From Arthrobacter sp. zg-Y769 (lineage in GTDB: Bacteria > Actinomycetota > Actinomycetes > Actinomycetales > Micrococcaceae), in the NCBI RefSeq assembly GCF_020907405.1, contig NZ_JAJJOE010000012.1, forward strand, positions 62,001-126,000: a stretch of 64,000 nt of DNA. Reading direction: 5' to 3'. Each line of letters opens with the position of its first letter. Position 1 is the stretch's first letter. This document shows positions 1-64,000 of the stretch, one piece after another. The position numbers were made by a program, and so were the translations under genes. The notes beneath the pieces were generated by a model that had not been told where the DNA came from, ran no database searches, and saw only the letters and a list, made by a program, of their open reading frames with translations.

Positions 1-2
1 TT

Positions 3-776
3 CTGAGGCGACTGGGGGTGACCCTGAAGGTAGCGCTGCGTCAGCCTGCCGGCGCCGTCCTGTCAGCCATCGAGACGGTTTTCGATCAGGGCCGGCGCCC
101 GGATGCCCGGCTCAATGCCGCCAGACAACTGGGGCTGTCCGGGGCCACCCTGCTCACCGTTGCTGCTGTCAAAGGTCCGGACGGCGGGGTGAAGGAACTG
201 GTTTCGCGGATTGGGACAGTCACCTCAGTGCTGGGTACATACGACGACGGGAAGGCACTGATCCTCGTCACAGTGGGACTGCCGGACGTCTTGTCCGGCC
301 TTGCCGTGCCGCTGGGTGTTCGAATGGCATTCGCGAGCGGTGTCCATGCCGTGGACCTGCCGGCAGCGCACCGGCGGGTACTTCTCGGGCTGCGCTATGC
401 GCTTCCTGCCACCCATGACAGTGCCCCGTATTCGAAGAGTGAAGCGGTACTCGTTGATACAGCCTCCTTGGGCGGGTACGCCTTACTACCGGCTTACCTG
501 ACGCGGGAACAGATCGACACGGTTGAAGACGTTCATGTCCTGGATAGGTTGTGCGTGGCGCACGGCGCGGACATGTTGCGAATCCTCGAGGCGGTCGCGG
601 CGACGGAATCGGTACGGCAGGCAGCCCGTTTGGTCTATCTGCACCACAATTCAGTGTCCTACCGGGTCGAACGCGCCGAGCAGGCATTGGGGTTCACCAT
701 TACCGAACCCTACGGCCGTACCCGACTGTTCATCGCCCTGTGCCTGCGGCGCGTACGCGACTCTGCCGACGGGTAA
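3..776 (+). CDS. PucR/CdaR-type transcriptional regulator (5' end cut off)
   Basis: The frame stays open back to the window edge, so the N-terminus may be missing; a GTG at 18 is the first possible start inside the window. The last 65 or so residues carry the helix-turn-helix of PucR/CdaR regulators (VRQAARLVYLHHNSVSYR, followed by RVERAEQALG). The middle part has no motif I can name, although this family normally has a GGDEF-like or sensory domain there. The gene lies 123 bases before a Baeyer-Villiger monooxygenase on the same strand, so an activator of that module is the likely role. Family assignment is solid; the target is inferred from position. Confidence 0.8.
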   Translation: MRRLGVTLKVALRQPAGAVLSAIETVFDQGRRPDARLNAARQLGLSGATLLTVAAVKGPDGGVKELVSRIGTVTSVLGTYDDGKALILVTVGLPDVLSGLAVPLGVRMAFASGVHAVDLPAAHRRVLLGLRYALPATHDSAPYSKSEAVLVDTASLGGYALLPAYLTREQIDTVEDVHVLDRLCVAHGADMLRILEAVAATESVRQAARLVYLHHNSVSYRVERAEQALGFTITEPYGRTRLFIALCLRRVRDSADG

Positions 777-899
777 CTCGCCAGATGGCACACATTGTTG
801 CGCCACTTGGCCCATGACGCCTAACCGGGCACGGTACAGACTGAGGTGCACCAGAAAACCTGGGCCGGCAACGACGCCGGAAAAGGACGGAGTGTCTCG

Positions 900-2576
900 A
901 TGAATGTATCGGGCGGGCAGGCAACCGATTTTGACGCCATGATCGTCGGCGCAGGGTTCGCCGGCATGTATATGTTGAAGCGACTACGTGACGACCTAGG
1001 GTTGAGGGTTCGCGTAGTTGAACGGGGGGACGGAGTCGGCGGAACCTGGTACTGGAACCGCTACCCGGGGGCCCGCTGTGACGTTGAGTCCCTGTTTTAT
1101 TCCTATTCGTTTTCGCCGGAACTGGAGCAGGAATGGGAGTGGACTGAGCGTTATCCCACCCAGCCGGAGATCCTGCGGTACGCAAACCACGTAGCCGACC
1201 GGTTCGACCTCCGAGCTGATATCGCCTTCTCCACCTCAGTCGATAGCGCACGGTATGACGAGGCCCAGGAGTGCTGGGTCGTGAGCACCGACGACGGCGC
1301 CGTCAGTACCGCGCGGTACCTGATCACCGCCGTTGGCTGCCTTTCAGCCTCACGGGTACCGGACTTTGAGGGCATGGATACCTTCCGCGGGCCTACCTAC
1401 CACACCGGTCAGTGGCCGCACGAAGGGGTCGACTTCACCGGTCGCAGGGTGGGAGTCATCGGCACCGGGTCCTCCGGAATCCAGTCCATCCCGCAGATTG
1501 CAGCCCAGGCAGCCCATCTCACGGTGTTCCAGCGGACGCCCAATTTTTCGGTGCCGGCGGTGAACCATCCGCTGAGTGCGGCCGAGATTGAACAGACCAA
1601 GAGCGAGTATGACCAGCTTCGCCAGGCAGCACGGATGTCTCCCAGCGGAACGAACCCCGCAGACCCCATCGGCCAGGTGCTCGAGTTGCCGGAAGAGGTC
1701 CGCACCCGCGAGATGAACCAGCGGTGGGAGTACGGCGGGGCGGGATTCATGTCCGCGTTCCTCGATACGGCGGTGAACCCCGAAGCCAATGAGGTCGTGG
1801 CGGAATACGTGCGCGACCGGATCCGCGAAATCGTTGTACGCCCCGAAGTCGCCGAACTGTTGATCCCCCGGGACCATCCGATCGGGACGAAACGGATCTG
1901 CGTGGATACCGACTACTACGCGACCTACAACCGGGACAACGTCACCCTCATCAGTGTCCGGGAGACACCGATCGACCGGATCACCGAGCGCGGTGTTGTG
2001 GTGGCGGGGGAACTCTACGAGGTGGATGACATCGTCTTCGCCACCGGCTTCGACGCGATGACCGGTCCCCTCAACGCGATTGCCCTCGAAGGGGTGGACG
2101 GGGTGATGCTGCGGGACAAGTGGATAGCCGGTCCCCGCACCTATCTGGGGATCGCCAGTGCGGGGTTCCCCAACCTTTTTATGATCACCGCCCCCGGGAG
2201 TCCTTCGGTGCTGAGCAACATGATGGTCTCGATCGAACAGCACGTGGACTGGATTGCCGACCACATTGCCTATGCCCGTGAGCACGGCATTATCCGGACC
2301 GAGGCGGAGCCGTCCGCGGAGGAGGCCTGGGGGGACCACGTCAACGAGGTGGCCAACCTGACGCTGTATCCCAGGGCAGCCTCCTGGTACATGGGTGCCA
2401 ACATCCCGGGCAAGCCCAGGGTCTTCATGCCCTATGTCGGAGGCGTCGGCGCCTACAGGGCGTTGTGTGACGAGATTGCGGGCGATGGCTACCGCGGCTT
2501 CATCCTCACAAGGCGGAATGACGTCAGTGCAGGTGCAGACATTGACGCCAAAACCCCTGTTTCGGCCGAATCCTGA
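900..2576 (+). CDS. Type I Baeyer-Villiger monooxygenase (FAD, NADPH)
   Basis: A 558-residue flavoprotein that inserts one oxygen next to a ketone carbonyl, giving an ester or lactone. It shows an FAD-binding GAGFAG at residues 17-22, the GGTWYWNRYPGARCD segment typical of cyclohexanone/phenylacetone monooxygenases near 47, the BVMO fingerprint FxGxxxHxxxWP as FRGPTYHTGQWP at 162-173, and the NADPH-binding GTGSSG at 188-193. Length matches the family (about 540-600). I choose ATG 900 over GTG 846 because GGAG lies seven bases upstream. The next gene is an esterase, which would hydrolyse the ester product. The substrate cannot be read from sequence. Confidence 0.93.
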   Translation: MNVSGGQATDFDAMIVGAGFAGMYMLKRLRDDLGLRVRVVERGDGVGGTWYWNRYPGARCDVESLFYSYSFSPELEQEWEWTERYPTQPEILRYANHVADRFDLRADIAFSTSVDSARYDEAQECWVVSTDDGAVSTARYLITAVGCLSASRVPDFEGMDTFRGPTYHTGQWPHEGVDFTGRRVGVIGTGSSGIQSIPQIAAQAAHLTVFQRTPNFSVPAVNHPLSAAEIEQTKSEYDQLRQAARMSPSGTNPADPIGQVLELPEEVRTREMNQRWEYGGAGFMSAFLDTAVNPEANEVVAEYVRDRIREIVVRPEVAELLIPRDHPIGTKRICVDTDYYATYNRDNVTLISVRETPIDRITERGVVVAGELYEVDDIVFATGFDAMTGPLNAIALEGVDGVMLRDKWIAGPRTYLGIASAGFPNLFMITAPGSPSVLSNMMVSIEQHVDWIADHIAYAREHGIIRTEAEPSAEEAWGDHVNEVANLTLYPRAASWYMGANIPGKPRVFMPYVGGVGAYRALCDEIAGDGYRGFILTRRNDVSAGADIDAKTPVSAES

Positions 2577-2628
2577 CATCCGCAACAGCACTAAAAACTT
2601 CCCGATAACCTCACGAATGAAGGACACC

Positions 2629-3612
2629 ATGACCCTGAAACCCACTACCACCAGTTCCCGGCACCTGATCGACCCCGAGATCGTCGACCTGCTCGATGTC
2701 TTTCCAACCCTGAACCTCTCGGCGGAGACACTCCCGACTGTCCGCGCGATGATGGGAGCCCCGGTCGAGGGGGCGCCGGACCCCGTCGAACTCTTCCCCG
2801 ACGTGACCACTACCGAGTACCGGGTCCCGGGAGCCGAAGGTGACCCCGATGTACGGGTCCTCTACTACGAACCGAAAAACAAGGTGACCACCCCGTCTGC
2901 GGCCCTGGTCTGGATCCACGGCGGGGGATACGTCATCGGGTCAGCAGACGCAGACGAGATTCTTTGCCGTCGGATTGTTACCGAGACCGGCGCCGCAGTG
3001 GCATCGGTCGACTACCGGCTCGCTCCGGAGACTACTGCGCCGGGCTTGGTGGAGGATTGCTACGCAGCACTCCGATGGATTCACGGCAAGGCTGACGAGT
3101 TCGGGATCGACGCAGCCCGCATCGCGGTGGGCGGTGCCAGTGCCGGCGGGGGCCTTGCCGCCTGTCTGGCGATCCTGGCCCGGGACCGCGGCGAATTTCC
3201 CATTGCCTACCAGTTGCTCATTTACCCCATGCTGGACGACCGGACTGCCAGCACCCGGGATCCGCACCCGTACGCCGGTGAGTTCCTCTGGACACCGGGA
3301 GATAACCGGTTCGGCTGGGCCTCGATTCTCGGGAACGAGCCCGGGGGTGAGGGTGTGTCACCGTATACGGCCGCCGCGCGGGTCGAGAGCGTCGAGGGGT
3401 TGCCGGCGACATTCATCAGCGTCGGTGCCCTGGATCTGTTCCTCGAGGAAGACCTTGACTACGCCCGGCGGCTGATCGCGGCCGGCGTGCCCACGGAGCT
3501 GCACGTATATCCGGGGGCCTACCACGCTTATGACATGAACCCCGAGGCTCAGGTCACCGGGTGCTACTTCCGGGACTTCCTGGGCGGACTCACCAGATCA
3601 CTGAAGGGTTAG
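2629..3612 (+). CDS. HSL-family alpha/beta hydrolase (esterase)
   Basis: A 327-residue esterase of the hormone-sensitive lipase family. It has the oxyanion-hole motif HGGGY at 97-101, nucleophile Ser171 in GASAGGG, and Asp269 and His299 in the expected positions for the rest of the triad. ATG 2629 has AAGGA at the right distance; ATG 2617 in the same frame is an alternative, and the frame also reads through the end of the upstream gene without a good start. It sits 52 bases after the Baeyer-Villiger monooxygenase and is probably co-transcribed, cleaving the ester made by that enzyme. A strong hairpin follows. Confidence 0.92.
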   Translation: MTLKPTTTSSRHLIDPEIVDLLDVFPTLNLSAETLPTVRAMMGAPVEGAPDPVELFPDVTTTEYRVPGAEGDPDVRVLYYEPKNKVTTPSAALVWIHGGGYVIGSADADEILCRRIVTETGAAVASVDYRLAPETTAPGLVEDCYAALRWIHGKADEFGIDAARIAVGGASAGGGLAACLAILARDRGEFPIAYQLLIYPMLDDRTASTRDPHPYAGEFLWTPGDNRFGWASILGNEPGGEGVSPYTAAARVESVEGLPATFISVGALDLFLEEDLDYARRLIAAGVPTELHVYPGAYHAYDMNPEAQVTGCYFRDFLGGLTRSLKG

Positions 3613-3623
3613 GCAAGCAGCCC

Positions 3624-3662
3624 GAACTGCGGCGGTCCGGTACGGCTGGACCGCCGCAGTTC
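3624..3662 (+). terminator. Hairpin terminator after the esterase gene
   Basis: Perfect 15-bp stem (3624-3638 with 3648-3662, left arm GAACTGCGGCGGTCC) and a 9-base loop, 11 bases after the esterase stop codon. No T-run follows, as is common in actinobacteria. Confidence 0.75.
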
Positions 3663-3772
3663 CATGCCGGGCTCATCCGTGGAACAGCCGGATCAGGGAG
3701 GACAAGGTTGCGCGCGAGGTCAAACGGCTACCCGGATCAAGCTAGTGCCGCATGGTCTCCCGCCCGCCAGGC

Positions 3773-5317
3773 CTACCGACCGGCCCAGGCCTCCGCGTAG
3801 AACTGCGGGGAAAGCGATTCCAGCAGCTCGGTGTAGGCCTCGCGCTCCATGGCCTGCGCTGATTTGGCAGGGATCTCCGAGGTGAAAGTGGATACGCCCA
3901 GCCCGGCCTCTTGGTTCTTCAGGGTCAGGCCGGCAGCTTCGAGGATGGTCGGGTACATGTTCAGCTGGTCGGCACCGGGACGCAGCGTGGTGCCGGTGTC
4001 CCGGCCCGGAACCCAGATCCGGTTAAAAACGGTGCGGTTGTTGTGGTGGTCCAGCTGCTCGTGGAAAGCATCGCCGGCGCTCATGTGCTTGAGGTGGTCG
4101 CCCATGATCACCACGGCGGTGTCTTCCAGGTAGCCCTTTTCCTTCATGTAGTCCACGAATCCGGCCACCTGGGTCATGGAGCAGGAGAACACGGAGGTGA
4201 CGGTGTTCTCCGTATCCACGTCGCAGTAGTCGTAGACGTGCACCGGTTCGTGGGTGTCCAGCGTCAGCATGGAGAGGTTGAACGGCTGGCCGGTCTGTTC
4301 CGCCTCGGCGTGCAGCCTGTCGATCTCCTCCTTGGCGTGGGCCATGAGGCGTTCATCGCTCAGGCCCCAGTCCTTGCGGAAGCTCTCCTCCGGTTCGCCG
4401 GCAGCGCGCCAGTCGGAGAGGTCCTTGACCTCGGAGTAGCCGTGGGTGTTCAGGAAGGTGTCCTTCGCGGCGAACGCGGCATTGGCGCCGCCGAGGAAGA
4501 CGTTGGTGTAACCGTGCTGGTCCAGGACGTCGCCCAGGCAGGTTGCCCCGGCAAGGTAGGTGTCGCCGTCGTCGTCAAGGTTGCTGGCGTCCTTGCTCTC
4601 CTCGGCAGAGCCCACGCCCTTCAGCGGAACGCCGCACTGCGTTGACACGAGGCCGGCCATGGTCCAGCCGCCGCCCTTGTACTGCTGGAAATCCTCCACG
4701 CTCTGCCAGCCGTCGGCGGGCTCGGTGGCCTCTTTGAGGGGAACGAAGGCGTCCTTTTCGAAGAGCTGGTCATCGGCCAGGGTGGCTTCGCCCGACTCGA
4801 GGTAGATCAGCACCAGGTTGCGCTTCTGCTCATCATTGGTGACGGTCGGCTCCACGTAGTAGTCGCCGATGTTGTATTTGGAGTTCGCGGCCTTGATGTA
4901 ATCGGCCATGCCCACTGTGCTGGCGAAGGCCGTGGTGCCGCCGATGACCACTGCGCCTACAAGGACGGTGGAGACGGCGCGCATGATCCACGGCGAGCGG
5001 TTGGAGCGTAACTCGTCGCCGTTGAGGCGGCGCTTGCGGCGCCTGAAGTACTGCCACAGGGCGATTCCGCCGGTGATGAGCAGGGGCAGGACGCCGACCC
5101 CCAGGATGCCGAGCCAGACAATGCCGCCGCCGCCGCCGTCGGTCTCCACCGAGACGAGGTTCAGGAGCATCTGGCCCACGGAGATTTCGCCCCAGAAGAA
5201 CCGGATGCCCGCGGCGGCGATGAGTAGCGCGAGCCCAAGCCAGATCAGGACGTAGACCAGGACACGCCCCACGACGACGCCGACCCGTCGGGTCACGTCA
5301 AGAATCTGGCCAGACAT
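3773..5317 (-). CDS. MdoB/OpgB-like phosphoglycerol transferase (alkaline phosphatase superfamily)
   Basis: A 514-residue membrane enzyme. Three hydrophobic segments lie in the first 165 residues (about 15-40, 65-95 and 110-135), followed by an extracellular sulfatase-type catalytic domain. The GWTMAGLVSTQCGVPL stretch resembles the active-site region of E. coli OpgB, and later DTHEPVH and GDHLKHMS fit metal ligands. It should act outside the membrane on phosphatidylglycerol-derived or teichoic-acid-like glycerol phosphate polymers. LtaS enzymes usually have five membrane segments, so this is closer to the MdoB branch. A consensus promoter lies upstream. The acceptor is unknown. Confidence 0.82.
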   Translation of the reverse strand: MSGQILDVTRRVGVVVGRVLVYVLIWLGLALLIAAAGIRFFWGEISVGQMLLNLVSVETDGGGGGIVWLGILGVGVLPLLITGGIALWQYFRRRKRRLNGDELRSNRSPWIMRAVSTVLVGAVVIGGTTAFASTVGMADYIKAANSKYNIGDYYVEPTVTNDEQKRNLVLIYLESGEATLADDQLFEKDAFVPLKEATEPADGWQSVEDFQQYKGGGWTMAGLVSTQCGVPLKGVGSAEESKDASNLDDDGDTYLAGATCLGDVLDQHGYTNVFLGGANAAFAAKDTFLNTHGYSEVKDLSDWRAAGEPEESFRKDWGLSDERLMAHAKEEIDRLHAEAEQTGQPFNLSMLTLDTHEPVHVYDYCDVDTENTVTSVFSCSMTQVAGFVDYMKEKGYLEDTAVVIMGDHLKHMSAGDAFHEQLDHHNNRTVFNRIWVPGRDTGTTLRPGADQLNMYPTILEAAGLTLKNQEAGLGVSTFTSEIPAKSAQAMEREAYTELLESLSPQFYAEAWAGR

Positions 5318-5393
5318 GGAAATACCTCGCGTTCCAGATGCCCGCGGTTTCGCCGAACACCCTTGACATCCAACCCGCTCACGGGGCCAAAGA

Positions 5394-5422
5394 AGAATAG
5401 TACCGTCATGCTACCTGTTCAA
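5394..5422 (-). promoter_or_regulatory. Promoter for the MdoB-like gene
   Basis: On the minus strand: -35 TTGAAC (5417-5422), 17-base spacer, -10 TATTCT (5394-5399). This predicts a leader of about 70 bases before the start at 5317. Confidence 0.65.
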
Positions 5423-5472
5423 CCTTGGTTCATCCCGGAGAAACGAGGTGTATACCGCAGGTCAATTGGAGC

Positions 5473-6495
5473 TTAGGCGGTCTCGTCAGCAACGCGGATG
5501 AGGATCTTGCCGGTGGTTCCGTTCTCGACGGCGTCATGCGCGGCAGCGGTCTGCTCGAGGGGGAACCAGGTGAGGGGGAGCCCGGCGGACTCGCCGACAG
5601 GCAGCGCCCCGTCCCGCAGTGCGGCAGTGATGTCCTCCGCGGCGGCGTGCTGGGCCTCGGTCCCGACCGTGTAAATCAGCACGCCCTGCCAGCGGACGTT
5701 CTTTGCGAAGCTCGCAACGATCGGCGCCGTGAATTCCTCGCCGTTGTTGTTGGCGTAGTAGGCGATGCTGCCGTGGTTGGCGATGACGTCCACATCGAGC
5801 GCCGCGTTCTGCGCGGGGGACACCTCGACGATCTGGTCGACGCCGTCGGGGGCAAGCTCGCGGATGCGGTCGGCAAGTGCGTCGTCGGGGTAGCGGACAA
5901 CGTGGTGCGCACCGGCGGACCGGGCGAGCTCCTCCTTCGCGTCGCTGCTGACCGTCGCGATGACGGTGGCGCCGGCCCAGACCGCGAACTGGATGGCCGC
6001 GTGGCCCACGGCTCCGGCGCCGCCCTGGACGAGGACCATACGCCCCGCGAGGGAGCCCGGGGTGAGCCGGGACGGGCCGTGCTCGTGGACGGTCAGGGCA
6101 CGGTGCGCGGTCATTGCGGGGACGCCGAGGCTGGCGGCGACATCAAAACCAATGCCTTCCGGGAGCCGTACGGCCCGGTCGGCGGGGAGGATGGTGAATT
6201 CCTGGGCGGTACCGGTCGGACGGCCGTGGGCGGCGAGGTAGATCCATACCCGATCGCCCACCTGAACATCGTTCACACCCTCGCCGACGGCGTCGACGAT
6301 CCCGGCGCCGTCCTGGTTCGGCACCACCTCGGGGAAGGCGAGGCTGCTGCCGGCGCGGGCCTTCCAATCGGTGGGGTTCACGCCGGACGCGATGATGCGG
6401 ACCCGTACTTCGCCCGCCCCCGGAGCGGCGATCTCACGGTCGACGAGGGAGAGGACGGACGAGGGGCCTGTGGCCGAGTACACGATTGCTTTCAT
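5473..6495 (-). CDS. NADPH:quinone reductase-like MDR-family oxidoreductase
   Basis: A 340-residue medium-chain dehydrogenase/reductase. The N-terminal GroES-like half contains SGVNPTDWKARAG and lacks the cysteines that bind catalytic and structural zinc in alcohol dehydrogenases. The nucleotide-binding half has GGAGAVGHAAIQ. These features place it with zeta-crystallin/QOR enzymes that reduce quinones or enals with NADPH. It stands alone, 155 bases upstream of the MdoB-like gene on the same strand. The substrate is not predictable. Confidence 0.87.
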   Translation of the reverse strand: MKAIVYSATGPSSVLSLVDREIAAPGAGEVRVRIIASGVNPTDWKARAGSSLAFPEVVPNQDGAGIVDAVGEGVNDVQVGDRVWIYLAAHGRPTGTAQEFTILPADRAVRLPEGIGFDVAASLGVPAMTAHRALTVHEHGPSRLTPGSLAGRMVLVQGGAGAVGHAAIQFAVWAGATVIATVSSDAKEELARSAGAHHVVRYPDDALADRIRELAPDGVDQIVEVSPAQNAALDVDVIANHGSIAYYANNNGEEFTAPIVASFAKNVRWQGVLIYTVGTEAQHAAAEDITAALRDGALPVGESAGLPLTWFPLEQTAAAHDAVENGTTGKILIRVADETA

Positions 6496-6642
6496 GGGCG
6501 GTACAAGAAACCCGGGCGGTGTTCTATTCCCCGATGCGGACGATCAGGGTCAGGTGCTCGCCTGCGGCAGCTGCTCAGCGACATTTCTTCCCCCGTTTCC
6601 CTGACCCCGGGTATTGACCCGGTTCTGCAAAAAGTTCCGCAA

Positions 6643-6678
6643 AGAGCCGGACCGTCCCCGCAGGGACGGTCCGGCTCT
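6643..6678 (-). terminator. Rho-independent terminator of the small antitoxin-like gene
   Basis: Perfect 16-bp stem (6643-6658 with 6663-6678) with a 4-base loop. Read on the minus strand it is followed by a T-rich stretch, so it terminates the gene at 6691-6816. Confidence 0.8.
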
Positions 6679-6690
6679 GTCTGACGGTTA

Positions 6691-6816
6691 CTACTTCTTG
6701 TCGTCCTTGTTTCCGTCGACGGCGTCCTTCGCCTTGTCTTTAGCCTGGTCAACCTTCTCCGGGTTGTCCTTGGCTGCGTCCTTCGCCTTGTCTGCCATGC
6801 CGCCTAGATCTGCCAT
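6691..6816 (-). CDS. Small MT0933/Rv0909-type antitoxin-like protein
   Basis: A 41-residue, very hydrophilic and highly charged protein built from KAKDAAKD-like heptads, with no hydrophobic core. The composition and spacing resemble the mycobacterial Rv0909/MT0933 antitoxin family, but such short Lys/Asp/Ala sequences also resemble CsbD-type stress proteins. The start at 6816 is set by AGGGAAGG about eight bases upstream. The gene is monocistronic with a strong terminator, and no SRPBCC-type toxin gene adjoins it, so an orphan antitoxin or stress protein is equally possible. Confidence 0.7.
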   Translation of the reverse strand: MADLGGMADKAKDAAKDNPEKVDQAKDKAKDAVDGNKDDKK

Positions 6817-7042
6817 TGGGTAATGCCTTCCCTCTGTGCGGTCCGGGACCAGTACGTCCCGGCTGGGTACACCCATCCTGCACCACCTCGGCAGTTTGGA
6901 ACCCGGGTGTTGGTGTCTTTTTCCGCAAGGGGTGGAGGTGTTGCGCCGCTTGGTGCCGGTCGCACGGCGCTCCGGCGGTCGGATAGGCTACCTACCGCCG
7001 CGGCTAACCTGCCGCGGAATCAGCCAGGTTTATGGGGGAAGC

Positions 7043-7606
7043 ATGTCCGAGCAAATGCCACAGCAGATCGACTACAACTATGCCGGGGGACAGCCGGCAA
7101 CAGCGCCGGCACCGGCAGCAGCTCCGGCCCGGCCGAAAACAGTGGACCTGGCGTTTTGGCTGCTGATCGCTTCAGTCGCGTTCCTGATCATCCGTATTCC
7201 GGTGGGGCTCGCGATACTGAACTCCGCCGGATATGCGGCCGCCCTTGAGGCCAATCACGAGGGGACGTATTTCATCGTCGACGTGCCCGGCACCATCGAG
7301 ATGCGGACTCCCTCCATGATCTATCCGCCGCTCCTCATGGCGGCCATCACGCTGCTGTCAGCAATCTTCATCCGCAAGGGCCATAACTGGGCCCGGATCC
7401 TGCTGGCTGTTTTCGCGGCGCTGTCGCTGCTCGTCGCCGTGGTCATGATGCTCGTCGAGGTCCCGGTCATGGCAGCGGTGCTGATGTCACTTGCAGCGGC
7501 CGTACTGACGCTGGCGGCGACGGTGCTGGTGTTCCTGACCCCGTCCGGTGCCTACTTCAGGTTGATGGGGCAGTACCGCAGGGGTAAGAATCTCGGACAG
7601 GCCTAG
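7043..7606 (+). CDS. Four-helix membrane protein of unknown function
   Basis: A 187-residue protein with a Tyr/Pro/Ala-rich cytoplasmic N-terminus (about 35 residues, including APAPAAAPARP) and four predicted membrane helices, near 37-60, 93-112, 118-140 and 144-167. No catalytic motif is visible. ATG 7043 has GGGGGAAG just upstream and is the best start in an open frame that begins earlier. Such proline-rich four-helix proteins are common and unassigned in actinobacteria. I do not recognise the family. Confidence 0.75.
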   Translation: MSEQMPQQIDYNYAGGQPATAPAPAAAPARPKTVDLAFWLLIASVAFLIIRIPVGLAILNSAGYAAALEANHEGTYFIVDVPGTIEMRTPSMIYPPLLMAAITLLSAIFIRKGHNWARILLAVFAALSLLVAVVMMLVEVPVMAAVLMSLAAAVLTLAATVLVFLTPSGAYFRLMGQYRRGKNLGQA

Positions 7607-7633
7607 GCCGACGCGTCCCCGCCCGGCGCGACG

Positions 7634-7639
7634 TAGGCT
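7634..7639 (+). promoter_or_regulatory. Leaderless -10 element of the methyltransferase gene
   Basis: TAGGCT ends six bases before ATG 7646, so transcription should begin at or next to the start codon. Confidence 0.55.
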
Positions 7640-7645
7640 GGAAGA

Positions 7646-8251
7646 ATGCGAAACGAAACTCTCTGGGAAGCGAAAAAGCGGCAGAATCCGGGGCATTCCG
7701 CCTGGTACATCTCGCGGTTCGAAGCAATGCGGGAGCAGGGCCAGGATCTGGACGGCGAAGCCCGGTTGATCGATGCAATGCTGCCCCGGGGAGCCCGGAT
7801 TCTCGACGCCGGCTGCGGTCCCGGCCGGGTGGGCGGAGAACTCGCGCGGCGCGGCCACGCGGTTGTCGGCGTCGACGTTGATCCCGAACTGATCGACGCC
7901 GCCCGGCGGGACTTCCCGGACCTGCAGTGGTTCGTGGGTGATCTCGCGGAACTGGACCTGCCCGCCGCAGGGGTTCCCGAACCGTTCGACCTGATTGTCT
8001 GCGCCGGCAACGTGATGACCTTCCTGGCGCCGGGCACCGCCGTCGACGTCCTGACCAGGATGCGCGAGCACCTGGCAGCCGACGGACGGGTGGTAATCGG
8101 GTTCGGCGGAAACCGCGGGTATGCCTTCGAGTCCTTCTTTGACGACGCCGCCGCGGCGGGCCTCGAGGTCCAGCAGCGGTTCTCCACGTGGGACCTGCGG
8201 CCGTTCACGCCGGAGTCGGACTTCCTCGTGGCCGTGCTGGGCCGAGCCTAA
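7646..8251 (+). CDS. Class I SAM-dependent methyltransferase
   Basis: A 201-residue protein with the Rossmann-type AdoMet-binding motif I (ILDAGCGPGRVGGEL) near residue 52, followed by an acidic strand end (VVGVDVDPELI) and motif FDLIVCAGNVMTFL. The N-terminus (ETLWEAKKRQNPGHSAWY) is characteristic of a common actinobacterial group of small-molecule methyltransferases. The substrate is unknown. The gene lies 39 bases after the membrane-protein gene but has its own leaderless promoter. Confidence 0.88.
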   Translation: MRNETLWEAKKRQNPGHSAWYISRFEAMREQGQDLDGEARLIDAMLPRGARILDAGCGPGRVGGELARRGHAVVGVDVDPELIDAARRDFPDLQWFVGDLAELDLPAAGVPEPFDLIVCAGNVMTFLAPGTAVDVLTRMREHLAADGRVVIGFGGNRGYAFESFFDDAAAAGLEVQQRFSTWDLRPFTPESDFLVAVLGRA

Positions 8252-8264
8252 TATCTAGGCATAT

Positions 8265-8846
8265 CTAGGCCGCGGCGTCCATCGTGCCGAGGATCCGCGC
8301 CCGCAGTTCCTCCGGTCCGACATGCCGGCTGATCAGGGACAGGGCGGCAGGGTCGGCGCCGCGCAGGATCCCGAGCAGGAGATGTTCCGTGCCGATATAG
8401 CCGTCCTTCCGGGCGGTTGATTCGCGCAGGCTGTTCGTCAGGATGGCCTTCGCTCCGGTGCTGAAGGGCATGTGCCCGCCCTTGAGCGAGCCGAAGAGGC
8501 CGCGTCGCCGCGGGGCGGCACCGGCCGCCGCTTCCAATGCGCCCTCGCCGAACTGGGCGTCGACAGCGCGGCGCACCTCGTCCAGATCGATACCGATGGA
8601 TTCCAAGGCGGCGGCGTCGTCGTATCCGGAGTCCGGCCCCATGGCGCGAAGGTGCGCGCGCAGGCGCGCTGAAGTCAGCCCGGAGCCGGCCAGCACGGAG
8701 GCCAGCCGGGAATCAGAGGATTCCGCCGCGGCTACCGCGCCGAGCAGTACATGCACCGGAAGGATCTGTGTCGCCTCCAAGGTGCGGGCTTCTTCCTGGG
8801 CGGAAATGACGCTTTGACGGGCTTGCTGAGTAAACCGTTCAAACAT
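8265..8846 (-). CDS. Stand-alone Clp N-domain protein
   Basis: A 193-residue protein made of two Clp_N (double Clp repeat) modules, FTQQARQSVISAQEEA at residue 5 and FSTGAKAILTNSLRES near 120, each followed by a variant of the HLLLG motif (VHVLLGAVAAA, TEHLLLGILRG). There is no Walker A or AAA+ module, so it cannot unfold substrates itself. It may be a substrate adaptor or a regulator of ClpC, as proposed for ClpS-like and ClpC-N-only proteins. The start at 8846 is four bases after the stop of the upstream HTH gene, so the two form an operon. Confidence 0.85.
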   Translation of the reverse strand: MFERFTQQARQSVISAQEEARTLEATQILPVHVLLGAVAAAESSDSRLASVLAGSGLTSARLRAHLRAMGPDSGYDDAAALESIGIDLDEVRRAVDAQFGEGALEAAAGAAPRRRGLFGSLKGGHMPFSTGAKAILTNSLRESTARKDGYIGTEHLLLGILRGADPAALSLISRHVGPEELRARILGTMDAAA

Positions 8847-8850
8847 GGCG

Positions 8851-9066
8851 CTACTTCGCTTTCCGGTTGTATTTCTGGTGCACTGCCTGCTTGCTGATGC
8901 CGAGCTGCTCGGCGATCGCCTGCCAGGACCAGCCCTGCGCCCGGGCGTTGGCAACCTGCACGGCCTCGAGCTGGTCGCGCAGCCTGCCGAGGGCGACGAC
9001 GGCGCGCAGCCCGGTGGCCGGATCGGGACTGGCCGCCGCGGCGGCCAAGGGGGAATGATCTTCCAT
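8851..9066 (-). CDS. Small helix-turn-helix DNA-binding protein
   Basis: A 71-residue protein. The C-terminal half holds a helix-turn-helix of the sigma-70 region 4/homeodomain-like type (WSWQAIAEQLGISKQAVHQ) followed by a basic tail, KYNRKAK. The N-terminal half (LRAVVALGRLRDQLEAVQVANA) looks like a dimerisation helix. It is the first gene of an operon with the Clp-N protein. Its own promoter carries two copies of a GTCAA-N6-TTGAC inverted repeat, which strongly suggests autoregulation. The start codon lies six bases after the -10 element, so the mRNA is probably leaderless. Confidence 0.88.
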   Translation of the reverse strand: MEDHSPLAAAAASPDPATGLRAVVALGRLRDQLEAVQVANARAQGWSWQAIAEQLGISKQAVHQKYNRKAK

Positions 9067-9067
9067 G

Positions 9068-9112
9068 CCGTCAACTTAGATTGACGGGGAGCCTGCGTCA
9101 AGAGTTATTGAC
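9068..9112 (-). promoter_or_regulatory. Promoter with duplicated operator for the HTH/Clp-N operon
   Basis: Minus-strand -35 TTGACG (9096-9101), 17-base spacer, -10 TAAGTT (9073-9078), then six bases to the start codon at 9066. Two identical inverted repeats, GTCAA-N6-TTGAC, lie at 9070-9085 (over the -10) and 9097-9112 (over the -35). The first extends to a perfect 7-bp arm, CCGTCAA/TTGACGG. Confidence 0.75.
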
Positions 9113-9285
9113 AAACTTTTTGTCCGCCAACGAACCCCGGCATCTCCTCGCCGGGTGCCGTCACAGAAGTATCCGGCCGTAGGCAACCAAAACCGGCTTC
9201 CAGGATTGTTCCGTCCCGCAGGACTACGTACCCTGCGGCGTACATTCATTTCCGCCTGATCCAGCGGAGCACCGAAGGGAACATC

Positions 9286-10113
9286 ATGAATGGTTCCAAC
9301 ACCCCGGACACGATCGTGCTGGTCCACGGGCTCTGGGTGACACCCCGCAGCTGGGAAGGATGGAAAGCCCATTATGAGGCGAAGGGCTTTACCGTCCTGA
9401 CGCCCGCGTACCCGGGCTTCGAAATAGAGGTCGAGGCGCTGCGTGACAACCCGGACGTGATCGCCGCGCTTACCGTCCCGGAGACCCTGGATCACCTCGC
9501 GGGCGTCATCGGGGACCTGCCCCGTCCGCCCATCATCATGGGCCACTCCTTCGGAGGACTCCTGACCCAGATGCTTCTCGCCCGCGGTCTGGGGGCTGCC
9601 GGAGCTGCCATCAATTCGGCACCGACCGAAGGGGTGAGGGTGGCCCCGCTGTCACAGGCCCGCGCACTGTTTCCCGCACTGAAGAACCCTGCCAACTTCC
9701 ATAAAGCGGTCGGATTCACCCCGGAGGAATGGCACTATGCCTTCACCAATACGCTGAGCCGGGAGGACTCCGATGCTGCCTACGAACGGTATGCCATCGC
9801 CGCTCCCGGGAAGTGGGTGTGGGCCTACGGATTGCTCGCAAATTTCCAGCCGGGGCATCAGGAAACCTGGGTGGATTTCTCCACCGACAGGGCACCGCTG
9901 CTGTTTATCGGAGGCAGTGAAGACCACATCATGCCCCCGGCGGTGAATAAATCCAACGCCAGGCACTGGGCCAAATCGCCCGCACTCACGGAGTACCACG
10001 AGTTTGACGGCAGGGCGCATTGGACCTGCGCCGAACCGGGGTGGGAAGAGGTGGCCGATTATGCCCTGGACTGGAGCCTCGGCCACGCGCAACCGGAGCC
10101 GTCAGTTCTCTAA
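9286..10113 (+). CDS. Alpha/beta hydrolase
   Basis: A 275-residue serine hydrolase. The oxyanion strand is VLVHGLWV, the nucleophile Ser88 lies in GHSFGG, and Asp213 (GGSEDH) and His245 (GRAHWT) complete the triad. It lacks a signal peptide, so it is cytoplasmic. Similar proteins are annotated as esterases, lactonases or haloperoxidase-like enzymes; the sequence does not distinguish these. AAGGGA precedes the ATG. It is monocistronic and converges on the hxl operon across a shared terminator. Confidence 0.9.
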   Translation: MNGSNTPDTIVLVHGLWVTPRSWEGWKAHYEAKGFTVLTPAYPGFEIEVEALRDNPDVIAALTVPETLDHLAGVIGDLPRPPIIMGHSFGGLLTQMLLARGLGAAGAAINSAPTEGVRVAPLSQARALFPALKNPANFHKAVGFTPEEWHYAFTNTLSREDSDAAYERYAIAAPGKWVWAYGLLANFQPGHQETWVDFSTDRAPLLFIGGSEDHIMPPAVNKSNARHWAKSPALTEYHEFDGRAHWTCAEPGWEEVADYALDWSLGHAQPEPSVL

Positions 10114-10180
10114 CCCGACGCCTTCCCGGCGCCACTCCTTACGCACGCTTCGGGCGCCCCGGCCCGGCCTGTGAGTCACG

Positions 10181-10210
10181 AAAAGAGGCCCGGTTGCCCG
10201 GGCCTCTTTT
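10181..10210. terminator. Bidirectional terminator between the hydrolase gene and hxlA
   Basis: Perfect 13-bp stem AAAAGAGGCCCGG/CCGGGCCTCTTTT with loop TTGC. It has an A-run on one side and a T-run on the other, so it can stop both converging transcripts. Confidence 0.85.
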
Positions 10211-10255
10211 CAAGGTGCTGCTGGAGTTAGCTGACAGGGTTAGCTAACAAGGGCG

Positions 10256-10879
10256 TTAGCTGATTGCCGCGCGCAGTTCCTTGGCAGCCAGAGCGGGGTC
10301 GTCGGCGCTGTAGATGCCGCCGCCGACGACGGCAACGTCCGCACCCGAGGCCTGTACGTCAGCGACGGTAGCCAGCTTCACGCCGCCGGCGACGGAGAAG
10401 GCGGCGCCGGACTCCTTGCCCGCGGTCAGCAGGGTGTTGAGGTCATAGCCGTCCTGGGCCTGCTCATCGAGTCCGGCATGGAATTCAACAAACTCGGCGC
10501 CGAGGTCGGTGACTTCCTTGGCGCGGGTTGCCTTGTCATCTACGCCGATGAGGTCCACTACAACGCCCTTGCCGTGGGCCTTGCCGGCCTTGATGGCTCC
10601 GGCGATGGTGGAATCATCTGCGACGCCGAGTACCGTCACGAGGTCGGCGCCGGCTTTGAAGGCAATGTCGGCTTCGAGTTCGCCGGCATCCATGGTCTTG
10701 AGGTCGGCGAAGACAATCTTGTCCGGGTGGGCTTCCTTGATGGCAGTGACGGCGGAAAGTCCGGCGTTCTTGACCAGCGGGGTGCCGAGTTCAATGATGT
10801 CGACGTATTCGGCGACCTTCCCGGAGAGCTCGAGGGCGTCTTCGAGGGTCAGTACGTCCATGGCGAGTTGCAGTTTCAT
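10256..10879 (-). CDS. hxlA: 3-hexulose-6-phosphate synthase
   Basis: A 207-residue member of the orotidine-5'-phosphate decarboxylase suprafamily that condenses formaldehyde with ribulose 5-phosphate. The TIM-barrel start LQLAMDVLTLEDAL, the metal/phosphate region FADLKTMDAGELEADIAF and the C-terminal phosphate motif VAVVGGGIYSADDP match HPS. The start at 10879 has AAAGGAAAC upstream. It is the last gene of an SDR-hxlB-hxlA operon, so both steps of ribulose monophosphate formaldehyde fixation are present. In an organism of this type the role is probably formaldehyde detoxification or use of methylated compounds. Confidence 0.92.
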   Translation of the reverse strand: MKLQLAMDVLTLEDALELSGKVAEYVDIIELGTPLVKNAGLSAVTAIKEAHPDKIVFADLKTMDAGELEADIAFKAGADLVTVLGVADDSTIAGAIKAGKAHGKGVVVDLIGVDDKATRAKEVTDLGAEFVEFHAGLDEQAQDGYDLNTLLTAGKESGAAFSVAGGVKLATVADVQASGADVAVVGGGIYSADDPALAAKELRAAIS

Positions 10880-10924
10880 GGTGTTTCCTTTGGTAGCTGG
10901 GAATGAAGTTTCAGGGGGCACGCG

Positions 10925-11500
10925 CTATTCGAGGTTCGCGTGACGGGGCCAGAGGGCCTCGGCGGGGGTGCCGTCGGCCTTCCAGAGAGTGTGGAAGACG
11001 GCGTCGAGCACCAGAAGCAGTGCCTGCTCGAAGAGGCTGCCGGAATACTGGCGCGATGCGGTGCCGCGGTGGTCGGTCTTTTGTGCCGCGGGGATGAGCA
11101 CCACACGGTGGGCTATCCCGGCCAGCTTCGATTCGCCGTCCGTGGTCAGCGCCGCCACGCGGGCGTGTGCAGAGACGGCTGTCTCCGCAGCAGTGACTGC
11201 ACCGGCTGTGGTTCCGGACCCCGATGCGACGATCAGCAGGTCACCGGCGCCGATGGCCGGCGTCGTTGTCTCGCCCACTACATGCACCGTCAGTCCGAGG
11301 TGCATAAGGCGCATGGCGTGCATGCGCAGCGCGAGCCCGCTGCGCCCTCCGCCGGTGACGAAGACGCGCCGGGCCTGCTGGATTTCGTTCGCCAGCCCGG
11401 CGAGCTGGTCTTCCTGCAGGCCGTCCGCCGCCGCGGCGAGCTCGTCCTGGATCAGGCGCAGGCTGGCCGGAACGGAGGGATGCTTCGATGGTTCACTCAC
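10925..11500 (-). CDS. hxlB: 6-phospho-3-hexuloisomerase
   Basis: A 191-residue SIS-domain isomerase that converts hexulose 6-phosphate to fructose 6-phosphate. The sugar-phosphate site is visible as VFVTGGGRSGLALRMHAMRL near residue 46 and as IVASGSGTTAGAV near 90, and the C-terminal SLFEQALLLVLDAVF is typical of PHI. It starts with GTG three bases after the stop of the SDR gene, so translation is likely coupled. Its product feeds directly into glycolysis or the pentose phosphate cycle after HxlA. Confidence 0.93.
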   Translation of the reverse strand: MSEPSKHPSVPASLRLIQDELAAAADGLQEDQLAGLANEIQQARRVFVTGGGRSGLALRMHAMRLMHLGLTVHVVGETTTPAIGAGDLLIVASGSGTTAGAVTAAETAVSAHARVAALTTDGESKLAGIAHRVVLIPAAQKTDHRGTASRQYSGSLFEQALLLVLDAVFHTLWKADGTPAEALWPRHANLE

Positions 11501-11503
11501 GGA

Positions 11504-12169
11504 TCAGTCCGTGCTGATCTGGCGGCGGAAAGTGTCCCGGCGGGTGTGGAGGTCCCAGAGGACGCCGGCGAGAACATCGGGATCCTTTTCCGGATCGCCC
11601 TCGATGATGCGTCCGCCGATGATGAGCTGGGACACGTGGATGCCCTCCTCGCCGAGGACCTCGTTGAGGAGCTGGGCGTAGGCGGCCTGGCCGGCGAACG
11701 CCACCGAGGTTCCGGTGACACCGCGTCCGGGCTTCACGGCCGATCCGCCGTTGACGAAGAGGATGGTGCCCCGGTTTTCACCAAGGAACCGCATTCCGGG
11801 CAGTACCTGATGGACTGCGGCGACCGGCCCGTAGATGGAGAACTCAACAGGACCCCTGAGGTCCGCGGCCGTCGTCTCAAGGACGGGCCGCATGAAGTCC
11901 TTCTGCGGTAGGGGGCTGTACTGCAGCACCTCGACGGGGCCGAGGGTTTCGGCCGCAGCCTCGAGGGCCGCGGCGATCGATTCCGGGTTGCGGACGTCCG
12001 CGGCGAAGCCCCGGGCCGGGATGCCGGCCTTGCCGAGGTCTTCGGCGAGGGCGTCCACCTTCGCCTGGCTTCGGGAGATCAGCGCAACGGAGAATCCCTC
12101 CGCGCCGAATCGTCGAGCGACGGCGGCACCGAGGCCGCGTCCTGCACCAATGATCGCGATTGTAGTCAT
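11504..12169 (-). CDS. Atypical SDR-family protein in the hxl operon
   Basis: A 221-residue short-chain dehydrogenase fold with an intact NAD(P) loop (AIIGAGRGLGAAVARRF, residues 5-21). The catalytic signature is not intact: where YxxxK should be, the sequence is AFAGQAA, with Ala for Tyr and Gln for Lys, and the usual NNAG is replaced by VLQYSP. It may be a non-catalytic NADP-binding protein or use a different mechanism. It is the first gene of the operon with hxlB and hxlA, 3 bases from hxlB. Its role in formaldehyde metabolism is unknown. Confidence 0.85.
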   Translation of the reverse strand: MTTIAIIGAGRGLGAAVARRFGAEGFSVALISRSQAKVDALAEDLGKAGIPARGFAADVRNPESIAAALEAAAETLGPVEVLQYSPLPQKDFMRPVLETTAADLRGPVEFSIYGPVAAVHQVLPGMRFLGENRGTILFVNGGSAVKPGRGVTGTSVAFAGQAAYAQLLNEVLGEEGIHVSQLIIGGRIIEGDPEKDPDVLAGVLWDLHTRRDTFRRQISTD

Positions 12170-12241
12170 GGGGGAGGTAACCGGTTAGGGTGCCGAATAA
12201 TTCCGGAGTTTCCTATCTCGGCGATGTCTTCCGGCACACAA

Positions 12242-12280
12242 AAAGGAACCGGTCCCGCTTCCGCGGGAGCCGGTTCCTTT
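12242..12280 (-). terminator. Terminator of the MFS transporter gene
   Basis: Stem AAAGGAACCGG/CCGGTTCCTTT extended by TCCCGC/GCGGGA with a one-base bulge. A T-rich run follows on the minus strand, just after the MFS stop codon. Confidence 0.78.
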
Positions 12281-12289
12281 CCGTCCGAT

Positions 12290-13777
12290 TTAGCCGACGG
12301 GTGCCACGGTGGGAACCTTCAGCAGGTCCTCCTTGGCCGGGCGGATCATGAAGTAGCCGATCGGGGCGGCAAGGAAGAGCGCGACGCCGGCCCAGATGAA
12401 CGCGGTGGAGTAGCCGCTGACCAGCGCTTCGAGCTGCGCGGCAGGCTGCCCGCCGTTGCTGCTCATGTAGGAAGTGATGCCCGCCGTGTAGACGGCCGTG
12501 AACAGAGCGGTGCCGATGGACCCGCCGATCTGCTGGGTGGCCGATACCGCGGCGCTGGCCACGCCGGCGTCGTGCTCATCGATGCCTGCCAGCGCCACGT
12601 TCTGCAGCGGGACGAAGATCATGGCGAGGCCGAAGCCCAGCAGTGCCAGTCCGGGCAGGACTTCCAGGGCGTAATTCCCCTCCACCGTGATGAACGAGAG
12701 CCAGATCAGGCCGGCGGCGCCGACCACCGGCCCCACGGTCATGGGCAGGCGCACGCCGGTGCGGGGCAGGAACTGGGACAGGACGCCCGCGCCGACGGTG
12801 ATGGCGATGGTCATGGGCAGCGACGCGAGGCCGGACTTCAGGGGCGAGTAGCCCAGGACAATCTGGAAGTAGAAGATCAGGAACAGGATGCCGCCCAGCA
12901 GTGCGGCGCCGGTCAGTGTGGAGGTCAGGAACGCGCCGCCGCGGACCCGGTTGGTCAGCACGCGCAGGGGCAGCAGCGGGTTGGAGACGCGGCTTTCCAC
13001 GAACACGAACAGCGCCAGGATCAGCACGCCGGCGACGAGGAAGGCAATGGTCTCAAAGCGTGCCCAGCCGTTTTCGGCCTGCGAGAAGCCGTAAACGAGG
13101 GATGCGAGGCCGGCTACCACCAGGATGGCGCCGGGCAGGTCGTAACGGGTGTTGCCGTGGGCCTTGCTCTCGCGGATCAGCGGCAGGCCGGCAGCCATGG
13201 CGACGATCGCGATGGGGACGTTGACCAGCAGGCACCAGTTCCAGCTGGCGTACTGCGTGAGGATGCCGCCGAGCAGCAGGCCGATTGCGGCGCCGCCGCC
13301 GCCGATGGCGCCGTACACGGCGAAGGCCTTGATGCGGTCCTTGCCCGAGGGGAAGGTGATGGTCAGGATAGCCAGCGACGCCGGCGCCAGCAGTGCGGCG
13401 AAGGCACCCTGCAGGCCGCGGGCCGCCAGGAGCATTTCGGTGCTTTCCGCGAAACCGCCGATGGCGGAGGCCACGGCAAAGCCGGCCATGCCCACCATGA
13501 ACGTGCGCTTGCGGCCCCAGTAATCGGCAATGCGCCCGCCGAGCAGCAGCAGGGAGCCGAAGGCCAGTGCGTAGATCGTCACCACCCAGGTGCGGTCGCC
13601 GTCGGACATACCCAGTTCGTGCTGCGCGTCCGGCAGGGCAATGTTCACGATGGTCCCGTCCAGGACCACCATCAGCTGGGCCAGTGCCAGGACGGCCAGC
13701 AGCAGCCAGCGGTGCGGATGTGCGGAGTGGTCGACGGCGGCGGCCTGCGGCAGGCCGGTGGGGGTGGTGCGGTCCAT
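12290..13777 (-). CDS. MFS multidrug exporter, DHA2 (14-helix) family
   Basis: A 495-residue drug:proton antiporter with about 14 membrane helices. Motif A appears as GGRIADYWGRKR after helix 2 and the DHA2-typical VDGTIVNIALP in helix 1. Substrates of this family are toxic amphiphiles and antibiotics. It is transcribed divergently from a TetR regulator across 55 bases containing a palindromic operator, the usual local-repressor arrangement, so the exporter is probably induced by its substrate. Confidence 0.92.
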   Translation of the reverse strand: MDRTTPTGLPQAAAVDHSAHPHRWLLLAVLALAQLMVVLDGTIVNIALPDAQHELGMSDGDRTWVVTIYALAFGSLLLLGGRIADYWGRKRTFMVGMAGFAVASAIGGFAESTEMLLAARGLQGAFAALLAPASLAILTITFPSGKDRIKAFAVYGAIGGGGAAIGLLLGGILTQYASWNWCLLVNVPIAIVAMAAGLPLIRESKAHGNTRYDLPGAILVVAGLASLVYGFSQAENGWARFETIAFLVAGVLILALFVFVESRVSNPLLPLRVLTNRVRGGAFLTSTLTGAALLGGILFLIFYFQIVLGYSPLKSGLASLPMTIAITVGAGVLSQFLPRTGVRLPMTVGPVVGAAGLIWLSFITVEGNYALEVLPGLALLGFGLAMIFVPLQNVALAGIDEHDAGVASAAVSATQQIGGSIGTALFTAVYTAGITSYMSSNGGQPAAQLEALVSGYSTAFIWAGVALFLAAPIGYFMIRPAKEDLLKVPTVAPVG

Positions 13778-13796
13778 AAAGGGGAAATCCTAATCA

Positions 13797-13812
13797 AACG
13801 AACTGGTTGGTT
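13797..13812. promoter_or_regulatory. TetR operator between the MFS and TetR genes
   Basis: Near-palindrome AACGAAC-TG-GTTGGTT (one mismatched base pair) in the 55-base divergent intergenic region, positioned to block both promoters. Confidence 0.65.
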
Positions 13813-13820
13813 GGCTTAGA

Positions 13821-13826
13821 TAGACT
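13821..13826 (+). promoter_or_regulatory. Leaderless -10 element of the TetR gene
   Basis: TAGACT lies six bases before ATG 13833. No Shine-Dalgarno sequence is present. Confidence 0.5.
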
Positions 13827-13832
13827 ACAGGT

Positions 13833-14423
13833 ATGAGAACCGACGGCGAAGCCACGCGGGCCAGGATCCTGGCCGCAGCACGAGAAGAGTTTGCCCGATA
13901 CGGACTGGCGGGTGCCCGCGTTGACCGGATTGCCGAAGAGGCACGGGCCAGCAAGGAACGCCTTTACGCGTACTTCGGCGGCAAGAGTGCGCTGTTCGCC
14001 GCAGTGCTGGCCATGAACCTGCAGGAGACCACGGACCAGGTTCCCCGGGATGCGCTGGATCTTCCCGGGTTTGTGGGCGCACTGTTTGACCATGCGGCGG
14101 AGCATCCCGAGCATCTGCGCATGCTGGACTGGGCCCGGCTCGAGGGTGCGCCGGAAGTGCTGGCCCCCTCCAGCCGCCCGGGGCCGGCGTCCGAGGACAT
14201 TGCCGCCGCCCAGGCGAAAGGGATCATCGATGCTGCCTGGGACCCGGATGACCTGATGACCCTGCTCTTTTCGCTGGCCACCGCCTGGGCGCAGTCCCCG
14301 GAACTGCTCTACACCGGCAGGACCGAGGATTCAGACGCCGCCCGCGAACGACGCCGGCAGGCCGCTATTGCTGCGGCCTGCCGGCTTCTCGCACCCGAGA
14401 AGGGCGAAGCACTGCCTACCTAG
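13833..14423 (+). CDS. TetR-family repressor of the adjacent exporter
   Basis: A 196-residue regulator. The N-terminal helix-turn-helix (residues 8-50) reads RILAAAREEFARYG ... ASKERLYAYFGGK, the TetR recognition helix pattern. The C-terminal ligand/dimerisation domain is typical of TetR_C proteins that control efflux pumps. It is divergent from the DHA2 exporter and most likely represses both genes. Its stop overlaps the convergent flavoenzyme gene by four bases. Confidence 0.9.
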   Translation: MRTDGEATRARILAAAREEFARYGLAGARVDRIAEEARASKERLYAYFGGKSALFAAVLAMNLQETTDQVPRDALDLPGFVGALFDHAAEHPEHLRMLDWARLEGAPEVLAPSSRPGPASEDIAAAQAKGIIDAAWDPDDLMTLLFSLATAWAQSPELLYTGRTEDSDAARERRRQAAIAAACRLLAPEKGEALPT

Positions 14424-16537
14424 AGATCGGTGCTCACCTTCCAGGATGAGTGGATGGCGCCGTGGATGTAGTTGACCTCGCCGGCGTCGCCGACGACGTC
14501 GCAGGTGATGTCCGCGGCGCGCAGCTCGTCCGCCAGCGGTGAGGCCGACGTCGTGCCGTCCGCGTAGACCACCATGTCCGCGGGGGCGGAGAAGCTTTCC
14601 CCGCCCACGGTCCATTCGACGCTCTTCTCGGTGATGCGCGTGATCGAGGCGTTGCGGTGGATCTTCACGCCGTGCTTTTCGGATTCCTTGACGGCGGTCC
14701 AACGGCGCGGCATGGCCAGCGGCAGGCCGAGCTGCTGCTTCTCATGCAGCAGCGTGACCCGGCGGCCGCGCTCGGCGAGGAACTCGGAGAGCTCCAGGCC
14801 CACGAGCGAGCCGCCGATCACCACTACGTCCTTGCCCATCGGCAGCCAGACCTTGGTGAACTGGCGGACAAACTCCGGGCTCTTGGTCACGCCGGAGAGG
14901 CGGCCGAGCTTGCCCAGGGTGCTGAGCACCGCGCCGGCTTCCTCAGCGGTGGCGGTGCCGAGCATCATGGCCCGCAGCGTGTCGCCGGTCTGCACAATCG
15001 GCAGGTCGCCGCCCGGGAAGTCCGGCTTGGGCCGGACCGCGCCGGTGGCCACGATGACGTGGTCCGGGTGCAGGGCGCGGATGGATTCCACCGTGGCCTT
15101 GGTGTTCAGCTTCACCGCGATGTTCAGGCGCTTGATTTCGGCCTTGAACCACTTCAGCAGCCGTTCGTTGTCCGGAGTCGTCATGGTGGAGAACCACATG
15201 GTGCCGCCGAGGCGGTCCGACTTGTCCACCACGGTGACCCGGTGGCCGCGTTCGGTGAGCACGCGGGCGCTCTCCAGGCCGGCGGGTCCGGCTCCGACAA
15301 CCACTACGTGCTTGGTGGCTGAGGCCGGCTTCAGCGGCAGCAGCGCCTCGTTGCCCAGTGCAGGGTTGACGGCGCAGAAGGGGGTGTCGTCGAAGAAGTT
15401 CTCGGCAACGCAGAGGTAGCAGTTGATGCAGGGGCGGACCTGGTCGAACTTGCCATCGCGGAGCTTGTTCGGCAGTTCCGGATCGGCCAGCAGCTGGCGT
15501 CCCATGGCGGCGAAGTCGATCTGTCCGGCGGCCAGCGCCTTCTCGGACACCTCCGGCAGCATCCGGCCGACGGCGATCACCGGGACGGACACGTGCTTCT
15601 TGATCTCTGCGGCGTTCTGCAGGTAGGCGCCCACTTTGTTGGGCAGCGGGCCGTCGGTGAAGTTGTCGAACGGGTTGCGGCCCCAGCCGGTGACGTGGAT
15701 GGCGTCTGCGCCAGCCTGCTCGAACAGCTTGGACGCTTCGATGGCTTCGTCGAGGGTGAGGCCGCCTTCCTGCCCGTATTCCTCGCCGGCCACGCGGACC
15801 AGGACGGCCAGGCGGTCACCCACCCGCTCCCGCACGGCGCTGATGACTTCGCAGGCGAGCCGGGCCCGGTTTTCCAGGGAGCCGCCGTATTCATCCGTAC
15901 GCAGGTTGTCCCGCTGGTTGAGGAAGACGCCGAGGATGTAGCCGTGCGCCACGTGGATCTCGATGGCGTCGGCGTCGGCTTTGGCAACGCGTTCGGCCGC
16001 ATCGGCCCAGGTGGAGACCAGCCAGGAAATATCCTCGGCCGTCATCTCGTGGTAGGCGGTCTGCTTGCCGGCGGTGGCGGCGCCCATCTTGCCGAGCTCT
16101 TCCGGGGTGCTGTCCGCCAGGGCGGACATGTTGTAGGCGTAGTCCGGCTGGTTGGGTGCAAGTACGGGCCGGTCATTGGCGACATCCACCCGGGCTACCT
16201 TGCCGTGATGCGTGGACTGGATGCAGAGCTTGCTGCCGGCGGCGTGGACCGCGTCGGCCAGCGCCTTGAGGCCGGGAATGTACTTGTCATCCGACAGCCC
16301 CGGTTCCTTCATGGACGCCGCTCCGTGCGGGAACGCGATGGCGCAGGCGCCGGTGATGATCAGGCCGGCGCCTCCGGCGGCACGGGCCACGTAGTGGTCG
16401 ATTTCGGGCTGTTCAATCTCGCCGTGCTCGGAGACATTCATGTCCATTGCAGGCAGGACGATACGGTTGTGGGTTTCCATGGGGCCCATGCGTCCCGGGG
16501 CCATCAGGAGTGGGAAAGTGTTGTTATTCACTGCCAT
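14420..16537 (-). CDS. Old-yellow-enzyme/2,4-dienoyl-CoA reductase-type iron-sulfur flavoenzyme
   Basis: About 705 residues in three parts: an FMN-binding TIM barrel (1 to about 350) with the catalytic region HVAHGYILGVFLNQ, a 4Fe-4S cluster motif CxxCxxC-x11-C (CINCYLC then FC), and a C-terminal FAD/NAD(P) domain with VVVGAGPAGLESARVL and a second VVIGGSLVGLELSEFL. This is the architecture of FadH, trimethylamine dehydrogenase and related enoate reductases. The substrate is unclear. ATG 16537 follows TAAAAT directly; the in-frame GTG 16531 lies six bases after that hexamer and would be a leaderless start. Confidence 0.88.
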   Translation of the reverse strand: MAVNNNTFPLLMAPGRMGPMETHNRIVLPAMDMNVSEHGEIEQPEIDHYVARAAGGAGLIITGACAIAFPHGAASMKEPGLSDDKYIPGLKALADAVHAAGSKLCIQSTHHGKVARVDVANDRPVLAPNQPDYAYNMSALADSTPEELGKMGAATAGKQTAYHEMTAEDISWLVSTWADAAERVAKADADAIEIHVAHGYILGVFLNQRDNLRTDEYGGSLENRARLACEVISAVRERVGDRLAVLVRVAGEEYGQEGGLTLDEAIEASKLFEQAGADAIHVTGWGRNPFDNFTDGPLPNKVGAYLQNAAEIKKHVSVPVIAVGRMLPEVSEKALAAGQIDFAAMGRQLLADPELPNKLRDGKFDQVRPCINCYLCVAENFFDDTPFCAVNPALGNEALLPLKPASATKHVVVVGAGPAGLESARVLTERGHRVTVVDKSDRLGGTMWFSTMTTPDNERLLKWFKAEIKRLNIAVKLNTKATVESIRALHPDHVIVATGAVRPKPDFPGGDLPIVQTGDTLRAMMLGTATAEEAGAVLSTLGKLGRLSGVTKSPEFVRQFTKVWLPMGKDVVVIGGSLVGLELSEFLAERGRRVTLLHEKQQLGLPLAMPRRWTAVKESEKHGVKIHRNASITRITEKSVEWTVGGESFSAPADMVVYADGTTSASPLADELRAADITCDVVGDAGEVNYIHGAIHSSWKVSTDL

Positions 16538-16543
16538 ATTTTA
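16538..16543 (-). promoter_or_regulatory. -10 element of the flavoenzyme gene
   Basis: TAAAAT on the minus strand, immediately before ATG 16537 and six bases before the in-frame GTG 16531. Confidence 0.5.
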
Positions 16544-16603
16544 TCCCGCCCCGGGAGACAGGCTGACCCGGCCCCGCCTGGTCAGCGCCGGGTCAGCGTT
16601 CGG

Positions 16604-17860
16604 TCAGCGGCGGCTGGCCCGCGGCGCTCCAATGCCCCGATCAATGTGGAACGGTCCGGACGCCGACGGGCGGACATCGAAGTCGAAAATGGACGTCGGG
16701 ATGTACACGGTGGAACACGAATTGGGGATGTCCACCACTCCGGACAGCCGGCCTTCGATCGGCGCGGCGCCAAGCAGCAGGTAAGCCTGTTCGGGGCTGT
16801 ACCCGAACTTCGTCAGGTAGTCGATCGCGTGCAGGCAGGCCCGCTGGTAGGACAGGTGCGAGTCAAGGTAGCGCTGCTCGCCGTCGAGCGTCACCGAGGT
16901 GCCCGAGAACGCGATCCACTCGCTGAACTGCGGATCCACGGTGCCCGGCATAAAGACCGCGTTCTCGGAGACACCGTAGGTCTCCATGCCGCCCTTAATA
17001 AGGTCCACCTTCAGATCGATGAACCCGCCCATTTCAATGGCGCCGCAGAAAGTGATTTCGCCGTCGCCCTGGGAGAAGTGCAGGTCACCCACCGAAAGGT
17101 TCGCGCCGTCCACAAACACCGGATAGAAAATCCGGCTCCCCTTGGACAGGTTCTTGATGTCCTGGTTGCCACCGTTCTCCCGCGGCGGCGCGGTACGGGC
17201 GGCTTCCGCGCCCACCCGCTCCCACTGGTCCCGGGGCAGGCCCCCGAGGATGGCGTGCTCGGCCTCCGGCGGCAGCGCCAGCGGCGGTACCCGCTGCGGG
17301 TCGGTGGCGATCAGGTCACCTTCCCGCCGGTTCCACGTGGCGAGCAGGTCCGGCGACGGCGCGGTCCCCATCAGTCCGGGATGGATCAGGCCCGTAAAGG
17401 AGACGCCGGGAACGTGCCGGGAGGTGGCGGTCTGGCCGGTGAAATCCCAGACGGCCTTGTAGGCGTCGGGGAACTGTTCGGTGAGGAAGCCGCCCCCGTT
17501 CTCCCGGGCGAAAATCCCGGTGTAACCCCAGCCCTGTCCCGCCAGCGGGCCGGAGTCCTCCTGCGGTATGGGGCCGACGTCGAGGATGTCCACCACGAGC
17601 AGGTCGCCGGGACGTGCGCCTTCCACGGCAAACGGGCCGCTGAGTTTATGCACGGTCAGCAGCGGGGCGTTCAGGATGTCCTCGGCGGAATCGTCGTTGA
17701 CTATGGCACCGTCAAACCACTCGCGGCAGTCCACCCGGAAGGCCTCACCGGGCTTGAGCACCGCAACCGGAGGTATTTCCGGATGCCACCGGTTGTGTCC
17801 CAGCTTTTCCTGGTCTTCGAACTTCCTGGCGGAATCAAGTGGAAAGACGGCCTTGGGCAT
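16604..17860 (-). CDS. fmdA: Formamidase / acetamidase
   Basis: A 418-residue FmdA/AmdA-family amidohydrolase that cleaves formamide to formate and ammonia. Family hallmarks include the start FPLDSARKFEDQEKLGHNRWHP, the segment DLLVVDILDVGP, the central DLHFSQGDGEITFCGAIEMGG, and the C-terminal YLLLGAAPIEGRLSGVVDIPN. Length agrees with characterised formamidases (about 400-410). AAGGAGAAGTC precedes the start. It follows fmdB by 32 bases in the same direction and is probably expressed from the fmdB promoter. Confidence 0.94.
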   Translation of the reverse strand: MPKAVFPLDSARKFEDQEKLGHNRWHPEIPPVAVLKPGEAFRVDCREWFDGAIVNDDSAEDILNAPLLTVHKLSGPFAVEGARPGDLLVVDILDVGPIPQEDSGPLAGQGWGYTGIFARENGGGFLTEQFPDAYKAVWDFTGQTATSRHVPGVSFTGLIHPGLMGTAPSPDLLATWNRREGDLIATDPQRVPPLALPPEAEHAILGGLPRDQWERVGAEAARTAPPRENGGNQDIKNLSKGSRIFYPVFVDGANLSVGDLHFSQGDGEITFCGAIEMGGFIDLKVDLIKGGMETYGVSENAVFMPGTVDPQFSEWIAFSGTSVTLDGEQRYLDSHLSYQRACLHAIDYLTKFGYSPEQAYLLLGAAPIEGRLSGVVDIPNSCSTVYIPTSIFDFDVRPSASGPFHIDRGIGAPRASRR

Positions 17861-17892
17861 GACTTCTCCTTGGGGGTGGGAACAGCCGGGGA

Positions 17893-18186
17893 CTAGTCGG
17901 GGCGGGGCAGCTTTCGGTGGAGCGGATTGGTGCTGATGTTGCCGGCCGGACGGGTGCCCGGCTGCGGGCCGGGGGAGTGGACCACGGCGGGCTCCGAGGC
18001 CGAGCGCTGCGTGGACTCGATCAACCGGTACGCGCTGGAGGAAGCGCGCGAGAGGTTGGGTGCGGTGAAGCGTCGCCGGGCGGGCGCCCCGCAGGCGGGG
18101 CAGGGAAGGGAAGCGGGTGCGGAGCCCATGGCGAACTGGACCTCGAAGTCGAGGCAGTCCGCACAGCGGTAGGCGTAGAGCGGCAT
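17893..18186 (-). CDS. fmdB: FmdB-family zinc-ribbon protein
   Basis: A 97-residue protein starting MPLYAYRCADC, with a zinc ribbon of two cysteine pairs, CADC at 8-11 and CPAC at 29-32. The rest is low-complexity and basic. FmdB was described as a putative regulator of formamidase expression in Methylophilus, and here it directly precedes fmdA. GAAAGG lies eight bases before the ATG, and a consensus promoter lies about 70 bases upstream. Confidence 0.92.
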   Translation of the reverse strand: MPLYAYRCADCLDFEVQFAMGSAPASLPCPACGAPARRRFTAPNLSRASSSAYRLIESTQRSASEPAVVHSPGPQPGTRPAGNISTNPLHRKLPRPD

Positions 18187-18257
18187 ATCGAAAGCCTTTC
18201 GATCACCGCGGGAGCGTTATGGACTGGAAATAGCGGTGCCGCTCCGGCTTGCCCGAC

Positions 18258-18286
18258 AGCCTAGGGACGGGGCCGGAGCGAGTCAA
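18258..18286 (-). promoter_or_regulatory. Promoter of the fmdB-fmdA operon
   Basis: Minus-strand -35 TTGACT (18281-18286), 17-base spacer, -10 TAGGCT (18258-18263). Predicted leader of about 65 bases before fmdB. Confidence 0.65.
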
Positions 18287-18394
18287 CGGTAGGTGCGCGA
18301 TAATGATATTCGGGCGGCTGCAATTGTTTCTGGCAACTATAAGAATAAAATTATAAAGGGATGTCAGTATCTGGACTTTCGCTATTTCCTCCGA

Positions 18395-18423
18395 TTGCAT
18401 CGGTGGATAAAGTGCCATACTTT
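18395..18423 (+). promoter_or_regulatory. Promoter in the AT-rich leader of the BCCT gene
   Basis: -35 TTGCAT (18395-18400), 17-base spacer, -10 TACTTT (18418-18423). It lies in a 290-base gene-free region (18290-18586) that is visibly more AT-rich than its surroundings. It implies a leader of about 155 bases. A small palindrome, CTAAAGTTTAG (18572-18582), lies just before the start codon. Confidence 0.5.
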
Positions 18424-18586
18424 CGCGGCGCGCAGGGCTACCGTGAAACCTGGTTCGAGCGTTTTCGTTCGATTGGTCCTGCCGCGGTATTGCTGCTATG
18501 TGGGCGCTTCTGCGATTGATCGAGAGGGCACCGTTGCAATCCACGATTTACTGGAATTGGCGCTTTATGCACTAAAGTTTAGCGTT

Positions 18587-20521
18587 ATGAATTCCGAGTC
18601 TTCACCTCCAGAGCACGTCTCAGGCAGTACCGACGGTTCAAGCGTGTCCGGGTCTCCGGTGCGCAGGGCTGCCGACCGCCCTGTCGAGCGTGTCAAAAAA
18701 GCGCTGCGTACTGCTGCTTCCGCCCCAGCGCTTAGCCTCCACCCCGGGCTGGTCCCGGGCATCAGCGTTGAGGACACCGGGGTCAGCTATCCGACCCGGC
18801 GCAGTGTGTTCATTTTTGCCATGGCCATCTCTCTCGCCGTTTTGGCGTGGGCGATTTTTGCGCCCAGCAACCTCAGTTCCGTGGGCACCGGCATGCAGGG
18901 CTGGGTGGTTGTGCATTTCGGCTGGCTGTTTAACGCCACCATGGTTGCAGCCGCGATCTTCATGCTGGTGGTCGGCTTCGGGCCGACCGGCAAGATCCGG
19001 CTAGGGGCCGACGACAGCACGCCGGAGTACTCCACGACGTCCTGGATCTCCATGCTGTTCGCAGCTGGTCTGGGCATCGCGCTGATCTTCTACGGTCCGA
19101 TGGAACCGCTCAGCCATTTCCTCTCCCCGCCGCCCTCGACTGACGCCGAGGCCGGCACCTCCGCCGCCATCCTGCCGGCCATGTCGACCACCTTCCTGCA
19201 CCAGGCCAGTCTCGCCTGGATCATCTACGCCCTGGTGGGCGGCGCCCTGGCCTACGCCTCGTTCCGGCGCGGCCGGCTGCCGCTGATTTCGTCGCTGTTC
19301 GAACCGGTCTTCCCTGACGGCAACAACCGGGTGCTGGGAAAGATCATCGACGTGTCCGCGGTGCTGGTGACACTGTTCGGCACCGCGACCTCGCTGGGCA
19401 TCGGAGCGCTCCAGATCCGCACCGGAGTCTCGATCATCACGGGCCGGGAGCTGGGCAACGGCTTCGTCGTCGTCGCCATCAGCCTCCTGACGGTTGTCTT
19501 CACCATCTCCGCGGTCGCCGGCATCAAGAAGGGCATCCGGCTGCTCTCCAACCTCAACATGACCCTGGTCATTCTGCTGACGCTCTTTGTCCTGCTGACC
19601 GGGCCGACGTTCTTCCTGCTCGATCTGCTGCCGGCCTCGCTCATCGCGTTTGTCGGCAACATGCCGGACATGCTGACCGTCTTCGCCGGCCAGGGCGCGG
19701 AGCAGGAAGCCTTCCTGACCGGCTGGACCACCCTGTACTGGGCCTGGTGGATCTCCTGGTCGCCGTTCGTGGGAATGTTCATCGCCAAAATCTCCAAGGG
19801 CCGCACCCTGCGCCAGTTCGTCACCGTCGTCGTCTTCGTTCCCCTGACCATCTCCGTCTGCTGGTACACGGTCTTCGGCGGAACCGCCATCTGGATGAAC
19901 CAGAACGGGCTGGACCTGACCATGAAGGGCTCCGGAGAGAACGTCATGTTCGATCTGCTGGCCAACCTGCCGTTCAGCTCCGTGACACCTATCGTGTGCA
20001 TGCTCGCGATTCTGGTCTTCTTCGTCACCGCCGCGGACTCGGCCGCCAACGTCATGGGCTCGATGTCCCAGTCGGGCCGGCCCGTGCCCTCGAAATCGGT
20101 GACCATCATCTGGTCGGCGGCACTCGGGCTGATCGCCATGTTCCTGCTGCTGGCCGGGGGCCAGAACGCCCTTTCGGGACTCCAGGCCATCATGGTGACC
20201 TGCGCCCTGCCGTTCACCATCATCCTCGTCGGCGTGATGGTGTCCTGGGCCAAGGACCTGCGCAACGACCCACTGATGATCCGGCGCCGGTATGCGCTGG
20301 AGGCCATCAGCGGCGGCGTGCGCCGCGGCATCGACGAGCACGGAGACGACTTCGTCTTCGGCACCGCGCACGTGCCGGAGGCTGAAGGCGCCGGTGCCGA
20401 CTTTGAGAGCGACGACCCCGCCCTCACCGAGTGGTACACGGACAGCGTGCAGGACCCGGACGTCTTGGAAGGCCCGGAGGAGGAGCATTCGGGCAAGGTG
20501 AAAGCCGGCTCCGTCGACTAG
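18587..20521 (+). CDS. BCCT-family betaine/carnitine/choline transporter
   Basis: A 644-residue secondary transporter with a hydrophilic N-terminus of about 80 residues, 12 membrane helices, and an acidic C-terminal tail of about 70 residues. The BCCT signature is clear: TTLYWAWWISWSPFVGMF near residue 385, followed by IAKISKGRT. Such carriers import glycine betaine, choline or proline-like osmolytes with sodium or protons, and both tails often sense osmotic stress. I choose ATG 18587; the open frame continues 98 codons upstream through AT-rich, non-conserved sequence that looks like leader. There is no clear Shine-Dalgarno sequence. Confidence 0.92.
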   Translation: MNSESSPPEHVSGSTDGSSVSGSPVRRAADRPVERVKKALRTAASAPALSLHPGLVPGISVEDTGVSYPTRRSVFIFAMAISLAVLAWAIFAPSNLSSVGTGMQGWVVVHFGWLFNATMVAAAIFMLVVGFGPTGKIRLGADDSTPEYSTTSWISMLFAAGLGIALIFYGPMEPLSHFLSPPPSTDAEAGTSAAILPAMSTTFLHQASLAWIIYALVGGALAYASFRRGRLPLISSLFEPVFPDGNNRVLGKIIDVSAVLVTLFGTATSLGIGALQIRTGVSIITGRELGNGFVVVAISLLTVVFTISAVAGIKKGIRLLSNLNMTLVILLTLFVLLTGPTFFLLDLLPASLIAFVGNMPDMLTVFAGQGAEQEAFLTGWTTLYWAWWISWSPFVGMFIAKISKGRTLRQFVTVVVFVPLTISVCWYTVFGGTAIWMNQNGLDLTMKGSGENVMFDLLANLPFSSVTPIVCMLAILVFFVTAADSAANVMGSMSQSGRPVPSKSVTIIWSAALGLIAMFLLLAGGQNALSGLQAIMVTCALPFTIILVGVMVSWAKDLRNDPLMIRRRYALEAISGGVRRGIDEHGDDFVFGTAHVPEAEGAGADFESDDPALTEWYTDSVQDPDVLEGPEEEHSGKVKAGSVD

Positions 20522-20540
20522 CGCTCTTGCCGAACTGAAA

Positions 20541-20574
20541 GCGGAAGCGGGAACCACAGGGTTCCCGCTTCCGC
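20541..20574 (+). terminator. Hairpin after the BCCT gene
   Basis: Perfect 15-bp stem (GCGGAAGCGGGAACC and its complement) with a 4-base loop, 19 bases after the stop codon. There is no T-run. Confidence 0.7.
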
Positions 20575-20601
20575 AGCCGTCTACCCTGCAGGTTTCCTGC
20601 C

Positions 20602-20703
20602 TACCTGGACCAGAGCGATGAAGAGTGGTCGCGAACGGCGTTGATCCGTGACCCGCAGGGCGCGGAATTCACCGCCAGCCAGTTCACGCCGCCGTCGGGC
20701 TGA
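20602..20703 (+). pseudogene. Decayed C-terminus of a VOC (glyoxalase/bleomycin-resistance) protein
   Basis: Frame +1 from 20602 reads YLDQSDEEWSRTALIRD, continues PQGAEFTASQFTPPSG, and stops at 20701-20703. The DPQGAxF segment plus a Gln-containing last strand is the typical end of two-domain VOC proteins. No upstream part, start codon or ribosome site exists, because the frame is cut off by the hairpin after the transporter gene. I read it as a gene remnant left by deletion. The family call rests on about 30 residues. Confidence 0.5.
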
Positions 20704-20722
20704 GCTGGCTTCGTTCGAGGCT

Positions 20723-21751
20723 TTATTTCCCCACAAGCTCCGGATGATGCAGCTTGGCCACCTGCGGGTGCGCCCGCAGCCAGCCCTTCAGGACGTTCGC
20801 GCCGTAGGAGGCCAGCATGGGGTTGTCCGGATCGTCGGAGATGCCGCGTGACTGCGCGGCCAGCTCGGCCGGAAGCTGCACCGGATCGATCACCGAATCG
20901 AGCCGCGGTGACCAGAAGAACGGAATGGCATAGCGGTCCACGCCCGGGGCCGGTGCCAGGACACGGTGGATGGTGGCGGAGAGGTAGCCCTGGGTGGCCA
21001 CCTCAAGCATTTCGCCCAGGTTCACCACCAGTGCACCGGGGATGGGTTCCACCGGAAGCCAGGTGTCGGACTCGTGCGGCTTCACTTCCAGGCCGCCCAC
21101 CGAATCCTGCAGCAGCAGGGTGATGAAGCCATAGTCGGCATGTGCCCCGACGCCCTGAGTGCCGGCTTCCTTGACGACGCCGCCCACATAGTGGATGAGC
21201 TTGGCCATCCAGGCCGGGGTGTCCTCGAAGGGTTCCGTGAAGTGGTCCTCGGGCAGTTCCAGGGACACCGCGATGGCGCTGAGCAGTTCCGCGCCGACCC
21301 AGCTCATGGCCTCGGCCCAGTCCATGGCGGTGGAACGCAGCTCGGGCAATACGTCGTCCGGGAACTGGTTGGGGCCCTGGACCAGCCAGTAGGGCTGGTC
21401 TGCCGGGTACTCTGCCACGGGCGCGCGTTCGGGGCCGAAGTCCACCTGTTCGCGGGCGTCGGGGCGGCCCTTGGTGATTTCGGTGCCGAGCCGGGTGTAG
21501 CCGCGGAAGTGCGGGGAATTCCGGTTATCCAGGGCCAGCCGGTCCTCGAGCGGCAGGTCGAAGAACCGCTTGGTGACGTCGAACAGTTCGTCCACCCGTG
21601 CCTGGGCGGCGCCGTAGCCAACCAGCTGGAAGAAGCCGATCCGGTGCGTGGCATCGCGCAGCTGATCGATGAAGCCGGAGTTGAAGGAGCCGTCGGCATT
21701 GCGTGCCGTGCTCAGGTCCAGGACGGGAATTGACGCGGGAATAGCACTCAT
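20723..21751 (-). CDS. Isopenicillin N synthase-like 2-oxoglutarate/Fe(II) dioxygenase
   Basis: A 342-residue enzyme with the DIOX_N and 2OG-FeII_Oxy modules. The iron ligands are His204 and Asp206 (GAHADYG) and His262 (ATIHRV). Arg273, the expected 2-oxoglutarate anchor, is followed by Tyr-Ala, so the common RxS serine is Ala275. The N-terminal GFFQLVGYG and the later RFFDLPLEDR are characteristic. The product could be a hydroxylated or desaturated small molecule; the neighbours give no clue. The start codon lies six bases after TAGCTT, so the mRNA is probably leaderless. Confidence 0.9.
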   Translation of the reverse strand: MSAIPASIPVLDLSTARNADGSFNSGFIDQLRDATHRIGFFQLVGYGAAQARVDELFDVTKRFFDLPLEDRLALDNRNSPHFRGYTRLGTEITKGRPDAREQVDFGPERAPVAEYPADQPYWLVQGPNQFPDDVLPELRSTAMDWAEAMSWVGAELLSAIAVSLELPEDHFTEPFEDTPAWMAKLIHYVGGVVKEAGTQGVGAHADYGFITLLLQDSVGGLEVKPHESDTWLPVEPIPGALVVNLGEMLEVATQGYLSATIHRVLAPAPGVDRYAIPFFWSPRLDSVIDPVQLPAELAAQSRGISDDPDNPMLASYGANVLKGWLRAHPQVAKLHHPELVGK

Positions 21752-21757
21752 ATCGGC

Positions 21758-21763
21758 AAGCTA
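21758..21763 (-). promoter_or_regulatory. Leaderless -10 element of the dioxygenase gene
   Basis: TAGCTT on the minus strand, exactly six bases before ATG 21751. Confidence 0.5.
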
Positions 21764-21911
21764 TCACCGCGTCTGTCAAGTCGAAACCAAATGTTACGAA
21801 GTGCTATGAATCACGTCGCGGTGTTTCATTCGGGTAGGCGCAGAAGCCGGAATTGGGTGTTCAGCCATGGATGGGATGCAATGGAAACAGACCAAATCGA
21901 AAGGGAGCTCC

Positions 21912-22436
21912 GTGGAGAACGACGCTTTGCGCGACAATACGAACGAGAACTTGTACGACATTCCCCTGACCATGCTCGACGGCACCGAAACCACCTTCGG
22001 AGAGCTGTTCCGCGGCAAGGCCGTGCTGGTGGTGAACGTTGCCTCGCGCTGCGGTTTTACCTCCCAGTACGAGGGACTGCAGGCCCTCTACGAAACCTAC
22101 GAGCGACGGAACTTCACCATCCTCGGCGTGCCCAGCAACTCCTTCGCCGGCCAGGAGCCGGGCACCAATGAAGAGATTGCCGAGTTCTGCTCCCGGAACT
22201 TCGGCGTCACCTTCCCGCTGACCGCCAAGACCGATGTCAACGGCCCGAACCGGCACCCGCTCTACGCCGCCCTGACCCGGTTCCATGACGGAGAGCTGGG
22301 CGATGACATCGGCTGGAACTTCGAGAAGTTCCTGATCACCGACAGTGGAGAAATTGTGGGCCGTTTCGCGTCCGCCGTCGCTCCCGGGGCGCCGGAAATC
22401 CAGGAATCCGTCGAAGCGGTACTGCGCCTGGAGTAG
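21912..22436 (+). CDS. Glutathione peroxidase-family thiol peroxidase
   Basis: A 174-residue peroxidase. The peroxidatic cysteine lies in VNVASRCGFTSQYEGLQ, and the catalytic Gln and Trp occur in PSNSFAGQEPG and WNFEKFL. A cysteine, not selenocysteine, is encoded; actinobacterial members normally use thioredoxin or mycothiol systems. GTG 21912 is preferred because GGGAG lies just upstream; ATG 21867 in the same frame would add 15 unconserved residues. It reduces hydrogen peroxide and lipid hydroperoxides in the cytoplasm. Confidence 0.9.
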   Translation: MENDALRDNTNENLYDIPLTMLDGTETTFGELFRGKAVLVVNVASRCGFTSQYEGLQALYETYERRNFTILGVPSNSFAGQEPGTNEEIAEFCSRNFGVTFPLTAKTDVNGPNRHPLYAALTRFHDGELGDDIGWNFEKFLITDSGEIVGRFASAVAPGAPEIQESVEAVLRLE

Positions 22437-22459
22437 GTCCGGAGGCCGCCGGGGGAGGA

Positions 22460-23359
22460 CTAGACGACGACGGCGTCGTCTTCCGCTTCCCCGGCAGCCA
22501 TGGCCACCCAGCGCTCGAAGTAGGCAGCGCCGGCGTCGTCGTGGATCAGGGACCCGGCCGTCAGCACGGGATACGGCACGGACGGGACACCGTCGGCCGG
22601 CCGCACGTCCACATGCGCGACGTCGTACCCCAGCGCGTGCAGCTCGTCCGCCATGGCGTAATCGGTGCGGGAGTCGCCGACTGTCCGCCAGAGGTGCGGA
22701 ACCGGCGTGCCGTCCGCTTCGAGCAGGGACAGTGCGCGGCGGGCGCCCAGGTCCTTGCCCACTCCCATGGCTTCAATGTCGGTGGAGATGATGGTGGGAT
22801 CAATGCGGAAGGCGACGGCACCGCGGGCGTCCGGAATGGCGTGCTCCAAACGGCGGCCGCCCATTCCGGCCAGGGACATCTGCTCCAGCGCATCGGCGTC
22901 GAACCGGCGCTGGTCGGTGAGGTAGTCGGAGTTGTCCACCTGCACGTGCTGCTCCACGGAGACCATGGCCAGCTTGGTTTCGTCGAAGAACATGGTCTCG
23001 GAGTACTTGGCGGCCACCAGGTCGCGGATGGCCTCGGCATAGTCTCCGGGGACCTTCAATTCCGGGTCCACCTGGGACTGCTCCGGTCCGGTCCCGTCGA
23101 AGGAGAACCAGACGGCACCCTTTTCACACACGGCATGCAGCCGCACTCCTTCCGGCAGCCCGGCGGCCATCATCGGCTGCATGACCTGCTCGCGGATGAA
23201 GGCATCGGAGCGGCCCGTGTTGAAAATGACCGGCCAGCCAGCGGTTGCCAAGGCAACCAGGTCCCGGATGATGGAGGGGCGGACGCTCCGGGAGACGGGG
23301 CTGGCCACGGGGCCGTCGACGTCGAGCAGGAGGCCGATTCGGGGAGCAGAGGTATTCAC
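22460..23359 (-). CDS. HAD-superfamily hydrolase
   Basis: A 299-residue HAD protein. Motif I is LLLDVDGPVASP, motif II is the Thr in VIFNTGRSD, and motif IV is GDSRTDYAMADEL. The large cap between motifs II and III is of the Cof/C2 type, as in sugar phosphatases. The substrate is unknown. GTG 23359 lies six bases after GATACT and fits a leaderless start; ATG 23395 would add 12 residues and has no ribosome site. The gene converges on the peroxidase gene. Confidence 0.83.
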   Translation of the reverse strand: MNTSAPRIGLLLDVDGPVASPVSRSVRPSIIRDLVALATAGWPVIFNTGRSDAFIREQVMQPMMAAGLPEGVRLHAVCEKGAVWFSFDGTGPEQSQVDPELKVPGDYAEAIRDLVAAKYSETMFFDETKLAMVSVEQHVQVDNSDYLTDQRRFDADALEQMSLAGMGGRRLEHAIPDARGAVAFRIDPTIISTDIEAMGVGKDLGARRALSLLEADGTPVPHLWRTVGDSRTDYAMADELHALGYDVAHVDVRPADGVPSVPYPVLTAGSLIHDDAGAAYFERWVAMAAGEAEDDAVVV

Positions 23360-23487
23360 CTCCCCAGTATCCCGTGTCTGTTGCCCGGACCGCATTTTCG
23401 GGGAATCGAAGCCGGTGGAGTGTCCAATCAGGTGTTTTGCGGGCGGCGCGCCCGAGCGTCGCTGTTTCTTTGGATGCGGATGTTCTC

Positions 23488-23493
23488 TACTCT
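23488..23493 (+). promoter_or_regulatory. Leaderless -10 element of the VapB-like gene
   Basis: TACTCT, exactly six bases before GTG 23500. Confidence 0.5.
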
Positions 23494-23499
23494 GTACTA

Positions 23500-23799
23500 G
23501 TGATCTTCAAAGCTGTTGGCGATGTGCGCCCCTACCCCGACCATGGATATGTAACACCTAAGGACTGGGCAGCGGTACCTCCCCGGCAGGTTCGCCTGGA
23601 TGATCTGGTGACCACGAAGGCCACGCTGGACCTCGGCGCGCTGCTGGCCGAGGATTCCACCTTTTTCGGAGACCTGTTCCCGCACGTCGTCCAATGGAAG
23701 GGCACCATGTACCTTGAAGACGGACTGCACCGGGCCGTAAGGACGGCACTGCACCAGCGGACCATACTGCACGCACGCGTGCTGGTCCTCGATGACTAA
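23500..23799 (+). CDS. VapB-type antitoxin-like actinobacterial protein
   Basis: A 99-residue protein beginning VIFKAVGDVRPYPDHGY. It contains PPRQVRLDDLVTTKATLDL and the strongly conserved STFFGDLFPHVVQW and LEDGLHRAVRTAL. Proteins of this kind are widespread in Micrococcaceae and often labelled VapB-family antitoxin, but no PIN-domain VapC gene is near. The role is therefore uncertain. It starts with a leaderless GTG and overlaps the LytR_C gene by eight bases, so the two are co-translated. Confidence 0.75.
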   Translation: MIFKAVGDVRPYPDHGYVTPKDWAAVPPRQVRLDDLVTTKATLDLGALLAEDSTFFGDLFPHVVQWKGTMYLEDGLHRAVRTALHQRTILHARVLVLDD

Positions 23800-24469
23800 G
23801 GAGCCCCCCGAGGGGCGGCACCGCGGCAATCCCGCGAAGAACGATCCGAGGGAATGGCACGGGCACCGGATTATCACCGGCGGTGATCTCGGCGCGGTGT
23901 TCGCACCCACCGACGAGCCGGAGCTGGTCCGGCGCGCGAAACGGCGCCGGCGGCTGCATAATTCGGTGGTCGGGTTTCTGGCTCTGTTCCTGGTCCTGGC
24001 GGCGATCCTGGCGCAGGGACTGATTTCGGGGTGGGTGCGGTTGCCAAGCGCAGCACCCAGTACCTCTGCGGGTCCGGTGGACAAATGTCCGGCCGGGCCT
24101 TTTCCGTATCTGGACCCCGGTACCGTGACGGTGAATGTGTACAACGCGACGGCGTCGCCGGGCCTGGGTGCCACCGTCGGCAACGCCCTGAACGAGCGCG
24201 GCTTCCGGGTGGACCGGGTGGGCAACAGCAGCGTGAACCGCTCCGGCATGACGGCGCTGGTGCTTTCCGGGGCCTCCGGCTTCGCCGCTGCCTACACTTT
24301 GCAGCAGCACATTCCCGGCACGGACTACGTCCTGGATGAGCGGACGGACGCCTCCGTTGACGTGGTGATCGGCTCCGGATTCCAGGAACTGCTTCCAGCG
24401 GAGCAGGCAGTGGCCGCCGGCCCGGGTGCACTGAGCTGCCCGGGAACTTCGACGCCGGACGGACAATAA
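23792..24469 (+). CDS. Membrane-anchored LytR C-terminal domain protein
   Basis: A 225-residue protein with a basic cytoplasmic N-terminus, one membrane helix (about 53-77, following RRAKRRRRLHN), and an extracellular LytR_C domain (about 110-200: VTVNVYNATASPGLGATVGNAL ...). LytR_C occurs at the end of LytR-CpsA-Psr wall-polymer ligases and alone in actinobacteria such as VirR of Mycobacterium tuberculosis. It lacks the LCP catalytic domain, so a partner or envelope-stability role is likely. It overlaps the upstream gene by eight bases. Confidence 0.86.
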   Translation: MTKEPPEGRHRGNPAKNDPREWHGHRIITGGDLGAVFAPTDEPELVRRAKRRRRLHNSVVGFLALFLVLAAILAQGLISGWVRLPSAAPSTSAGPVDKCPAGPFPYLDPGTVTVNVYNATASPGLGATVGNALNERGFRVDRVGNSSVNRSGMTALVLSGASGFAAAYTLQQHIPGTDYVLDERTDASVDVVIGSGFQELLPAEQAVAAGPGALSCPGTSTPDGQ

Positions 24470-24474
24470 CCGGG

Positions 24475-25203
24475 GTGGACCTGCCGCACATCGAAACGCG
24501 CGGGCCCCGGCAGACGCCCGGATCTGTCCGGCTGGCAGCGCGGCAGCTGGATTTAGTGGACCTCAGCGCAGCGGACAGCCTGGGAACGGCGGTCCTGGCA
24601 CGGGCGCAGGGGCTCCACCGCGAGGAGGACCGTCGTCGTTTCCTGGCCGGCAGGCTGGCGGCCCGGTCCCTGGTGGCCGCACACCTGGAGGTGCCGGAGG
24701 TGGACGTTACCGCAGTTGCGCACTGTCCGGACTGCGCCCGCGGCAATGACGGAAGCCATGGTGAGCCGCGCTATTTCCTTGCCGGCCAGCTCATCCCGCT
24801 GCGGGTCAGTTTCAGCCGTTGCGGGAACTGGCTCGCGGCAGCGCTCGCCGAGACGCGTGTGGGCGTGGACCTGGAGGATGCCGCCGCGCAGGCTTTCTCC
24901 GACTCGGCTGTTGAGGACGTGATGGCCACGGGCCCGGAAAAGGCGGCCGTTGCCTCCGTCGCGGTTCCTGATCGCCCCCGGCTGAGGGCGCAGCTGTGGG
25001 TTCGCAAGGAAGCACTGCTGAAGGCTTCCGGGCGGGGGCTGCGGGTTGATCCCCGCAGCGTGGAAACGCATTACAGTAGCGAGCTGCCGGAAACGGATGC
25101 CGGGGTCACCGGGCTGTGCGCGTACGACGTCGGGCCGGAGCAGTTGGGATTGCCAGCCGCCTTTGTGCTCTCCTATGCCGTGGATGCACGCGAGGTTCAG
25201 TAA
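24475..25203 (+). CDS. 4'-phosphopantetheinyl transferase (Sfp-like)
   Basis: A 242-residue transferase that moves phosphopantetheine from CoA to carrier-protein serines. Both signature motifs are present: VGVDLE near residue 124 for Mg2+ and CoA, and WVRKEALLKASGRGL near 175 (WxxKEAxxKxxGxG). N-terminal RRRFLAGRLAARSLVA matches the Sfp family. It begins with GTG five bases after the LytR_C stop, but its functional partner is probably the carrier domain of the synthetase 1.6 kb downstream, the only NRPS-type protein visible here. Confidence 0.9.
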   Translation: MDLPHIETRGPRQTPGSVRLAARQLDLVDLSAADSLGTAVLARAQGLHREEDRRRFLAGRLAARSLVAAHLEVPEVDVTAVAHCPDCARGNDGSHGEPRYFLAGQLIPLRVSFSRCGNWLAAALAETRVGVDLEDAAAQAFSDSAVEDVMATGPEKAAVASVAVPDRPRLRAQLWVRKEALLKASGRGLRVDPRSVETHYSSELPETDAGVTGLCAYDVGPEQLGLPAAFVLSYAVDAREVQ

Positions 25204-25210
25204 CGCCGCT

Positions 25211-26395
25211 TCAGTCGCCCCGCTCGGCGGAGGTAGGATCCGAGTGCCGCCGCAGAACGGAGTTGCGGGCGGCCGCGGCACCGTTGGAGACGAAGTTCTC
25301 CAGCGGCCCCTGCTTCCCGGCCCGCTGCCACAGGACGGCGAAGACCACAAAGGCGGAGATTTGAAGCCAAAGGGAAACCTGCGGCAGGTCTGCCAGCATT
25401 CCGGTGCCGAGGAAAAGCAGATGCGCGCAGTACAGGGTCAGCGTCATCCGCCCCGGAGCGGACAGGACGAACAACGCCTTACCCGCGTAGCGGGCTACGA
25501 GCAGCATGGCTCCGAGCACAGCGGCGGCGACCCCGATGGTGTGGAGCAGATCGAACGGCGTGGTGCTGTGCGGAGCCATGATCGACAGCCACCACCAGGA
25601 CGAGGTGGGAAGGTAGCCCTCTGTGCCCCAGACGAGGATGTCCTGCAGATCACGGGAACCCAGCTCCGGTTCGGAGACAAGCAACCGATCGAATCCGGGG
25701 CCGCTGAGCAGCAGCTGTGAGCCGAACCAGGCTGCCGCTGCCAGTGCTGCGCCTGCCCCCAGCAGTCCGAACTGGACACCGGGCCGGTCCAGTTTCATCC
25801 TTCCAACGGCCAGTCCTGCGCAGATGTAAGCCAACCAGGGAATGGCGGGATAGGTTCCCGTAAGCAGGAGCTGGCTGATGAAAACGCCGGGTTCCGTCAG
25901 CAACGTAGTGAACGTGGGATCGAAACCCGGTGCGGGCAGGGAATCCCGCAGCGCCTGCATCAACACCGGCCCCAGCAGCGCGAATCCTGCCGCGGCCAGG
26001 AGCAGGGTCCGGGTCGTTACCCCCAGCAGCGGGACGGCCAGCAGGAACATGGCGCCGTAATAGGCCAGGATGATGAAGACGTCCATTTCCACATAGGCAA
26101 TGGCCAGGCCAAGGCCCGTAACCAGCCCGGCCCGTGCAGCCACGCTCCAGCGGGCCGCGGTGAGGAAATTTCCCCGCTCCGCCCGCGCCGTCCGGGTGGT
26201 GAAGGCCAGCGACACCCCTGCCAGCAGGGCAAAGAGTGCTGCAGCCTTCCCGGCGAACAGCAGCCACGTCAGCGTCGGCTCACTATCTTCGTTTGCCGCC
26301 GGCAGGAGATGGATCGCCATCATTCCGAAAAGCGCCAGGCCGCGCGCCGCATCCACTCCGGACAGCCGGGGCCGCGTTGTTGTTGCAGAGGACAT
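25211..26395 (-). CDS. Polytopic HGSNAT/DUF418-like acyltransferase membrane protein, copy 1
   Basis: A 394-residue protein with about 10 membrane helices. The start LSGVDAARGLALFGMMAIH carries the D-x-x-R-G...M-x-x-H signature of heparan-glucosaminide acetyltransferase-like and DUF418 proteins, which move acyl groups across the membrane. The C-terminal GRMTLTLYCAHLLFLG is the DUF418-type end. It is clearly homologous to the protein at 31770-33119, over the whole length. It is transcribed away from the Pls-like synthetase across a shared 379-base region. ATG 26395 is the first start that matches the paralogue. Confidence 0.82.
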   Translation of the reverse strand: MSSATTTRPRLSGVDAARGLALFGMMAIHLLPAANEDSEPTLTWLLFAGKAAALFALLAGVSLAFTTRTARAERGNFLTAARWSVAARAGLVTGLGLAIAYVEMDVFIILAYYGAMFLLAVPLLGVTTRTLLLAAAGFALLGPVLMQALRDSLPAPGFDPTFTTLLTEPGVFISQLLLTGTYPAIPWLAYICAGLAVGRMKLDRPGVQFGLLGAGAALAAAAWFGSQLLLSGPGFDRLLVSEPELGSRDLQDILVWGTEGYLPTSSWWWLSIMAPHSTTPFDLLHTIGVAAAVLGAMLLVARYAGKALFVLSAPGRMTLTLYCAHLLFLGTGMLADLPQVSLWLQISAFVVFAVLWQRAGKQGPLENFVSNGAAAARNSVLRRHSDPTSAERGD

Positions 26396-26774
26396 GCTGT
26401 AGGTCCCGTCGGCAGAATATCTGTTATTCCCCTGTCGAGCGCGGGGTGCACCACACAACCAACGGCTTCTGTTCGTAACCTGTTGGAAACCTAGGTACAG
26501 GCTGTGAACCACGTGGGCGTAGTTCTACCTGTGCCCTGGATGCCTGCGGTGACGCGGTTCGCTACGCGTAGCGAACTCAGATCGGGTAGCCGCCCGAGTA
26601 TCTGCAGGGGAGGGGGAAGTGGTTAAGGCCGTATCGAACGGCCTCCTGCGCGCCTGAGGTACTCGTGTGAATCTGCTGTCATTTTCCTATTGTTCCCTGC
26701 ATTGATCAGGCCAACGCCTGTCTCAGGTTGTGGTCCCTCGACCACGTCATGCATCAGCAGGGGAGCTGCAGTAT
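26396..26774. promoter_or_regulatory. Divergent regulatory region of the Pls-like cluster
   Basis: A 379-base gene-free region between two divergent genes. It holds the perfect 20-bp palindrome GTTCGCTACGCGTAGCGAAC (26557-26576), the inverted repeat AGGCCGT-N5-ACGGCCT (26626-26644), and GTGGTC-N4-GACCAC (26730-26745). Towards copy 1 of the membrane protein, TATTCT lies about 20 bases before its start. I cannot point to a convincing -35/-10 pair for the synthetase gene. Confidence 0.6.
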
Positions 26775-29700
26775 ATGAACACGCCCGAAAACCCGCAGGA
26801 TACGGCCGCTGGACCAATGACGCTCCGGCATCCGGCCGCTAGCGGCAGCACAACCGGACCGCCCCTCCCCGGAGAATTGGCGGTACTGAACGGCGGCCCC
26901 GCACCGGAGCAGCGGACCCTGGTGGATATCCTCGCCGAAACGGTCTCAGCCTATCCAGGGGCCCCCGCCATCGATGACGGAACCGTGTCCCTGAGCTATG
27001 CCGAACTCGAGCTCCAGGTACAAGCGCTCGCAAGGCGGCTGTGGGCGGGCGGCATTGGTGCCGGGGACCGGGTGGGAATCTATGTTCCCTCCGGATCGGT
27101 GGACCTGTATGTAGCAATTCTCGGCGTGCTGTACTCCGGAGCCGCTTATGTCCCGGTGGACACGGACGAACCGGCCGGCCGGGCCGAGACGGTGTGGGCC
27201 GAAGGCGGAGTCTGCGCGGTTATTGAAGCCGGACTGGAGATGAACCTGCTTCAAGGGGTCCCGAGCGGCGGACACAGCCCGCAGCCGCACCCCGAAGACG
27301 ATGCATGGATCATCTTCACCTCCGGCTCCACCGGAAAGCCCAAGGGCGTGGCCGTAACCCACCGATCCGCCGCTGCCCTGGTGGATGCCGAATCCTCGCT
27401 CTACTGCGTCAGTGCCCCGCTTTCCCCGGGGGACCGGGTCCTGGCCGGGCTCTCCGTGAGCTTTGATGCCTCCTGCGAAGAGATGTGGCTGGCGTGGGCC
27501 CATGGTGCCTGTCTGGTCCCGGCACCCCGTTCCGTGGTACGGTCCGGCGCAGATCTGGGTCCCTGGCTGGTGGAACGGAGAATCACTGCCGTTTCCACTG
27601 TGCCCACCCTCGCCGCGCACTGGTCCACCGAAACCCTGGACCGTGTCCGGCTGCTGATTTTCGGCGGTGAAGCCTGTCCGGAGGACCTGGTCCGGCGGCT
27701 GGCGGCACCCGGGCGGGAGCTCTGGAATACGTATGGTCCAACCGAAACCACGGTTATTGCCTGCGGTGCCATCCTGGACGGAAGGTCTCCGGTTCGGATC
27801 GGCCTGCCGCTGAACGGGTGGAAGCTCGCCGTCCTCAACGAAGAAGGGAACCCCGTGCGCTGGGGGGAAGTAGGCGAGCTGGTCATTGGCGGCGTCGGGG
27901 TTTCGCGTTACCTGGATCCGACAAAGGACGCCGAGAAATTCACTCCACTGCCGGCTCTCGGATGGGAACGGGCCTACTACAGCGGAGACCACGTCCGCGC
28001 CGACCAGGAAGGCCTCGTTTTTGTGGGCCGGGTGGATGAACAGATCAAACTGGGCGGCCGCCGGGTTGAGCTCGGCGAGATTGATGACGCCTTGAGCCGG
28101 CTGCCGGGAGTGGCTGCCGCATCGGCCGCAGTCCATTCCACCCTGTCGGGGAACCAGGTGCTGGCGGGATATCTCGTCCCGACTGCCGGGACAACCCTGG
28201 ACCTTGGCGCCGCGCGGGCACAGCTGGCACAGAACCTGCCGGCATCCATTGTCCCTTCGCTGGGGATAGTTGATGAACTGCCCATGAAGGCCTCGGGAAA
28301 GGTGGACCGCAAGGCGCTGCCCTGGCCGTTACCGGCAACGGAAACGCCAACTGACGTCCGGGTGGAACTCAATGCCGACCTGCGTTGGCTTGGTCAGCGG
28401 TGGACGGACCTGCTGGGCCCGCTGCCGCTGACGGAGGAGAGCGATTTCTTTGCCCTGGGTGGAGCCAGCCTGGCCGCCGCCCAACTGGTATCGGCACTGC
28501 GGGAACGCTACCCGAAGGTTTCGGTGGCCGATATCTATGAGCATCCGACGCTGGGCACGATGTCCGACCATCTCGCTTCCCTGCGCGATTCAACCCTGGA
28601 TGTCCGTGAAACCCCCGAATCGCCCTGGTGGCTGGGACTGGTCCAGGCACCGCTGATTGCCGCCCTCTACGGAATCACTGGCCTGCGGTACGTTACGGGC
28701 ATCGCCATCGTCTGCATGGTGATGTTCCATGTGGTGGGCAGCCCCTGGACGCCGGATCCACCGGTGGCCCCCACCCTTGCCGCCTGGTTTGCTTTGTACA
28801 GCCTGCCGGCACGGATGGTGGCGGCGGTGGCCTCGTGCAGGCTGCTGCTGCTGGGAATCGGCCCGGGTATCTACCGGCGCGGCGGCAGCACCCACCTGAG
28901 GCTGTGGGCAGCTGAACGGATCGTGACGTACTGCAAGCTCGAGCCCATCATGGGATCCCCCCTGGGCACGTGGTACGCCCGCAAGCTGGGCTGCCGGATC
29001 GGGGAAGGCGTCCACCTTGATGCCATGCCGCCCGTCACCGGTTTCGCCTCGATAGGGGATCGTTCCTCGATCGAATACGAAGCAGACCTGGCCGGTCACT
29101 GGATAGAAGGCGGCCAACTCCACATCGGCACCGTGCAGGTAGGCGAAGACGCACGGATCGGCGCCCGGTCCACCCTGATGGGAGGGGCGAAAGTCGGCCG
29201 CGGGGCGGAAACGGAACCGGGAACCCTGGTCTCCGGCGAGATCCCCGCAAACGAGCTCTGGGCAGGATCCCAGATGCGGAAGGTCGGTATTGCGGGGACC
29301 GGATGGCCGACGGAAGCGGCACCGGCGACGGAATCCCGCGGAGTACGGCTGCTCTACCCGGCATCCCTCGCCGGCATTGCGGTGCTGAACCTCCTTTCCA
29401 TAGCGCCGGGATCCGCACTGATGCTGTGGTTGCTGAACGGGGTTACTTCCTTCACCGACGCACTGTGGATCCTGGCGATCTGGGCACCGGTGTTTGTCGT
29501 GATGTCCATGGCGACGTTCCTCGCGCTCACTGCAGCCGTAGTCCGCGCGGCTGCCCGCCGCATGCCGGCGGGTATGCACCCTGCGTCCGGCATGGCAGGC
29601 TGGGCGTCCTGGCTGAGCAACCTGATGCTCAGCCGGTCCCTGGTCACGATGTATCCGATCTACGCCAGCGTGTTGACGCCGGTATGGATGCGGCTCCTGG

Positions 29701-30785
29701 GTGCAAAGGTCGGCCGCCACGTGGAAATCTCCACCATGGAAACCGTTCCGCACCTGACGCGGCTGCAGGACCGGACCTTCCTTGCGGACCACTCCATGGT
29801 GTCGGCACGGCGCGTGCGCCAGGGGTGGTTGCACCTCGGCCCGTCGAGTGTCGCGGAACAGTCCTTCGTCGGGAACTCGGCGATAGTGGGTCCGGACATC
29901 CACGTACGGGAGAATTCCCTGATCGCAGTGCTTTCCTCGGCCCCCAGGGACATGCCGGCGGGTACGTCCTGGTTCGGACGCCCGGCGGTAGAGCTGCCGC
30001 GGCCGGTACAGGTGGGGGACACCGCCCGGACCTACGATCCTCCCCGGCGCCTACTCGTTGCCCGCAGCGCCGTCGAAGCCTGCCGGATACTGCCGGCGGT
30101 AATCACCGCATGGCTGGCCCTGCTGACGGTCTGGGCACTGGCCGCCCTGTACGACGCGTTCGGCTTCCTCACTGCCCTCCTGTGGTCCGGTCCCGTACTG
30201 CTGGTGAGCGGAATCGCGGCGGCGCTCATTGCCGTTGTGGCGAAATGGCTGCTGGTGGGCCGCTTTGAGGCGTCCGAGCATCCGCTGTGGAGTTCGTTTG
30301 TCTGGCGGAACGAGCTGGCGGACGTGTTTTCGGAATCCCTGGCCGTTCCCGGACTGGTGCGTATGAGTCTGGGGACCCCCATGCTCAATGCCTGGCTGCG
30401 CTGGATGGGTGCACGGATCGGCCGCGGCGTCTGGTGCGAGACCTGGTGGTTGCCGGAGTTCGACCTCATCCGGGTGGGCGACGGCGCGAGCATCAACCGC
30501 GGAACGGTCCTGCAGACCCACCTTTTCCATGACCGCATCATGCGGATGGACGAAGTGATGCTGGGCGACGGTTCAACGCTGGGACCCAACAGCATCGTGC
30601 TGCCCGGCAGTGCCATTGAAGCGGGCGGCACCGTCGGAGGCTGCTCATTGTTGATGCGCGGGGAGAGCGTCCCCGCCAATAGCGCCTGGTGCGGGAATCC
30701 ACTGGCCCATTGGGGCCAGAGCCGTCCAACACAGCGGCGTGCACGGCACCGCAAGTCGATTGAGTATGTAGGAGCAGGGTTATGA
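26775..30785 (+). CDS. Pls/PosA-family poly(amino acid) synthetase (A-T-membrane architecture)
   Basis: A 1336-residue membrane NRPS. Adenylation domain (about 40-525) with IIFTSGSTGKPKGVAVTHRS near 178, FDASCEEMWLAW, YGPTETT, and GRVDEQIKLGGRRVELGE near 417; carrier domain with FFALGGASLAAAQL, pantetheine site Ser565. From about 625 onward come membrane helices alternating with three soluble parts containing hexapeptide-repeat (left-handed beta-helix) sequence such as VGEDARIGARSTLMGGAKV. This matches epsilon-poly-L-lysine synthetase of Streptomyces albulus (about 1319 residues, A-T, six helices, three tandem C domains). Manual code DAESIGTVIK, with an acidic residue at 239, suggests a cationic substrate. 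No condensation or thioesterase domain is present. The substrate is inferred. Confidence 0.9.
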   Translation: MNTPENPQDTAAGPMTLRHPAASGSTTGPPLPGELAVLNGGPAPEQRTLVDILAETVSAYPGAPAIDDGTVSLSYAELELQVQALARRLWAGGIGAGDRVGIYVPSGSVDLYVAILGVLYSGAAYVPVDTDEPAGRAETVWAEGGVCAVIEAGLEMNLLQGVPSGGHSPQPHPEDDAWIIFTSGSTGKPKGVAVTHRSAAALVDAESSLYCVSAPLSPGDRVLAGLSVSFDASCEEMWLAWAHGACLVPAPRSVVRSGADLGPWLVERRITAVSTVPTLAAHWSTETLDRVRLLIFGGEACPEDLVRRLAAPGRELWNTYGPTETTVIACGAILDGRSPVRIGLPLNGWKLAVLNEEGNPVRWGEVGELVIGGVGVSRYLDPTKDAEKFTPLPALGWERAYYSGDHVRADQEGLVFVGRVDEQIKLGGRRVELGEIDDALSRLPGVAAASAAVHSTLSGNQVLAGYLVPTAGTTLDLGAARAQLAQNLPASIVPSLGIVDELPMKASGKVDRKALPWPLPATETPTDVRVELNADLRWLGQRWTDLLGPLPLTEESDFFALGGASLAAAQLVSALRERYPKVSVADIYEHPTLGTMSDHLASLRDSTLDVRETPESPWWLGLVQAPLIAALYGITGLRYVTGIAIVCMVMFHVVGSPWTPDPPVAPTLAAWFALYSLPARMVAAVASCRLLLLGIGPGIYRRGGSTHLRLWAAERIVTYCKLEPIMGSPLGTWYARKLGCRIGEGVHLDAMPPVTGFASIGDRSSIEYEADLAGHWIEGGQLHIGTVQVGEDARIGARSTLMGGAKVGRGAETEPGTLVSGEIPANELWAGSQMRKVGIAGTGWPTEAAPATESRGVRLLYPASLAGIAVLNLLSIAPGSALMLWLLNGVTSFTDALWILAIWAPVFVVMSMATFLALTAAVVRAAARRMPAGMHPASGMAGWASWLSNLMLSRSLVTMYPIYASVLTPVWMRLLGAKVGRHVEISTMETVPHLTRLQDRTFLADHSMVSARRVRQGWLHLGPSSVAEQSFVGNSAIVGPDIHVRENSLIAVLSSAPRDMPAGTSWFGRPAVELPRPVQVGDTARTYDPPRRLLVARSAVEACRILPAVITAWLALLTVWALAALYDAFGFLTALLWSGPVLLVSGIAAALIAVVAKWLLVGRFEASEHPLWSSFVWRNELADVFSESLAVPGLVRMSLGTPMLNAWLRWMGARIGRGVWCETWWLPEFDLIRVGDGASINRGTVLQTHLFHDRIMRMDEVMLGDGSTLGPNSIVLPGSAIEAGGTVGGCSLLMRGESVPANSAWCGNPLAHWGQSRPTQRRARHRKSIEYVGAGL

Positions 30786-31753
30786 GTACATCTGCGGGAA
30801 ATACAAGGACAACCGACGTCTCCCGGCGGTTCGGCACAGTGCTTACCGCCATGGTCACGCCCATGGATGAGCGCGGCCAACTGGACCAGTCCGGCGCCGA
30901 AGAACTGGCCCGGTGGCTGCTTCGGACCGGCTGGAACGACTCAGTGGTGGTCAACGGCACCACCGGTGAGTCCTTCGCTACCTCGGATTGGGAAAAAGCG
31001 TCCATGATCCATTCGGTCAAGCGGGTCACCGCGGGGACCCAGCGGCGGGTCATCGCGGGGGTGGGCTCCACGGATACCCGGCACAGCATCGAGCTGGCCC
31101 GTGCTGCAGCTGAGCAGAAGGCAGACGGCCTGCTGGTGGTTGCCCCCTACTATTCACGCCCCACGCAGAAGGGCCTGCTGCGCCACTTCGAAGCCATTGC
31201 CGACAGCACCGACCTGCCGGTGATGCTGTACGACATCCCGGCCCGCACCGGCGTCGCAATCGCACCCGAAACCCTGGTGGCGGCCAGCCGTCATCCAAAT
31301 ATCGTTGCGGTAAAAGACGCCAAGGGCGATCTCGTATCTTCTTCCTGGGTTATGAAGCACAGCGAGCTGGTCTACTACTCGGGGGACGACGCCTTGAACC
31401 TACCGCTGCTGTCCATAGGCGCCGTCGGCGTCGTTTCCGTGGTCGGCCATGTTGCCGCAAACCAGCTGCGTGCCTTGACCCTCGCGTACCGGCAGGGCCG
31501 GGTCGACGATGCACTGCGGATTCACCGGGACCTGCTGCCGGTCTACACCGGGATGTTCAGGTGCCCAGGTGCAGCCTCGGCGAAGGCCGCGCTTCGGACG
31601 CTGGGGCTGCCCTCCGGCCCCGTCCGGGGACCGCTTACCGACCTGAGCGAAGAAGAGACCGCACTGCTCGTGGCTGACCTCATTGCAGCGGGATTGCAGA
31701 CTACGCTTGCGCACCGGCCTCAAGTCCCTGAAGCTCTGGCACGGGCGTACTGA
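30782..31753 (+). CDS. Dihydrodipicolinate synthase (DapA) paralogue coupled to the synthetase
   Basis: A 323-residue TIM-barrel aldolase. Key DapA residues are present: GTTGE at 59-63, Tyr150 and Arg155 in LYDIPARTG, and Schiff-base Lys178 in VAVKDAKGD. DapA condenses pyruvate with aspartate semialdehyde, the first committed step to diaminopimelate and lysine. The ATG overlaps the synthetase stop (ATGA), so the two are translated together. A DapA tied to a Pls-type gene fits dedicated supply of lysine or diaminopimelate. Family relatives such as NAL/KDG aldolases are possible, but the residues favour DapA. Confidence 0.9.
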   Translation: MSTSAGNTRTTDVSRRFGTVLTAMVTPMDERGQLDQSGAEELARWLLRTGWNDSVVVNGTTGESFATSDWEKASMIHSVKRVTAGTQRRVIAGVGSTDTRHSIELARAAAEQKADGLLVVAPYYSRPTQKGLLRHFEAIADSTDLPVMLYDIPARTGVAIAPETLVAASRHPNIVAVKDAKGDLVSSSWVMKHSELVYYSGDDALNLPLLSIGAVGVVSVVGHVAANQLRALTLAYRQGRVDDALRIHRDLLPVYTGMFRCPGAASAKAALRTLGLPSGPVRGPLTDLSEEETALLVADLIAAGLQTTLAHRPQVPEALARAY

Positions 31754-31769
31754 GCAAAAAGGGGAAATC

Positions 31770-33119
31770 ATGAGCGGGTTGGGTCAGGCAGACCTGGGTA
31801 AACGGCGGGTCACGGGCATCGACGCTGCCCGGGGAGCGGCGCTGATTGCCATGATGGCAATTCACATCCTGCCCGCCTGGAACGAGGACTTCGAACCCAC
31901 GCTCACGTGGCTATTGTTCGCCGGCAAGGGGGCAGCGCTATTTGCAGTGCTTGCCGGGATATCCCTGGCCTTTATGTCAGGGGGGATGTACCCGCCGCGG
32001 GGGCGGACGATGACTGCGGTCCGTTATGGACTTGCCGTGCGTGCCGGCCTCATCACCATCATCGGGTTGTTTCTCGGCTACCTTGCGATCAATGCCCAGG
32101 TGATCCTCGTCTATTACGGCGTGATGTTCCTGCTCGCGCTCCCACTGCTTCGGCTTCGTGTGCGGACCCTGTTGATTCTTGCGGCCGGTATCGCTGCCGC
32201 CGCGCCCGTCCTGATGCAGGCCACCAGGGACTCGCTGCCGGATATGAACGGGGTGGAACCCAACTTCTCCACCCTCCTTGAAACACCCGGCGCCGTCATT
32301 GGCCAGGTACTTCTCTCCGGTACGTATCCGGCACTGCCCTGGATGGCGTACGTCTGCGTGGGATTGGCTGTCGGCCGGCTGGATCTGGCCGAGCGAAAGG
32401 TGCAGATCCGGCTGCTGGTTACCGGCGTTGGCCTGGTCATTGCAACTGCAGTCCTTTCCGCCCTCCTCCTTGGCCCCTTCGGCGGGAGGCAACAGCTGGT
32501 GGACGCTACGTCGGTGTGGTCTTCCACCCCTGAGGTGACGGTTGAGGAAATCATCGTCTGGGGTCCGGACCCTGTCCTGCCTTCGGATTCATGGTGGTGG
32601 CTGGCGTCCTTGAGCCCCTACTCCAGTACGCCGCTGGTACTGGTCAACACCATCGGGACCTCGGTGGCGTTCCTGGCGATACTTCTGCTGATAGGCGGTG
32701 CCGGTGCTGGGCTCCTGCGGCCCTTTGCCCTGCTGGGAAAGATGACGCTGACGCTGTACTCGCTGCACCTGATCCTCCTGGCCGCCGGACTGCTGGCGGA
32801 CCGTCCGCCGCTGGAAATGATTCTCCAATTGATCGTCATTGGGATCTTCGCTTCTGTCTGGCAGCGGTACAAGACGCAGGGGCCACTGGAAAAGGGAGTT
32901 GCGGAAGCCTCCAAATGGGTGCGCAGCAAATACCTCAAGAGCACCGGCGACATGCGTAACACCCCGCAGTCCCCAGCGACGGCTGACCCCCCTCCCCCTC
33001 CCGCGCCGCCGGATAGAGGGCATAGCGAGCGGCCCTCGGATACGCCGTCGCCCCGGCGCCAGGCAGCGCAGGCCGAAGGCCGGCACCGTGGCCGGCACCG
33101 TTCCCGTCAGCGCAGTTGA
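31770..33119 (+). CDS. Polytopic HGSNAT/DUF418-like acyltransferase membrane protein, copy 2
   Basis: A 449-residue protein homologous to the one at 25211-26395: VTGIDAARGAALIAMMAIHILP and FEPTLTWLLFAGKGAALFA align almost residue by residue. It has about 10 membrane helices, then a C-terminal extension of about 55 residues rich in Pro, Arg and His that the first copy lacks. AAGGGGAAATC precedes the ATG. It belongs to the synthetase-dapA operon and overlaps the next gene by one base. It may acylate the polymer, carry it across the membrane, or modify the wall; the sequence does not decide. Confidence 0.85.
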   Translation: MSGLGQADLGKRRVTGIDAARGAALIAMMAIHILPAWNEDFEPTLTWLLFAGKGAALFAVLAGISLAFMSGGMYPPRGRTMTAVRYGLAVRAGLITIIGLFLGYLAINAQVILVYYGVMFLLALPLLRLRVRTLLILAAGIAAAAPVLMQATRDSLPDMNGVEPNFSTLLETPGAVIGQVLLSGTYPALPWMAYVCVGLAVGRLDLAERKVQIRLLVTGVGLVIATAVLSALLLGPFGGRQQLVDATSVWSSTPEVTVEEIIVWGPDPVLPSDSWWWLASLSPYSSTPLVLVNTIGTSVAFLAILLLIGGAGAGLLRPFALLGKMTLTLYSLHLILLAAGLLADRPPLEMILQLIVIGIFASVWQRYKTQGPLEKGVAEASKWVRSKYLKSTGDMRNTPQSPATADPPPPPAPPDRGHSERPSDTPSPRRQAAQAEGRHRGRHRSRQRS

Positions 33120-34210
33120 TGTTGTTGACTCTTGCACGCCGCCTCGGTCTTGCGGCAACTACGGCGCTGCTCACCGCCCTTTTGCTGCCTCCGGTGTCCG
33201 CCGCCGGCGCGCAGCAGGAGCATGATCCATGTGCACGGCTCAACGCTGGGGAAGTCCGCTACTCCGTGCGCGAGGCTAAGCGCGTGACGTTCGCAACGGC
33301 CGAAAAATACGGGGCTGCGGAAACCCGACTCACCGGCTGCGTTTTTGAGGACGGCGCCTATGTGCAGGAATGGCAGTCCTGGGGATTCAGCGGGCGCAAC
33401 GGGTTCGCACCCCCGGGCAGCATGTGGGAAAACACCTTGTATTCACCCACGGGATCCTTCAGCTTCACCGAGGCACTCGGACGCAGCAACCCGGGCACCC
33501 AGCTGGAATACCACGAGCTGAATCCCTCCTCCAGATGGGGCGGTGAGCATGGGGCGACCTACAACCAGTACTTCGAAGGGGAAGGCGCAGGAGCGGACGA
33601 GAACCTTTGGCGGTACATGGAGCAGGGACTCTATGAGCAGGCGGCAGTTATTAACTGGAACCGGCCGCCGGATATGCCAACCAGGCAGGGCGCTTCCTTC
33701 GCCATCTTTTTCCATGCCGGCTACGCACCCACCTGGGGTTGCATTTCCACCGATCTGGCCACGGTTACCCGGCTGCTGCGCAAGGCCGTGCCGGGCGACC
33801 GCATTGTTATGGGGACTGTGGAGGACGTCTTCACGGCGTCTGCCGCTGCTTCCGAGGCAACCGCCGCTGTGGCTCGGGCAGAGGAGAAAGCGGCGGCAGT
33901 CCAAAAGAGGCTGGACACGCTGACTACCGGGCTGTTGACCTTCGGGGTGCTGTCCGTCCTGGGGCTGCTGATCCGGCTGGCCTTTCGACGAGCAGGGAGC
34001 CCGGGAAAGCCGCGGGCCGCCCGGCGCCGCGCTGACTCGTCTCCTAAGCCGCCGGCTCCGGAACCGCAGGCTGCCGCGAGACCAAGAGCCCACACGGGCT
34101 GGTCCCCGGCGGAAATTACCTCGGCAGATCCTTCCCCTCCGTTCGAGAAGCAGCCGGACAGCGAACGGATAGGGACACCGCGGGAGGACGTTTCTTCACG
34201 CAACCGCTGA
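33119..34210 (+). CDS. Secreted, membrane-anchored L,D-transpeptidase-like protein
   Basis: A 363-residue protein with a signal peptide (residues 1-29, LTALLLPPVSAAGA) and an extracellular domain with the YkuD-type active-site pattern His199...Cys208 in FFHAGYAPTWGCISTD. A coiled coil follows (about 240-268), then a membrane helix (271-289) and a basic, proline-rich tail. L,D-transpeptidases cross-link peptidoglycan stems or attach proteins to them. ATG 33119 overlaps the preceding stop (TGATG), so it is translated with the membrane acyltransferase. The domain is divergent, and the acceptor could be wall or polymer. Confidence 0.78.
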   Translation: MLLTLARRLGLAATTALLTALLLPPVSAAGAQQEHDPCARLNAGEVRYSVREAKRVTFATAEKYGAAETRLTGCVFEDGAYVQEWQSWGFSGRNGFAPPGSMWENTLYSPTGSFSFTEALGRSNPGTQLEYHELNPSSRWGGEHGATYNQYFEGEGAGADENLWRYMEQGLYEQAAVINWNRPPDMPTRQGASFAIFFHAGYAPTWGCISTDLATVTRLLRKAVPGDRIVMGTVEDVFTASAAASEATAAVARAEEKAAAVQKRLDTLTTGLLTFGVLSVLGLLIRLAFRRAGSPGKPRAARRRADSSPKPPAPEPQAAARPRAHTGWSPAEITSADPSPPFEKQPDSERIGTPREDVSSRNR

Positions 34211-34228
34211 TGCGTATGCGCTGTCGCA

Positions 34229-34234
34229 TAGAAT
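34229..34234 (+). promoter_or_regulatory. Leaderless -10 element for the 65-residue protein gene
   Basis: TAGAAT, a five-of-six match to the consensus, exactly six bases before GTG 34241. Confidence 0.6.
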
Positions 34235-34240
34235 TTGAGC

Positions 34241-34438
34241 GTGAACCAAACACCTGCCGGCGACGGGACGGACCGGATGGCTCCCGACGCGACGGACGAG
34301 GGCAGGATGCTGTACGAGGAACGGCTGACCTTCCTGCCCGGGTTGTGGATGCCCCCGGCACCCGCCTGGGAGGATCTGTCTGAGGCGGACCGGAACCGGT
34401 GGCGGAAGTACGCCGGGAATCCCGAAAGCGGCGTCTAA
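34241..34438 (+). CDS. Small hypothetical protein
   Basis: A 65-residue soluble protein with a central YEERLTFLPGLWMPPAPAWEDLSEADRNRW segment in which a Trp/Pro-rich stretch precedes an acidic helix (DLSEADRNRWRKYAG). I do not recognise the family. GTG 34241 follows a strong -10 by six bases, so it is probably leaderless and can drive the M1 peptidase gene 20 bases downstream. It lies between the transpeptidase-like gene and the peptidase gene. Confidence 0.6.
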   Translation: MNQTPAGDGTDRMAPDATDEGRMLYEERLTFLPGLWMPPAPAWEDLSEADRNRWRKYAGNPESGV

Positions 34439-34458
34439 GCCGGTTTCGGAAGCTACCC

Positions 34459-35850
34459 GTGGCGGAATCGCGCAGCCGTGTCAGGATGTCCGCCATGTGG
34501 CAGACCGGACATCAGCACCAACATCGGAACCAACCGCCCGACCCTTATACGCCCACCTCCGGTTCCCCGGACCTTAGCGTCAACGAGTATGACCTGACCC
34601 TGGATTACGACGTCGGGCCTAACCGGCTAAAGGGCCAGGCGAGCCTTACGGGCACTGTCCGAACCGGCGTCGAACAGCTCATCCTGGACCTGGACCGGCA
34701 GCTGCGGGTGGACGAAGTCCTGCTTTGGTCCGACGGAAGCCCTGCGGCCGTCCGCTCTTTCCGGCACCGCCGCGGCAAGCTGGAGGTGACACCAAACCGG
34801 GTGTTGGACGCCGGTGCCGCCTTTCGGCTGAGCATCCGGTACAGGGGCCGGCCGCGCGCCGGCAACGGTCTCTGGGGCGACATCGGCTGGGAAGAACTGA
34901 CCGACGGGGTCCTCGTTGCCGGACAGCCCACCGGGGCGCCGTCGTGGTTTCCGTGTAATGACGTCCCGGCCGACAAGGCCAGTTACCGGCTCAGCGTGAC
35001 GGTGGAATCCGGCTACCGGGTGACCTGCAACGGCCGGCTGGTCTCCCGGGAAGACCGCGGAGGCCGGGAGACCTGGGTATACGAACAGCCCGAGCCCATG
35101 TCCACGTACCTGGCGACGGTCCAGATCGGCCGCTACGAGTACCTCGACCTGCCCGGTGACACGGTACCGCAGTCCCTTGTTTCACCCCCGTCCCTGGTCA
35201 GCCGTGCCCAGTCTGCATTGACCAGGCAGGACGCCATGATGAACCTGTTTACCGACCGGTTCGGGCCCTATCCTTTCGGCCGGTACACCGTGGTGGTGGC
35301 CGATGACGGGCTGGAGATCCCTTTGGAGGCGCAGTCGCTGTCCGTTTTCGGACGCAACCACCTCGGGTCGGGAGCGGCATCGTTAGTAGCGCATGAACTC
35401 GCGCATCAGTGGTTCGGCAACTCGGTCACCGCGGCTAACTGGCGCGATATCTGGCTGCACGAGGGCTTCGCGACCTACGCGGAGTGGATTTGGGCCGAAG
35501 CGGCCGACGGTGCGGGCAGCGACGCGAGGGCGGAGGAGGACCTGGCGTGGCTTCAGCAGCAGCGGCAGGACCTGCAGCTGGCCGATCCCGGCCCGGAGTC
35601 CATGTTCGACGAGCGGGTCTACCGGCGCGGGGCGTTGGCGCTGCACGTCCTGCGGCGCAGCGCCGGAGACGGAGCCTTTTTCGGCCTGTTGCAGGAGTGG
35701 ACGCAGAAGTACCGGCACAGTTGTGCCGGTACCCGCGACTTCCTGGACCTGGCCGACAAGGTCTATGCTGCCGCCGGCATCTCGGTCTCCGGGCTGTTGG
35801 AACCGTGGCTGTTTGAGTCCGCGGTTCCAGCCGTTCGTTTCAGTGCCTAG
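34459..35850 (+). CDS. M1-family zinc metallopeptidase
   Basis: A 463-residue gluzincin with the M1 active site HELAH (312-316) followed after 18 residues by the third zinc ligand, Glu335, in WLHEGFATYAEW. The N-terminal beta-domain contains QPTGAPSWFPCNDVPADKASY, typical of bacterial M1 aminopeptidases without the C-terminal helical domain. GTG 34459 has GGAAG upstream; ATG 34486 and 34495 are alternatives. No signal peptide is visible. The epsilon-poly-lysine-degrading enzyme Pld of Streptomyces albulus is, as I recall, a zinc aminopeptidase of this type, so a polymer-clearing role is plausible here. Confidence 0.87.
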   Translation: MAESRSRVRMSAMWQTGHQHQHRNQPPDPYTPTSGSPDLSVNEYDLTLDYDVGPNRLKGQASLTGTVRTGVEQLILDLDRQLRVDEVLLWSDGSPAAVRSFRHRRGKLEVTPNRVLDAGAAFRLSIRYRGRPRAGNGLWGDIGWEELTDGVLVAGQPTGAPSWFPCNDVPADKASYRLSVTVESGYRVTCNGRLVSREDRGGRETWVYEQPEPMSTYLATVQIGRYEYLDLPGDTVPQSLVSPPSLVSRAQSALTRQDAMMNLFTDRFGPYPFGRYTVVVADDGLEIPLEAQSLSVFGRNHLGSGAASLVAHELAHQWFGNSVTAANWRDIWLHEGFATYAEWIWAEAADGAGSDARAEEDLAWLQQQRQDLQLADPGPESMFDERVYRRGALALHVLRRSAGDGAFFGLLQEWTQKYRHSCAGTRDFLDLADKVYAAAGISVSGLLEPWLFESAVPAVRFSA

Positions 35851-36554
35851 CAGCCATCGGGGCCGCAGGCGGGTCCGTCTGCTGACACCGGTGTCAGGTT
35901 CACCAGCGGATGGGACTCCTGCCAGGCCTGTTCCAGGGCCGAGGAGAACAGGTCGGCAGGCTGCGCGCCGGAAATGCCGTACTTGTCATCCAGCACAAAG
36001 AACGGAACTCCGCTGATCCCGAGCGACCGCGCCTGCGCAATGTCGGCGCGAACGGCGTCCGCGTATTCGTCAGTGGCCAGCATGTCCTTCACCCGGTCGG
36101 CATCCAGGCCGATCCGGGTACCGATCTCCACCAGATCATCCGCAGCACCGATATCCCTGCCCTTTTCGAAATGGGCCGAAAGCAGCGCTTCCTTGGCGGC
36201 GTCGGCACCTTGCAGCCCACCTTCGGCCTTGGCCAGGTGGATCAGGCGGTGGGCGGAGAAGCTGTTGGCCACCACCAGGGAATCGTAGTCGTAGGACAGT
36301 CCCTCGCCGGCGGCCTGGACGGTTACCTGGTCCAGCATGCCGGCGAGCTGTTCGGGGTCGATCCCCTTGCGCTCGCTCAGGTACTCAACCTCCGTGCCGT
36401 CAAAGTGTTCGGGCAGGGACGGGTCCAGCTGGAAGCTGTGCCAGTGGACCTCTACCTCGTCCCGGTGCGGAAAACGGGCCAGGGCGGTCTCGAAGCGGCG
36501 CTTTCCGATGTAGCACCACGGGCAGGCAATGTCGGACCAGATATCAATCTTCAT
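35847..36554 (-). CDS. DsbA-family (FrnE-like) oxidoreductase
   Basis: A 235-residue thioredoxin-fold protein with CPWC in DIWSDIACPWCYIGKRRFE near the N-terminus and the cis-Pro loop GISGVPFFVLDDKYGISGAQ at about 180. There is no signal peptide, so it belongs to the cytoplasmic FrnE/2-hydroxychromene-2-carboxylate-isomerase branch, linked to polyketide biosynthesis and to oxidative stress in Deinococcus. The C-terminus ends with extra cysteines (ACGPDGC). It overlaps the end of the convergent M1 gene by four bases. The start at 36554 matches the family; no ribosome site is obvious. Confidence 0.88.
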   Translation of the reverse strand: MKIDIWSDIACPWCYIGKRRFETALARFPHRDEVEVHWHSFQLDPSLPEHFDGTEVEYLSERKGIDPEQLAGMLDQVTVQAAGEGLSYDYDSLVVANSFSAHRLIHLAKAEGGLQGADAAKEALLSAHFEKGRDIGAADDLVEIGTRIGLDADRVKDMLATDEYADAVRADIAQARSLGISGVPFFVLDDKYGISGAQPADLFSSALEQAWQESHPLVNLTPVSADGPACGPDGC

Positions 36555-36669
36555 ACAGGGTGCAACGCAGAAAGGACCGGAAGCCATTCCCGCGGGGGAT
36601 GCGGTAATGACTCCCGGTCCTTGCCCCGGCGGATACTGAAGCGGTATCCGCCCCGCCGCCCCCAAGCGG

Positions 36670-38301
<1,632 letters not shown>

Positions 38302-38343
38302 GGCGTTCTCCTTGTGGTCTTTCAAAACTGTGGCGGTGTAGCC

Positions 38344-38380
38344 GCGGGGGCGCCGCTGCGGATGCAGCCGGCGCCCCCGC
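38344..38380 (-). repeat. Intercistronic hairpin between aceA and aceB
   Basis: An 11-bp GC-only stem (GCGGGGGCGCC with its complement) enclosing a second 5-bp stem GCTGC/GCAGC, with one bulged base. It lies 10 bases after the aceA stop and has no T-run. It could attenuate aceB or stabilise the aceA message. Confidence 0.65.
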
Positions 38381-38391
38381 AGGACCGGGGT

Positions 38392-39690
<1,299 letters not shown>

Positions 39691-39836
39691 TGCAAATCTC
39701 CTTGGAGTTCATCCGTGCGTTCCGGTCCGCTTCAAACCGGAATTTCGTGCTGTGAACTAAGCCTGCGCCAATAACAACCCCTCTTCTAGGGTTTATCTCT
39801 GGCAAGAAAGGCAGTTCTTCGCGTATCGTGAAAAAT

Positions 39837-41336
39837 GTGACGCCTACTACATGGAATCGGCCCGCTCCGGACTCCCGCAAGGGCGGATCGGGGCCCGACG
39901 CCGACCGCACCTTGGACGTAATCAGCCTTGGCCGCCGGGTCCGGCATCTGCGCAAGGCCAAGGGCATGACGCTCGATGATCTGGGGGCCGCCGTCGGAAC
40001 GGTGGCATCCCAGCTGTCCCTGATCGAGAACGGAAAGCGTGAACCGAAACTCGGCATGATGCAGGCACTGGCGGCTGCGCTGGATGTCAGCATTGACTCC
40101 CTGCTGGGCGCGGAGCCGCCGAGCCGGCGTGCGGCGCTGGAAATCGAACTCGAGCGGGCGCAGCGCGGACCCCTTTATGCCTCCCTTGGCCTGCCGAAGG
40201 TGCGGATCGGATCGCGGCTGCCGATCGACGTCCTCGAGTCCCTGGTGGGACTGCAGGCCGAACTGGAACGCCGGCTCAACGAGCAGGTAGCCACCCCGGA
40301 GGAAGCGCGCCGGGCCAACGGCGAGCTGCGGGCCATGATGCGGGAGCGCAACAACTATTTCCCCGAATACGAGGCCGAAGCACAGAAGGTGCTGGATTCG
40401 GTGGGGCACACGTCCGGTCCGTTGTCCCAGCATGTGATCGCCGATATTGCCGCACACCTGGGCTTCAGCCTGCATCATGTGAACGATCTTCCGCACTCCA
40501 CCCGGTCCGTCACCGACCTGAAGAACCGGCGCATTTACCTGACCCAGTCACAGCGTTCGGACCACGATCCGCGTTCGGTGCTGCTGCAGGCGCTGGGCCA
40601 CTTCGTGCTCCAGCACCAGACGCCGAGAAGCTACGGCGAGTTCCTGGGCCAGCGGGTGGCCACGAACTACTTTGCCGCTGCGCTGCTGCTGCCGGAAAAG
40701 GCCACCGTGGAGTTCCTGCAGGGGGCCAAGGCCGCCAAGGAGATTGCAGTAGAGGACATCCGCGACGCCTTTGCGGTCTCCTATGAAACGGCCGCGCACC
40801 GGTTCACCAACCTGGCCACTGAACATTTGGGCATTCCCACCCACTTCCAGAAGGTGCACGAGAGCGGCATTGTCTACAAGGCCTACGAGAACGACGGCGT
40901 GACGTTTCCTGCCGACCACACCGGCGCCATCGAGGGCCAGCCGATCTGCCGGTACTGGACGTCACGGGAAGTGTTTTCCGTGCCCGACCAGTTCAGTGCG
41001 TTCAACCAGTACACCGACACTCCGGCCGGCACCTACTGGTGCACGGCCCGGATTGAGCGCGGTTCGGCGGGCAAGTTCTCGCTCAGCATCGGCGTGCCGT
41101 ACCAGCACGTGAAGTGGTTCCGGGGCCGGGACACCACCGAGCGGTCCAAATCCCGCTGCCCGGATCCGGACTGCTGCCGTACCCCTCCCGGCGAGCTGGC
41201 CTCCGAGTGGTCCGGGTATGCCTGGCCGAGTGCCCGGGCGCACTCGCACCTGCTGGCGGCCCTGCCGCCCGGTGCGTTCCCCGGGGTGGACGAGACCGAG
41301 GTGTACTCGTTCCTGCAGGCGCATTCGGGAACCTGA
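39837..41336 (+). CDS. ramB: RamB-type short-chain-fatty-acid regulator
   Basis: A 499-residue regulator with an XRE helix-turn-helix (about residues 30-85: RRVRHLRKAKGMTLDDLG ... SQLSLIENGKREP) and a long C-terminal part with an ImmA/IrrE-like domain (LGHFVLQHQTPRSYGEF) and a cysteine-rich end, CPDPDCC. RamB of Corynebacterium glutamicum represses aceA and aceB and acts on acetate metabolism. The divergent position beside aceA supports the same job. GTG 39837 follows TATCGT by seven bases (possible leaderless start); GTG 39828 in the same frame is the alternative. Confidence 0.9.
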   Translation: MTPTTWNRPAPDSRKGGSGPDADRTLDVISLGRRVRHLRKAKGMTLDDLGAAVGTVASQLSLIENGKREPKLGMMQALAAALDVSIDSLLGAEPPSRRAALEIELERAQRGPLYASLGLPKVRIGSRLPIDVLESLVGLQAELERRLNEQVATPEEARRANGELRAMMRERNNYFPEYEAEAQKVLDSVGHTSGPLSQHVIADIAAHLGFSLHHVNDLPHSTRSVTDLKNRRIYLTQSQRSDHDPRSVLLQALGHFVLQHQTPRSYGEFLGQRVATNYFAAALLLPEKATVEFLQGAKAAKEIAVEDIRDAFAVSYETAAHRFTNLATEHLGIPTHFQKVHESGIVYKAYENDGVTFPADHTGAIEGQPICRYWTSREVFSVPDQFSAFNQYTDTPAGTYWCTARIERGSAGKFSLSIGVPYQHVKWFRGRDTTERSKSRCPDPDCCRTPPGELASEWSGYAWPSARAHSHLLAALPPGAFPGVDETEVYSFLQAHSGT

Positions 41337-41356
41337 CGCGAACCGGGTTCCGCAGC

Positions 41357-41362
41357 TAGGGT
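41357..41362 (+). promoter_or_regulatory. Leaderless -10 element of the Fpg/Nei gene
   Basis: TAGGGT, exactly six bases before ATG 41369. Confidence 0.45.
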
Positions 41363-41368
41363 GAGGGC

Positions 41369-42256
41369 ATGCCTGAGATGCCCGAAGTGCAGGGACTGGT
41401 TGATTACCTGCGGTTAAAGCTGCTCCCGCCCGATGCACCCGCCGCCGTCATAGCCGACGTCGAAGTGCTGTCTTTTCCCGTGCTGAAGACCGCGGCGGTG
41501 CCCTTGGAGGAGCTGTACGCGGGGCCGGTGTCCGACGTCGTACGCCGGGGGAAGTTCCTGGTGGTCACCGCCGGGGGAGTGCATTTGGTGATGCACTTGG
41601 CCAAGGCCGGCTGGCTGCGCTGGTCCGATGGACTGAAGCCGGGGCGGCTGCGTCCGGGCCGGGGACCGATGGCCCTGCGGGTGCGGCTTGCTGCCTCCGG
41701 TGACGCCGCGGCTGAGCCCGGCTTTGACCTCACCGAAGCCGGAACCCGGAAGTCGCTGGCGGTCTACGTTGTCCGGGACCTCGCCGACGTTCCGGGGGTT
41801 GCCCGGCTGGGTCCCGAAGCGCTCGACGTCGACGCGGCGGCTTTTGGCGAGCTGGTGGCCTCCCATCACGGCCAGATCAAGGGTTTGCTGCGGGACCAGT
41901 CGGTGATCGCGGGGATCGGCAATGCCTACAGCGACGAAATCCTGCATGCGGCACATCTGTCTCCGTTTGCCATCGGAGCCAGGCTCCGTCCGGATGAAGT
42001 GCAGCGGCTGTTCGACGCGATGGGCGCCGTCCTGGATTCGGCGATCGCCAATGCCTCCGGACGTCCGGCAGCGGAGCTGAAGGACTCCAAACGGCTGGCC
42101 ATGCGGGTGCATGCGCGGAGCGGCGAGCCCTGCCCGGTGTGCGGGGACACGGTCCGCGAGGTGGCCTTCGCGGATTCCTCGCTGCAGTACTGCCCCACCT
42201 GCCAGACCGGCGGCAAGCTGCTGGCGGACCGGAGGATGTCCCGGCTGCTGAAGTAG
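41369..42256 (+). CDS. Fpg/Nei-family DNA glycosylase/AP lyase
   Basis: A 295-residue base-excision repair enzyme. The N-terminus MPEMPEV puts catalytic Pro and Glu at positions 2 and 3. The helix-two-turn-helix lies at GIGNAYSDEILHAA, and the C-terminal zinc finger has CPVC and CPTC pairs. It removes oxidised bases such as 8-oxoguanine or oxidised pyrimidines and nicks the strand. The sequence does not settle Fpg versus Nei; the loop before the finger is closest to the actinobacterial Nei-like group. GGTGAGG upstream could also act as a ribosome site. Confidence 0.92.
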   Translation: MPEMPEVQGLVDYLRLKLLPPDAPAAVIADVEVLSFPVLKTAAVPLEELYAGPVSDVVRRGKFLVVTAGGVHLVMHLAKAGWLRWSDGLKPGRLRPGRGPMALRVRLAASGDAAAEPGFDLTEAGTRKSLAVYVVRDLADVPGVARLGPEALDVDAAAFGELVASHHGQIKGLLRDQSVIAGIGNAYSDEILHAAHLSPFAIGARLRPDEVQRLFDAMGAVLDSAIANASGRPAAELKDSKRLAMRVHARSGEPCPVCGDTVREVAFADSSLQYCPTCQTGGKLLADRRMSRLLK

Positions 42257-42278
42257 GCACGGGAAGACTCCGAAACAA

Positions 42279-42319
42279 AGAGCAGCGGGCCCCGGATGGT
42301 CTCCGGAGCCCGCTGCTCT
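42279..42319. terminator. Bidirectional terminator between the glycosylase and subtilase genes
   Basis: An 18-bp stem with one mismatch (42279-42296 with 42302-42319, left arm AGAGCAGCGGGC...) and a 5-base loop, lying between convergent genes. Confidence 0.8.
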
Positions 42320-42346
42320 ATTGGCTTGCTAGGTCAGCATGATTTC

Positions 42347-45300
42347 CTAGCCGCGACCATCGCCGTGACCGCCGCCGTGACCGCCGCCGTGGCCGCCGCC
42401 GTGGCCGCCGCCGTGGCCGTTGCCGCCCTTGCACTTCTGGGCTTCAAAGTGAGCCTTGTACGTGGCCTTTTCGACCTTGCCCTTACCCGTGGAGGTGGTG
42501 GTTACCGTGACGTCGCCTGCCTTGATGGAGGACTGGCGGGTCTTGATGACCACCGACTTGCTCTTGCCCGGATCCAGCTTGTTCACCGTAGCGGTTCCGT
42601 AGTTGGACTTCACCGCCACGTTGACCTGCTTGGTCCCGGTGTTCTTGACCGTTACCGCGATCTCCGCTCCCGAACCCGAGCACTTGCTGACCGCGCTGAC
42701 CGGATTGACCGGCGTCGGCTTCACAGTGGGCCTGGGTGTCGCCGTCGGCTTCGGTGTTGCCGTCGGTTTGGGTGTGGCAGTGGGCTTCGGCGTCGCTGTC
42801 GGCTTGGGTGTTGCCGTGGGCGTCACCGTCGGCTTGGGCGTAGGTGTCGGAACCACCTTGGCCGGAACCTTGATCGGCAGCACTTCCGCCTTGCCGCCGT
42901 CACCGTTGGCGCCGCTCAGGTCGCCGGTGGCGTTGTGCAGGTGCAGGAACAGCGCCTTGGCGTCGGTGTTACCTGCGCTGCGGGTGACATCGATCTTGCC
43001 GCCGTTGACGTCCGCAAACAGGCTGGCAGGCGTGGCGCCCGCGAAGGTCAATGCGGGGTTGGCCGCATCGAACGGGATGTACTCGGTGGTGTCGACAGGA
43101 ACGCTCTCGCCCTGCTCATCCACGCTGTACGGGTTCCAGGTGGTGACGCGGTACCGCAACGGTGCCGATGCCGCGTTGACATCCAGGCCCAGGGCCGCTG
43201 CCGAAACCGGCAGGGTAACCGCATTGGTATCGAACGTGTTGGTGTCAGTGCCGCCCTGGAGTCCGTTGGCACCGGTCTGGTCCACCATTACCGGAGTTGC
43301 GCCGGGGGTCAAACGGTAAGTCGCAGCCAGGACCAGGTCCACATCGGCCGCACGGGAGGTGAAGGTGACGAAGTCCGGGACCGAGTCACCATTGGTGTCG
43401 ATCTCCACGTCAATCTCGAACGCGCCGCCCAGCATGGGCCAGTTGGCCCAGGTGCTGATGCCGAAGTTCACGACGGACGTCTGAAGATTGCCGCCGGCAG
43501 CCTTCAGTGTCGGAATCGTGGAAGATGCACCCACCGCCTGTACGTCCATGGCGTACATGGAATCCATTTTCACGGAGTCCAGCCGCGGGCTCTGCGCGCC
43601 GAGGACCAAAGGCGAAACCAGGGACAGGTAGCGCGAGGCACCCGTGCCTTGGTTGAGGTCACGGCCCTGCAGTGTGACGGTGCTCTTCAACGCCTCGGAG
43701 TCAGCGAAGGCGATTTCCTTGCCCGCACTCATGTCCGAGGTAGGTTTCGGTGCCGAATAAACGGGAACCCGCAGGGTGGGCGTGCCGTTGCCGGCAAACT
43801 GTACCCGGCCGGAAACGTCGGCCAGGAACTGCCGGGTAATGCCCAACTGCGCGGTCTCGGCAGCCGGATCAATGGTTTTGGCCAGTGCCGCCGGGTCGGA
43901 AATGCTCAGCGTTACGTCCACTGTGGCCTTGCCGTTGGCGGGAACACTCACCGAGGGGGTGGTGCTTATGACGACGCCGGGCATGGTGGACGCCTGCAGG
44001 TAGCTCACGTTGTAGGAGACAGGCCGGTCGGACTTGTTCTCCACAGTGACCTGGCGGGTCAGCACGAGGGCTTCCTTGCCGAGCTCCAGCACACCGAAGT
44101 TGACGCTGGTCAGAGCCGGGTCCTCCGTGGCGTACGCCAGGACCTTGTTATTCAGTGCGTCAAGGGCATCAACCCGGCCGGAACCGACCCGGTTGGGACC
44201 CTGCACGGCGCCGGACGCCGTGAGCAGGTCATGCGTGGCGGTGTTCATGATGGCCGTCTTGACCTCGTACGGGTTCAAATCCGTAGCCGCGTAGAGCAGG
44301 GCGGCAATGCCGGCCACATGCGGGGTGGCCATGGACGTGCCGCTGCTGACGGCGGCACCGGTGCCGGAGCCGACGGCGGCTGATCCGATAGCCGAACCCG
44401 GCGCCGCGACGTCGGGCTTCACGATGCCGTTGGAACCGTGCACCCCGCGGGAGGTGAACGGGCTGACGGTGTCACCGACGCCCGAGGGGGCGCTGGCGGT
44501 GGCCATGTAAGCCGGCGACAGGCGCAGGGTCAGGGTTCCCGCTGCTGCTGCCGGACGCAGCCGGTCCGAGGATTCGGCGTTGAGCTGGATGCCGGGGATG
44601 GTGGCGTTTCCGCCGATACCCGATTCAAAGACCGAACGCGGGGAATCGAGCACCACACCGGTGGCTCCGGCGGCCTGGGCGTTGTTGAACCGGACCCCCG
44701 AGCCACAGGGGAAGGCACCGTCTTCTTCCCACTGGATCCAGACCCATTTACCGGTCAGGGAACCGGCCGGGAAGGCGTTGCAGCCGAAGCGGTTGTCGGC
44801 CGGAGCCATCACCACACTGCCGGTGAGCCGTGCTTCGGTCACCGCCGGGTCCGAGTAATTGAAGCTGGAGGAGTACTGCCCGGCAACGGCTCCGGCCAGA
44901 TCGGCCGGGGCGAGGACATCGGCGCGGTCGAGAGTGACCCGGGAACCGATGGTGCTGGCCACGGTCAGGGCCGACTTTGCGTTGCCCGGGGAACCGCCGA
45001 TGTCATAGACGTCTCCGGCGTTGCCCGAAGCGACGACGGAAAGGATGCCCTGTTCGGTCAGCTTGTTGACGATATCGTTTTCGGGATCGTCAACCGGGCT
45101 GTAGTCGGAGCCGAGGGACATGTTCACTACCTGGGCGCGGTCCGAGAAGTCGCCGTCGCCGTTGGGGTCCAGAACGTAATCCAGCGCCTGGCCGACCACC
45201 TCGGAGGAGCCTGCGCAGCCAAAGACGCGGATGCTCACGAGCTGGGCCTCCGGGGCGGAGCCGGGGCCAATCCGCATGGAGTTGACCTGCTCCGCCGTGA

Positions 45301-46198
45301 GGGTGGAGTAGTCGCCGCGGAAGGTGGAGCCGTCGTTGTTGGTGCCGTACCCGGCGGCGGTGCCGGCCACGTGGCTGCCGTGTCCACCGCAGTCGAGCGG
45401 ATTCAGGTCCGGCCGGGGGACCGGCTGGTAAGTGGCGGAGGTGGGATTGGCGTCGTAGTCATCGCCTACGAGGTCGTAGCCGCCAATGAACTTATTGGAA
45501 TCAATCAGGCCGCTCTCGGCCGAGGGAATGGTGGCCGAAGCCTGTGCTGCCTGGTAGGCCTCGATGGTTCCGGGGCCGCCGAAGTCGCTGTGGGTGTAGT
45601 CGATGCCGGTATCCAGGACGGCGATGGTGATGCCTTCACCGGTCTGCTTGCGCTCCACCCACGTGTTCAGGGCCCGGGTGTCAATATCCGCGCCCTTGTT
45701 GTCCACGTGCTTCGGAACGATCTTGGTGATGCGGGCAACGTCCGAGCGGCCGGCCAGCTCGCGGATGGCCTCGGCGTCGCCCACGATGGCGGTGCCGGGC
45801 AGAGTGTTGGTGGTTGTGTAGAGAGTGCTCGCGGCAGCGTCCTGTGCCACTGACTCTGCCTGCGAAGTGATGTCGCTGCGGATCTCCTCGACCAGCGGCT
45901 TATTCACCACCGGCTCCGCTTTTCCGTCCTTGACCTCTTCCGGCTGTGTCTGTTCAAAGGCGCCTTCGCCCGTGAACTGCACATAAACCGAAACCTGGCC
46001 GGTGGCATCCCGCAGGCTGGGGGACACTTTCTGTTCGGCGAACCGCTGGAGGGAGATGCCCTCGGTGAGTTCATTGCCGTCGGCAGGTGCCTCGGTGGCC
46101 TGTGCCGGCAGGCTCAGGCCGAGGCCCGCCGTGAGTGCGATCCCGGCGACTGCGGCAGTGAAAACCGCGCCGGGTTTGTGATGGTTGGACGATCTCAT
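42347..46198 (-). CDS. Large secreted subtilisin-like serine protease (S8) with PA domain and repeats
   Basis: A 1283-residue extracellular protease. Signal peptide (1-34, ending AQA), inhibitor-like I9 propeptide (about 45-165), then an S8 domain with Asp196 (VLDTGIDYTHSDF), His273 (GGHGSHVAGT) and Ser622 (GTSMATPHVAG). A PA insert (about 425-545, GATGVVLDSPRS) sits between His and Ser. Next come Fn3/beta-sandwich domains (about 690-1120), a Thr-Pro-Lys linker of TPKPTA repeats, a CARDB-like domain, and a GHGG-repeat tail that may bind metal. It resembles Vpr/lactocepin-type proteases that degrade proteins for nutrition. CAAGGAGCCC lies before the start. Confidence 0.93.
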   Translation of the reverse strand: MRSSNHHKPGAVFTAAVAGIALTAGLGLSLPAQATEAPADGNELTEGISLQRFAEQKVSPSLRDATGQVSVYVQFTGEGAFEQTQPEEVKDGKAEPVVNKPLVEEIRSDITSQAESVAQDAAASTLYTTTNTLPGTAIVGDAEAIRELAGRSDVARITKIVPKHVDNKGADIDTRALNTWVERKQTGEGITIAVLDTGIDYTHSDFGGPGTIEAYQAAQASATIPSAESGLIDSNKFIGGYDLVGDDYDANPTSATYQPVPRPDLNPLDCGGHGSHVAGTAAGYGTNNDGSTFRGDYSTLTAEQVNSMRIGPGSAPEAQLVSIRVFGCAGSSEVVGQALDYVLDPNGDGDFSDRAQVVNMSLGSDYSPVDDPENDIVNKLTEQGILSVVASGNAGDVYDIGGSPGNAKSALTVASTIGSRVTLDRADVLAPADLAGAVAGQYSSSFNYSDPAVTEARLTGSVVMAPADNRFGCNAFPAGSLTGKWVWIQWEEDGAFPCGSGVRFNNAQAAGATGVVLDSPRSVFESGIGGNATIPGIQLNAESSDRLRPAAAAGTLTLRLSPAYMATASAPSGVGDTVSPFTSRGVHGSNGIVKPDVAAPGSAIGSAAVGSGTGAAVSSGTSMATPHVAGIAALLYAATDLNPYEVKTAIMNTATHDLLTASGAVQGPNRVGSGRVDALDALNNKVLAYATEDPALTSVNFGVLELGKEALVLTRQVTVENKSDRPVSYNVSYLQASTMPGVVISTTPSVSVPANGKATVDVTLSISDPAALAKTIDPAAETAQLGITRQFLADVSGRVQFAGNGTPTLRVPVYSAPKPTSDMSAGKEIAFADSEALKSTVTLQGRDLNQGTGASRYLSLVSPLVLGAQSPRLDSVKMDSMYAMDVQAVGASSTIPTLKAAGGNLQTSVVNFGISTWANWPMLGGAFEIDVEIDTNGDSVPDFVTFTSRAADVDLVLAATYRLTPGATPVMVDQTGANGLQGGTDTNTFDTNAVTLPVSAAALGLDVNAASAPLRYRVTTWNPYSVDEQGESVPVDTTEYIPFDAANPALTFAGATPASLFADVNGGKIDVTRSAGNTDAKALFLHLHNATGDLSGANGDGGKAEVLPIKVPAKVVPTPTPKPTVTPTATPKPTATPKPTATPKPTATPKPTATPRPTVKPTPVNPVSAVSKCSGSGAEIAVTVKNTGTKQVNVAVKSNYGTATVNKLDPGKSKSVVIKTRQSSIKAGDVTVTTTSTGKGKVEKATYKAHFEAQKCKGGNGHGGGHGGGHGGGHGGGHGDGRG
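42357..42423 (-). repeat. GHGG-encoding tandem repeat at the protease C-terminus
   Basis: A 12-base unit (CCGCCGTGGCCG on the plus strand), with small variations, repeated about five times. It encodes a Gly/His tail of GHGG units, a plausible metal-binding end. Confidence 0.8.
42712..42857 (-). repeat. TPKPTA-encoding tandem repeat (linker)
   Basis: An 18-base unit repeated about seven times in frame, encoding a Pro/Thr/Lys linker (TPKPTA) between the protease body and its C-terminal domain. Such linkers are extended and wall-spanning. Confidence 0.8.
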
Positions 46199-46384
46199 TG
46201 GGCTCCTTGAACGTTCCGCCGAGCGCTACCGGCACGTCCAGGAGACAAATGCGCGGCTGCTGACACACTGCGGCAGGTTTTCCGTTGTGCCTCCAACCCC
46301 CGTCAGGAGTGTCAGCGTGCACGTAACGGCCCCCCAAACCAAGCAGCCGTAGGGTCACCATAGAGGAGCAATCGCCCGGTGCAA
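46199..46384 (-). promoter_or_regulatory. Promoter and structured leader of the protease gene
   Basis: Minus-strand -35 TTGCAC (46379-46384), 16-base spacer, -10 TATGGT (46357-46362), giving a leader of about 150 bases. In it, GCTGACAC (46309-46316) can pair with GTGTCAGC (46259-46266) to enclose a 42-base region with a further CTCC/GGAG pairing. No known riboswitch consensus is recognised. The rest of the 355-base gap up to 46553 holds only the pdxK terminator. Confidence 0.5.
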
Positions 46385-46477
46385 AGGTTGGCCTTCTTAA
46401 TGGCGAATTACTTCTTTGGCCCTTGTTTTCCGGCAAATCAGGATGTAAATTTCCGCGCCCGCAGGTCAGATTAACGC

Positions 46478-46515
46478 CGGAAGGAGCCGTCCCGTTGCCG
46501 GGACGGCTCCTTCCG
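46478..46515 (-). terminator. Terminator of the pyridoxine kinase gene
   Basis: Perfect 17-bp stem (left arm CGGAAGGAGCCGTCCCG) with loop TTGC, 38 bases beyond the stop codon on the minus strand. Confidence 0.82.
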
Positions 46516-46553
46516 TGATTCTTGCGGCCTTGTTTTTGTGCGGGTTGACGCAG

Positions 46554-47399
46554 TTACAGGGCCGGGCCCTGTCCGGCGTTGCCCTGCCACAGGGCATCGA
46601 ACGGTGCGTTGGAGGACACCCGGTTACGGATGCCTTCGGTCACGAACGCCTTCGCGGTCTTGGCCGCCTCCAGCGGGGTTGCCCCCTTGCCCAGTTCTGC
46701 GGTGATAGCCGCGGCGAGGGTGCAGCCGGCACCGCTGACGGCTACGTCGCCTACCTTGGGCGCCCGCAGGACCTCCATGGTTTCACCGTCGTAGAAGACG
46801 TCGACGGCGTCGTCGCCTTCCAGCCGGACTCCGCCCTTGGCCAGCACCACGGCTCCGCTGGCTTCATGGATGCGGCGTGCCGCTTCCTTCAGGTCTTCCA
46901 CGGTTTCAATGGAGTCCATACCGGAGAGGGACATGGACTCGAAATGGTTGGGCGTAACGAAGGTGGCCAGGGGGAGGATCTGGGCCTTGAGCGCCTTGTC
47001 GGTGTCCAGCGCTGCACCGGGCTCCTGGCCCTTGCAGATGAGGACGGGGTCCAGCACGAGGTTCTTCCAGTCGTGATCCTGCAGGGCCTTGGCGACGACG
47101 TCGATGGTCGCCGGGGTGCCGAGCATACCGATCTTGACGGTGTCCAGGTCATAGGCCGTGAGGATGGCTTCGAGCTGGTCGGTGATGACCTGCGGGTCCA
47201 CGGGGACGAAGCGGTGGTTCCACGAGTCCTTGGGGTCGAAGGACACGATGCAGGTCAGGGCGGTGATGCCGTAGACGCCCAGTTCCTGGAAGGTCTTCAG
47301 GTCGGCCTGGGCACCGGCGCCGCCGGTGGCTTCGGAACCGGCGATGGTCAGGGTGACGGCAGGTGCTGAAGCCGCAGAAGTGGTTGTGTTTGCAGACAT
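46554..47399 (-). CDS. pdxK: Pyridoxine kinase of the ThiD-like (PdxK) type
   Basis: A 281-residue ribokinase-family kinase. The start LTIAGSEATGGAGAQADLKTF, the segment SFDPKDSWNHRF and the end motif VDVFYDGETMEVLRAP ... VSGAGCTLAAAI follow Bacillus subtilis PdxK, which phosphorylates pyridoxine, pyridoxal and pyridoxamine. The fold and anion hole (GAGC) are shared with HMP kinase ThiD, so hydroxymethylpyrimidine phosphorylation is possible, but no thiamine genes adjoin it. The start at 47399 is chosen to match the family; it is monocistronic. Confidence 0.88.
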   Translation of the reverse strand: MSANTTTSAASAPAVTLTIAGSEATGGAGAQADLKTFQELGVYGITALTCIVSFDPKDSWNHRFVPVDPQVITDQLEAILTAYDLDTVKIGMLGTPATIDVVAKALQDHDWKNLVLDPVLICKGQEPGAALDTDKALKAQILPLATFVTPNHFESMSLSGMDSIETVEDLKEAARRIHEASGAVVLAKGGVRLEGDDAVDVFYDGETMEVLRAPKVGDVAVSGAGCTLAAAITAELGKGATPLEAAKTAKAFVTEGIRNRVSSNAPFDALWQGNAGQGPAL

Positions 47400-47504
47400 G
47401 GCTCTATCTTCCACCCAAAACGGCAGAACCGGCCACCCTTGTAGACCTGCTGTTACGGCGGGTCCCGCCGTCGTGCCCGACCCGGTGAGGGAGGACCGGG
47501 CGGG

Positions 47505-48158
47505 CTAACCGTCCCGGCGGACGCCGCGGAGCAGGCGGACTACGTCTTCCAGGATGTTCCGGACCACCGGAAGCCGGGACAGGATCACGAGTTTGGCCAC
47601 CAGCGGCGCCAGGTTGGCGGCCAGCTGATGGGATCGGCGTTGCCCTGGGGAACGGTCATACACCCAGAAGAAAGTGATCCCCATGTGCATCAGCCAGAGC
47701 AGTTCAGGCAGATCGCTGCGGATTGCCACGGGCGCCTGCGGCCGGGCGGTCGATACCGCCTGCCGGAACATCGCGATGGATTTTCCGCGGCCGACGGCGT
47801 CGTCGTCCCGGCGGTTCGGTGCCATTGCATCGCGCAGGAAATGAACGCCGAAGCCATGGTACGGGGCCAGTGTTGTCAGGCCGGTGGACAGGATGACAGC
47901 CAGGTTTTCGCCCAGGTTGTGGCCCTCGCGGATCTGCGGCAACGCGAGGGAACGGTGTTCGTCCTGGAGGGACCGGTAAAGCTCGTGGATCAGGTCATCC
48001 TTGGAGCGGAAATAGTAGTAGGCGTTGCCTACAGAGACATTTGCTGCCAAGGCGATGGCACGCATTGTGGTTTTTTCGTAGCCCTGTGCGGCGAAGAGGC
48101 GCAGCGCCGTCTCGATGAGGAGCCGGCGCGTCTGTTCGCTCTTGGCGGTGACGGCCAA
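47505..48158 (-). CDS. TetR-family transcriptional regulator
   Basis: A 217-residue regulator with an N-terminal TetR helix-turn-helix (residues 10-55: RRLLIETALRLFAAQGYEKTTMRAIA ... SVGNAYYYFRSKDDLI). The large C-terminal domain has no identifiable ligand. It begins with TTG 48158, supported by AAAGGGAG upstream. A perfect 20-bp palindrome lies 44 bases before the gene and faces the divergent yhhQ, so autoregulation plus control of yhhQ is the simplest model. Confidence 0.88.
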   Translation of the reverse strand: MAVTAKSEQTRRLLIETALRLFAAQGYEKTTMRAIALAANVSVGNAYYYFRSKDDLIHELYRSLQDEHRSLALPQIREGHNLGENLAVILSTGLTTLAPYHGFGVHFLRDAMAPNRRDDDAVGRGKSIAMFRQAVSTARPQAPVAIRSDLPELLWLMHMGITFFWVYDRSPGQRRSHQLAANLAPLVAKLVILSRLPVVRNILEDVVRLLRGVRRDG

Positions 48159-48201
48159 ATGATGCTCCCTTTGCAGTATTTCCAGCGTTCAGTAGACCAC
48201 A

Positions 48202-48221
48202 GTTTTGAACGTGTTCAAAAC
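48202..48221. promoter_or_regulatory. Perfect palindromic operator between TetR and yhhQ
   Basis: GTTTTGAACGTGTTCAAAAC, nine-base arms around GT. Embedded TTGAAC hexamers on both strands can serve as -35 elements, so a bound repressor would block both promoters. Confidence 0.75.
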
Positions 48222-48351
48222 GCTGTATGCGCCGCGTTCCGGCGGATCGTGGCAGAATGGATGCGGCCCTGCGGGGCTGCCCGGGGCAGCGGGCACAGTG
48301 CTAATACAGCCGGCGAAAGCCAGGCGAACCACTAACCGAACGGAAAATGCC

Positions 48352-49086
48352 ATGGATGCACAGCCACGGGCAGCTGTGAAAACCGCTGCAGCTTATGCCT
48401 CCCGCGGGAGCTCCCAGTACGACCTGATCCTCACGCTGATGTGCGTGGTCATCGTCATTTCGAATATCGGCGCCACCAAAGGCGTGCAGATTTCCCTTCC
48501 CGGCGACTGGACCATAGTCACCGACGGGGGATTTTTCCTCTTTCCACTCGCGTACATCCTCGGTGACGTGGTCAGTGAGGTTTACGGCTTCAGGGCCGCC
48601 CGCCGGGCCATCTTTACCGGCTTTGCCATGGCGCTCCTCGCCGTCGTCAGTTTTGCCGTGATTATTGCGCTTCCGGGATTCAATGACTCCTACGGCGCCG
48701 AAAAGCAGGCTGCGCTGGAGATGGCCCTCGGGCCGGTCTGGCAGATTGTCGTTGCGAGCCTGCTGGGGTTCCTCGCCGGCCAGCTGCTCAATTCCATGGT
48801 GCTGACACGGATGAAGGACAGGTACCGGGAGAAAGCCCTGGCCGGACGGCTGATGGCCTCCACCGGTGCGGGGGAGTTCGCCGACACCCTGATTTTCTGC
48901 GCCATTGCGGCTCCGGTGATCGGGATTACCGACGCCGGCGGGTTCTTCAACTACGTCCTGTTCGGGTTCCTCTACAAGACGCTCATCGAGTACCTTTTCG
49001 TGCCGGTCACCGCCCTGGTCATCCGGGTCATCAAGAAGCGCGAACCGACGTATGCGGCGGCCGAGTGGGAGCCGGTGGCCGCGTAG
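48352..49086 (+). CDS. yhhQ: Queuosine-precursor transporter (YhhQ/VUT family)
   Basis: A 244-residue membrane protein with six helices. Family motifs are CVVIVISNIGATKG near residue 31, the strongly conserved FPLAYILGDVVSEVYGFRAAR near 62, and the final GFLYKTLIEYLFVPVTALVI. YhhQ imports preQ0/preQ1 or queuine. A tgt gene lies 400 bases downstream on the other strand and no queCDEF genes are visible, which fits base salvage. It is divergent from a TetR gene, with the operator about 130 bases upstream. Confidence 0.92.
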   Translation: MDAQPRAAVKTAAAYASRGSSQYDLILTLMCVVIVISNIGATKGVQISLPGDWTIVTDGGFFLFPLAYILGDVVSEVYGFRAARRAIFTGFAMALLAVVSFAVIIALPGFNDSYGAEKQAALEMALGPVWQIVVASLLGFLAGQLLNSMVLTRMKDRYREKALAGRLMASTGAGEFADTLIFCAIAAPVIGITDAGGFFNYVLFGFLYKTLIEYLFVPVTALVIRVIKKREPTYAAAEWEPVAA

Positions 49087-49203
49087 GCCGGGCCCTCCCG
49101 GGATGGCCGCGGACTCTGGCTGGACGCGAAATCCCTACCCAGGTGTGCAAGGGTGGGGGAACGCACGAGCTTTTATTTCCCCAAGTACGGCAGGAGACAA
49201 ATC

Positions 49204-49410
49204 ATGAGCAATCAGGAACCAGTGTCGAACCCCGGTGCCAAGGCGGTAGACGAAAACCTGGCCGGAACCGCAGATGAATTCAACGACGCGGTCACACGGG
49301 CCATGGTCGAGGATGCGCAGGAGGACTCGAGCCCCGGAGACGACGAGCGGGACTCGCAGGCTGCCCTGGAAGTAGACGAAGAGGTCACGGCTAAGCCGGA
49401 CAATTCCTAA
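49204..49410 (+). CDS. Small acidic hypothetical protein
   Basis: A 68-residue protein rich in Glu, Asp and Gln (about one third acidic), with no hydrophobic core and probably disordered. Strong AGGAGA lies seven bases before ATG 49204, which argues for real translation. It shares composition with the 149-residue acidic protein at 59323, but no clear sequence similarity. I do not recognise the family. Confidence 0.7.
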   Translation: MSNQEPVSNPGAKAVDENLAGTADEFNDAVTRAMVEDAQEDSSPGDDERDSQAALEVDEEVTAKPDNS

Positions 49411-49486
49411 CCTGGACCGCTGCCGCGAACCTGGAACTAAGGCGTCAGCCTGGCAGCCGGCCTAAGGCGGCTGCCAGGCGATCCGG

Positions 49487-51966
<2,480 letters not shown>

Positions 51967-51988
51967 ACCGGAAGCAGAACCGGCAGGA

Positions 51989-52855
51989 CTAGCCGCGCAC
52001 GGCAATAAGCTCGGTGCGGATGCGCCGGTCCAGCTCGGCGTCGGACAGCGTCTGCGACCCGCCGTGGGAGCGCAGGTACAGCAGGGCGTTCAGGCGCAGG
52101 ATCCGCCATTCCCGTTCGCTGGCGTCGTTTCCGGAGTCAGCGGCCCGGTGGATCTCGCGGTCGTACAGGTTGGGTTCGTTCAGCTGGCGCTGCAGCAGCT
52201 CGGCCGCCAGTTTCGCCTTCATCGGGTCCGTCTCGGAAGTGTCCGCAGCACGCACGGCGTGGCTGTAGGCAGCCGCGCTCTCGGCATCGCCGGCCTCGTG
52301 GGTAATGTGCGCAGCCAGGGCAAGGGTGCCCTGGATCCAGTTCCAGCGGCCGAAGTTCCCGTCAAAGGGCAGCCCGGTGATGACGTTGCAGACCTTCAAG
52401 GCATTCTCGGCGTCACCAAGATCGATAAAGAGAATGTGCGCCAAATCTCGGACATCCTGCAGGTGGCTGCCGGATTTCACGTTCAAACCGCGCTCCAGGC
52501 GCGCTGCAATCTCCTGCACGGCGGAGTTTTCCGGGTGGGCGGCAGCGGCGTCCGCAATGATTTCGGCCGCGTTGTCTTCCTCTGAAGGCACCTGCCGGAC
52601 GGCGTCCGACGGCGCGCCCTCCGGGGCCGGGGCCGCCACCCGGACGGCCGAACCGTAGGCCAGCCGAAGCGAGGTTCCGTCATCCAGTTTGGCGATCACC
52701 AGCGCCGGAATGCCGAAGTCGTCGGCCTCAACGCTGGTTCCGGCTACCGGAGCCAGCGGTTCTGCGGCACCCTCACCCGGGACAAGCTTCTGTCCGGGGG
52801 CAAGCAGTTCCGCGTTGACCCGGAACGCGTACGTTTCCGGCTGGCTCTCAGACAT
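51989..52855 (-). CDS. Hypothetical protein with helical-repeat C-terminus
   Basis: A 288-residue soluble protein. The first 85 residues look like a small beta domain (FRVNAELLAPGQKLVPGEG ... VIAKLDDGTSLRLAYGSAVRV). From residue 95 onward it is helical with TPR-like pairs (AHILFIDLGDAENALKVCNVI, LALAAHITHEAGDAESAAAYSHAV). No catalytic motif is seen. ATG 52855 is supported by AAGGA six bases upstream. I do not recognise a named family, and the neighbours do not suggest a function. Confidence 0.72.
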   Translation of the reverse strand: MSESQPETYAFRVNAELLAPGQKLVPGEGAAEPLAPVAGTSVEADDFGIPALVIAKLDDGTSLRLAYGSAVRVAAPAPEGAPSDAVRQVPSEEDNAAEIIADAAAAHPENSAVQEIAARLERGLNVKSGSHLQDVRDLAHILFIDLGDAENALKVCNVITGLPFDGNFGRWNWIQGTLALAAHITHEAGDAESAAAYSHAVRAADTSETDPMKAKLAAELLQRQLNEPNLYDREIHRAADSGNDASEREWRILRLNALLYLRSHGGSQTLSDAELDRRIRTELIAVRG

Positions 52856-52926
52856 GGGCATTCCTTCGTGGTTGGACCTCGGCTCCCCAGAACCTCCAGT
52901 ATATAAAGCTTGGAGTCGCGCCTTTT

Positions 52927-53466
52927 TCAGCGTCCCCAGCCGGCCGAGGCAAGCGCCTGGCGCAGCAGGTCTCCGCGGCCACCGGAAAATTCGGCATAGA
53001 TCGCAGGGCTGAGTGCTTCATCCGGGGTGAGCCAGGACAGTTCCAGCGCATCCTGGCGCGGATTGCATTCACCGGTCACGGGAATCAGATAGGCAAGTGC
53101 CACGGCATGCTGGCGTTCGTCTGTCAGCCCGCTCTGGGAGGGCGAGGGGAAGTACTCGGCGACGGCGAACGGCACCAGGGTGGGCGGCAGCTGCGGAAGC
53201 GCCATGGGCCCGAGGTCCTTTTCCAGGTTGCGCAGCAGGGCGCCGCGGATGGTCTCGCGGTACAGCACCCGGCCCGAAACGAAGGAACGCACCATCTGCC
53301 CTTCCGGAGTTGCCTGCAGCAGCAGCCCGACTTCGGTGACATAGCCCAGCGGGTCACACCGCACCGGCACCGCTTCGACGTAAACCATGGGTAGGCGCTG
53401 CCGGGCCTCGTAGAGATCTTCCTCGGAGAGCCAGCCTGGATACGGGTCAGGAGTACGAACGTTCAT
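52927..53466 (-). CDS. NUDIX-like DUF4916-family protein
   Basis: A 179-residue actinobacterial protein starting NVRTPDPYPGWLSEEDLYEARQ and containing MVYVEAVPVRCDPLGYVTEVGLLLQ, the usual N-terminus of the DUF4916/NUDIX group. A canonical NUDIX box is not evident: where GxxxxxE...REUXEE is expected it reads RVLYRETIRGALLRNLEKDLG, so catalytic activity is uncertain. TAGAAC lies six bases before the ATG, consistent with a leaderless message. Confidence 0.82.
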   Translation of the reverse strand: MNVRTPDPYPGWLSEEDLYEARQRLPMVYVEAVPVRCDPLGYVTEVGLLLQATPEGQMVRSFVSGRVLYRETIRGALLRNLEKDLGPMALPQLPPTLVPFAVAEYFPSPSQSGLTDERQHAVALAYLIPVTGECNPRQDALELSWLTPDEALSPAIYAEFSGGRGDLLRQALASAGWGR

Positions 53467-53590
53467 AGCAGTGTTCTACCGCATAGGTGCCGTGCCAGTC
53501 ACACGGCACGCTGCGCTTCGGCCATTGGCTGAACCCGATGGAAACCCGGTCCGGCCGGTCCGGACCCTTTCAGCCCGGCAGCCGCCTCCC

Positions 53591-53596
53591 TAGACT
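53591..53596 (+). promoter_or_regulatory. Leaderless -10 element of the YdeI-family gene
   Basis: TAGACT, exactly six bases before ATG 53603; the intervening GGGGCC is not a ribosome site. Confidence 0.55.
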
Positions 53597-53602
53597 GGGG
53601 CC

Positions 53603-54244
53603 ATGACAAGAGAGCTCCCGGAGCTTCTCCTGCCGGATGCCGGGGCATGGCGGGAGTGGCTGGAGCACAATTACGGCTTGTCCTCCGGTGTTCGCCTGGT
53701 GCTGGGGAAGAAGGGCGGAAACGTCACCAAGTTGACGTACCGCCAGGCCCTCGATGAAGCGCTCTGCTTCGGCTGGATTGACGCGCAGGCGGATAAACGC
53801 GATGAAGAAAGCTACCTCCAGCGGTTCCAGCCGCGGGGCCCGCGCAGCATCTGGTCGCTGCGGAACGTTGGATATATCAGCCGGCTGGAAGCCGAAGGCA
53901 GGATGCATCCGGCGGGCCGGGACGCCGTACTAAGCGCCAAAGTGGACGGCCGCTGGGACGCTGCGTACGCCGGACAGGCGACGGCCGAAATCCCGGAGGA
54001 CTTTCGGGCCGCCATCGCTGCCGTTCCCGCCGCACAGGAAATGTTCGATGTGCTGACTTCCCAGAACCGCTTCGCCATGTACTTCCGGCTTCAGGGCCTC
54101 AAAACCAAGGCGGTCCGCGAACGCTGGATCGCGGACTACGTGCAGATGCTGAGCGAACACCGCGCTCCCTATCCGCAGAAACGGAAGCCGGCGCCGGGGC
54201 CTGCCGCCGAAGATCCCCCGGGCCTAGAGCGGCGGGACGCCTAG
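53603..54244 (+). CDS. YdeI/OmpD-associated family protein
   Basis: A 213-residue protein. The N-terminal domain has the YdeI pattern WREWLEHNYGLSSGVRLVLGKKG ... LTYRQALDEALCFGWIDAQAD, then YLQRFQPRGPRSIWSLRN. The C-terminal half contains the second conserved block (FDVLTSQNRFAMYFRLQGLK) and a proline-rich tail. Relatives are linked to resistance against cationic peptides in other bacteria, but the biochemical function is unknown. The leaderless start at 53603 is preferred. Confidence 0.85.
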   Translation: MTRELPELLLPDAGAWREWLEHNYGLSSGVRLVLGKKGGNVTKLTYRQALDEALCFGWIDAQADKRDEESYLQRFQPRGPRSIWSLRNVGYISRLEAEGRMHPAGRDAVLSAKVDGRWDAAYAGQATAEIPEDFRAAIAAVPAAQEMFDVLTSQNRFAMYFRLQGLKTKAVRERWIADYVQMLSEHRAPYPQKRKPAPGPAAEDPPGLERRDA

Positions 54245-54289
54245 CTCCGGCCGGTCTTTCAGCCATCCAGATCCATCCAGGAGGTCCAC

Positions 54290-55165
54290 ATGTGCCGGCT
54301 CTTTGGTATGCATGCCGGGAACACTCCGGTCCGGGCAACGTTCTGGCTTCTCACGGCCCCGGACAGCCTGGCCCGGCAGAGCCGAAAGGAAGCGGACGGT
54401 TTCGGGATCGGTACGTTTACCCCGGACGGCAGCCCGGTGGTGGATAAAGCGCCCATCGCTGCATATGAGGACATCGAGTACGCCAAAGAGGCCCGGGAGC
54501 TCGAGAGCACCACCTTTGTGGCGCACGTACGTTACGCCAGCACCGGCGGCGATACCGGCGTTAATACGCACCCCTTTGAGCAGGACAACCGCCTCCTGGC
54601 CCACAACGGGGTGGTGGAGGATCTGGACAAGCTCGACGACCGGCTGCGCCAGCTGGAGATGTACCACCTGGTCAAAGGCGAAACCGACAGCGAGCGGGTC
54701 TTCGCGCTCATCACCGGCGCAGCGAGGGTCAACGGCGGAGACGTCTCGGCTGCCATTGAGTCAACGCTGACCTGGATCGCGCAGAACCTGCGGCTGTACG
54801 CGTTGAACATCATCCTCACCACGGCCACCGACCTGTGGGCCGTACGCTATCCGGACACGCATCCGCTGTACGTCCTGCAGCAGGGGCCGCAGGGTCCGGT
54901 GGGGGAGAAGCGGAGCGATCGGATCAGCGTCCACAGTGACCAGATACGTCAGGAGAACCGGCCGGAAGTCCTGGTGGCCACCGAAAAAATGGACGCCAAC
55001 CCCAATTGGCGTCTGCTGGACTCCGGCGAAATGCTGCATGTGGACAGCGACCTCAACGTGCAGCGCAGTTTCCCGCTTCCGCAGCACCCGCAGCACCTGA
55101 TCACACTGGCGGATCTGGACCCGGTAGCCGCGGCGTCGCAGCACCCGATCAGGACCGGCGCCTAA
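54290..55165 (+). CDS. Class II glutamine amidotransferase (Gn-AT II)
   Basis: A 291-residue Ntn-type amidotransferase domain with catalytic Cys2 (MCRLFGMHAG) exposed after Met removal. Glutamine-site residues lie in FVAHVRYASTGG and LLAHNGVVEDL, and the later GETDSERVFALI is typical. There is no synthase domain, so it belongs to the stand-alone YafJ/EgtC-like group. An ergothioneine operon is not present, so EgtC is unlikely. CAGGAGGTCCAC gives an excellent ribosome site at ATG 54290. Confidence 0.9.
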   Translation: MCRLFGMHAGNTPVRATFWLLTAPDSLARQSRKEADGFGIGTFTPDGSPVVDKAPIAAYEDIEYAKEARELESTTFVAHVRYASTGGDTGVNTHPFEQDNRLLAHNGVVEDLDKLDDRLRQLEMYHLVKGETDSERVFALITGAARVNGGDVSAAIESTLTWIAQNLRLYALNIILTTATDLWAVRYPDTHPLYVLQQGPQGPVGEKRSDRISVHSDQIRQENRPEVLVATEKMDANPNWRLLDSGEMLHVDSDLNVQRSFPLPQHPQHLITLADLDPVAAASQHPIRTGA

Positions 55166-55178
55166 CGCGGAAACCTGC

Positions 55179-56303
55179 TCAGGCGGGGTCCGCCCCGGCC
55201 CGCCGCACTCGTGCCGAGGCTTCCAGGATCATCCATGCCTGCAGCTGGGTGGAAAGTTCGACGGCGGTGCCGCCCGGGTAGGACACAGCCGCCGGCTGCA
55301 GCGGCCGGGCGGAGAAGAGAACCCAGTCCGCTCGTTTACCGCGTCCCTCCCACAGGGCCTGCGCAGTGGATTCCACCAGGGCGGCAGCGGTCCGGCGGGA
55401 CGGCTCCGGCAAGGCGGGGGAGACAGCGGCCTGGGCCAGGTACCGTGCCAGGATGCCGGTAAAAAGCCCGGCGTCGCCTGTGCCGTGGGTGCGCAGTACC
55501 CGGGAGGTGCCGCCGTCGTCGGTCAGGTGGGTGTTGACGGCGGTCACCAGTTCCGCCGCACGGGCGAGGTTTGCGCTTCCTCCGAGCTCGAGCAGGGTCC
55601 CCAGCGCCGGTCCCTGGTTGTAGGTGAAGACGGTGCTTTCCAGCTGCGGTCGTCCCCGGACCACTTTGACGCCGTCCAGATACAGCCCGGTTTCCGGATC
55701 CAGCACGGTGGCGTTCAGCCAGTCCACCAGCTCCTGCGCCCGGTCCCGCGACCCGGTGCGGACAAAATGCAGGGCAGCCGGCGCGGTGGCCGGAGTGTTC
55801 TTGAAGTTTCGGTCCTTGTTCCAGTAAATGCCGCCGCCCAGCTCGGGGGTGTGGGCGGATTCCAGTGCGGCGTTCAGGATGGAGAGGATTTTCCGGTAGG
55901 GCCGCTGCCGGTCCCGCGATCCCGACAGTGCGTTCAGCCGGCCGACGGCAAGGGCCAGCCACGCCATGTCGTCATAGAAGCGGTTGGTGTAGTGCATCCG
56001 GTTGCGCAGTCCGATGGTTCGGACGAGCGCCGGCGCCAGATCCATGGCCGAGGGATGCTCCGGCCCGCGGAACGGTGTGCCGGTGCGGCGTTCCCGCAGG
56101 CCGGCGTCGATCAAGGCATCCAGATAGTGCGCCTGCCACCAGTAATGCCAGGGCTGGCGCAGCTGCTGGAGCCGGGAAGCAGGACGGCTGGTGGCGGCCA
56201 GATGGGTTCCCGGCAATCCGGCCAGCTGGCGTCCATACGCGGCGCTCACCGTGCGGGCGGCAGTCTCGGCGCGGTCGTCGGCGTCGGAATCCTCGAAGAG
56301 CAT
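55179..56303 (-). CDS. Glycoside hydrolase family 76-like protein (cytoplasmic)
   Basis: A 374-residue (alpha/alpha)6-barrel protein. The GH76 catalytic Asp pair is visible in NRFYDDMAWLALA near residue 113, with further family segments GIYWNKDRNFKNTPATAPAA and FTYNQGPALGTLLEL. GH76 enzymes are endo-alpha-1,6-mannanases, normally secreted; this one has no signal peptide. It may act on intracellular mannans or be an epimerase-like relative. ATG 56303 lies six bases after TAGGGT, so the message is probably leaderless. Confidence 0.88.
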   Translation of the reverse strand: MLFEDSDADDRAETAARTVSAAYGRQLAGLPGTHLAATSRPASRLQQLRQPWHYWWQAHYLDALIDAGLRERRTGTPFRGPEHPSAMDLAPALVRTIGLRNRMHYTNRFYDDMAWLALAVGRLNALSGSRDRQRPYRKILSILNAALESAHTPELGGGIYWNKDRNFKNTPATAPAALHFVRTGSRDRAQELVDWLNATVLDPETGLYLDGVKVVRGRPQLESTVFTYNQGPALGTLLELGGSANLARAAELVTAVNTHLTDDGGTSRVLRTHGTGDAGLFTGILARYLAQAAVSPALPEPSRRTAAALVESTAQALWEGRGKRADWVLFSARPLQPAAVSYPGGTAVELSTQLQAWMILEASARVRRAGADPA

Positions 56304-56309
56304 GCGCTA

Positions 56310-56315
56310 ACCCTA
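56310..56315 (-). promoter_or_regulatory. Leaderless -10 element of the GH76-like gene
   Basis: TAGGGT on the minus strand, exactly six bases before ATG 56303. Confidence 0.5.
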
Positions 56316-56419
56316 TGACAGCCGTCGAAGATGCGGCACCGGCCGCGGCACAGTAGTCTCGGTTACTGCCGGTGTGACATAGACGACACTGCCGGCGGGT
56401 AACCAGCCAGGAGGAATGC

Positions 56420-57193
56420 ATGGACATCGCAGGCGCATCGGCCATAGTCACAGGGGGAGCGTCCGGTCTCGGGCGGGCGACGGCACGGCGGTTGTACGAC
56501 GCCGGTGCCTCCGTGGTCCTGGTCGACCTGCCGCAGTCCGAGGGTCTTGCCTATGCGGCGGAACTGGGCGGGAACGCCCGTTTCGTTCCGGGTGACGTGA
56601 TGAACCCGGAGCAGATGCAGGCCGCAGTCGAAGCCGCGATGGCGGCGGGGCCGCTCCGGGTGGCGGTGAACTGCGCCGGTATTGCGACGCCGGGCAAGGT
56701 GCTGGGCCGCGACGGTGTCCTTCCGCTGGAAGACTTTGCCCGTGTGGTCAGCGTGAACCTCATCGGCACGTTCAACGTCACCCGCCTGGCCGCTGCCGCC
56801 ATGGCCGAAACGGACCCGGTCACCGCGAACGGCACCGAGGAACGCGGCGTCGTCATCAATACCGCTTCGGTTGCCGCCTTCGACGGCCAGATCGGCCAGC
56901 CCGCCTACTCCGCGTCCAAGGGCGGCGTGGCTGCGATGACCCTGCCGCTGGCCCGCGAACTGGCCCGCCACCTGATCCGGGTGGTCACCATCGCACCGGG
57001 GATCTTCGAAACACCCATGATGGCCGGCCTGCCGCAGGCCGCCCAGGATTCCCTCGCCGCCCAGGTGCCGCACCCCTCGCGGCTGGGCCGGGCCACGGAA
57101 TACGCCTCCCTGGCCGCCCACATCATTGAAAACCAGATGCTCAACGGGGAGACGATCCGCCTGGACGGCGCCATCCGGATGGGACCGCGCTGA
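56420..57193 (+). CDS. SDR dehydrogenase of the 3-hydroxyacyl-CoA (HSD17B10-like) group
   Basis: A 257-residue short-chain dehydrogenase with an intact active site: [15 protein letters not shown] (residues 11-25), NCAG, Ser in [11 protein letters not shown], and YSASK near 163. The sequence [14 protein letters not shown] and the end [12 protein letters not shown] are typical of type II 3-hydroxyacyl-CoA dehydrogenases (2-methyl-3-hydroxybutyryl-CoA). CCAGGAGGAATGC precedes the ATG. It is followed two bases later by an acyl-CoA dehydrogenase, so the pair likely serves branched-chain or fatty acyl-CoA oxidation. Confidence 0.92.
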
Positions 57194-57195
57194 CC

Positions 57196-58470
57196 TTGAC
57201 GAACTCCCCGGCACCACTGCACCAACTGCCCGACGCCGATTTTTACGGTTTCGAAGACCTGCTCAGCGACACCGAGAAAGACAAGCTTGCCGAACTGCGG
57301 CGCTTCCTCGCCGAGGAAGTGCTGCCGCACGCCGTGGACTGGTGGAACGAGGCACGGTTCCCCACCGACATCCTGCCGAAGCTGGCACAGCTGGAACTCT
57401 CCACCCCCGTCCAGCAGGGATACTCGCCGCTGTTCGCCGGCCTGGTGATCGCGGAAATGACCCGTGCGGATACCTCCCTTGCCACATTCTTTATGGTCCA
57501 CCATGACCTGTTTGTCGAAGCCCTGCATGCCTTCGGGTCCCCGGAGCAGAAGGCCCGGCTGCTCGACGACGCCCGCGCGCTGCGGATTACCGGCGCCTTC
57601 GCCCTCACCGAGCCGGACCACGGATCCGACGTGGCCGGGGGTATGTCCACCACTGCGGTGCGCGACGGCGACACCTGGGTGCTGAACGGCGCCAAACGCT
57701 GGATCGGCAACGGCACCTTCTGCGATTACATGGTCCTGTGGGCGCGGGAGCCGGAGACCGGCCGCACCCGCGGTTTCCTGCTCGACGCGACCCTTCCCGG
57801 CGTCACCCGGACCAGGATCGAGAACAAGACGGCGCTGCGCACCGTGCAGAACGCGGATATTGTGCTGACCGATGTCCGGGTGCCGCAGGCGGACCTGCTC
57901 GCCGGGGTGGAAAGCTTCGACGACACCAAGCAGCTGCTGCGCGGCTCCCGGATCATGGTCGGCTGGCAGGCGGTGGGCGCACAGTTGGCCACGTTCGACG
58001 TCGCCCGCGCCTACGCCGTCGAGCGCACCCAGTTCGGCCAACCGCTGGCCGCGTTCCAGCTGGTCCAGCAGCAGCTGGTGCAGATCCTCGGGAACGCGGT
58101 AGCCAGTACGGGGATGCTGGCCCGGGTCACCGAACTCGAACACGGTGGCTATGCGGTGCCGTCCGGGGAAGATGCGGCAGGGGGAGATGCGGCGCCTGCC
58201 GGGGCCGCGTCCGGGGAAGATGCGGCGCCCGCAGGTGGCGCCCGCGGCGACATGGCACGGGCGGCGCTCGCGAAGTCCTACGCCAGCGCGAAAATGCGCG
58301 AAAGCGTGGCGATGGGCCGCAGCATCCTGGGCGGTAACGGGATTGTCACGGATTACCGCATGGCCAAGATCTTCGCCGATGCCGAGGCCATCTACACGTA
58401 CGAAGGCACCTATGAGATCAACACCTTGATTGTGGGCCGGGACATCACCGGCGTCTCCGCGCTGCGCTAG
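57196..58470 (+). CDS. Acyl-CoA dehydrogenase with an inserted Gly/Ala/Asp loop
   Basis: A 424-residue FAD enzyme oxidising acyl-CoA to enoyl-CoA. Landmarks are ITGAFALTEPDHGSDVAGG near 132, RWIGNGTFCDY, the helix DVARAYAVERTQFGQPLAAFQL, and the catalytic-glutamate region AIYTYEGTYEINTLIVGR as in glutaryl-CoA dehydrogenase. Residues 323-351 are an extra Gly/Ala/Asp-rich loop made of a 48-base in-frame duplication, absent from the family consensus. The start is TTG 57196, two bases after the SDR stop, so translation is coupled. Confidence 0.92.
   Translation: MTNSPAPLHQLPDADFYGFEDLLSDTEKDKLAELRRFLAEEVLPHAVDWWNEARFPTDILPKLAQLELSTPVQQGYSPLFAGLVIAEMTRADTSLATFFMVHHDLFVEALHAFGSPEQKARLLDDARALRITGAFALTEPDHGSDVAGGMSTTAVRDGDTWVLNGAKRWIGNGTFCDYMVLWAREPETGRTRGFLLDATLPGVTRTRIENKTALRTVQNADIVLTDVRVPQADLLAGVESFDDTKQLLRGSRIMVGWQAVGAQLATFDVARAYAVERTQFGQPLAAFQLVQQQLVQILGNAVASTGMLARVTELEHGGYAVPSGEDAAGGDAAPAGAASGEDAAPAGGARGDMARAALAKSYASAKMRESVAMGRSILGGNGIVTDYRMAKIFADAEAIYTYEGTYEINTLIVGRDITGVSALR
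58162..58248 (+). repeat. In-frame duplicated insertion in the acyl-CoA dehydrogenase gene
   Basis: The 18-base sequence at 58161-58178 (GTCCGGGGAAGATGCGGC) recurs at 58209-58226, a 48-base period. The insert encodes a flexible loop, SGEDAAGGDAAPAGAASGED and onward, before the helix GDMARAALAKSY. Confidence 0.8.
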
Positions 58471-58482
58471 GGGTGCAGGGCT

Positions 58483-58595
58483 GGTGGGCCCTGGCTCCCT
58501 GCGGGGCCTGGAACGGCGGGGTGGGCCCCTGGGTCCCTGCGGGGCCTGGAACGGCGGGGTGGGCCCCTGGCTCCCTGCGGGGCCTGGAACGGCGG
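58483..58595. repeat. 38-bp tandem repeat, three copies
   Basis: Copies begin at 58483, 58520 and 58558; the first is one base shorter. The shared core is TCCCTGCGGGGCCTGGAACG. The array starts 13 bases after the acyl-CoA dehydrogenase stop. A period of 38 is not a multiple of three, so it is not a coding repeat. Confidence 0.88.
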
Positions 58596-58675
58596 CAACG
58601 AAATTTCCGCGCTCGCAGAGCTCGCGGGAAATATTAAAGCCGCCTTCCTCCAGGCCCCTCCGGGCGTCTTCCTGC

Positions 58676-58813
58676 GGTTTGTCCGGGTCCCTCCGGTTTG
58701 TCCGGGTCCCTCCGGTTTGTCGGGTTCCCTTCGGTTTGTCCGTGTCCCTCCGGGCGGTTCCGGGCGTTTTCCTGCGGTTTGTCCGGTTCCCTGCGGTTTG
58801 TGGCAATCCCTGC
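58676..58813. repeat. 19-bp tandem repeat array (GGTTTGTCCGGGTCCCTCC)
   Basis: Units begin at 58676, 58695, 58714, 58733, a divergent one at 58752, then 58776 and 58795. The first two units are identical and the others differ by one to several bases. There are no spacers of unique sequence. The GGTTTGT core occurs again, inverted, in the hairpin region at 59006-59079. Confidence 0.88.
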
Positions 58814-59005
58814 ATGGGGCGGCGCAGGGATTGACACAAAGTGCAGGGTTTTCCCCAAACCGAGGGGATTGCCGACCCGACGTGGAACCACACGCCCTTT
58901 ATCGCCCGGCGCGCCAGACCAGCCTCGGTTCCTCCGGGCCTGGGCGTTTGGCCCGAGAGGTCGCTCCGGGGTGAGCCGCTTTTGTTCCGGTACGGGAGAA
59001 ATCGA

Positions 59006-59057
59006 CCGGTTTGGGAAATTCCTGCCGCGGCAACGCGGAAGCGATTTCCCAAACCGG
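59006..59057. repeat. 14-bp perfect inverted repeat (large hairpin)
   Basis: CCGGTTTGGGAAAT (59006-59019) and its complement ATTTCCCAAACCGG (59044-59057) with a 24-base GC-rich loop. It would form a stable hairpin, in an otherwise gene-free region. Confidence 0.85.
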
Positions 59058-59322
59058 CAGCAAATTCACAAACCGGACCCTCAGCGCAGCGGTACAGCGG
59101 TGCAGCAGGCTCTCGGACCGGAACCGTTACAAAACTTGGTTTTCCGGCAGGCACAATGACGCGCAAGGAGGGGGCCTCCGGGACGCTGCATCCGCCGCCG
59201 ACGGCTTCCAACAGTGGCTCCCCGGCGGTCACCGGGTGGCATGCCATCCCCAGGATCAGTAGGCTTACTAAATGGGCCGTAGAAACGGCGGCCCGGTTTA
59301 CCGGACGTGAAAGGCATGGTTT

Positions 59323-59772
59323 ATGACCGAGCAGAGCATTCCTGATCCCGAACTGGGCGACGATCCGGTTCTGGCCGACGACGTAGCCGCAGTTGCCACG
59401 CCGGACGAACTGACGGTGGTGTCCGAAGACGAGCTGCTGGAGCAGGATGAACTGGTGGACGCTGAAGACCTCACATACCCCGGCGCAGCAGAAGACAACC
59501 CGGACAACTGGCAGGAAGACCCGCTGATCCGCGAAGAAGCACCGCTGAACGAACCAGGTGAACTCTCGGATCAGACCCTCCGCGACGACACGGCCGAAGA
59601 GCGCTTCCTGAACGGTGACACGCAGATTCCGCCGGAAGCACCGACCATCGGCGAGGCAGCCAATGACGTCGACTTCGGCGATCCGATGGCAGGCGAAGAA
59701 GAAGACGCAAGCGACGATCCCGCGCACCGCGGCGGCGACCCGCTTGCCGGCTTCAACCCGGACGACGTCTAG
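59323..59772 (+). CDS. Acidic hypothetical protein
   Basis: A 149-residue protein in which about 30 percent of residues are Asp or Glu, with proline-rich spacing (DNPDNWQEDPLIREEAPLNEPG) and no membrane segment; it is probably disordered. The DPAHRGGDPLAGFNPDDV end and TPDELTVVSEDELLEQDEL stretch are recognisable as an actinobacterial DUF5709-like pattern, though I hold that lightly. GAAAGG lies eight bases before the ATG. The upstream 850 bases are repeat DNA, so the promoter must lie within or near it. Confidence 0.72.
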   Translation: MTEQSIPDPELGDDPVLADDVAAVATPDELTVVSEDELLEQDELVDAEDLTYPGAAEDNPDNWQEDPLIREEAPLNEPGELSDQTLRDDTAEERFLNGDTQIPPEAPTIGEAANDVDFGDPMAGEEEDASDDPAHRGGDPLAGFNPDDV

Positions 59773-59951
59773 TCCGGCAGCACATTTCGCACCCCGGGGT
59801 CCGGCAGTGCCGTCTACGGACGGCCGCCGGGCCCTTTGGCTTGTGGCCCAGCGGCTTGTGCCCGGTCGGCCGGCCCGGCCCGCTTGTGGCGTCGTAGGTT
59901 TGGACCCGGCGGGATCCTGGGCCCCGTCACCGGCACCGCATCCATCCGCAC

Positions 59952-59957
59952 TAGGCT
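59952..59957 (+). promoter_or_regulatory. Leaderless -10 element of the 101-residue protein gene
   Basis: TAGGCT, exactly six bases before ATG 59964. Confidence 0.55.
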
Positions 59958-59963
59958 GGATCC

Positions 59964-60269
59964 ATGCCTTCCTTCCGTGTCCAGCTGAACATCCTCGCGC
60001 TGTTGCCGGGCAACCCGCCCGAGGCGGTTATGGAAACGGCCGTCGCCGCGCTGGGGGCCGCCCACCACGTAGAGGCAAACCAACTCGATATCGTCTCCGG
60101 GGTTCCGCGGATCACCCTGCGCTTCACGGTCCCGGATGATGAATGGTCCGTGGAAAATTCCCGGGCACGGCGTGCTGCCATGAACATGCGGGCCGCGGTG
60201 GAAGAAGTAGCGAAGGGGCAGGACCTGCGCGTGCTCCGGCGGATGCGCGGACGGTGGACTGTGTTGTAA
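59964..60269 (+). CDS. Small conserved-type hypothetical protein
   Basis: A 101-residue protein with an alternating beta-alpha pattern: FRVQLNILALLPGNPPEAVMET, then ANQLDIVSGVPRITLRFTV, then a helix of NSRARRAAMNMRAAVEEVA and a basic last strand. This resembles an ACT- or ferredoxin-like alpha/beta plait, but no family is certain. The leaderless start at 59964 is clear. It converges on the pseudouridine synthase gene, 47 bases away. Confidence 0.7.
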   Translation: MPSFRVQLNILALLPGNPPEAVMETAVAALGAAHHVEANQLDIVSGVPRITLRFTVPDDEWSVENSRARRAAMNMRAAVEEVAKGQDLRVLRRMRGRWTVL

Positions 60270-60316
60270 ACCGTTGTAAACGACGGTCCGCAAAAGCCGG
60301 GAAACTAGCCGGGACG

Positions 60317-61222
60317 CTAGCCGGGAAAAGCGTCCAGCGACAGCCGGCTGCGGTACTCCACCGGCTCGCGTGTCAGCGGATCGGTAAACCGCACGGACCG
60401 GGCCAGCAGCTGCAGCGGCCGTGAATAATCGTCCGGCGCCTGCGGCAGCAGCTCCGGATAGAACGAATCGTTCAGGATCCCGATGCCCTGCGACGCCATA
60501 TGCACCCGCAGCTGATGGGTCTTTCCGGTGTGCGGCAGCAGTCGATAGCGTCCGAGCCCGCTGCGGCTTTCCATCAGCTCGATCCGGGTCTCCGCGTTCG
60601 GCTCGCCCTCGACCTCCTGGGCCAACAGATACGTACGGGACTTGATCATGCGGCTGCGCACAATCCGCGGCAGCTCGAGGTCCTCCCGGACCGGAGCCAC
60701 CGCCTCGTATTCCTTGCTGATCCGGCGCTTCTCGAACAGGGTCTGGTACTTGCCCCGGGTCTCGGGGTTCGTGGAGAACAGCAGCACGCCGGCGGTCATG
60801 CGGTCCAGCCGGTGCATGGGAATCAGGTCCGGGATCCCCAGCTGGACCCGCAGCCGCACCAGGGCGGACTCGGCTACATACATGCCGCCCGGCGTCGTCG
60901 GCAGGAAGTGCGGTTTGTCCACCACCAGCAGGTCGTCGTCCTGGTGCAGGATGCCGATTTCCACCGGGATCCGTTCTTCCGGCGGAAGTTCGCGGTAGTA
61001 CCAGATGAAGGTGTGCTCGGTCAGGGGAGTGGCGGACGTCAGCGGAATACCGCCCAGGCCCACCACTTCGCCGCGTTCGAACCGCTCCACAATGCCGCCC
61101 GGATCCACATGGCCGAAGCGTTCGAGGACGTAGTCCATGGCGGTGTCCCACGGTCCTTCGCCGGGAAGGCGCAGGCGGGTGGCATTGACTCCGTTGCGCA
61201 CGGGAAGAGGGGACTGCATCAC
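60317..61222 (-). CDS. RluA-family RNA pseudouridine synthase
   Basis: A 301-residue enzyme isomerising uridine in rRNA or tRNA. The catalytic aspartate lies in IPMHRLDRMTAGVLLF, motif I in LLVVDKPHFLPTTPGG, and the RNA-binding HTGKTHQLRVHMASQGIGI near 230 is complete. The N-terminal 90 residues lack a typical S4 domain and resemble the RluA subgroup acting on 23S rRNA; the modified site cannot be told. GTG 61222 lies six bases after TATCCT, so the message is probably leaderless; ATG 61219 is the next codon. Confidence 0.9.
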   Translation of the reverse strand: MMQSPLPVRNGVNATRLRLPGEGPWDTAMDYVLERFGHVDPGGIVERFERGEVVGLGGIPLTSATPLTEHTFIWYYRELPPEERIPVEIGILHQDDDLLVVDKPHFLPTTPGGMYVAESALVRLRVQLGIPDLIPMHRLDRMTAGVLLFSTNPETRGKYQTLFEKRRISKEYEAVAPVREDLELPRIVRSRMIKSRTYLLAQEVEGEPNAETRIELMESRSGLGRYRLLPHTGKTHQLRVHMASQGIGILNDSFYPELLPQAPDDYSRPLQLLARSVRFTDPLTREPVEYRSRLSLDAFPG

Positions 61223-61228
61223 GGTTTC

Positions 61229-61234
61229 AGGATA
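61229..61234 (-). promoter_or_regulatory. Leaderless -10 element of the pseudouridine synthase gene
   Basis: TATCCT on the minus strand, exactly six bases before GTG 61222. Confidence 0.5.
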
Positions 61235-61344
61235 TCCCGCCTACGGGCTTAAATTAGGCGGGGCTGTTTCGGGCGGAAACAGACCCGCGCGGACGCGAGC
61301 CCAAGCAACCCTGCCGCAGAAAACCTCATCCGAAACGGAGCCCG

Positions 61345-62910
61345 GTGGCCACCAAACCAGTTCTTCCTCCTTCTGAGCAGACGGAGCCGACAGCGAAAAC
61401 AACAGCGAAAACGACGACGGCGCAGACACTGACGCCGGAGGAACGCCAGTCCGTCCTGCGAACCCTGCGTTCACCGAAACTGCTCAAGACCGAGGTCCTT
61501 GCCGGACTGGTGGTGGCACTGGCACTCATTCCCGAGGCCCTGGCGTTCTCCGTAATCGCCGGGGTGGACCCGCGGATCGGCCTGTTCTCGGCCTTCACCA
61601 TGGCCGTCACCATCTCCTTCCTCGGCGGCCGTCCGGCGATGATCTCCGCCGCCACCGGCGCCGTCGCCCTGGTCATCGCCCCGCTGGTGGCATCCCACGG
61701 CGTGCAGTACATGATTGCCGCAGTGCTGCTCGCCGGCGTGTTCCAGGTGCTGCTCGCCCTGCTCGGCGTGGCGAAGCTGCTGCGGTTCATCCCGCGGCAG
61801 GTCATGGTCGGCTTCGTCAACGCGCTGGCCATCCTCATCTTCATTGCCCAGGTGCCCGAGCTGCTGGGGGTGCCCTGGCTGGTGTATCCGCTTACCGCCC
61901 TCGGACTGCTCATCGTCTTCGGACTTCCGCGGCTGACGACGGCAGTGCCGGCGTCGCTGGTGGCCATCGTGGTCATCACGGCGATCACCGTAGCTGCTTC
62001 GGTCACCGTCCCGACCGTTGGGGACAAGGGCGAACTGCCGGACAGCCTGCCGTCCCTGCTGCTGCCGGATGTCCCCTTCACCCTGGACACCCTGGAGGTG
62101 GTGTTCCCGTACGCGCTGGCCGTCGCCTTTGTGGGACTGCTGGAATCGCTCATGACCGCCAAACTGGTCGACGACGTCACGGACACCCGCTCCAACAAGA
62201 CCCGGGAAGCGGCAGGCCAGGGCGCGGCCAACCTCGTCACGGGTTTCTTCGGCGGCATGGGCGGCTGCGCAATGATCGGCCAGACCATGATCAACGTGAA
62301 GGGTTCCGGCGCCCGGACCCGGATTTCCACCTTCCTCGCCGGGATTTTCCTACTCCTCCTCGTGGTGGTCCTCGGCGATGTCGTGGCGCTCATTCCCATG
62401 GCTGCCCTGGTGGCCGTGATGATCTTCGTCGCCGTGACCAGCTTCGACTGGCACAGCATCCGCCCGTCCACACTGAAGATGATGCCGAAAAGCGAAACCG
62501 CCGTCATGCTGTCCACCGTGGCCGTGACGGTCTGGACCAACAACCTGGCCAGCGGCGTCGGCGTCGGCGTGCTCGTCGCCATGGTGCTGTTCGCGCGCCG
62601 GGTGGCGCATTTCGTCACCGTCGACCGCACACTCAGCGGGGACGGCGCCGAGGCCACCGCCGTCTACACGGTGAATGGTGAGCTGTTCTTCGCGTCCTCG
62701 AATGACCTGTACTCGCAGTTCGAGTACGTCCTGGATCCGGCGAACGTGGTCATTGACCTCAGCGGCTCGCACGTTTGGGACGCCTCCACCGTGGCGGCGC
62801 TCGACGCCGTGACGGAGAAGTACCGTCGCCGCGGCACCGAGGCGAGAATCATCGGGCTCAATGACGCCAGCGTGCAGATACGGGAGCGGATGGCAGGAAA
62901 GCTGTCCTAG
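61345..62910 (+). CDS. SulP-family anion transporter with STAS domain
   Basis: A 521-residue transporter. The membrane part (about 50-400) has 10-12 helices and the SulP segments GLVVALALIPEALAFSVIAG, GRPAMISAATGAVALVIAP and GMGGCAMIGQTMINVKGSG. The C-terminal STAS domain (about 425-515) ends IDLSGSHVWDASTVAALDAV with the usual Ser/Thr site. SulP proteins move sulfate, bicarbonate or dicarboxylates. GGAG lies upstream of GTG 61345. It converges on the kinase gene, 16 bases away. Confidence 0.92.
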   Translation: MATKPVLPPSEQTEPTAKTTAKTTTAQTLTPEERQSVLRTLRSPKLLKTEVLAGLVVALALIPEALAFSVIAGVDPRIGLFSAFTMAVTISFLGGRPAMISAATGAVALVIAPLVASHGVQYMIAAVLLAGVFQVLLALLGVAKLLRFIPRQVMVGFVNALAILIFIAQVPELLGVPWLVYPLTALGLLIVFGLPRLTTAVPASLVAIVVITAITVAASVTVPTVGDKGELPDSLPSLLLPDVPFTLDTLEVVFPYALAVAFVGLLESLMTAKLVDDVTDTRSNKTREAAGQGAANLVTGFFGGMGGCAMIGQTMINVKGSGARTRISTFLAGIFLLLLVVVLGDVVALIPMAALVAVMIFVAVTSFDWHSIRPSTLKMMPKSETAVMLSTVAVTVWTNNLASGVGVGVLVAMVLFARRVAHFVTVDRTLSGDGAEATAVYTVNGELFFASSNDLYSQFEYVLDPANVVIDLSGSHVWDASTVAALDAVTEKYRRRGTEARIIGLNDASVQIRERMAGKLS

Positions 62911-62926
62911 GCCACCGTCGCCGTGA

Positions 62927-63811
62927 TCAGGCAGCCACTGCGGAAGGGCGGCGGCACAGGGAAGCCAATGCGAGCCGGCACTGTTCCGCGGTCGGACGTT
63001 CCTCCGGAAGCACGGAGGTCATGGCCGCCAGCAGCGACCGCCAGCCGGTGGGCATGGCCGCCGGGAGCTCCGGACCGCGGACCGTCCGGGCCGCCATGGT
63101 TTCGGTCTGCGGCAGGTCGAAGGCCCGGACGCCGGACAGGCATTCGAGCAGGACGAGTCCCAATGAGTAAATGTCAGTCGCGGAGGTTAGGGGCGTGCGC
63201 CGTATCTGCTCGGGGCTCATGTAGGAAAGGCTCCCGTAGGACGGTTGCCCGTCCCGCTGTCCCTGTTTGTTGACGGCAATACCCAGATCGGCAATTTTGG
63301 CCTCGCCGGTCGAGGAATCCAGCAGGATATTCGAGGGTTTCACGTCCCGGTGGATGTACCCGGCGGCGTGCATGCCCGCAAGCCCCGCGGCCAGCCCGAT
63401 GCCGAGCCGTGCCGCGGCATCCGGCGGCAGAACGCCGCAGATGCTCCGCCGAAGATCGGCGCCCCGCACAAGTTCGAGAACCAGGTACGGCGTCTGCACC
63501 CCGGTGGCCGGGTGGCTGATGGTGCCGTCGGCGATCATCCGAACCACGTTCGGATTCTCGACAGCCCGCAGCGCGGCCGCTTCCCGTACAGCCTCATGCC
63601 CTTCCGGTGCGTGGCCGAGCGGGGCGGAAAAGATCTTTACGGCCACCTTTTCAAGGGAGGACAGGTCGGTGGCACGCCATACATAGGCAGCGGTTCCATG
63701 GCCGATGGGTTCGTCCAGGCAGAACCGGCCGTCGAGGAGGACGTGGGCGCTGAACCCGGAGGTGTCAGGGGCCGGAGGTGCAGGGGGTGTTAATCGGAAA
63801 TGCCGGTCCAC
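62927..63811 (-). CDS. Small Ser/Thr protein kinase (no extracellular domain)
   Basis: A 294-residue Hanks-type kinase. It has the glycine loop GHGTAAYVWRA, VAVKIF (catalytic Lys), the catalytic loop GYIHRDVKPSNILL, DLG for DFG (IADLGIAVN), and an activation segment ending SYMSPEQI (APE equivalent SPE). It ends after the kinase fold without a membrane helix or PASTA repeats, so it is a soluble kinase, unlike PknB. The N-terminus is proline-rich. AAGGGGG precedes GTG 63811. Substrates are unknown. Confidence 0.9.
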   Translation of the reverse strand: MDRHFRLTPPAPPAPDTSGFSAHVLLDGRFCLDEPIGHGTAAYVWRATDLSSLEKVAVKIFSAPLGHAPEGHEAVREAAALRAVENPNVVRMIADGTISHPATGVQTPYLVLELVRGADLRRSICGVLPPDAAARLGIGLAAGLAGMHAAGYIHRDVKPSNILLDSSTGEAKIADLGIAVNKQGQRDGQPSYGSLSYMSPEQIRRTPLTSATDIYSLGLVLLECLSGVRAFDLPQTETMAARTVRGPELPAAMPTGWRSLLAAMTSVLPEERPTAEQCRLALASLCRRPSAVAA

Positions 63812-63828
63812 CGCGCCCCCTTGGCCCA

Positions 63829-63863
63829 GTTAGCTAGTTTTACTAGTTAGTAGTTGGGCTAAC
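63829..63863. repeat. Inverted repeat upstream of the kinase gene
   Basis: GTTAGC (63829-63834) and GCTAAC (63858-63863) flank an AT-rich core of repeated CTAGT/TTAG motifs. It could be an operator or promoter element. Confidence 0.5.
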
Positions 63864-63906
63864 CATAGGGTGGGCAGAACGAACCTGTCCAGCATCCGGA
63901 CGGGGT

Positions 63907-64000
63907 TTACTGCGGCGGTGCCTGATCCGGGTTCGTCCCGTTCAGCGCGGAGCTCAGCCGGGCCATAAAACGGATCACGGTCTCGGCTTCCTGGGGGGAG
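63907..64000 (-). CDS. C-terminus of a gene entering from the right (possibly MarR-type)
   Basis: The minus strand has an open frame from the window end to TAA at 63907-63909. It ends PQEAETVIRFMARLSSALNG followed by TNPDQAPPQ. This looks like the last helix of a small regulator: MarR proteins often end with an E-x-x-x-x-x-R-F-x-x-R-L pattern. The bulk of the gene is outside the window, so the family is a guess. Confidence 0.55.
   Translation of the reverse strand, partial: SPQEAETVIRFMARLSSALNGTNPDQAPPQ

Follow-up and report, generated by a model that had tools for sequence, protein, structure and literature searches.

A transmembrane acyltransferase partners a distinct lineage of lysine-type poly(amino acid) synthetases at an Arthrobacter locus

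Organization of the locus

The window analyzed here is a stretch of 64,000 nucleotides from Arthrobacter sp. zg-Y769 (contig NZ_JAJJOE010000012.1), in which positions 24475..35850 hold a candidate cationic poly(amino acid) cluster; profile searches and inspection of the open reading frames confirmed in place all the genes that an earlier note on this DNA had named. The cluster begins on the forward strand with a 4'-phosphopantetheinyl transferase (PPTase) of the ACPS family (24475..25203; PF01648, 43 bits), relatives of which also adjoin M1-type pls genes in Micrococcaceae. It is followed on the reverse strand by atA (25211..26395; start taken by alignment as the ATG at 26395), which encodes a transmembrane acyltransferase of the TmAT superfamily and diverges from the synthetase gene pls (26775..30785, forward) across a putative control region (26396..26774) proposed from its sequence. 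Downstream of pls and in the same direction lie dapA2 (30782..31753), a paralogue of 4-hydroxy-tetrahydrodipicolinate synthase; atB (31770..33119), the operon copy of the acyltransferase; ldt (33119..34210), for a divergent YkuD (L,D-transpeptidase-like) protein; and the gene of an M1-family metallopeptidase (34399..35850; start possibly 34486). The genes from pls to ldt overlap or are closely spaced: the start of dapA2 overlaps the stop of pls by 4 nt, and the ATG of ldt overlaps the stop of atB by 1 nt. The match of DapA2 to TIGR00674 (250.6 bits against a cut-off of 206.15) and this overlap bear out the coupling of a dapA paralogue to the synthetase; the other dapA of the genome sits on another contig.

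On the left flank is a forward-strand gene for a LytR_C/Cei-like envelope protein (23792..24469; 62 bits to Pfam LytR_C, under the cut-off for NCBIfam Cei), which was not counted in the cluster and adjoins the locus in G100/L040 too. On the right flank, a convergent reverse-strand gene encodes a DsbA-like thioredoxin-fold protein (35847..36776; PF01323, 143 bits), shared among the compared stretches only by L040.

The synthetase and its predicted monomer

The pls reading frame (26730-30785) encodes 1351 residues from a GTG, or 1336 from an ATG 15 codons in (26775). The protein matches AMP-binding, PP-binding and, with 578 bits against a cut-off of 423, TIGR02353 (the Pls/PosA terminal domain), and hydropathy places six hydrophobic segments in its C-terminal part. 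Neither the four families matched in Pfam nor the 25 top-ranking of 103 in NCBIfam include a condensation or thioesterase domain of its own, and the A-T-membrane architecture reported earlier for the 1336-residue protein stands. Its best PDB match is the A domain of epsilon-poly-L-lysine synthase (7wew; E 6.9e-184), with which it shares 62% identity in the A domain and nine of ten pocket residues. The pocket code, DAESIGTVIK, is one residue apart from the DAESIGTVVK of Streptomyces albulus Pls, and has at its second position the alanine (DAE...) that passages of PMC10522769 give as the rule for lysine-type pockets. Lysine is therefore the predicted monomer, in keeping with the poly-lysine-like product proposed before, and the lysine-type pocket led us to reject a polymer of neutral or shorter diamino acids. 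The PosA, PDAP, PLDAB, PDDAB and poly-beta-lysine synthetases, as described in passages of PMC10522769, belong to the same family and have the same general mechanism but differ in pocket codes and precursor genes.

Two lineages of lysine-type Pls

Neighboring genes were compared in named loci that represent the best 80 of 591, five identical ones being removed before a 116-row tree was built, and in 39 hand-chosen Pls stretches (starting from the highest scores and moving on to second copies and other matches, with the 8 most distant added later). M1 genes were scored as downstream when at most 2.1 kb from pls; nine neighbor labels lost to the overlap rule, and likewise the dapA of L081, were set by hand, and all trees were fast searches. 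In the 116-row tree, lysine-type Pls proteins form two sister clades, one of 87 rows and one of 29 rows that includes the window (SH-like support of the latter, 100). When synthetases of other codes served as the root (55 rows), the 20 sampled rows of the smaller clade again formed one clade with an SH-aLRT of 100; repeated origin of lysine-code, acyltransferase-type Pls was rejected on account of this single clade.

The two clades keep different company. In the clade of the window, an acyltransferase gene lies downstream in the same direction, directly or behind dapA, in 27 of 29 members (L090 has an acyltransferase-clade Pls without one), whereas in the larger clade an M1 gene is downstream of pls in 80 of 87 rows and an acyltransferase in none (0/87). 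Given this contrast, we rejected the acyltransferase as a chance neighbor, although Fisher values for it cannot be read as probabilities because the rows share descent. The other partners in the smaller clade are less constant (dapA in 14/29, the YkuD-like gene in 12/29 and M1 in 7/29), so the co-conservation of neighbors that the earlier note proposed to check is real but graded; that note had missed the division of Pls into two lineages that differ in their partner genes. Among 40 further stretches, hand-picked from 39 of 100 genomes and including all 20 same-order matches from outside the family, M1 is downstream in 36, an acyltransferase in one (L194, of another code) and neither in three. 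The lineages also differ in the synthetase itself: among pairs whose A domains are 64-66% identical, identity in the membrane part is 43% across clades (685 pairs) and 49-51% inside them (309 pairs, not independent). Among 394 genomes of the class, full-length Pls proteins outside the genome of the window are at most 53% identical to that of the window.

The slot downstream of pls is the same in both lineages, M1, the acyltransferase or dapA2 occupying the position of the 4-nt overlap. By candidate start codons, pls is overlapped by 4 nt by M1 in the three M1-type loci inspected (L057, L060, L067), by the acyltransferase in Kocuria-type loci (L051-L054, L088) and by dapA2 in the window, L044-L046 and L081. 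In Streptomyces, passages of PMC9223678 and PMC8117764 describe PldII as coupled to pls, and the former presents PldII in the slot after pls as a self-protection enzyme. The locus of the window resembles S. albulus Pls with PldII in its A-T-membrane architecture, close pocket and coupled downstream gene, but has a membrane part of the other lineage and an order of pls, dapA2 and transmembrane acyltransferase. Unlike in a pls-pldII locus, no degrading peptidase is coupled directly to pls; the M1 gene lies 3.6 kb downstream with three genes between, dapA2 being the coupled gene instead.

The M1 peptidase itself, expected from the earlier note, has both M1 Pfam domains (Peptidase_M1 and M1_N) over cut-off and a HELAH...E zinc-site pattern read by eye, and is 45-54% identical to the M1 genes that adjoin M1-type pls. 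We discarded it as a feature that would set this locus apart from that of Streptomyces, because coupling of a peptidase to pls is already known there (passages of PMC9223678 and PMC8117764). Among 21 genomes with acyltransferase-type pls, an M1 gene of at least 300 bits is found in 14 and a split match in three more, and a relative at E 1e-20 is absent in four. Since M1 occurs in most of these genomes as well as in the window, the acyltransferase is no simple replacement for it.

Pls in Micrococcaceae has been published (PMC8117764): Jiang et al. 2021 describe Pls with lysine-type pockets in Corynebacterium, Arthrobacter, Micrococcus and others, with that of C. variabile silent in culture, and the passages available from that paper do not mention acyltransferase, dapA or YkuD partners. 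Titles and abstracts in open-licence PubMed Central yielded no report of pls paired with an acyltransferase, dapA or acetylation, and a search of open-licence PubMed Central found none of two sister clades of lysine-type Pls with distinct partners.

The acyltransferases and their possible substrates

AtA and AtB are 46% identical, and HGSNAT_cat is over the Pfam cut-off in both (53 and 49.7 bits), as expected for the two paralogous polytopic acyltransferase-like proteins first noticed; the family is matched in all 17 aligned acyltransferases. NCBIfam returned no match for either protein, and a search of solved structures with the acyltransferase profile gave no usable one. Passages of PMC12423673 define the TmAT signature as DxxR in TMH1, FxxxxG in TMH2, Arg in TMH3 and Tyr in TMH9. 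All of these residues, and with them the AT3-type DxxRx10H, are present here, helix numbers following the published signature rather than a model of these proteins, and DxxRx10H, FxxxxG and the helix-9 Tyr of AtB are invariant columns of the acyltransferase alignment (A2). Simple hydropathy alone finds six hydrophobic segments in AtA and eight in AtB, against ten helices in the TmAT fold. With the HGSNAT_cat match and the retained signature, the proteins resemble the TmAT superfamily (HGSNAT, YeiB/DUF418, AT3); they differ in neighboring a polymer synthetase and in having the AT3-type His of DxxRx10H although HGSNAT_cat is the best Pfam match of the member shown.

Two readings of these enzymes have to be weighed. 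In one, which we hold at about even chances, the locus makes epsilon-linked poly-L-lysine through a distinct Pls lineage, and the acyltransferase partner caps amines of the polymer for protection or tailoring; lysine as the monomer, acylation of amines and self-protection are the parts that we infer. For this reading speak the two-lineage split with its partner genes, the slot shared with PldII, the difference in the membrane part, the intact signature residues and the four genomes that lack an M1 relative; against it stand the M1 genes in most acyltransferase-type genomes, the Pls of L090 and the related acyltransferase beside housekeeping dapA. The main rival, unlikely but serious, has the acyltransferases act on teichoic acid, peptidoglycan or lipid sugars of the envelope and thereby reduce binding of the cationic polymer, which would itself remain plain poly-lysine. 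It draws on the characterized relatives, most of which act on extracytoplasmic sugars, as stated in passages on well-studied TmAT proteins (PMC12423673, PMC9558356), but HGSNAT, the Pfam match of 17/17 members, acylates an amine (abstract of PMC11357348). Genomic context likewise cuts both ways. Stand-alone acyltransferases have a response regulator nearby in 7 of 20 fetched stretches, with a kinase too in six of these, and copies beside two-component systems resemble induced resistance modules, as the envelope reading would have it; some stand-alone copies adjoin M28 peptidases, and AtA clusters in the tree with three stand-alone enzymes, one of them linked to a response regulator. The association of one acyltransferase family with several kinds of synthetase speaks for either reading: of 14 loci with other-code synthetases, 5 contain the family, including L204 with a KamA-type aminomutase and L205 with a diaminobutyrate transaminase. 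Its absence from the fetched stretch in the other 9/14 counts against amine capping. The overlap of acyltransferase and synthetase genes is not required by modification of the envelope, though it is common for immunity genes, which often overlap synthetase genes. In favor of a role in polymer capping, 24 of the 26 genomes whose acyltransferase hit reaches 400 bits have a Pls-family match (1e-100), as do 56 of the other 123; less favorably, the Pls and acyltransferase trees, judged by eye, are not neatly mirrored.

A related acyltransferase is found by housekeeping dapA, often without Pls, so the enzyme may instead be tied to lysine metabolism and not to the polymer. The acyltransferase would then belong to a lysine/diaminopimelate module and have been recruited together with dapA, with no role in tailoring or immunity; we regard this as very improbable. 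It accounts for the related gene divergent from housekeeping dapA in 8/8 sampled genomes of the genus of the window (six of them without a Pls match), an arrangement confirmed in 15 loci chosen mostly since tables showed the pair close together, and for the adjacency of dapA2 and atB in the window. It is at odds with the 27 clade members that carry the acyltransferase, 13 of which have no dapA at the locus, with L205, L207 and L210, which hold an acyltransferase and no dapA in the fetched stretch, and with the position of Pls-linked acyltransferases outside the housekeeping group, one copy in L056 excepted. G009 and G097 have their acyltransferase away from dapA.

The YkuD-like protein

The L,D-transpeptidase-like protein described earlier was recovered with a qualification: its own YkuD match is below the Pfam cut-off (13.4 bits against 23.4), and the link to YkuD runs through four homologues that exceed it. 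H200 and C209 are invariant in the alignment (A1), and all 14 rows keep the HxG...[ST]xGC pattern. Like YkuD L,D-transpeptidases, the family has a His and a GC motif, but its His-to-Cys spacing is short and it has [ST][WV]GC in place of SHGC, the usual motif of these enzymes. NCBIfam gave no match and a search of solved structures with the family profile no usable one; hhalign against YkuD proteins aligned the GC motif at a probability of 0.6%, with a set that held some wrong-strand translations.

Attachment of the polymer to the wall by this protein, which the earlier note had proposed and which would make the polymer structural rather than antimicrobial, is improbable in our estimate. Pointing that way are the hydrophobic segments that hydropathy places near both ends of the protein (N-terminal, and a C-terminal membrane segment) and the occurrence, at or next to the locus in 12/29 clade members, of a YkuD-type protein whose His and Cys are conserved. 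Against it stand the 17/29 clade loci where the gene was not found, the sub-threshold match, and the relatives that the family profile finds in 101 of the 394 class genomes (all but two below 100 bits), where no full-length Pls outside the genome of the window exceeds 53% identity to that of the window. Wall attachment is weakly supported.

Discussion

If amine capping is the function of the locus, its genes could act in succession. DapA2 would raise the supply of lysine, and the PPTase would probably arm the T domain of Pls, which would activate lysine and, through its membrane part, assemble and release the chain. Drawing on cytosolic acyl-CoA, the acyltransferase would transfer acyl groups through the membrane to free amines of the chain and so lower its charge, which would either protect the producer or make the acylated chain the end product. 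Polymer left over would be cut by the M1 peptidase, and the YkuD-like protein may, as the weakest step, attach polymer to the wall. These loci suggest that producers cap poly-lysine chemically rather than only cutting the chain. A broader proposal, speculative and unlikely as a whole, is that actinobacteria have two answers to cationic isopeptide polymers, cutting (M1/M28) and transmembrane N-acylation; acyltransferase-type loci would make acylated, partly wall-bound poly-lysine, and one acyltransferase family would serve polymers of lysine, beta-lysine and diaminobutyrate and have spread as sensor-controlled, stand-alone resistance modules.

Poly-lysine is an amino acid chain with natural antimicrobial activity, and epsilon-poly-lysine is made industrially as a food preservative. 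The existence of a second Pls lineage, paired with a partner enzyme of its own, offers a testable answer to how producers outside Streptomyces protect themselves, and acyltransferase-type loci point to chemically modified polymers. For a little-studied branch of transmembrane acyltransferases, the locus provides a candidate class of non-sugar substrates.

Locus content and predicted monomer

All seven genes listed in the earlier note were found at 24475-35850, flanked on both sides by ordinary genes (a BCCT transporter, a 2OG-Fe oxygenase and a Cei-like protein on the left; a DsbA-like protein, malate synthase and isocitrate lyase on the right). The synthetase gene, pls, and the second dapA (dapA2) overlap by 4 nt, 16 nt separate dapA2 from the transmembrane acyltransferase gene atB, and the gene for an L,D-transpeptidase-like (YkuD-like) protein overlaps atB by 1 nt and is followed, after ~190 nt, by the M1 peptidase reading frame; atA, the other acyltransferase gene, is divergent from pls across a gap of ~380 nt. 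The whole genome (3.4 Mb, 23 contigs) contains one such synthetase above the family cut-off and two dapA genes, the other copy on a separate contig. The synthetase scores 578 bits against the Pls/PosA-family model TIGR02353 (cut-off 423). Its nearest solved relative in a PDB search was the A domain of epsilon-poly-L-lysine synthase (7wew), and the nearest named Pls among the best 80 of 591 matches was that of Arthrobacter pullicola (69%).

The ten A-domain pocket residues read DAESIGTVIK, versus DAESIGTVVK in S. albulus. Excerpts of PMC10522769 assign the second pocket position to lysine (Ala), ornithine (Met) or diaminopropionate or diaminobutyrate (Phe); by that rule, lysine is therefore the predicted monomer.

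Hydropathy gives the YkuD-like protein a hydrophobic segment in its N-terminal part and a membrane segment in its C-terminal part, and a lipobox-like cysteine was read by eye in several relatives; it is probably extracytoplasmic. Its own Pfam match falls under the cut-off. Searching with its family profile gave matches in 101 of 394 genomes. Four of the matching proteins were scanned, and all four exceed the YkuD cut-off; the window protein is thus assigned, by homology, as a divergent YkuD protein.

Two Pls lineages with different partner genes

A synthetase with a peptidase partner is already known, since excerpts of PMC8117764 place Pls in Corynebacterium, Arthrobacter, Micrococcus and other genera, report epsilon-poly-lysine from the C. 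variabile enzyme in S. coelicolor and also mention a peptidase operon, and those of PMC9223678 present PldII as an enzyme central to self-protection whose translation is coupled to that of pls. We compared the neighbourhoods of 39 Pls genes of the window's family and 80 named loci (the best 80 of 591). FastTree applied to 116 distinct rows set 29 of them, the window included, apart from the other 87 with a support of 100. In 27 of the 29 rows on the window's side, pls is followed on its own strand by the gene for a polytopic acyltransferase, either immediately or with dapA in between; of the other two stretches, L089 stops 287 nt past pls with no acyltransferase seen, and L090, from a metagenome bin, has formate-dehydrogenase-like genes after pls and no acyltransferase. 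On the other side, an M1 peptidase is downstream in 80 of 87 rows and an acyltransferase in none (0/87). Seven stretches, mostly from Kitasatospora and Streptomyces, have neither gene downstream (L092, L093, L094, L108, L111, L112 and L141; in L092 only ~0.7 kb remains past pls). A hand-picked class-wide sample of 40 stretches gave M1 downstream in 36, acyltransferase in 1 and neither in 3.

When a 55-row tree was rooted on synthetases with other pocket codes, the 20 sampled acyltransferase-type rows formed one clade (SH-aLRT 100). By record title, the genera of the window's clade are Arthrobacter, Zafaria, Citricoccus, Paeniglutamicibacter, Nesterenkonia and Kocuria, with three Corynebacterium records. 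Within this clade the locus also holds dapA in 14, a YkuD-like gene in 12 and an M1 gene in 7 of 29 rows, and the pocket code is DAESIGTVIK in 22, DAESIGTVVK in 4, DAESIGTIIK in 2 and partial in one; in the other clade of the 116-row set it is DAESIGTVVK in all 86 readable rows. Paeniglutamicibacter antarcticus (L081) carries M1-type and acyltransferase-type pls side by side and divergent, with a YkuD gene between them, so both lineages can coexist within one locus. The membrane part has shifted along with the partner gene: at matched A-domain identity (64-66%), its identity averages 43.4% over 685 pairs between clades, against 50.8% (86 pairs) and 48.8% (223 pairs) inside the two clades, the pairs in all cases being non-independent.

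Acyltransferase family and signature

All 17 aligned acyltransferases matched HGSNAT_cat at E 0.01, 10 of them also Acyl_transf_3 and 6 DUF418. Excerpts of PMC12423673 give four signature elements for the transmembrane acyltransferase (TmAT) superfamily: DxxR (helix 1), FxxxxG (helix 2), Arg (helix 3) and Tyr (helix 9). The AT3 form reads DxxRx10H. D18, R21, H32, F58, G63, R91 and Y330 are invariant in our alignment, and a pattern search found DxxRx10H in 31/32 copies from Pls-clade stretches, 15/15 dapA-linked, 7/7 response-regulator-linked, 12/13 other stand-alone copies and 4/5 beside synthetases of other codes. With these residues kept, the acyltransferases look catalytically competent.

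Acyltransferases beyond lysine-type Pls

An acyltransferase lies within the stretch in 5 of 14 other-code synthetase loci (L194, L204, L205, L207 and L210) and is absent from the stretch in 9. At L204:3778-11429, dapA is followed by the synthetase gene (code DGESVSVVNK) and then by the acyltransferase gene; next to them, in divergent orientation, is a gene for a radical SAM protein of the KamA family that scores above the TIGR00238 cut-off and below that of the lysine 2,3-aminomutase model. Excerpts of PMC10522769 mention an aminomutase beside a poly-beta-lysine synthetase, and L204 would fit a candidate poly-beta-lysine locus. L205 and L207, both with code DFECLSVVTK, share two M28-type peptidases (scanned in L207), an acyltransferase, a response regulator with kinase and, in divergent orientation, a transaminase of the diaminobutyrate type (scanned in L205), and are candidate poly-diaminobutyrate loci with several protection genes; the L205 transaminase scores above the ectoine EctB model's cut-off and may therefore belong to ectoine synthesis instead.

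Among 20 stretches around acyltransferases without an adjacent full Pls (including L232, a dapA-linked control), a response regulator adjoins the acyltransferase or is next but one in 7, six with a kinase too (one representative scanned per cluster). L220, L221 and L222, probably Kocuria, carry a stand-alone acyltransferase in a conserved stretch beside a type I restriction R-type protein (scanned in L222). At L226:7129-9139 an intact acyltransferase frame adjoins a C-terminal pls remnant, the synthetase broken and the acyltransferase kept; a reading frame judged transposase-like by eye is close by.

Possible role of the acyltransferase

A Pls-family match occurs in 24 of 26 genomes with an acyltransferase match of at least 400 bits, versus 56 of 123 others. 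Of 21 genomes with acyltransferase-type pls, 4 lack any M1 relative at E 1e-20. Taken together, the producer loci, the sensor-linked stand-alone copies and the occupation of the slot of the degrading peptidase suggest that the acyltransferase serves immunity or tailoring. Its role could instead be linked to lysine: all 8 genomes sampled from the window's genus have a third, related member of this superfamily transcribed away from the housekeeping dapA (as at G000:C19, L079:8156-10381), and 6 of the 8 have no Pls match. This arrangement was confirmed in 15 loci, most chosen for that pairing, and is absent in two genomes, G009 and G097. An M1 gene of at least 300 bits co-occurs in 14 of 21 acyltransferase-type genomes, with a split match in 3 more. 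Characterised relatives act mostly on sugars, according to excerpts of PMC12423673 and PMC9558356. Given the dapA-linked relatives, the co-occurring M1 genes and these sugar-acting relatives, we propose amine acylation of the polymer at even chances, and consider acylation of the envelope rather unlikely.

The finding holds up and shows more structure than the earlier note had seen: the locus encodes a lysine-type Pls of a separate lineage, whose partner is a transmembrane acyltransferase.
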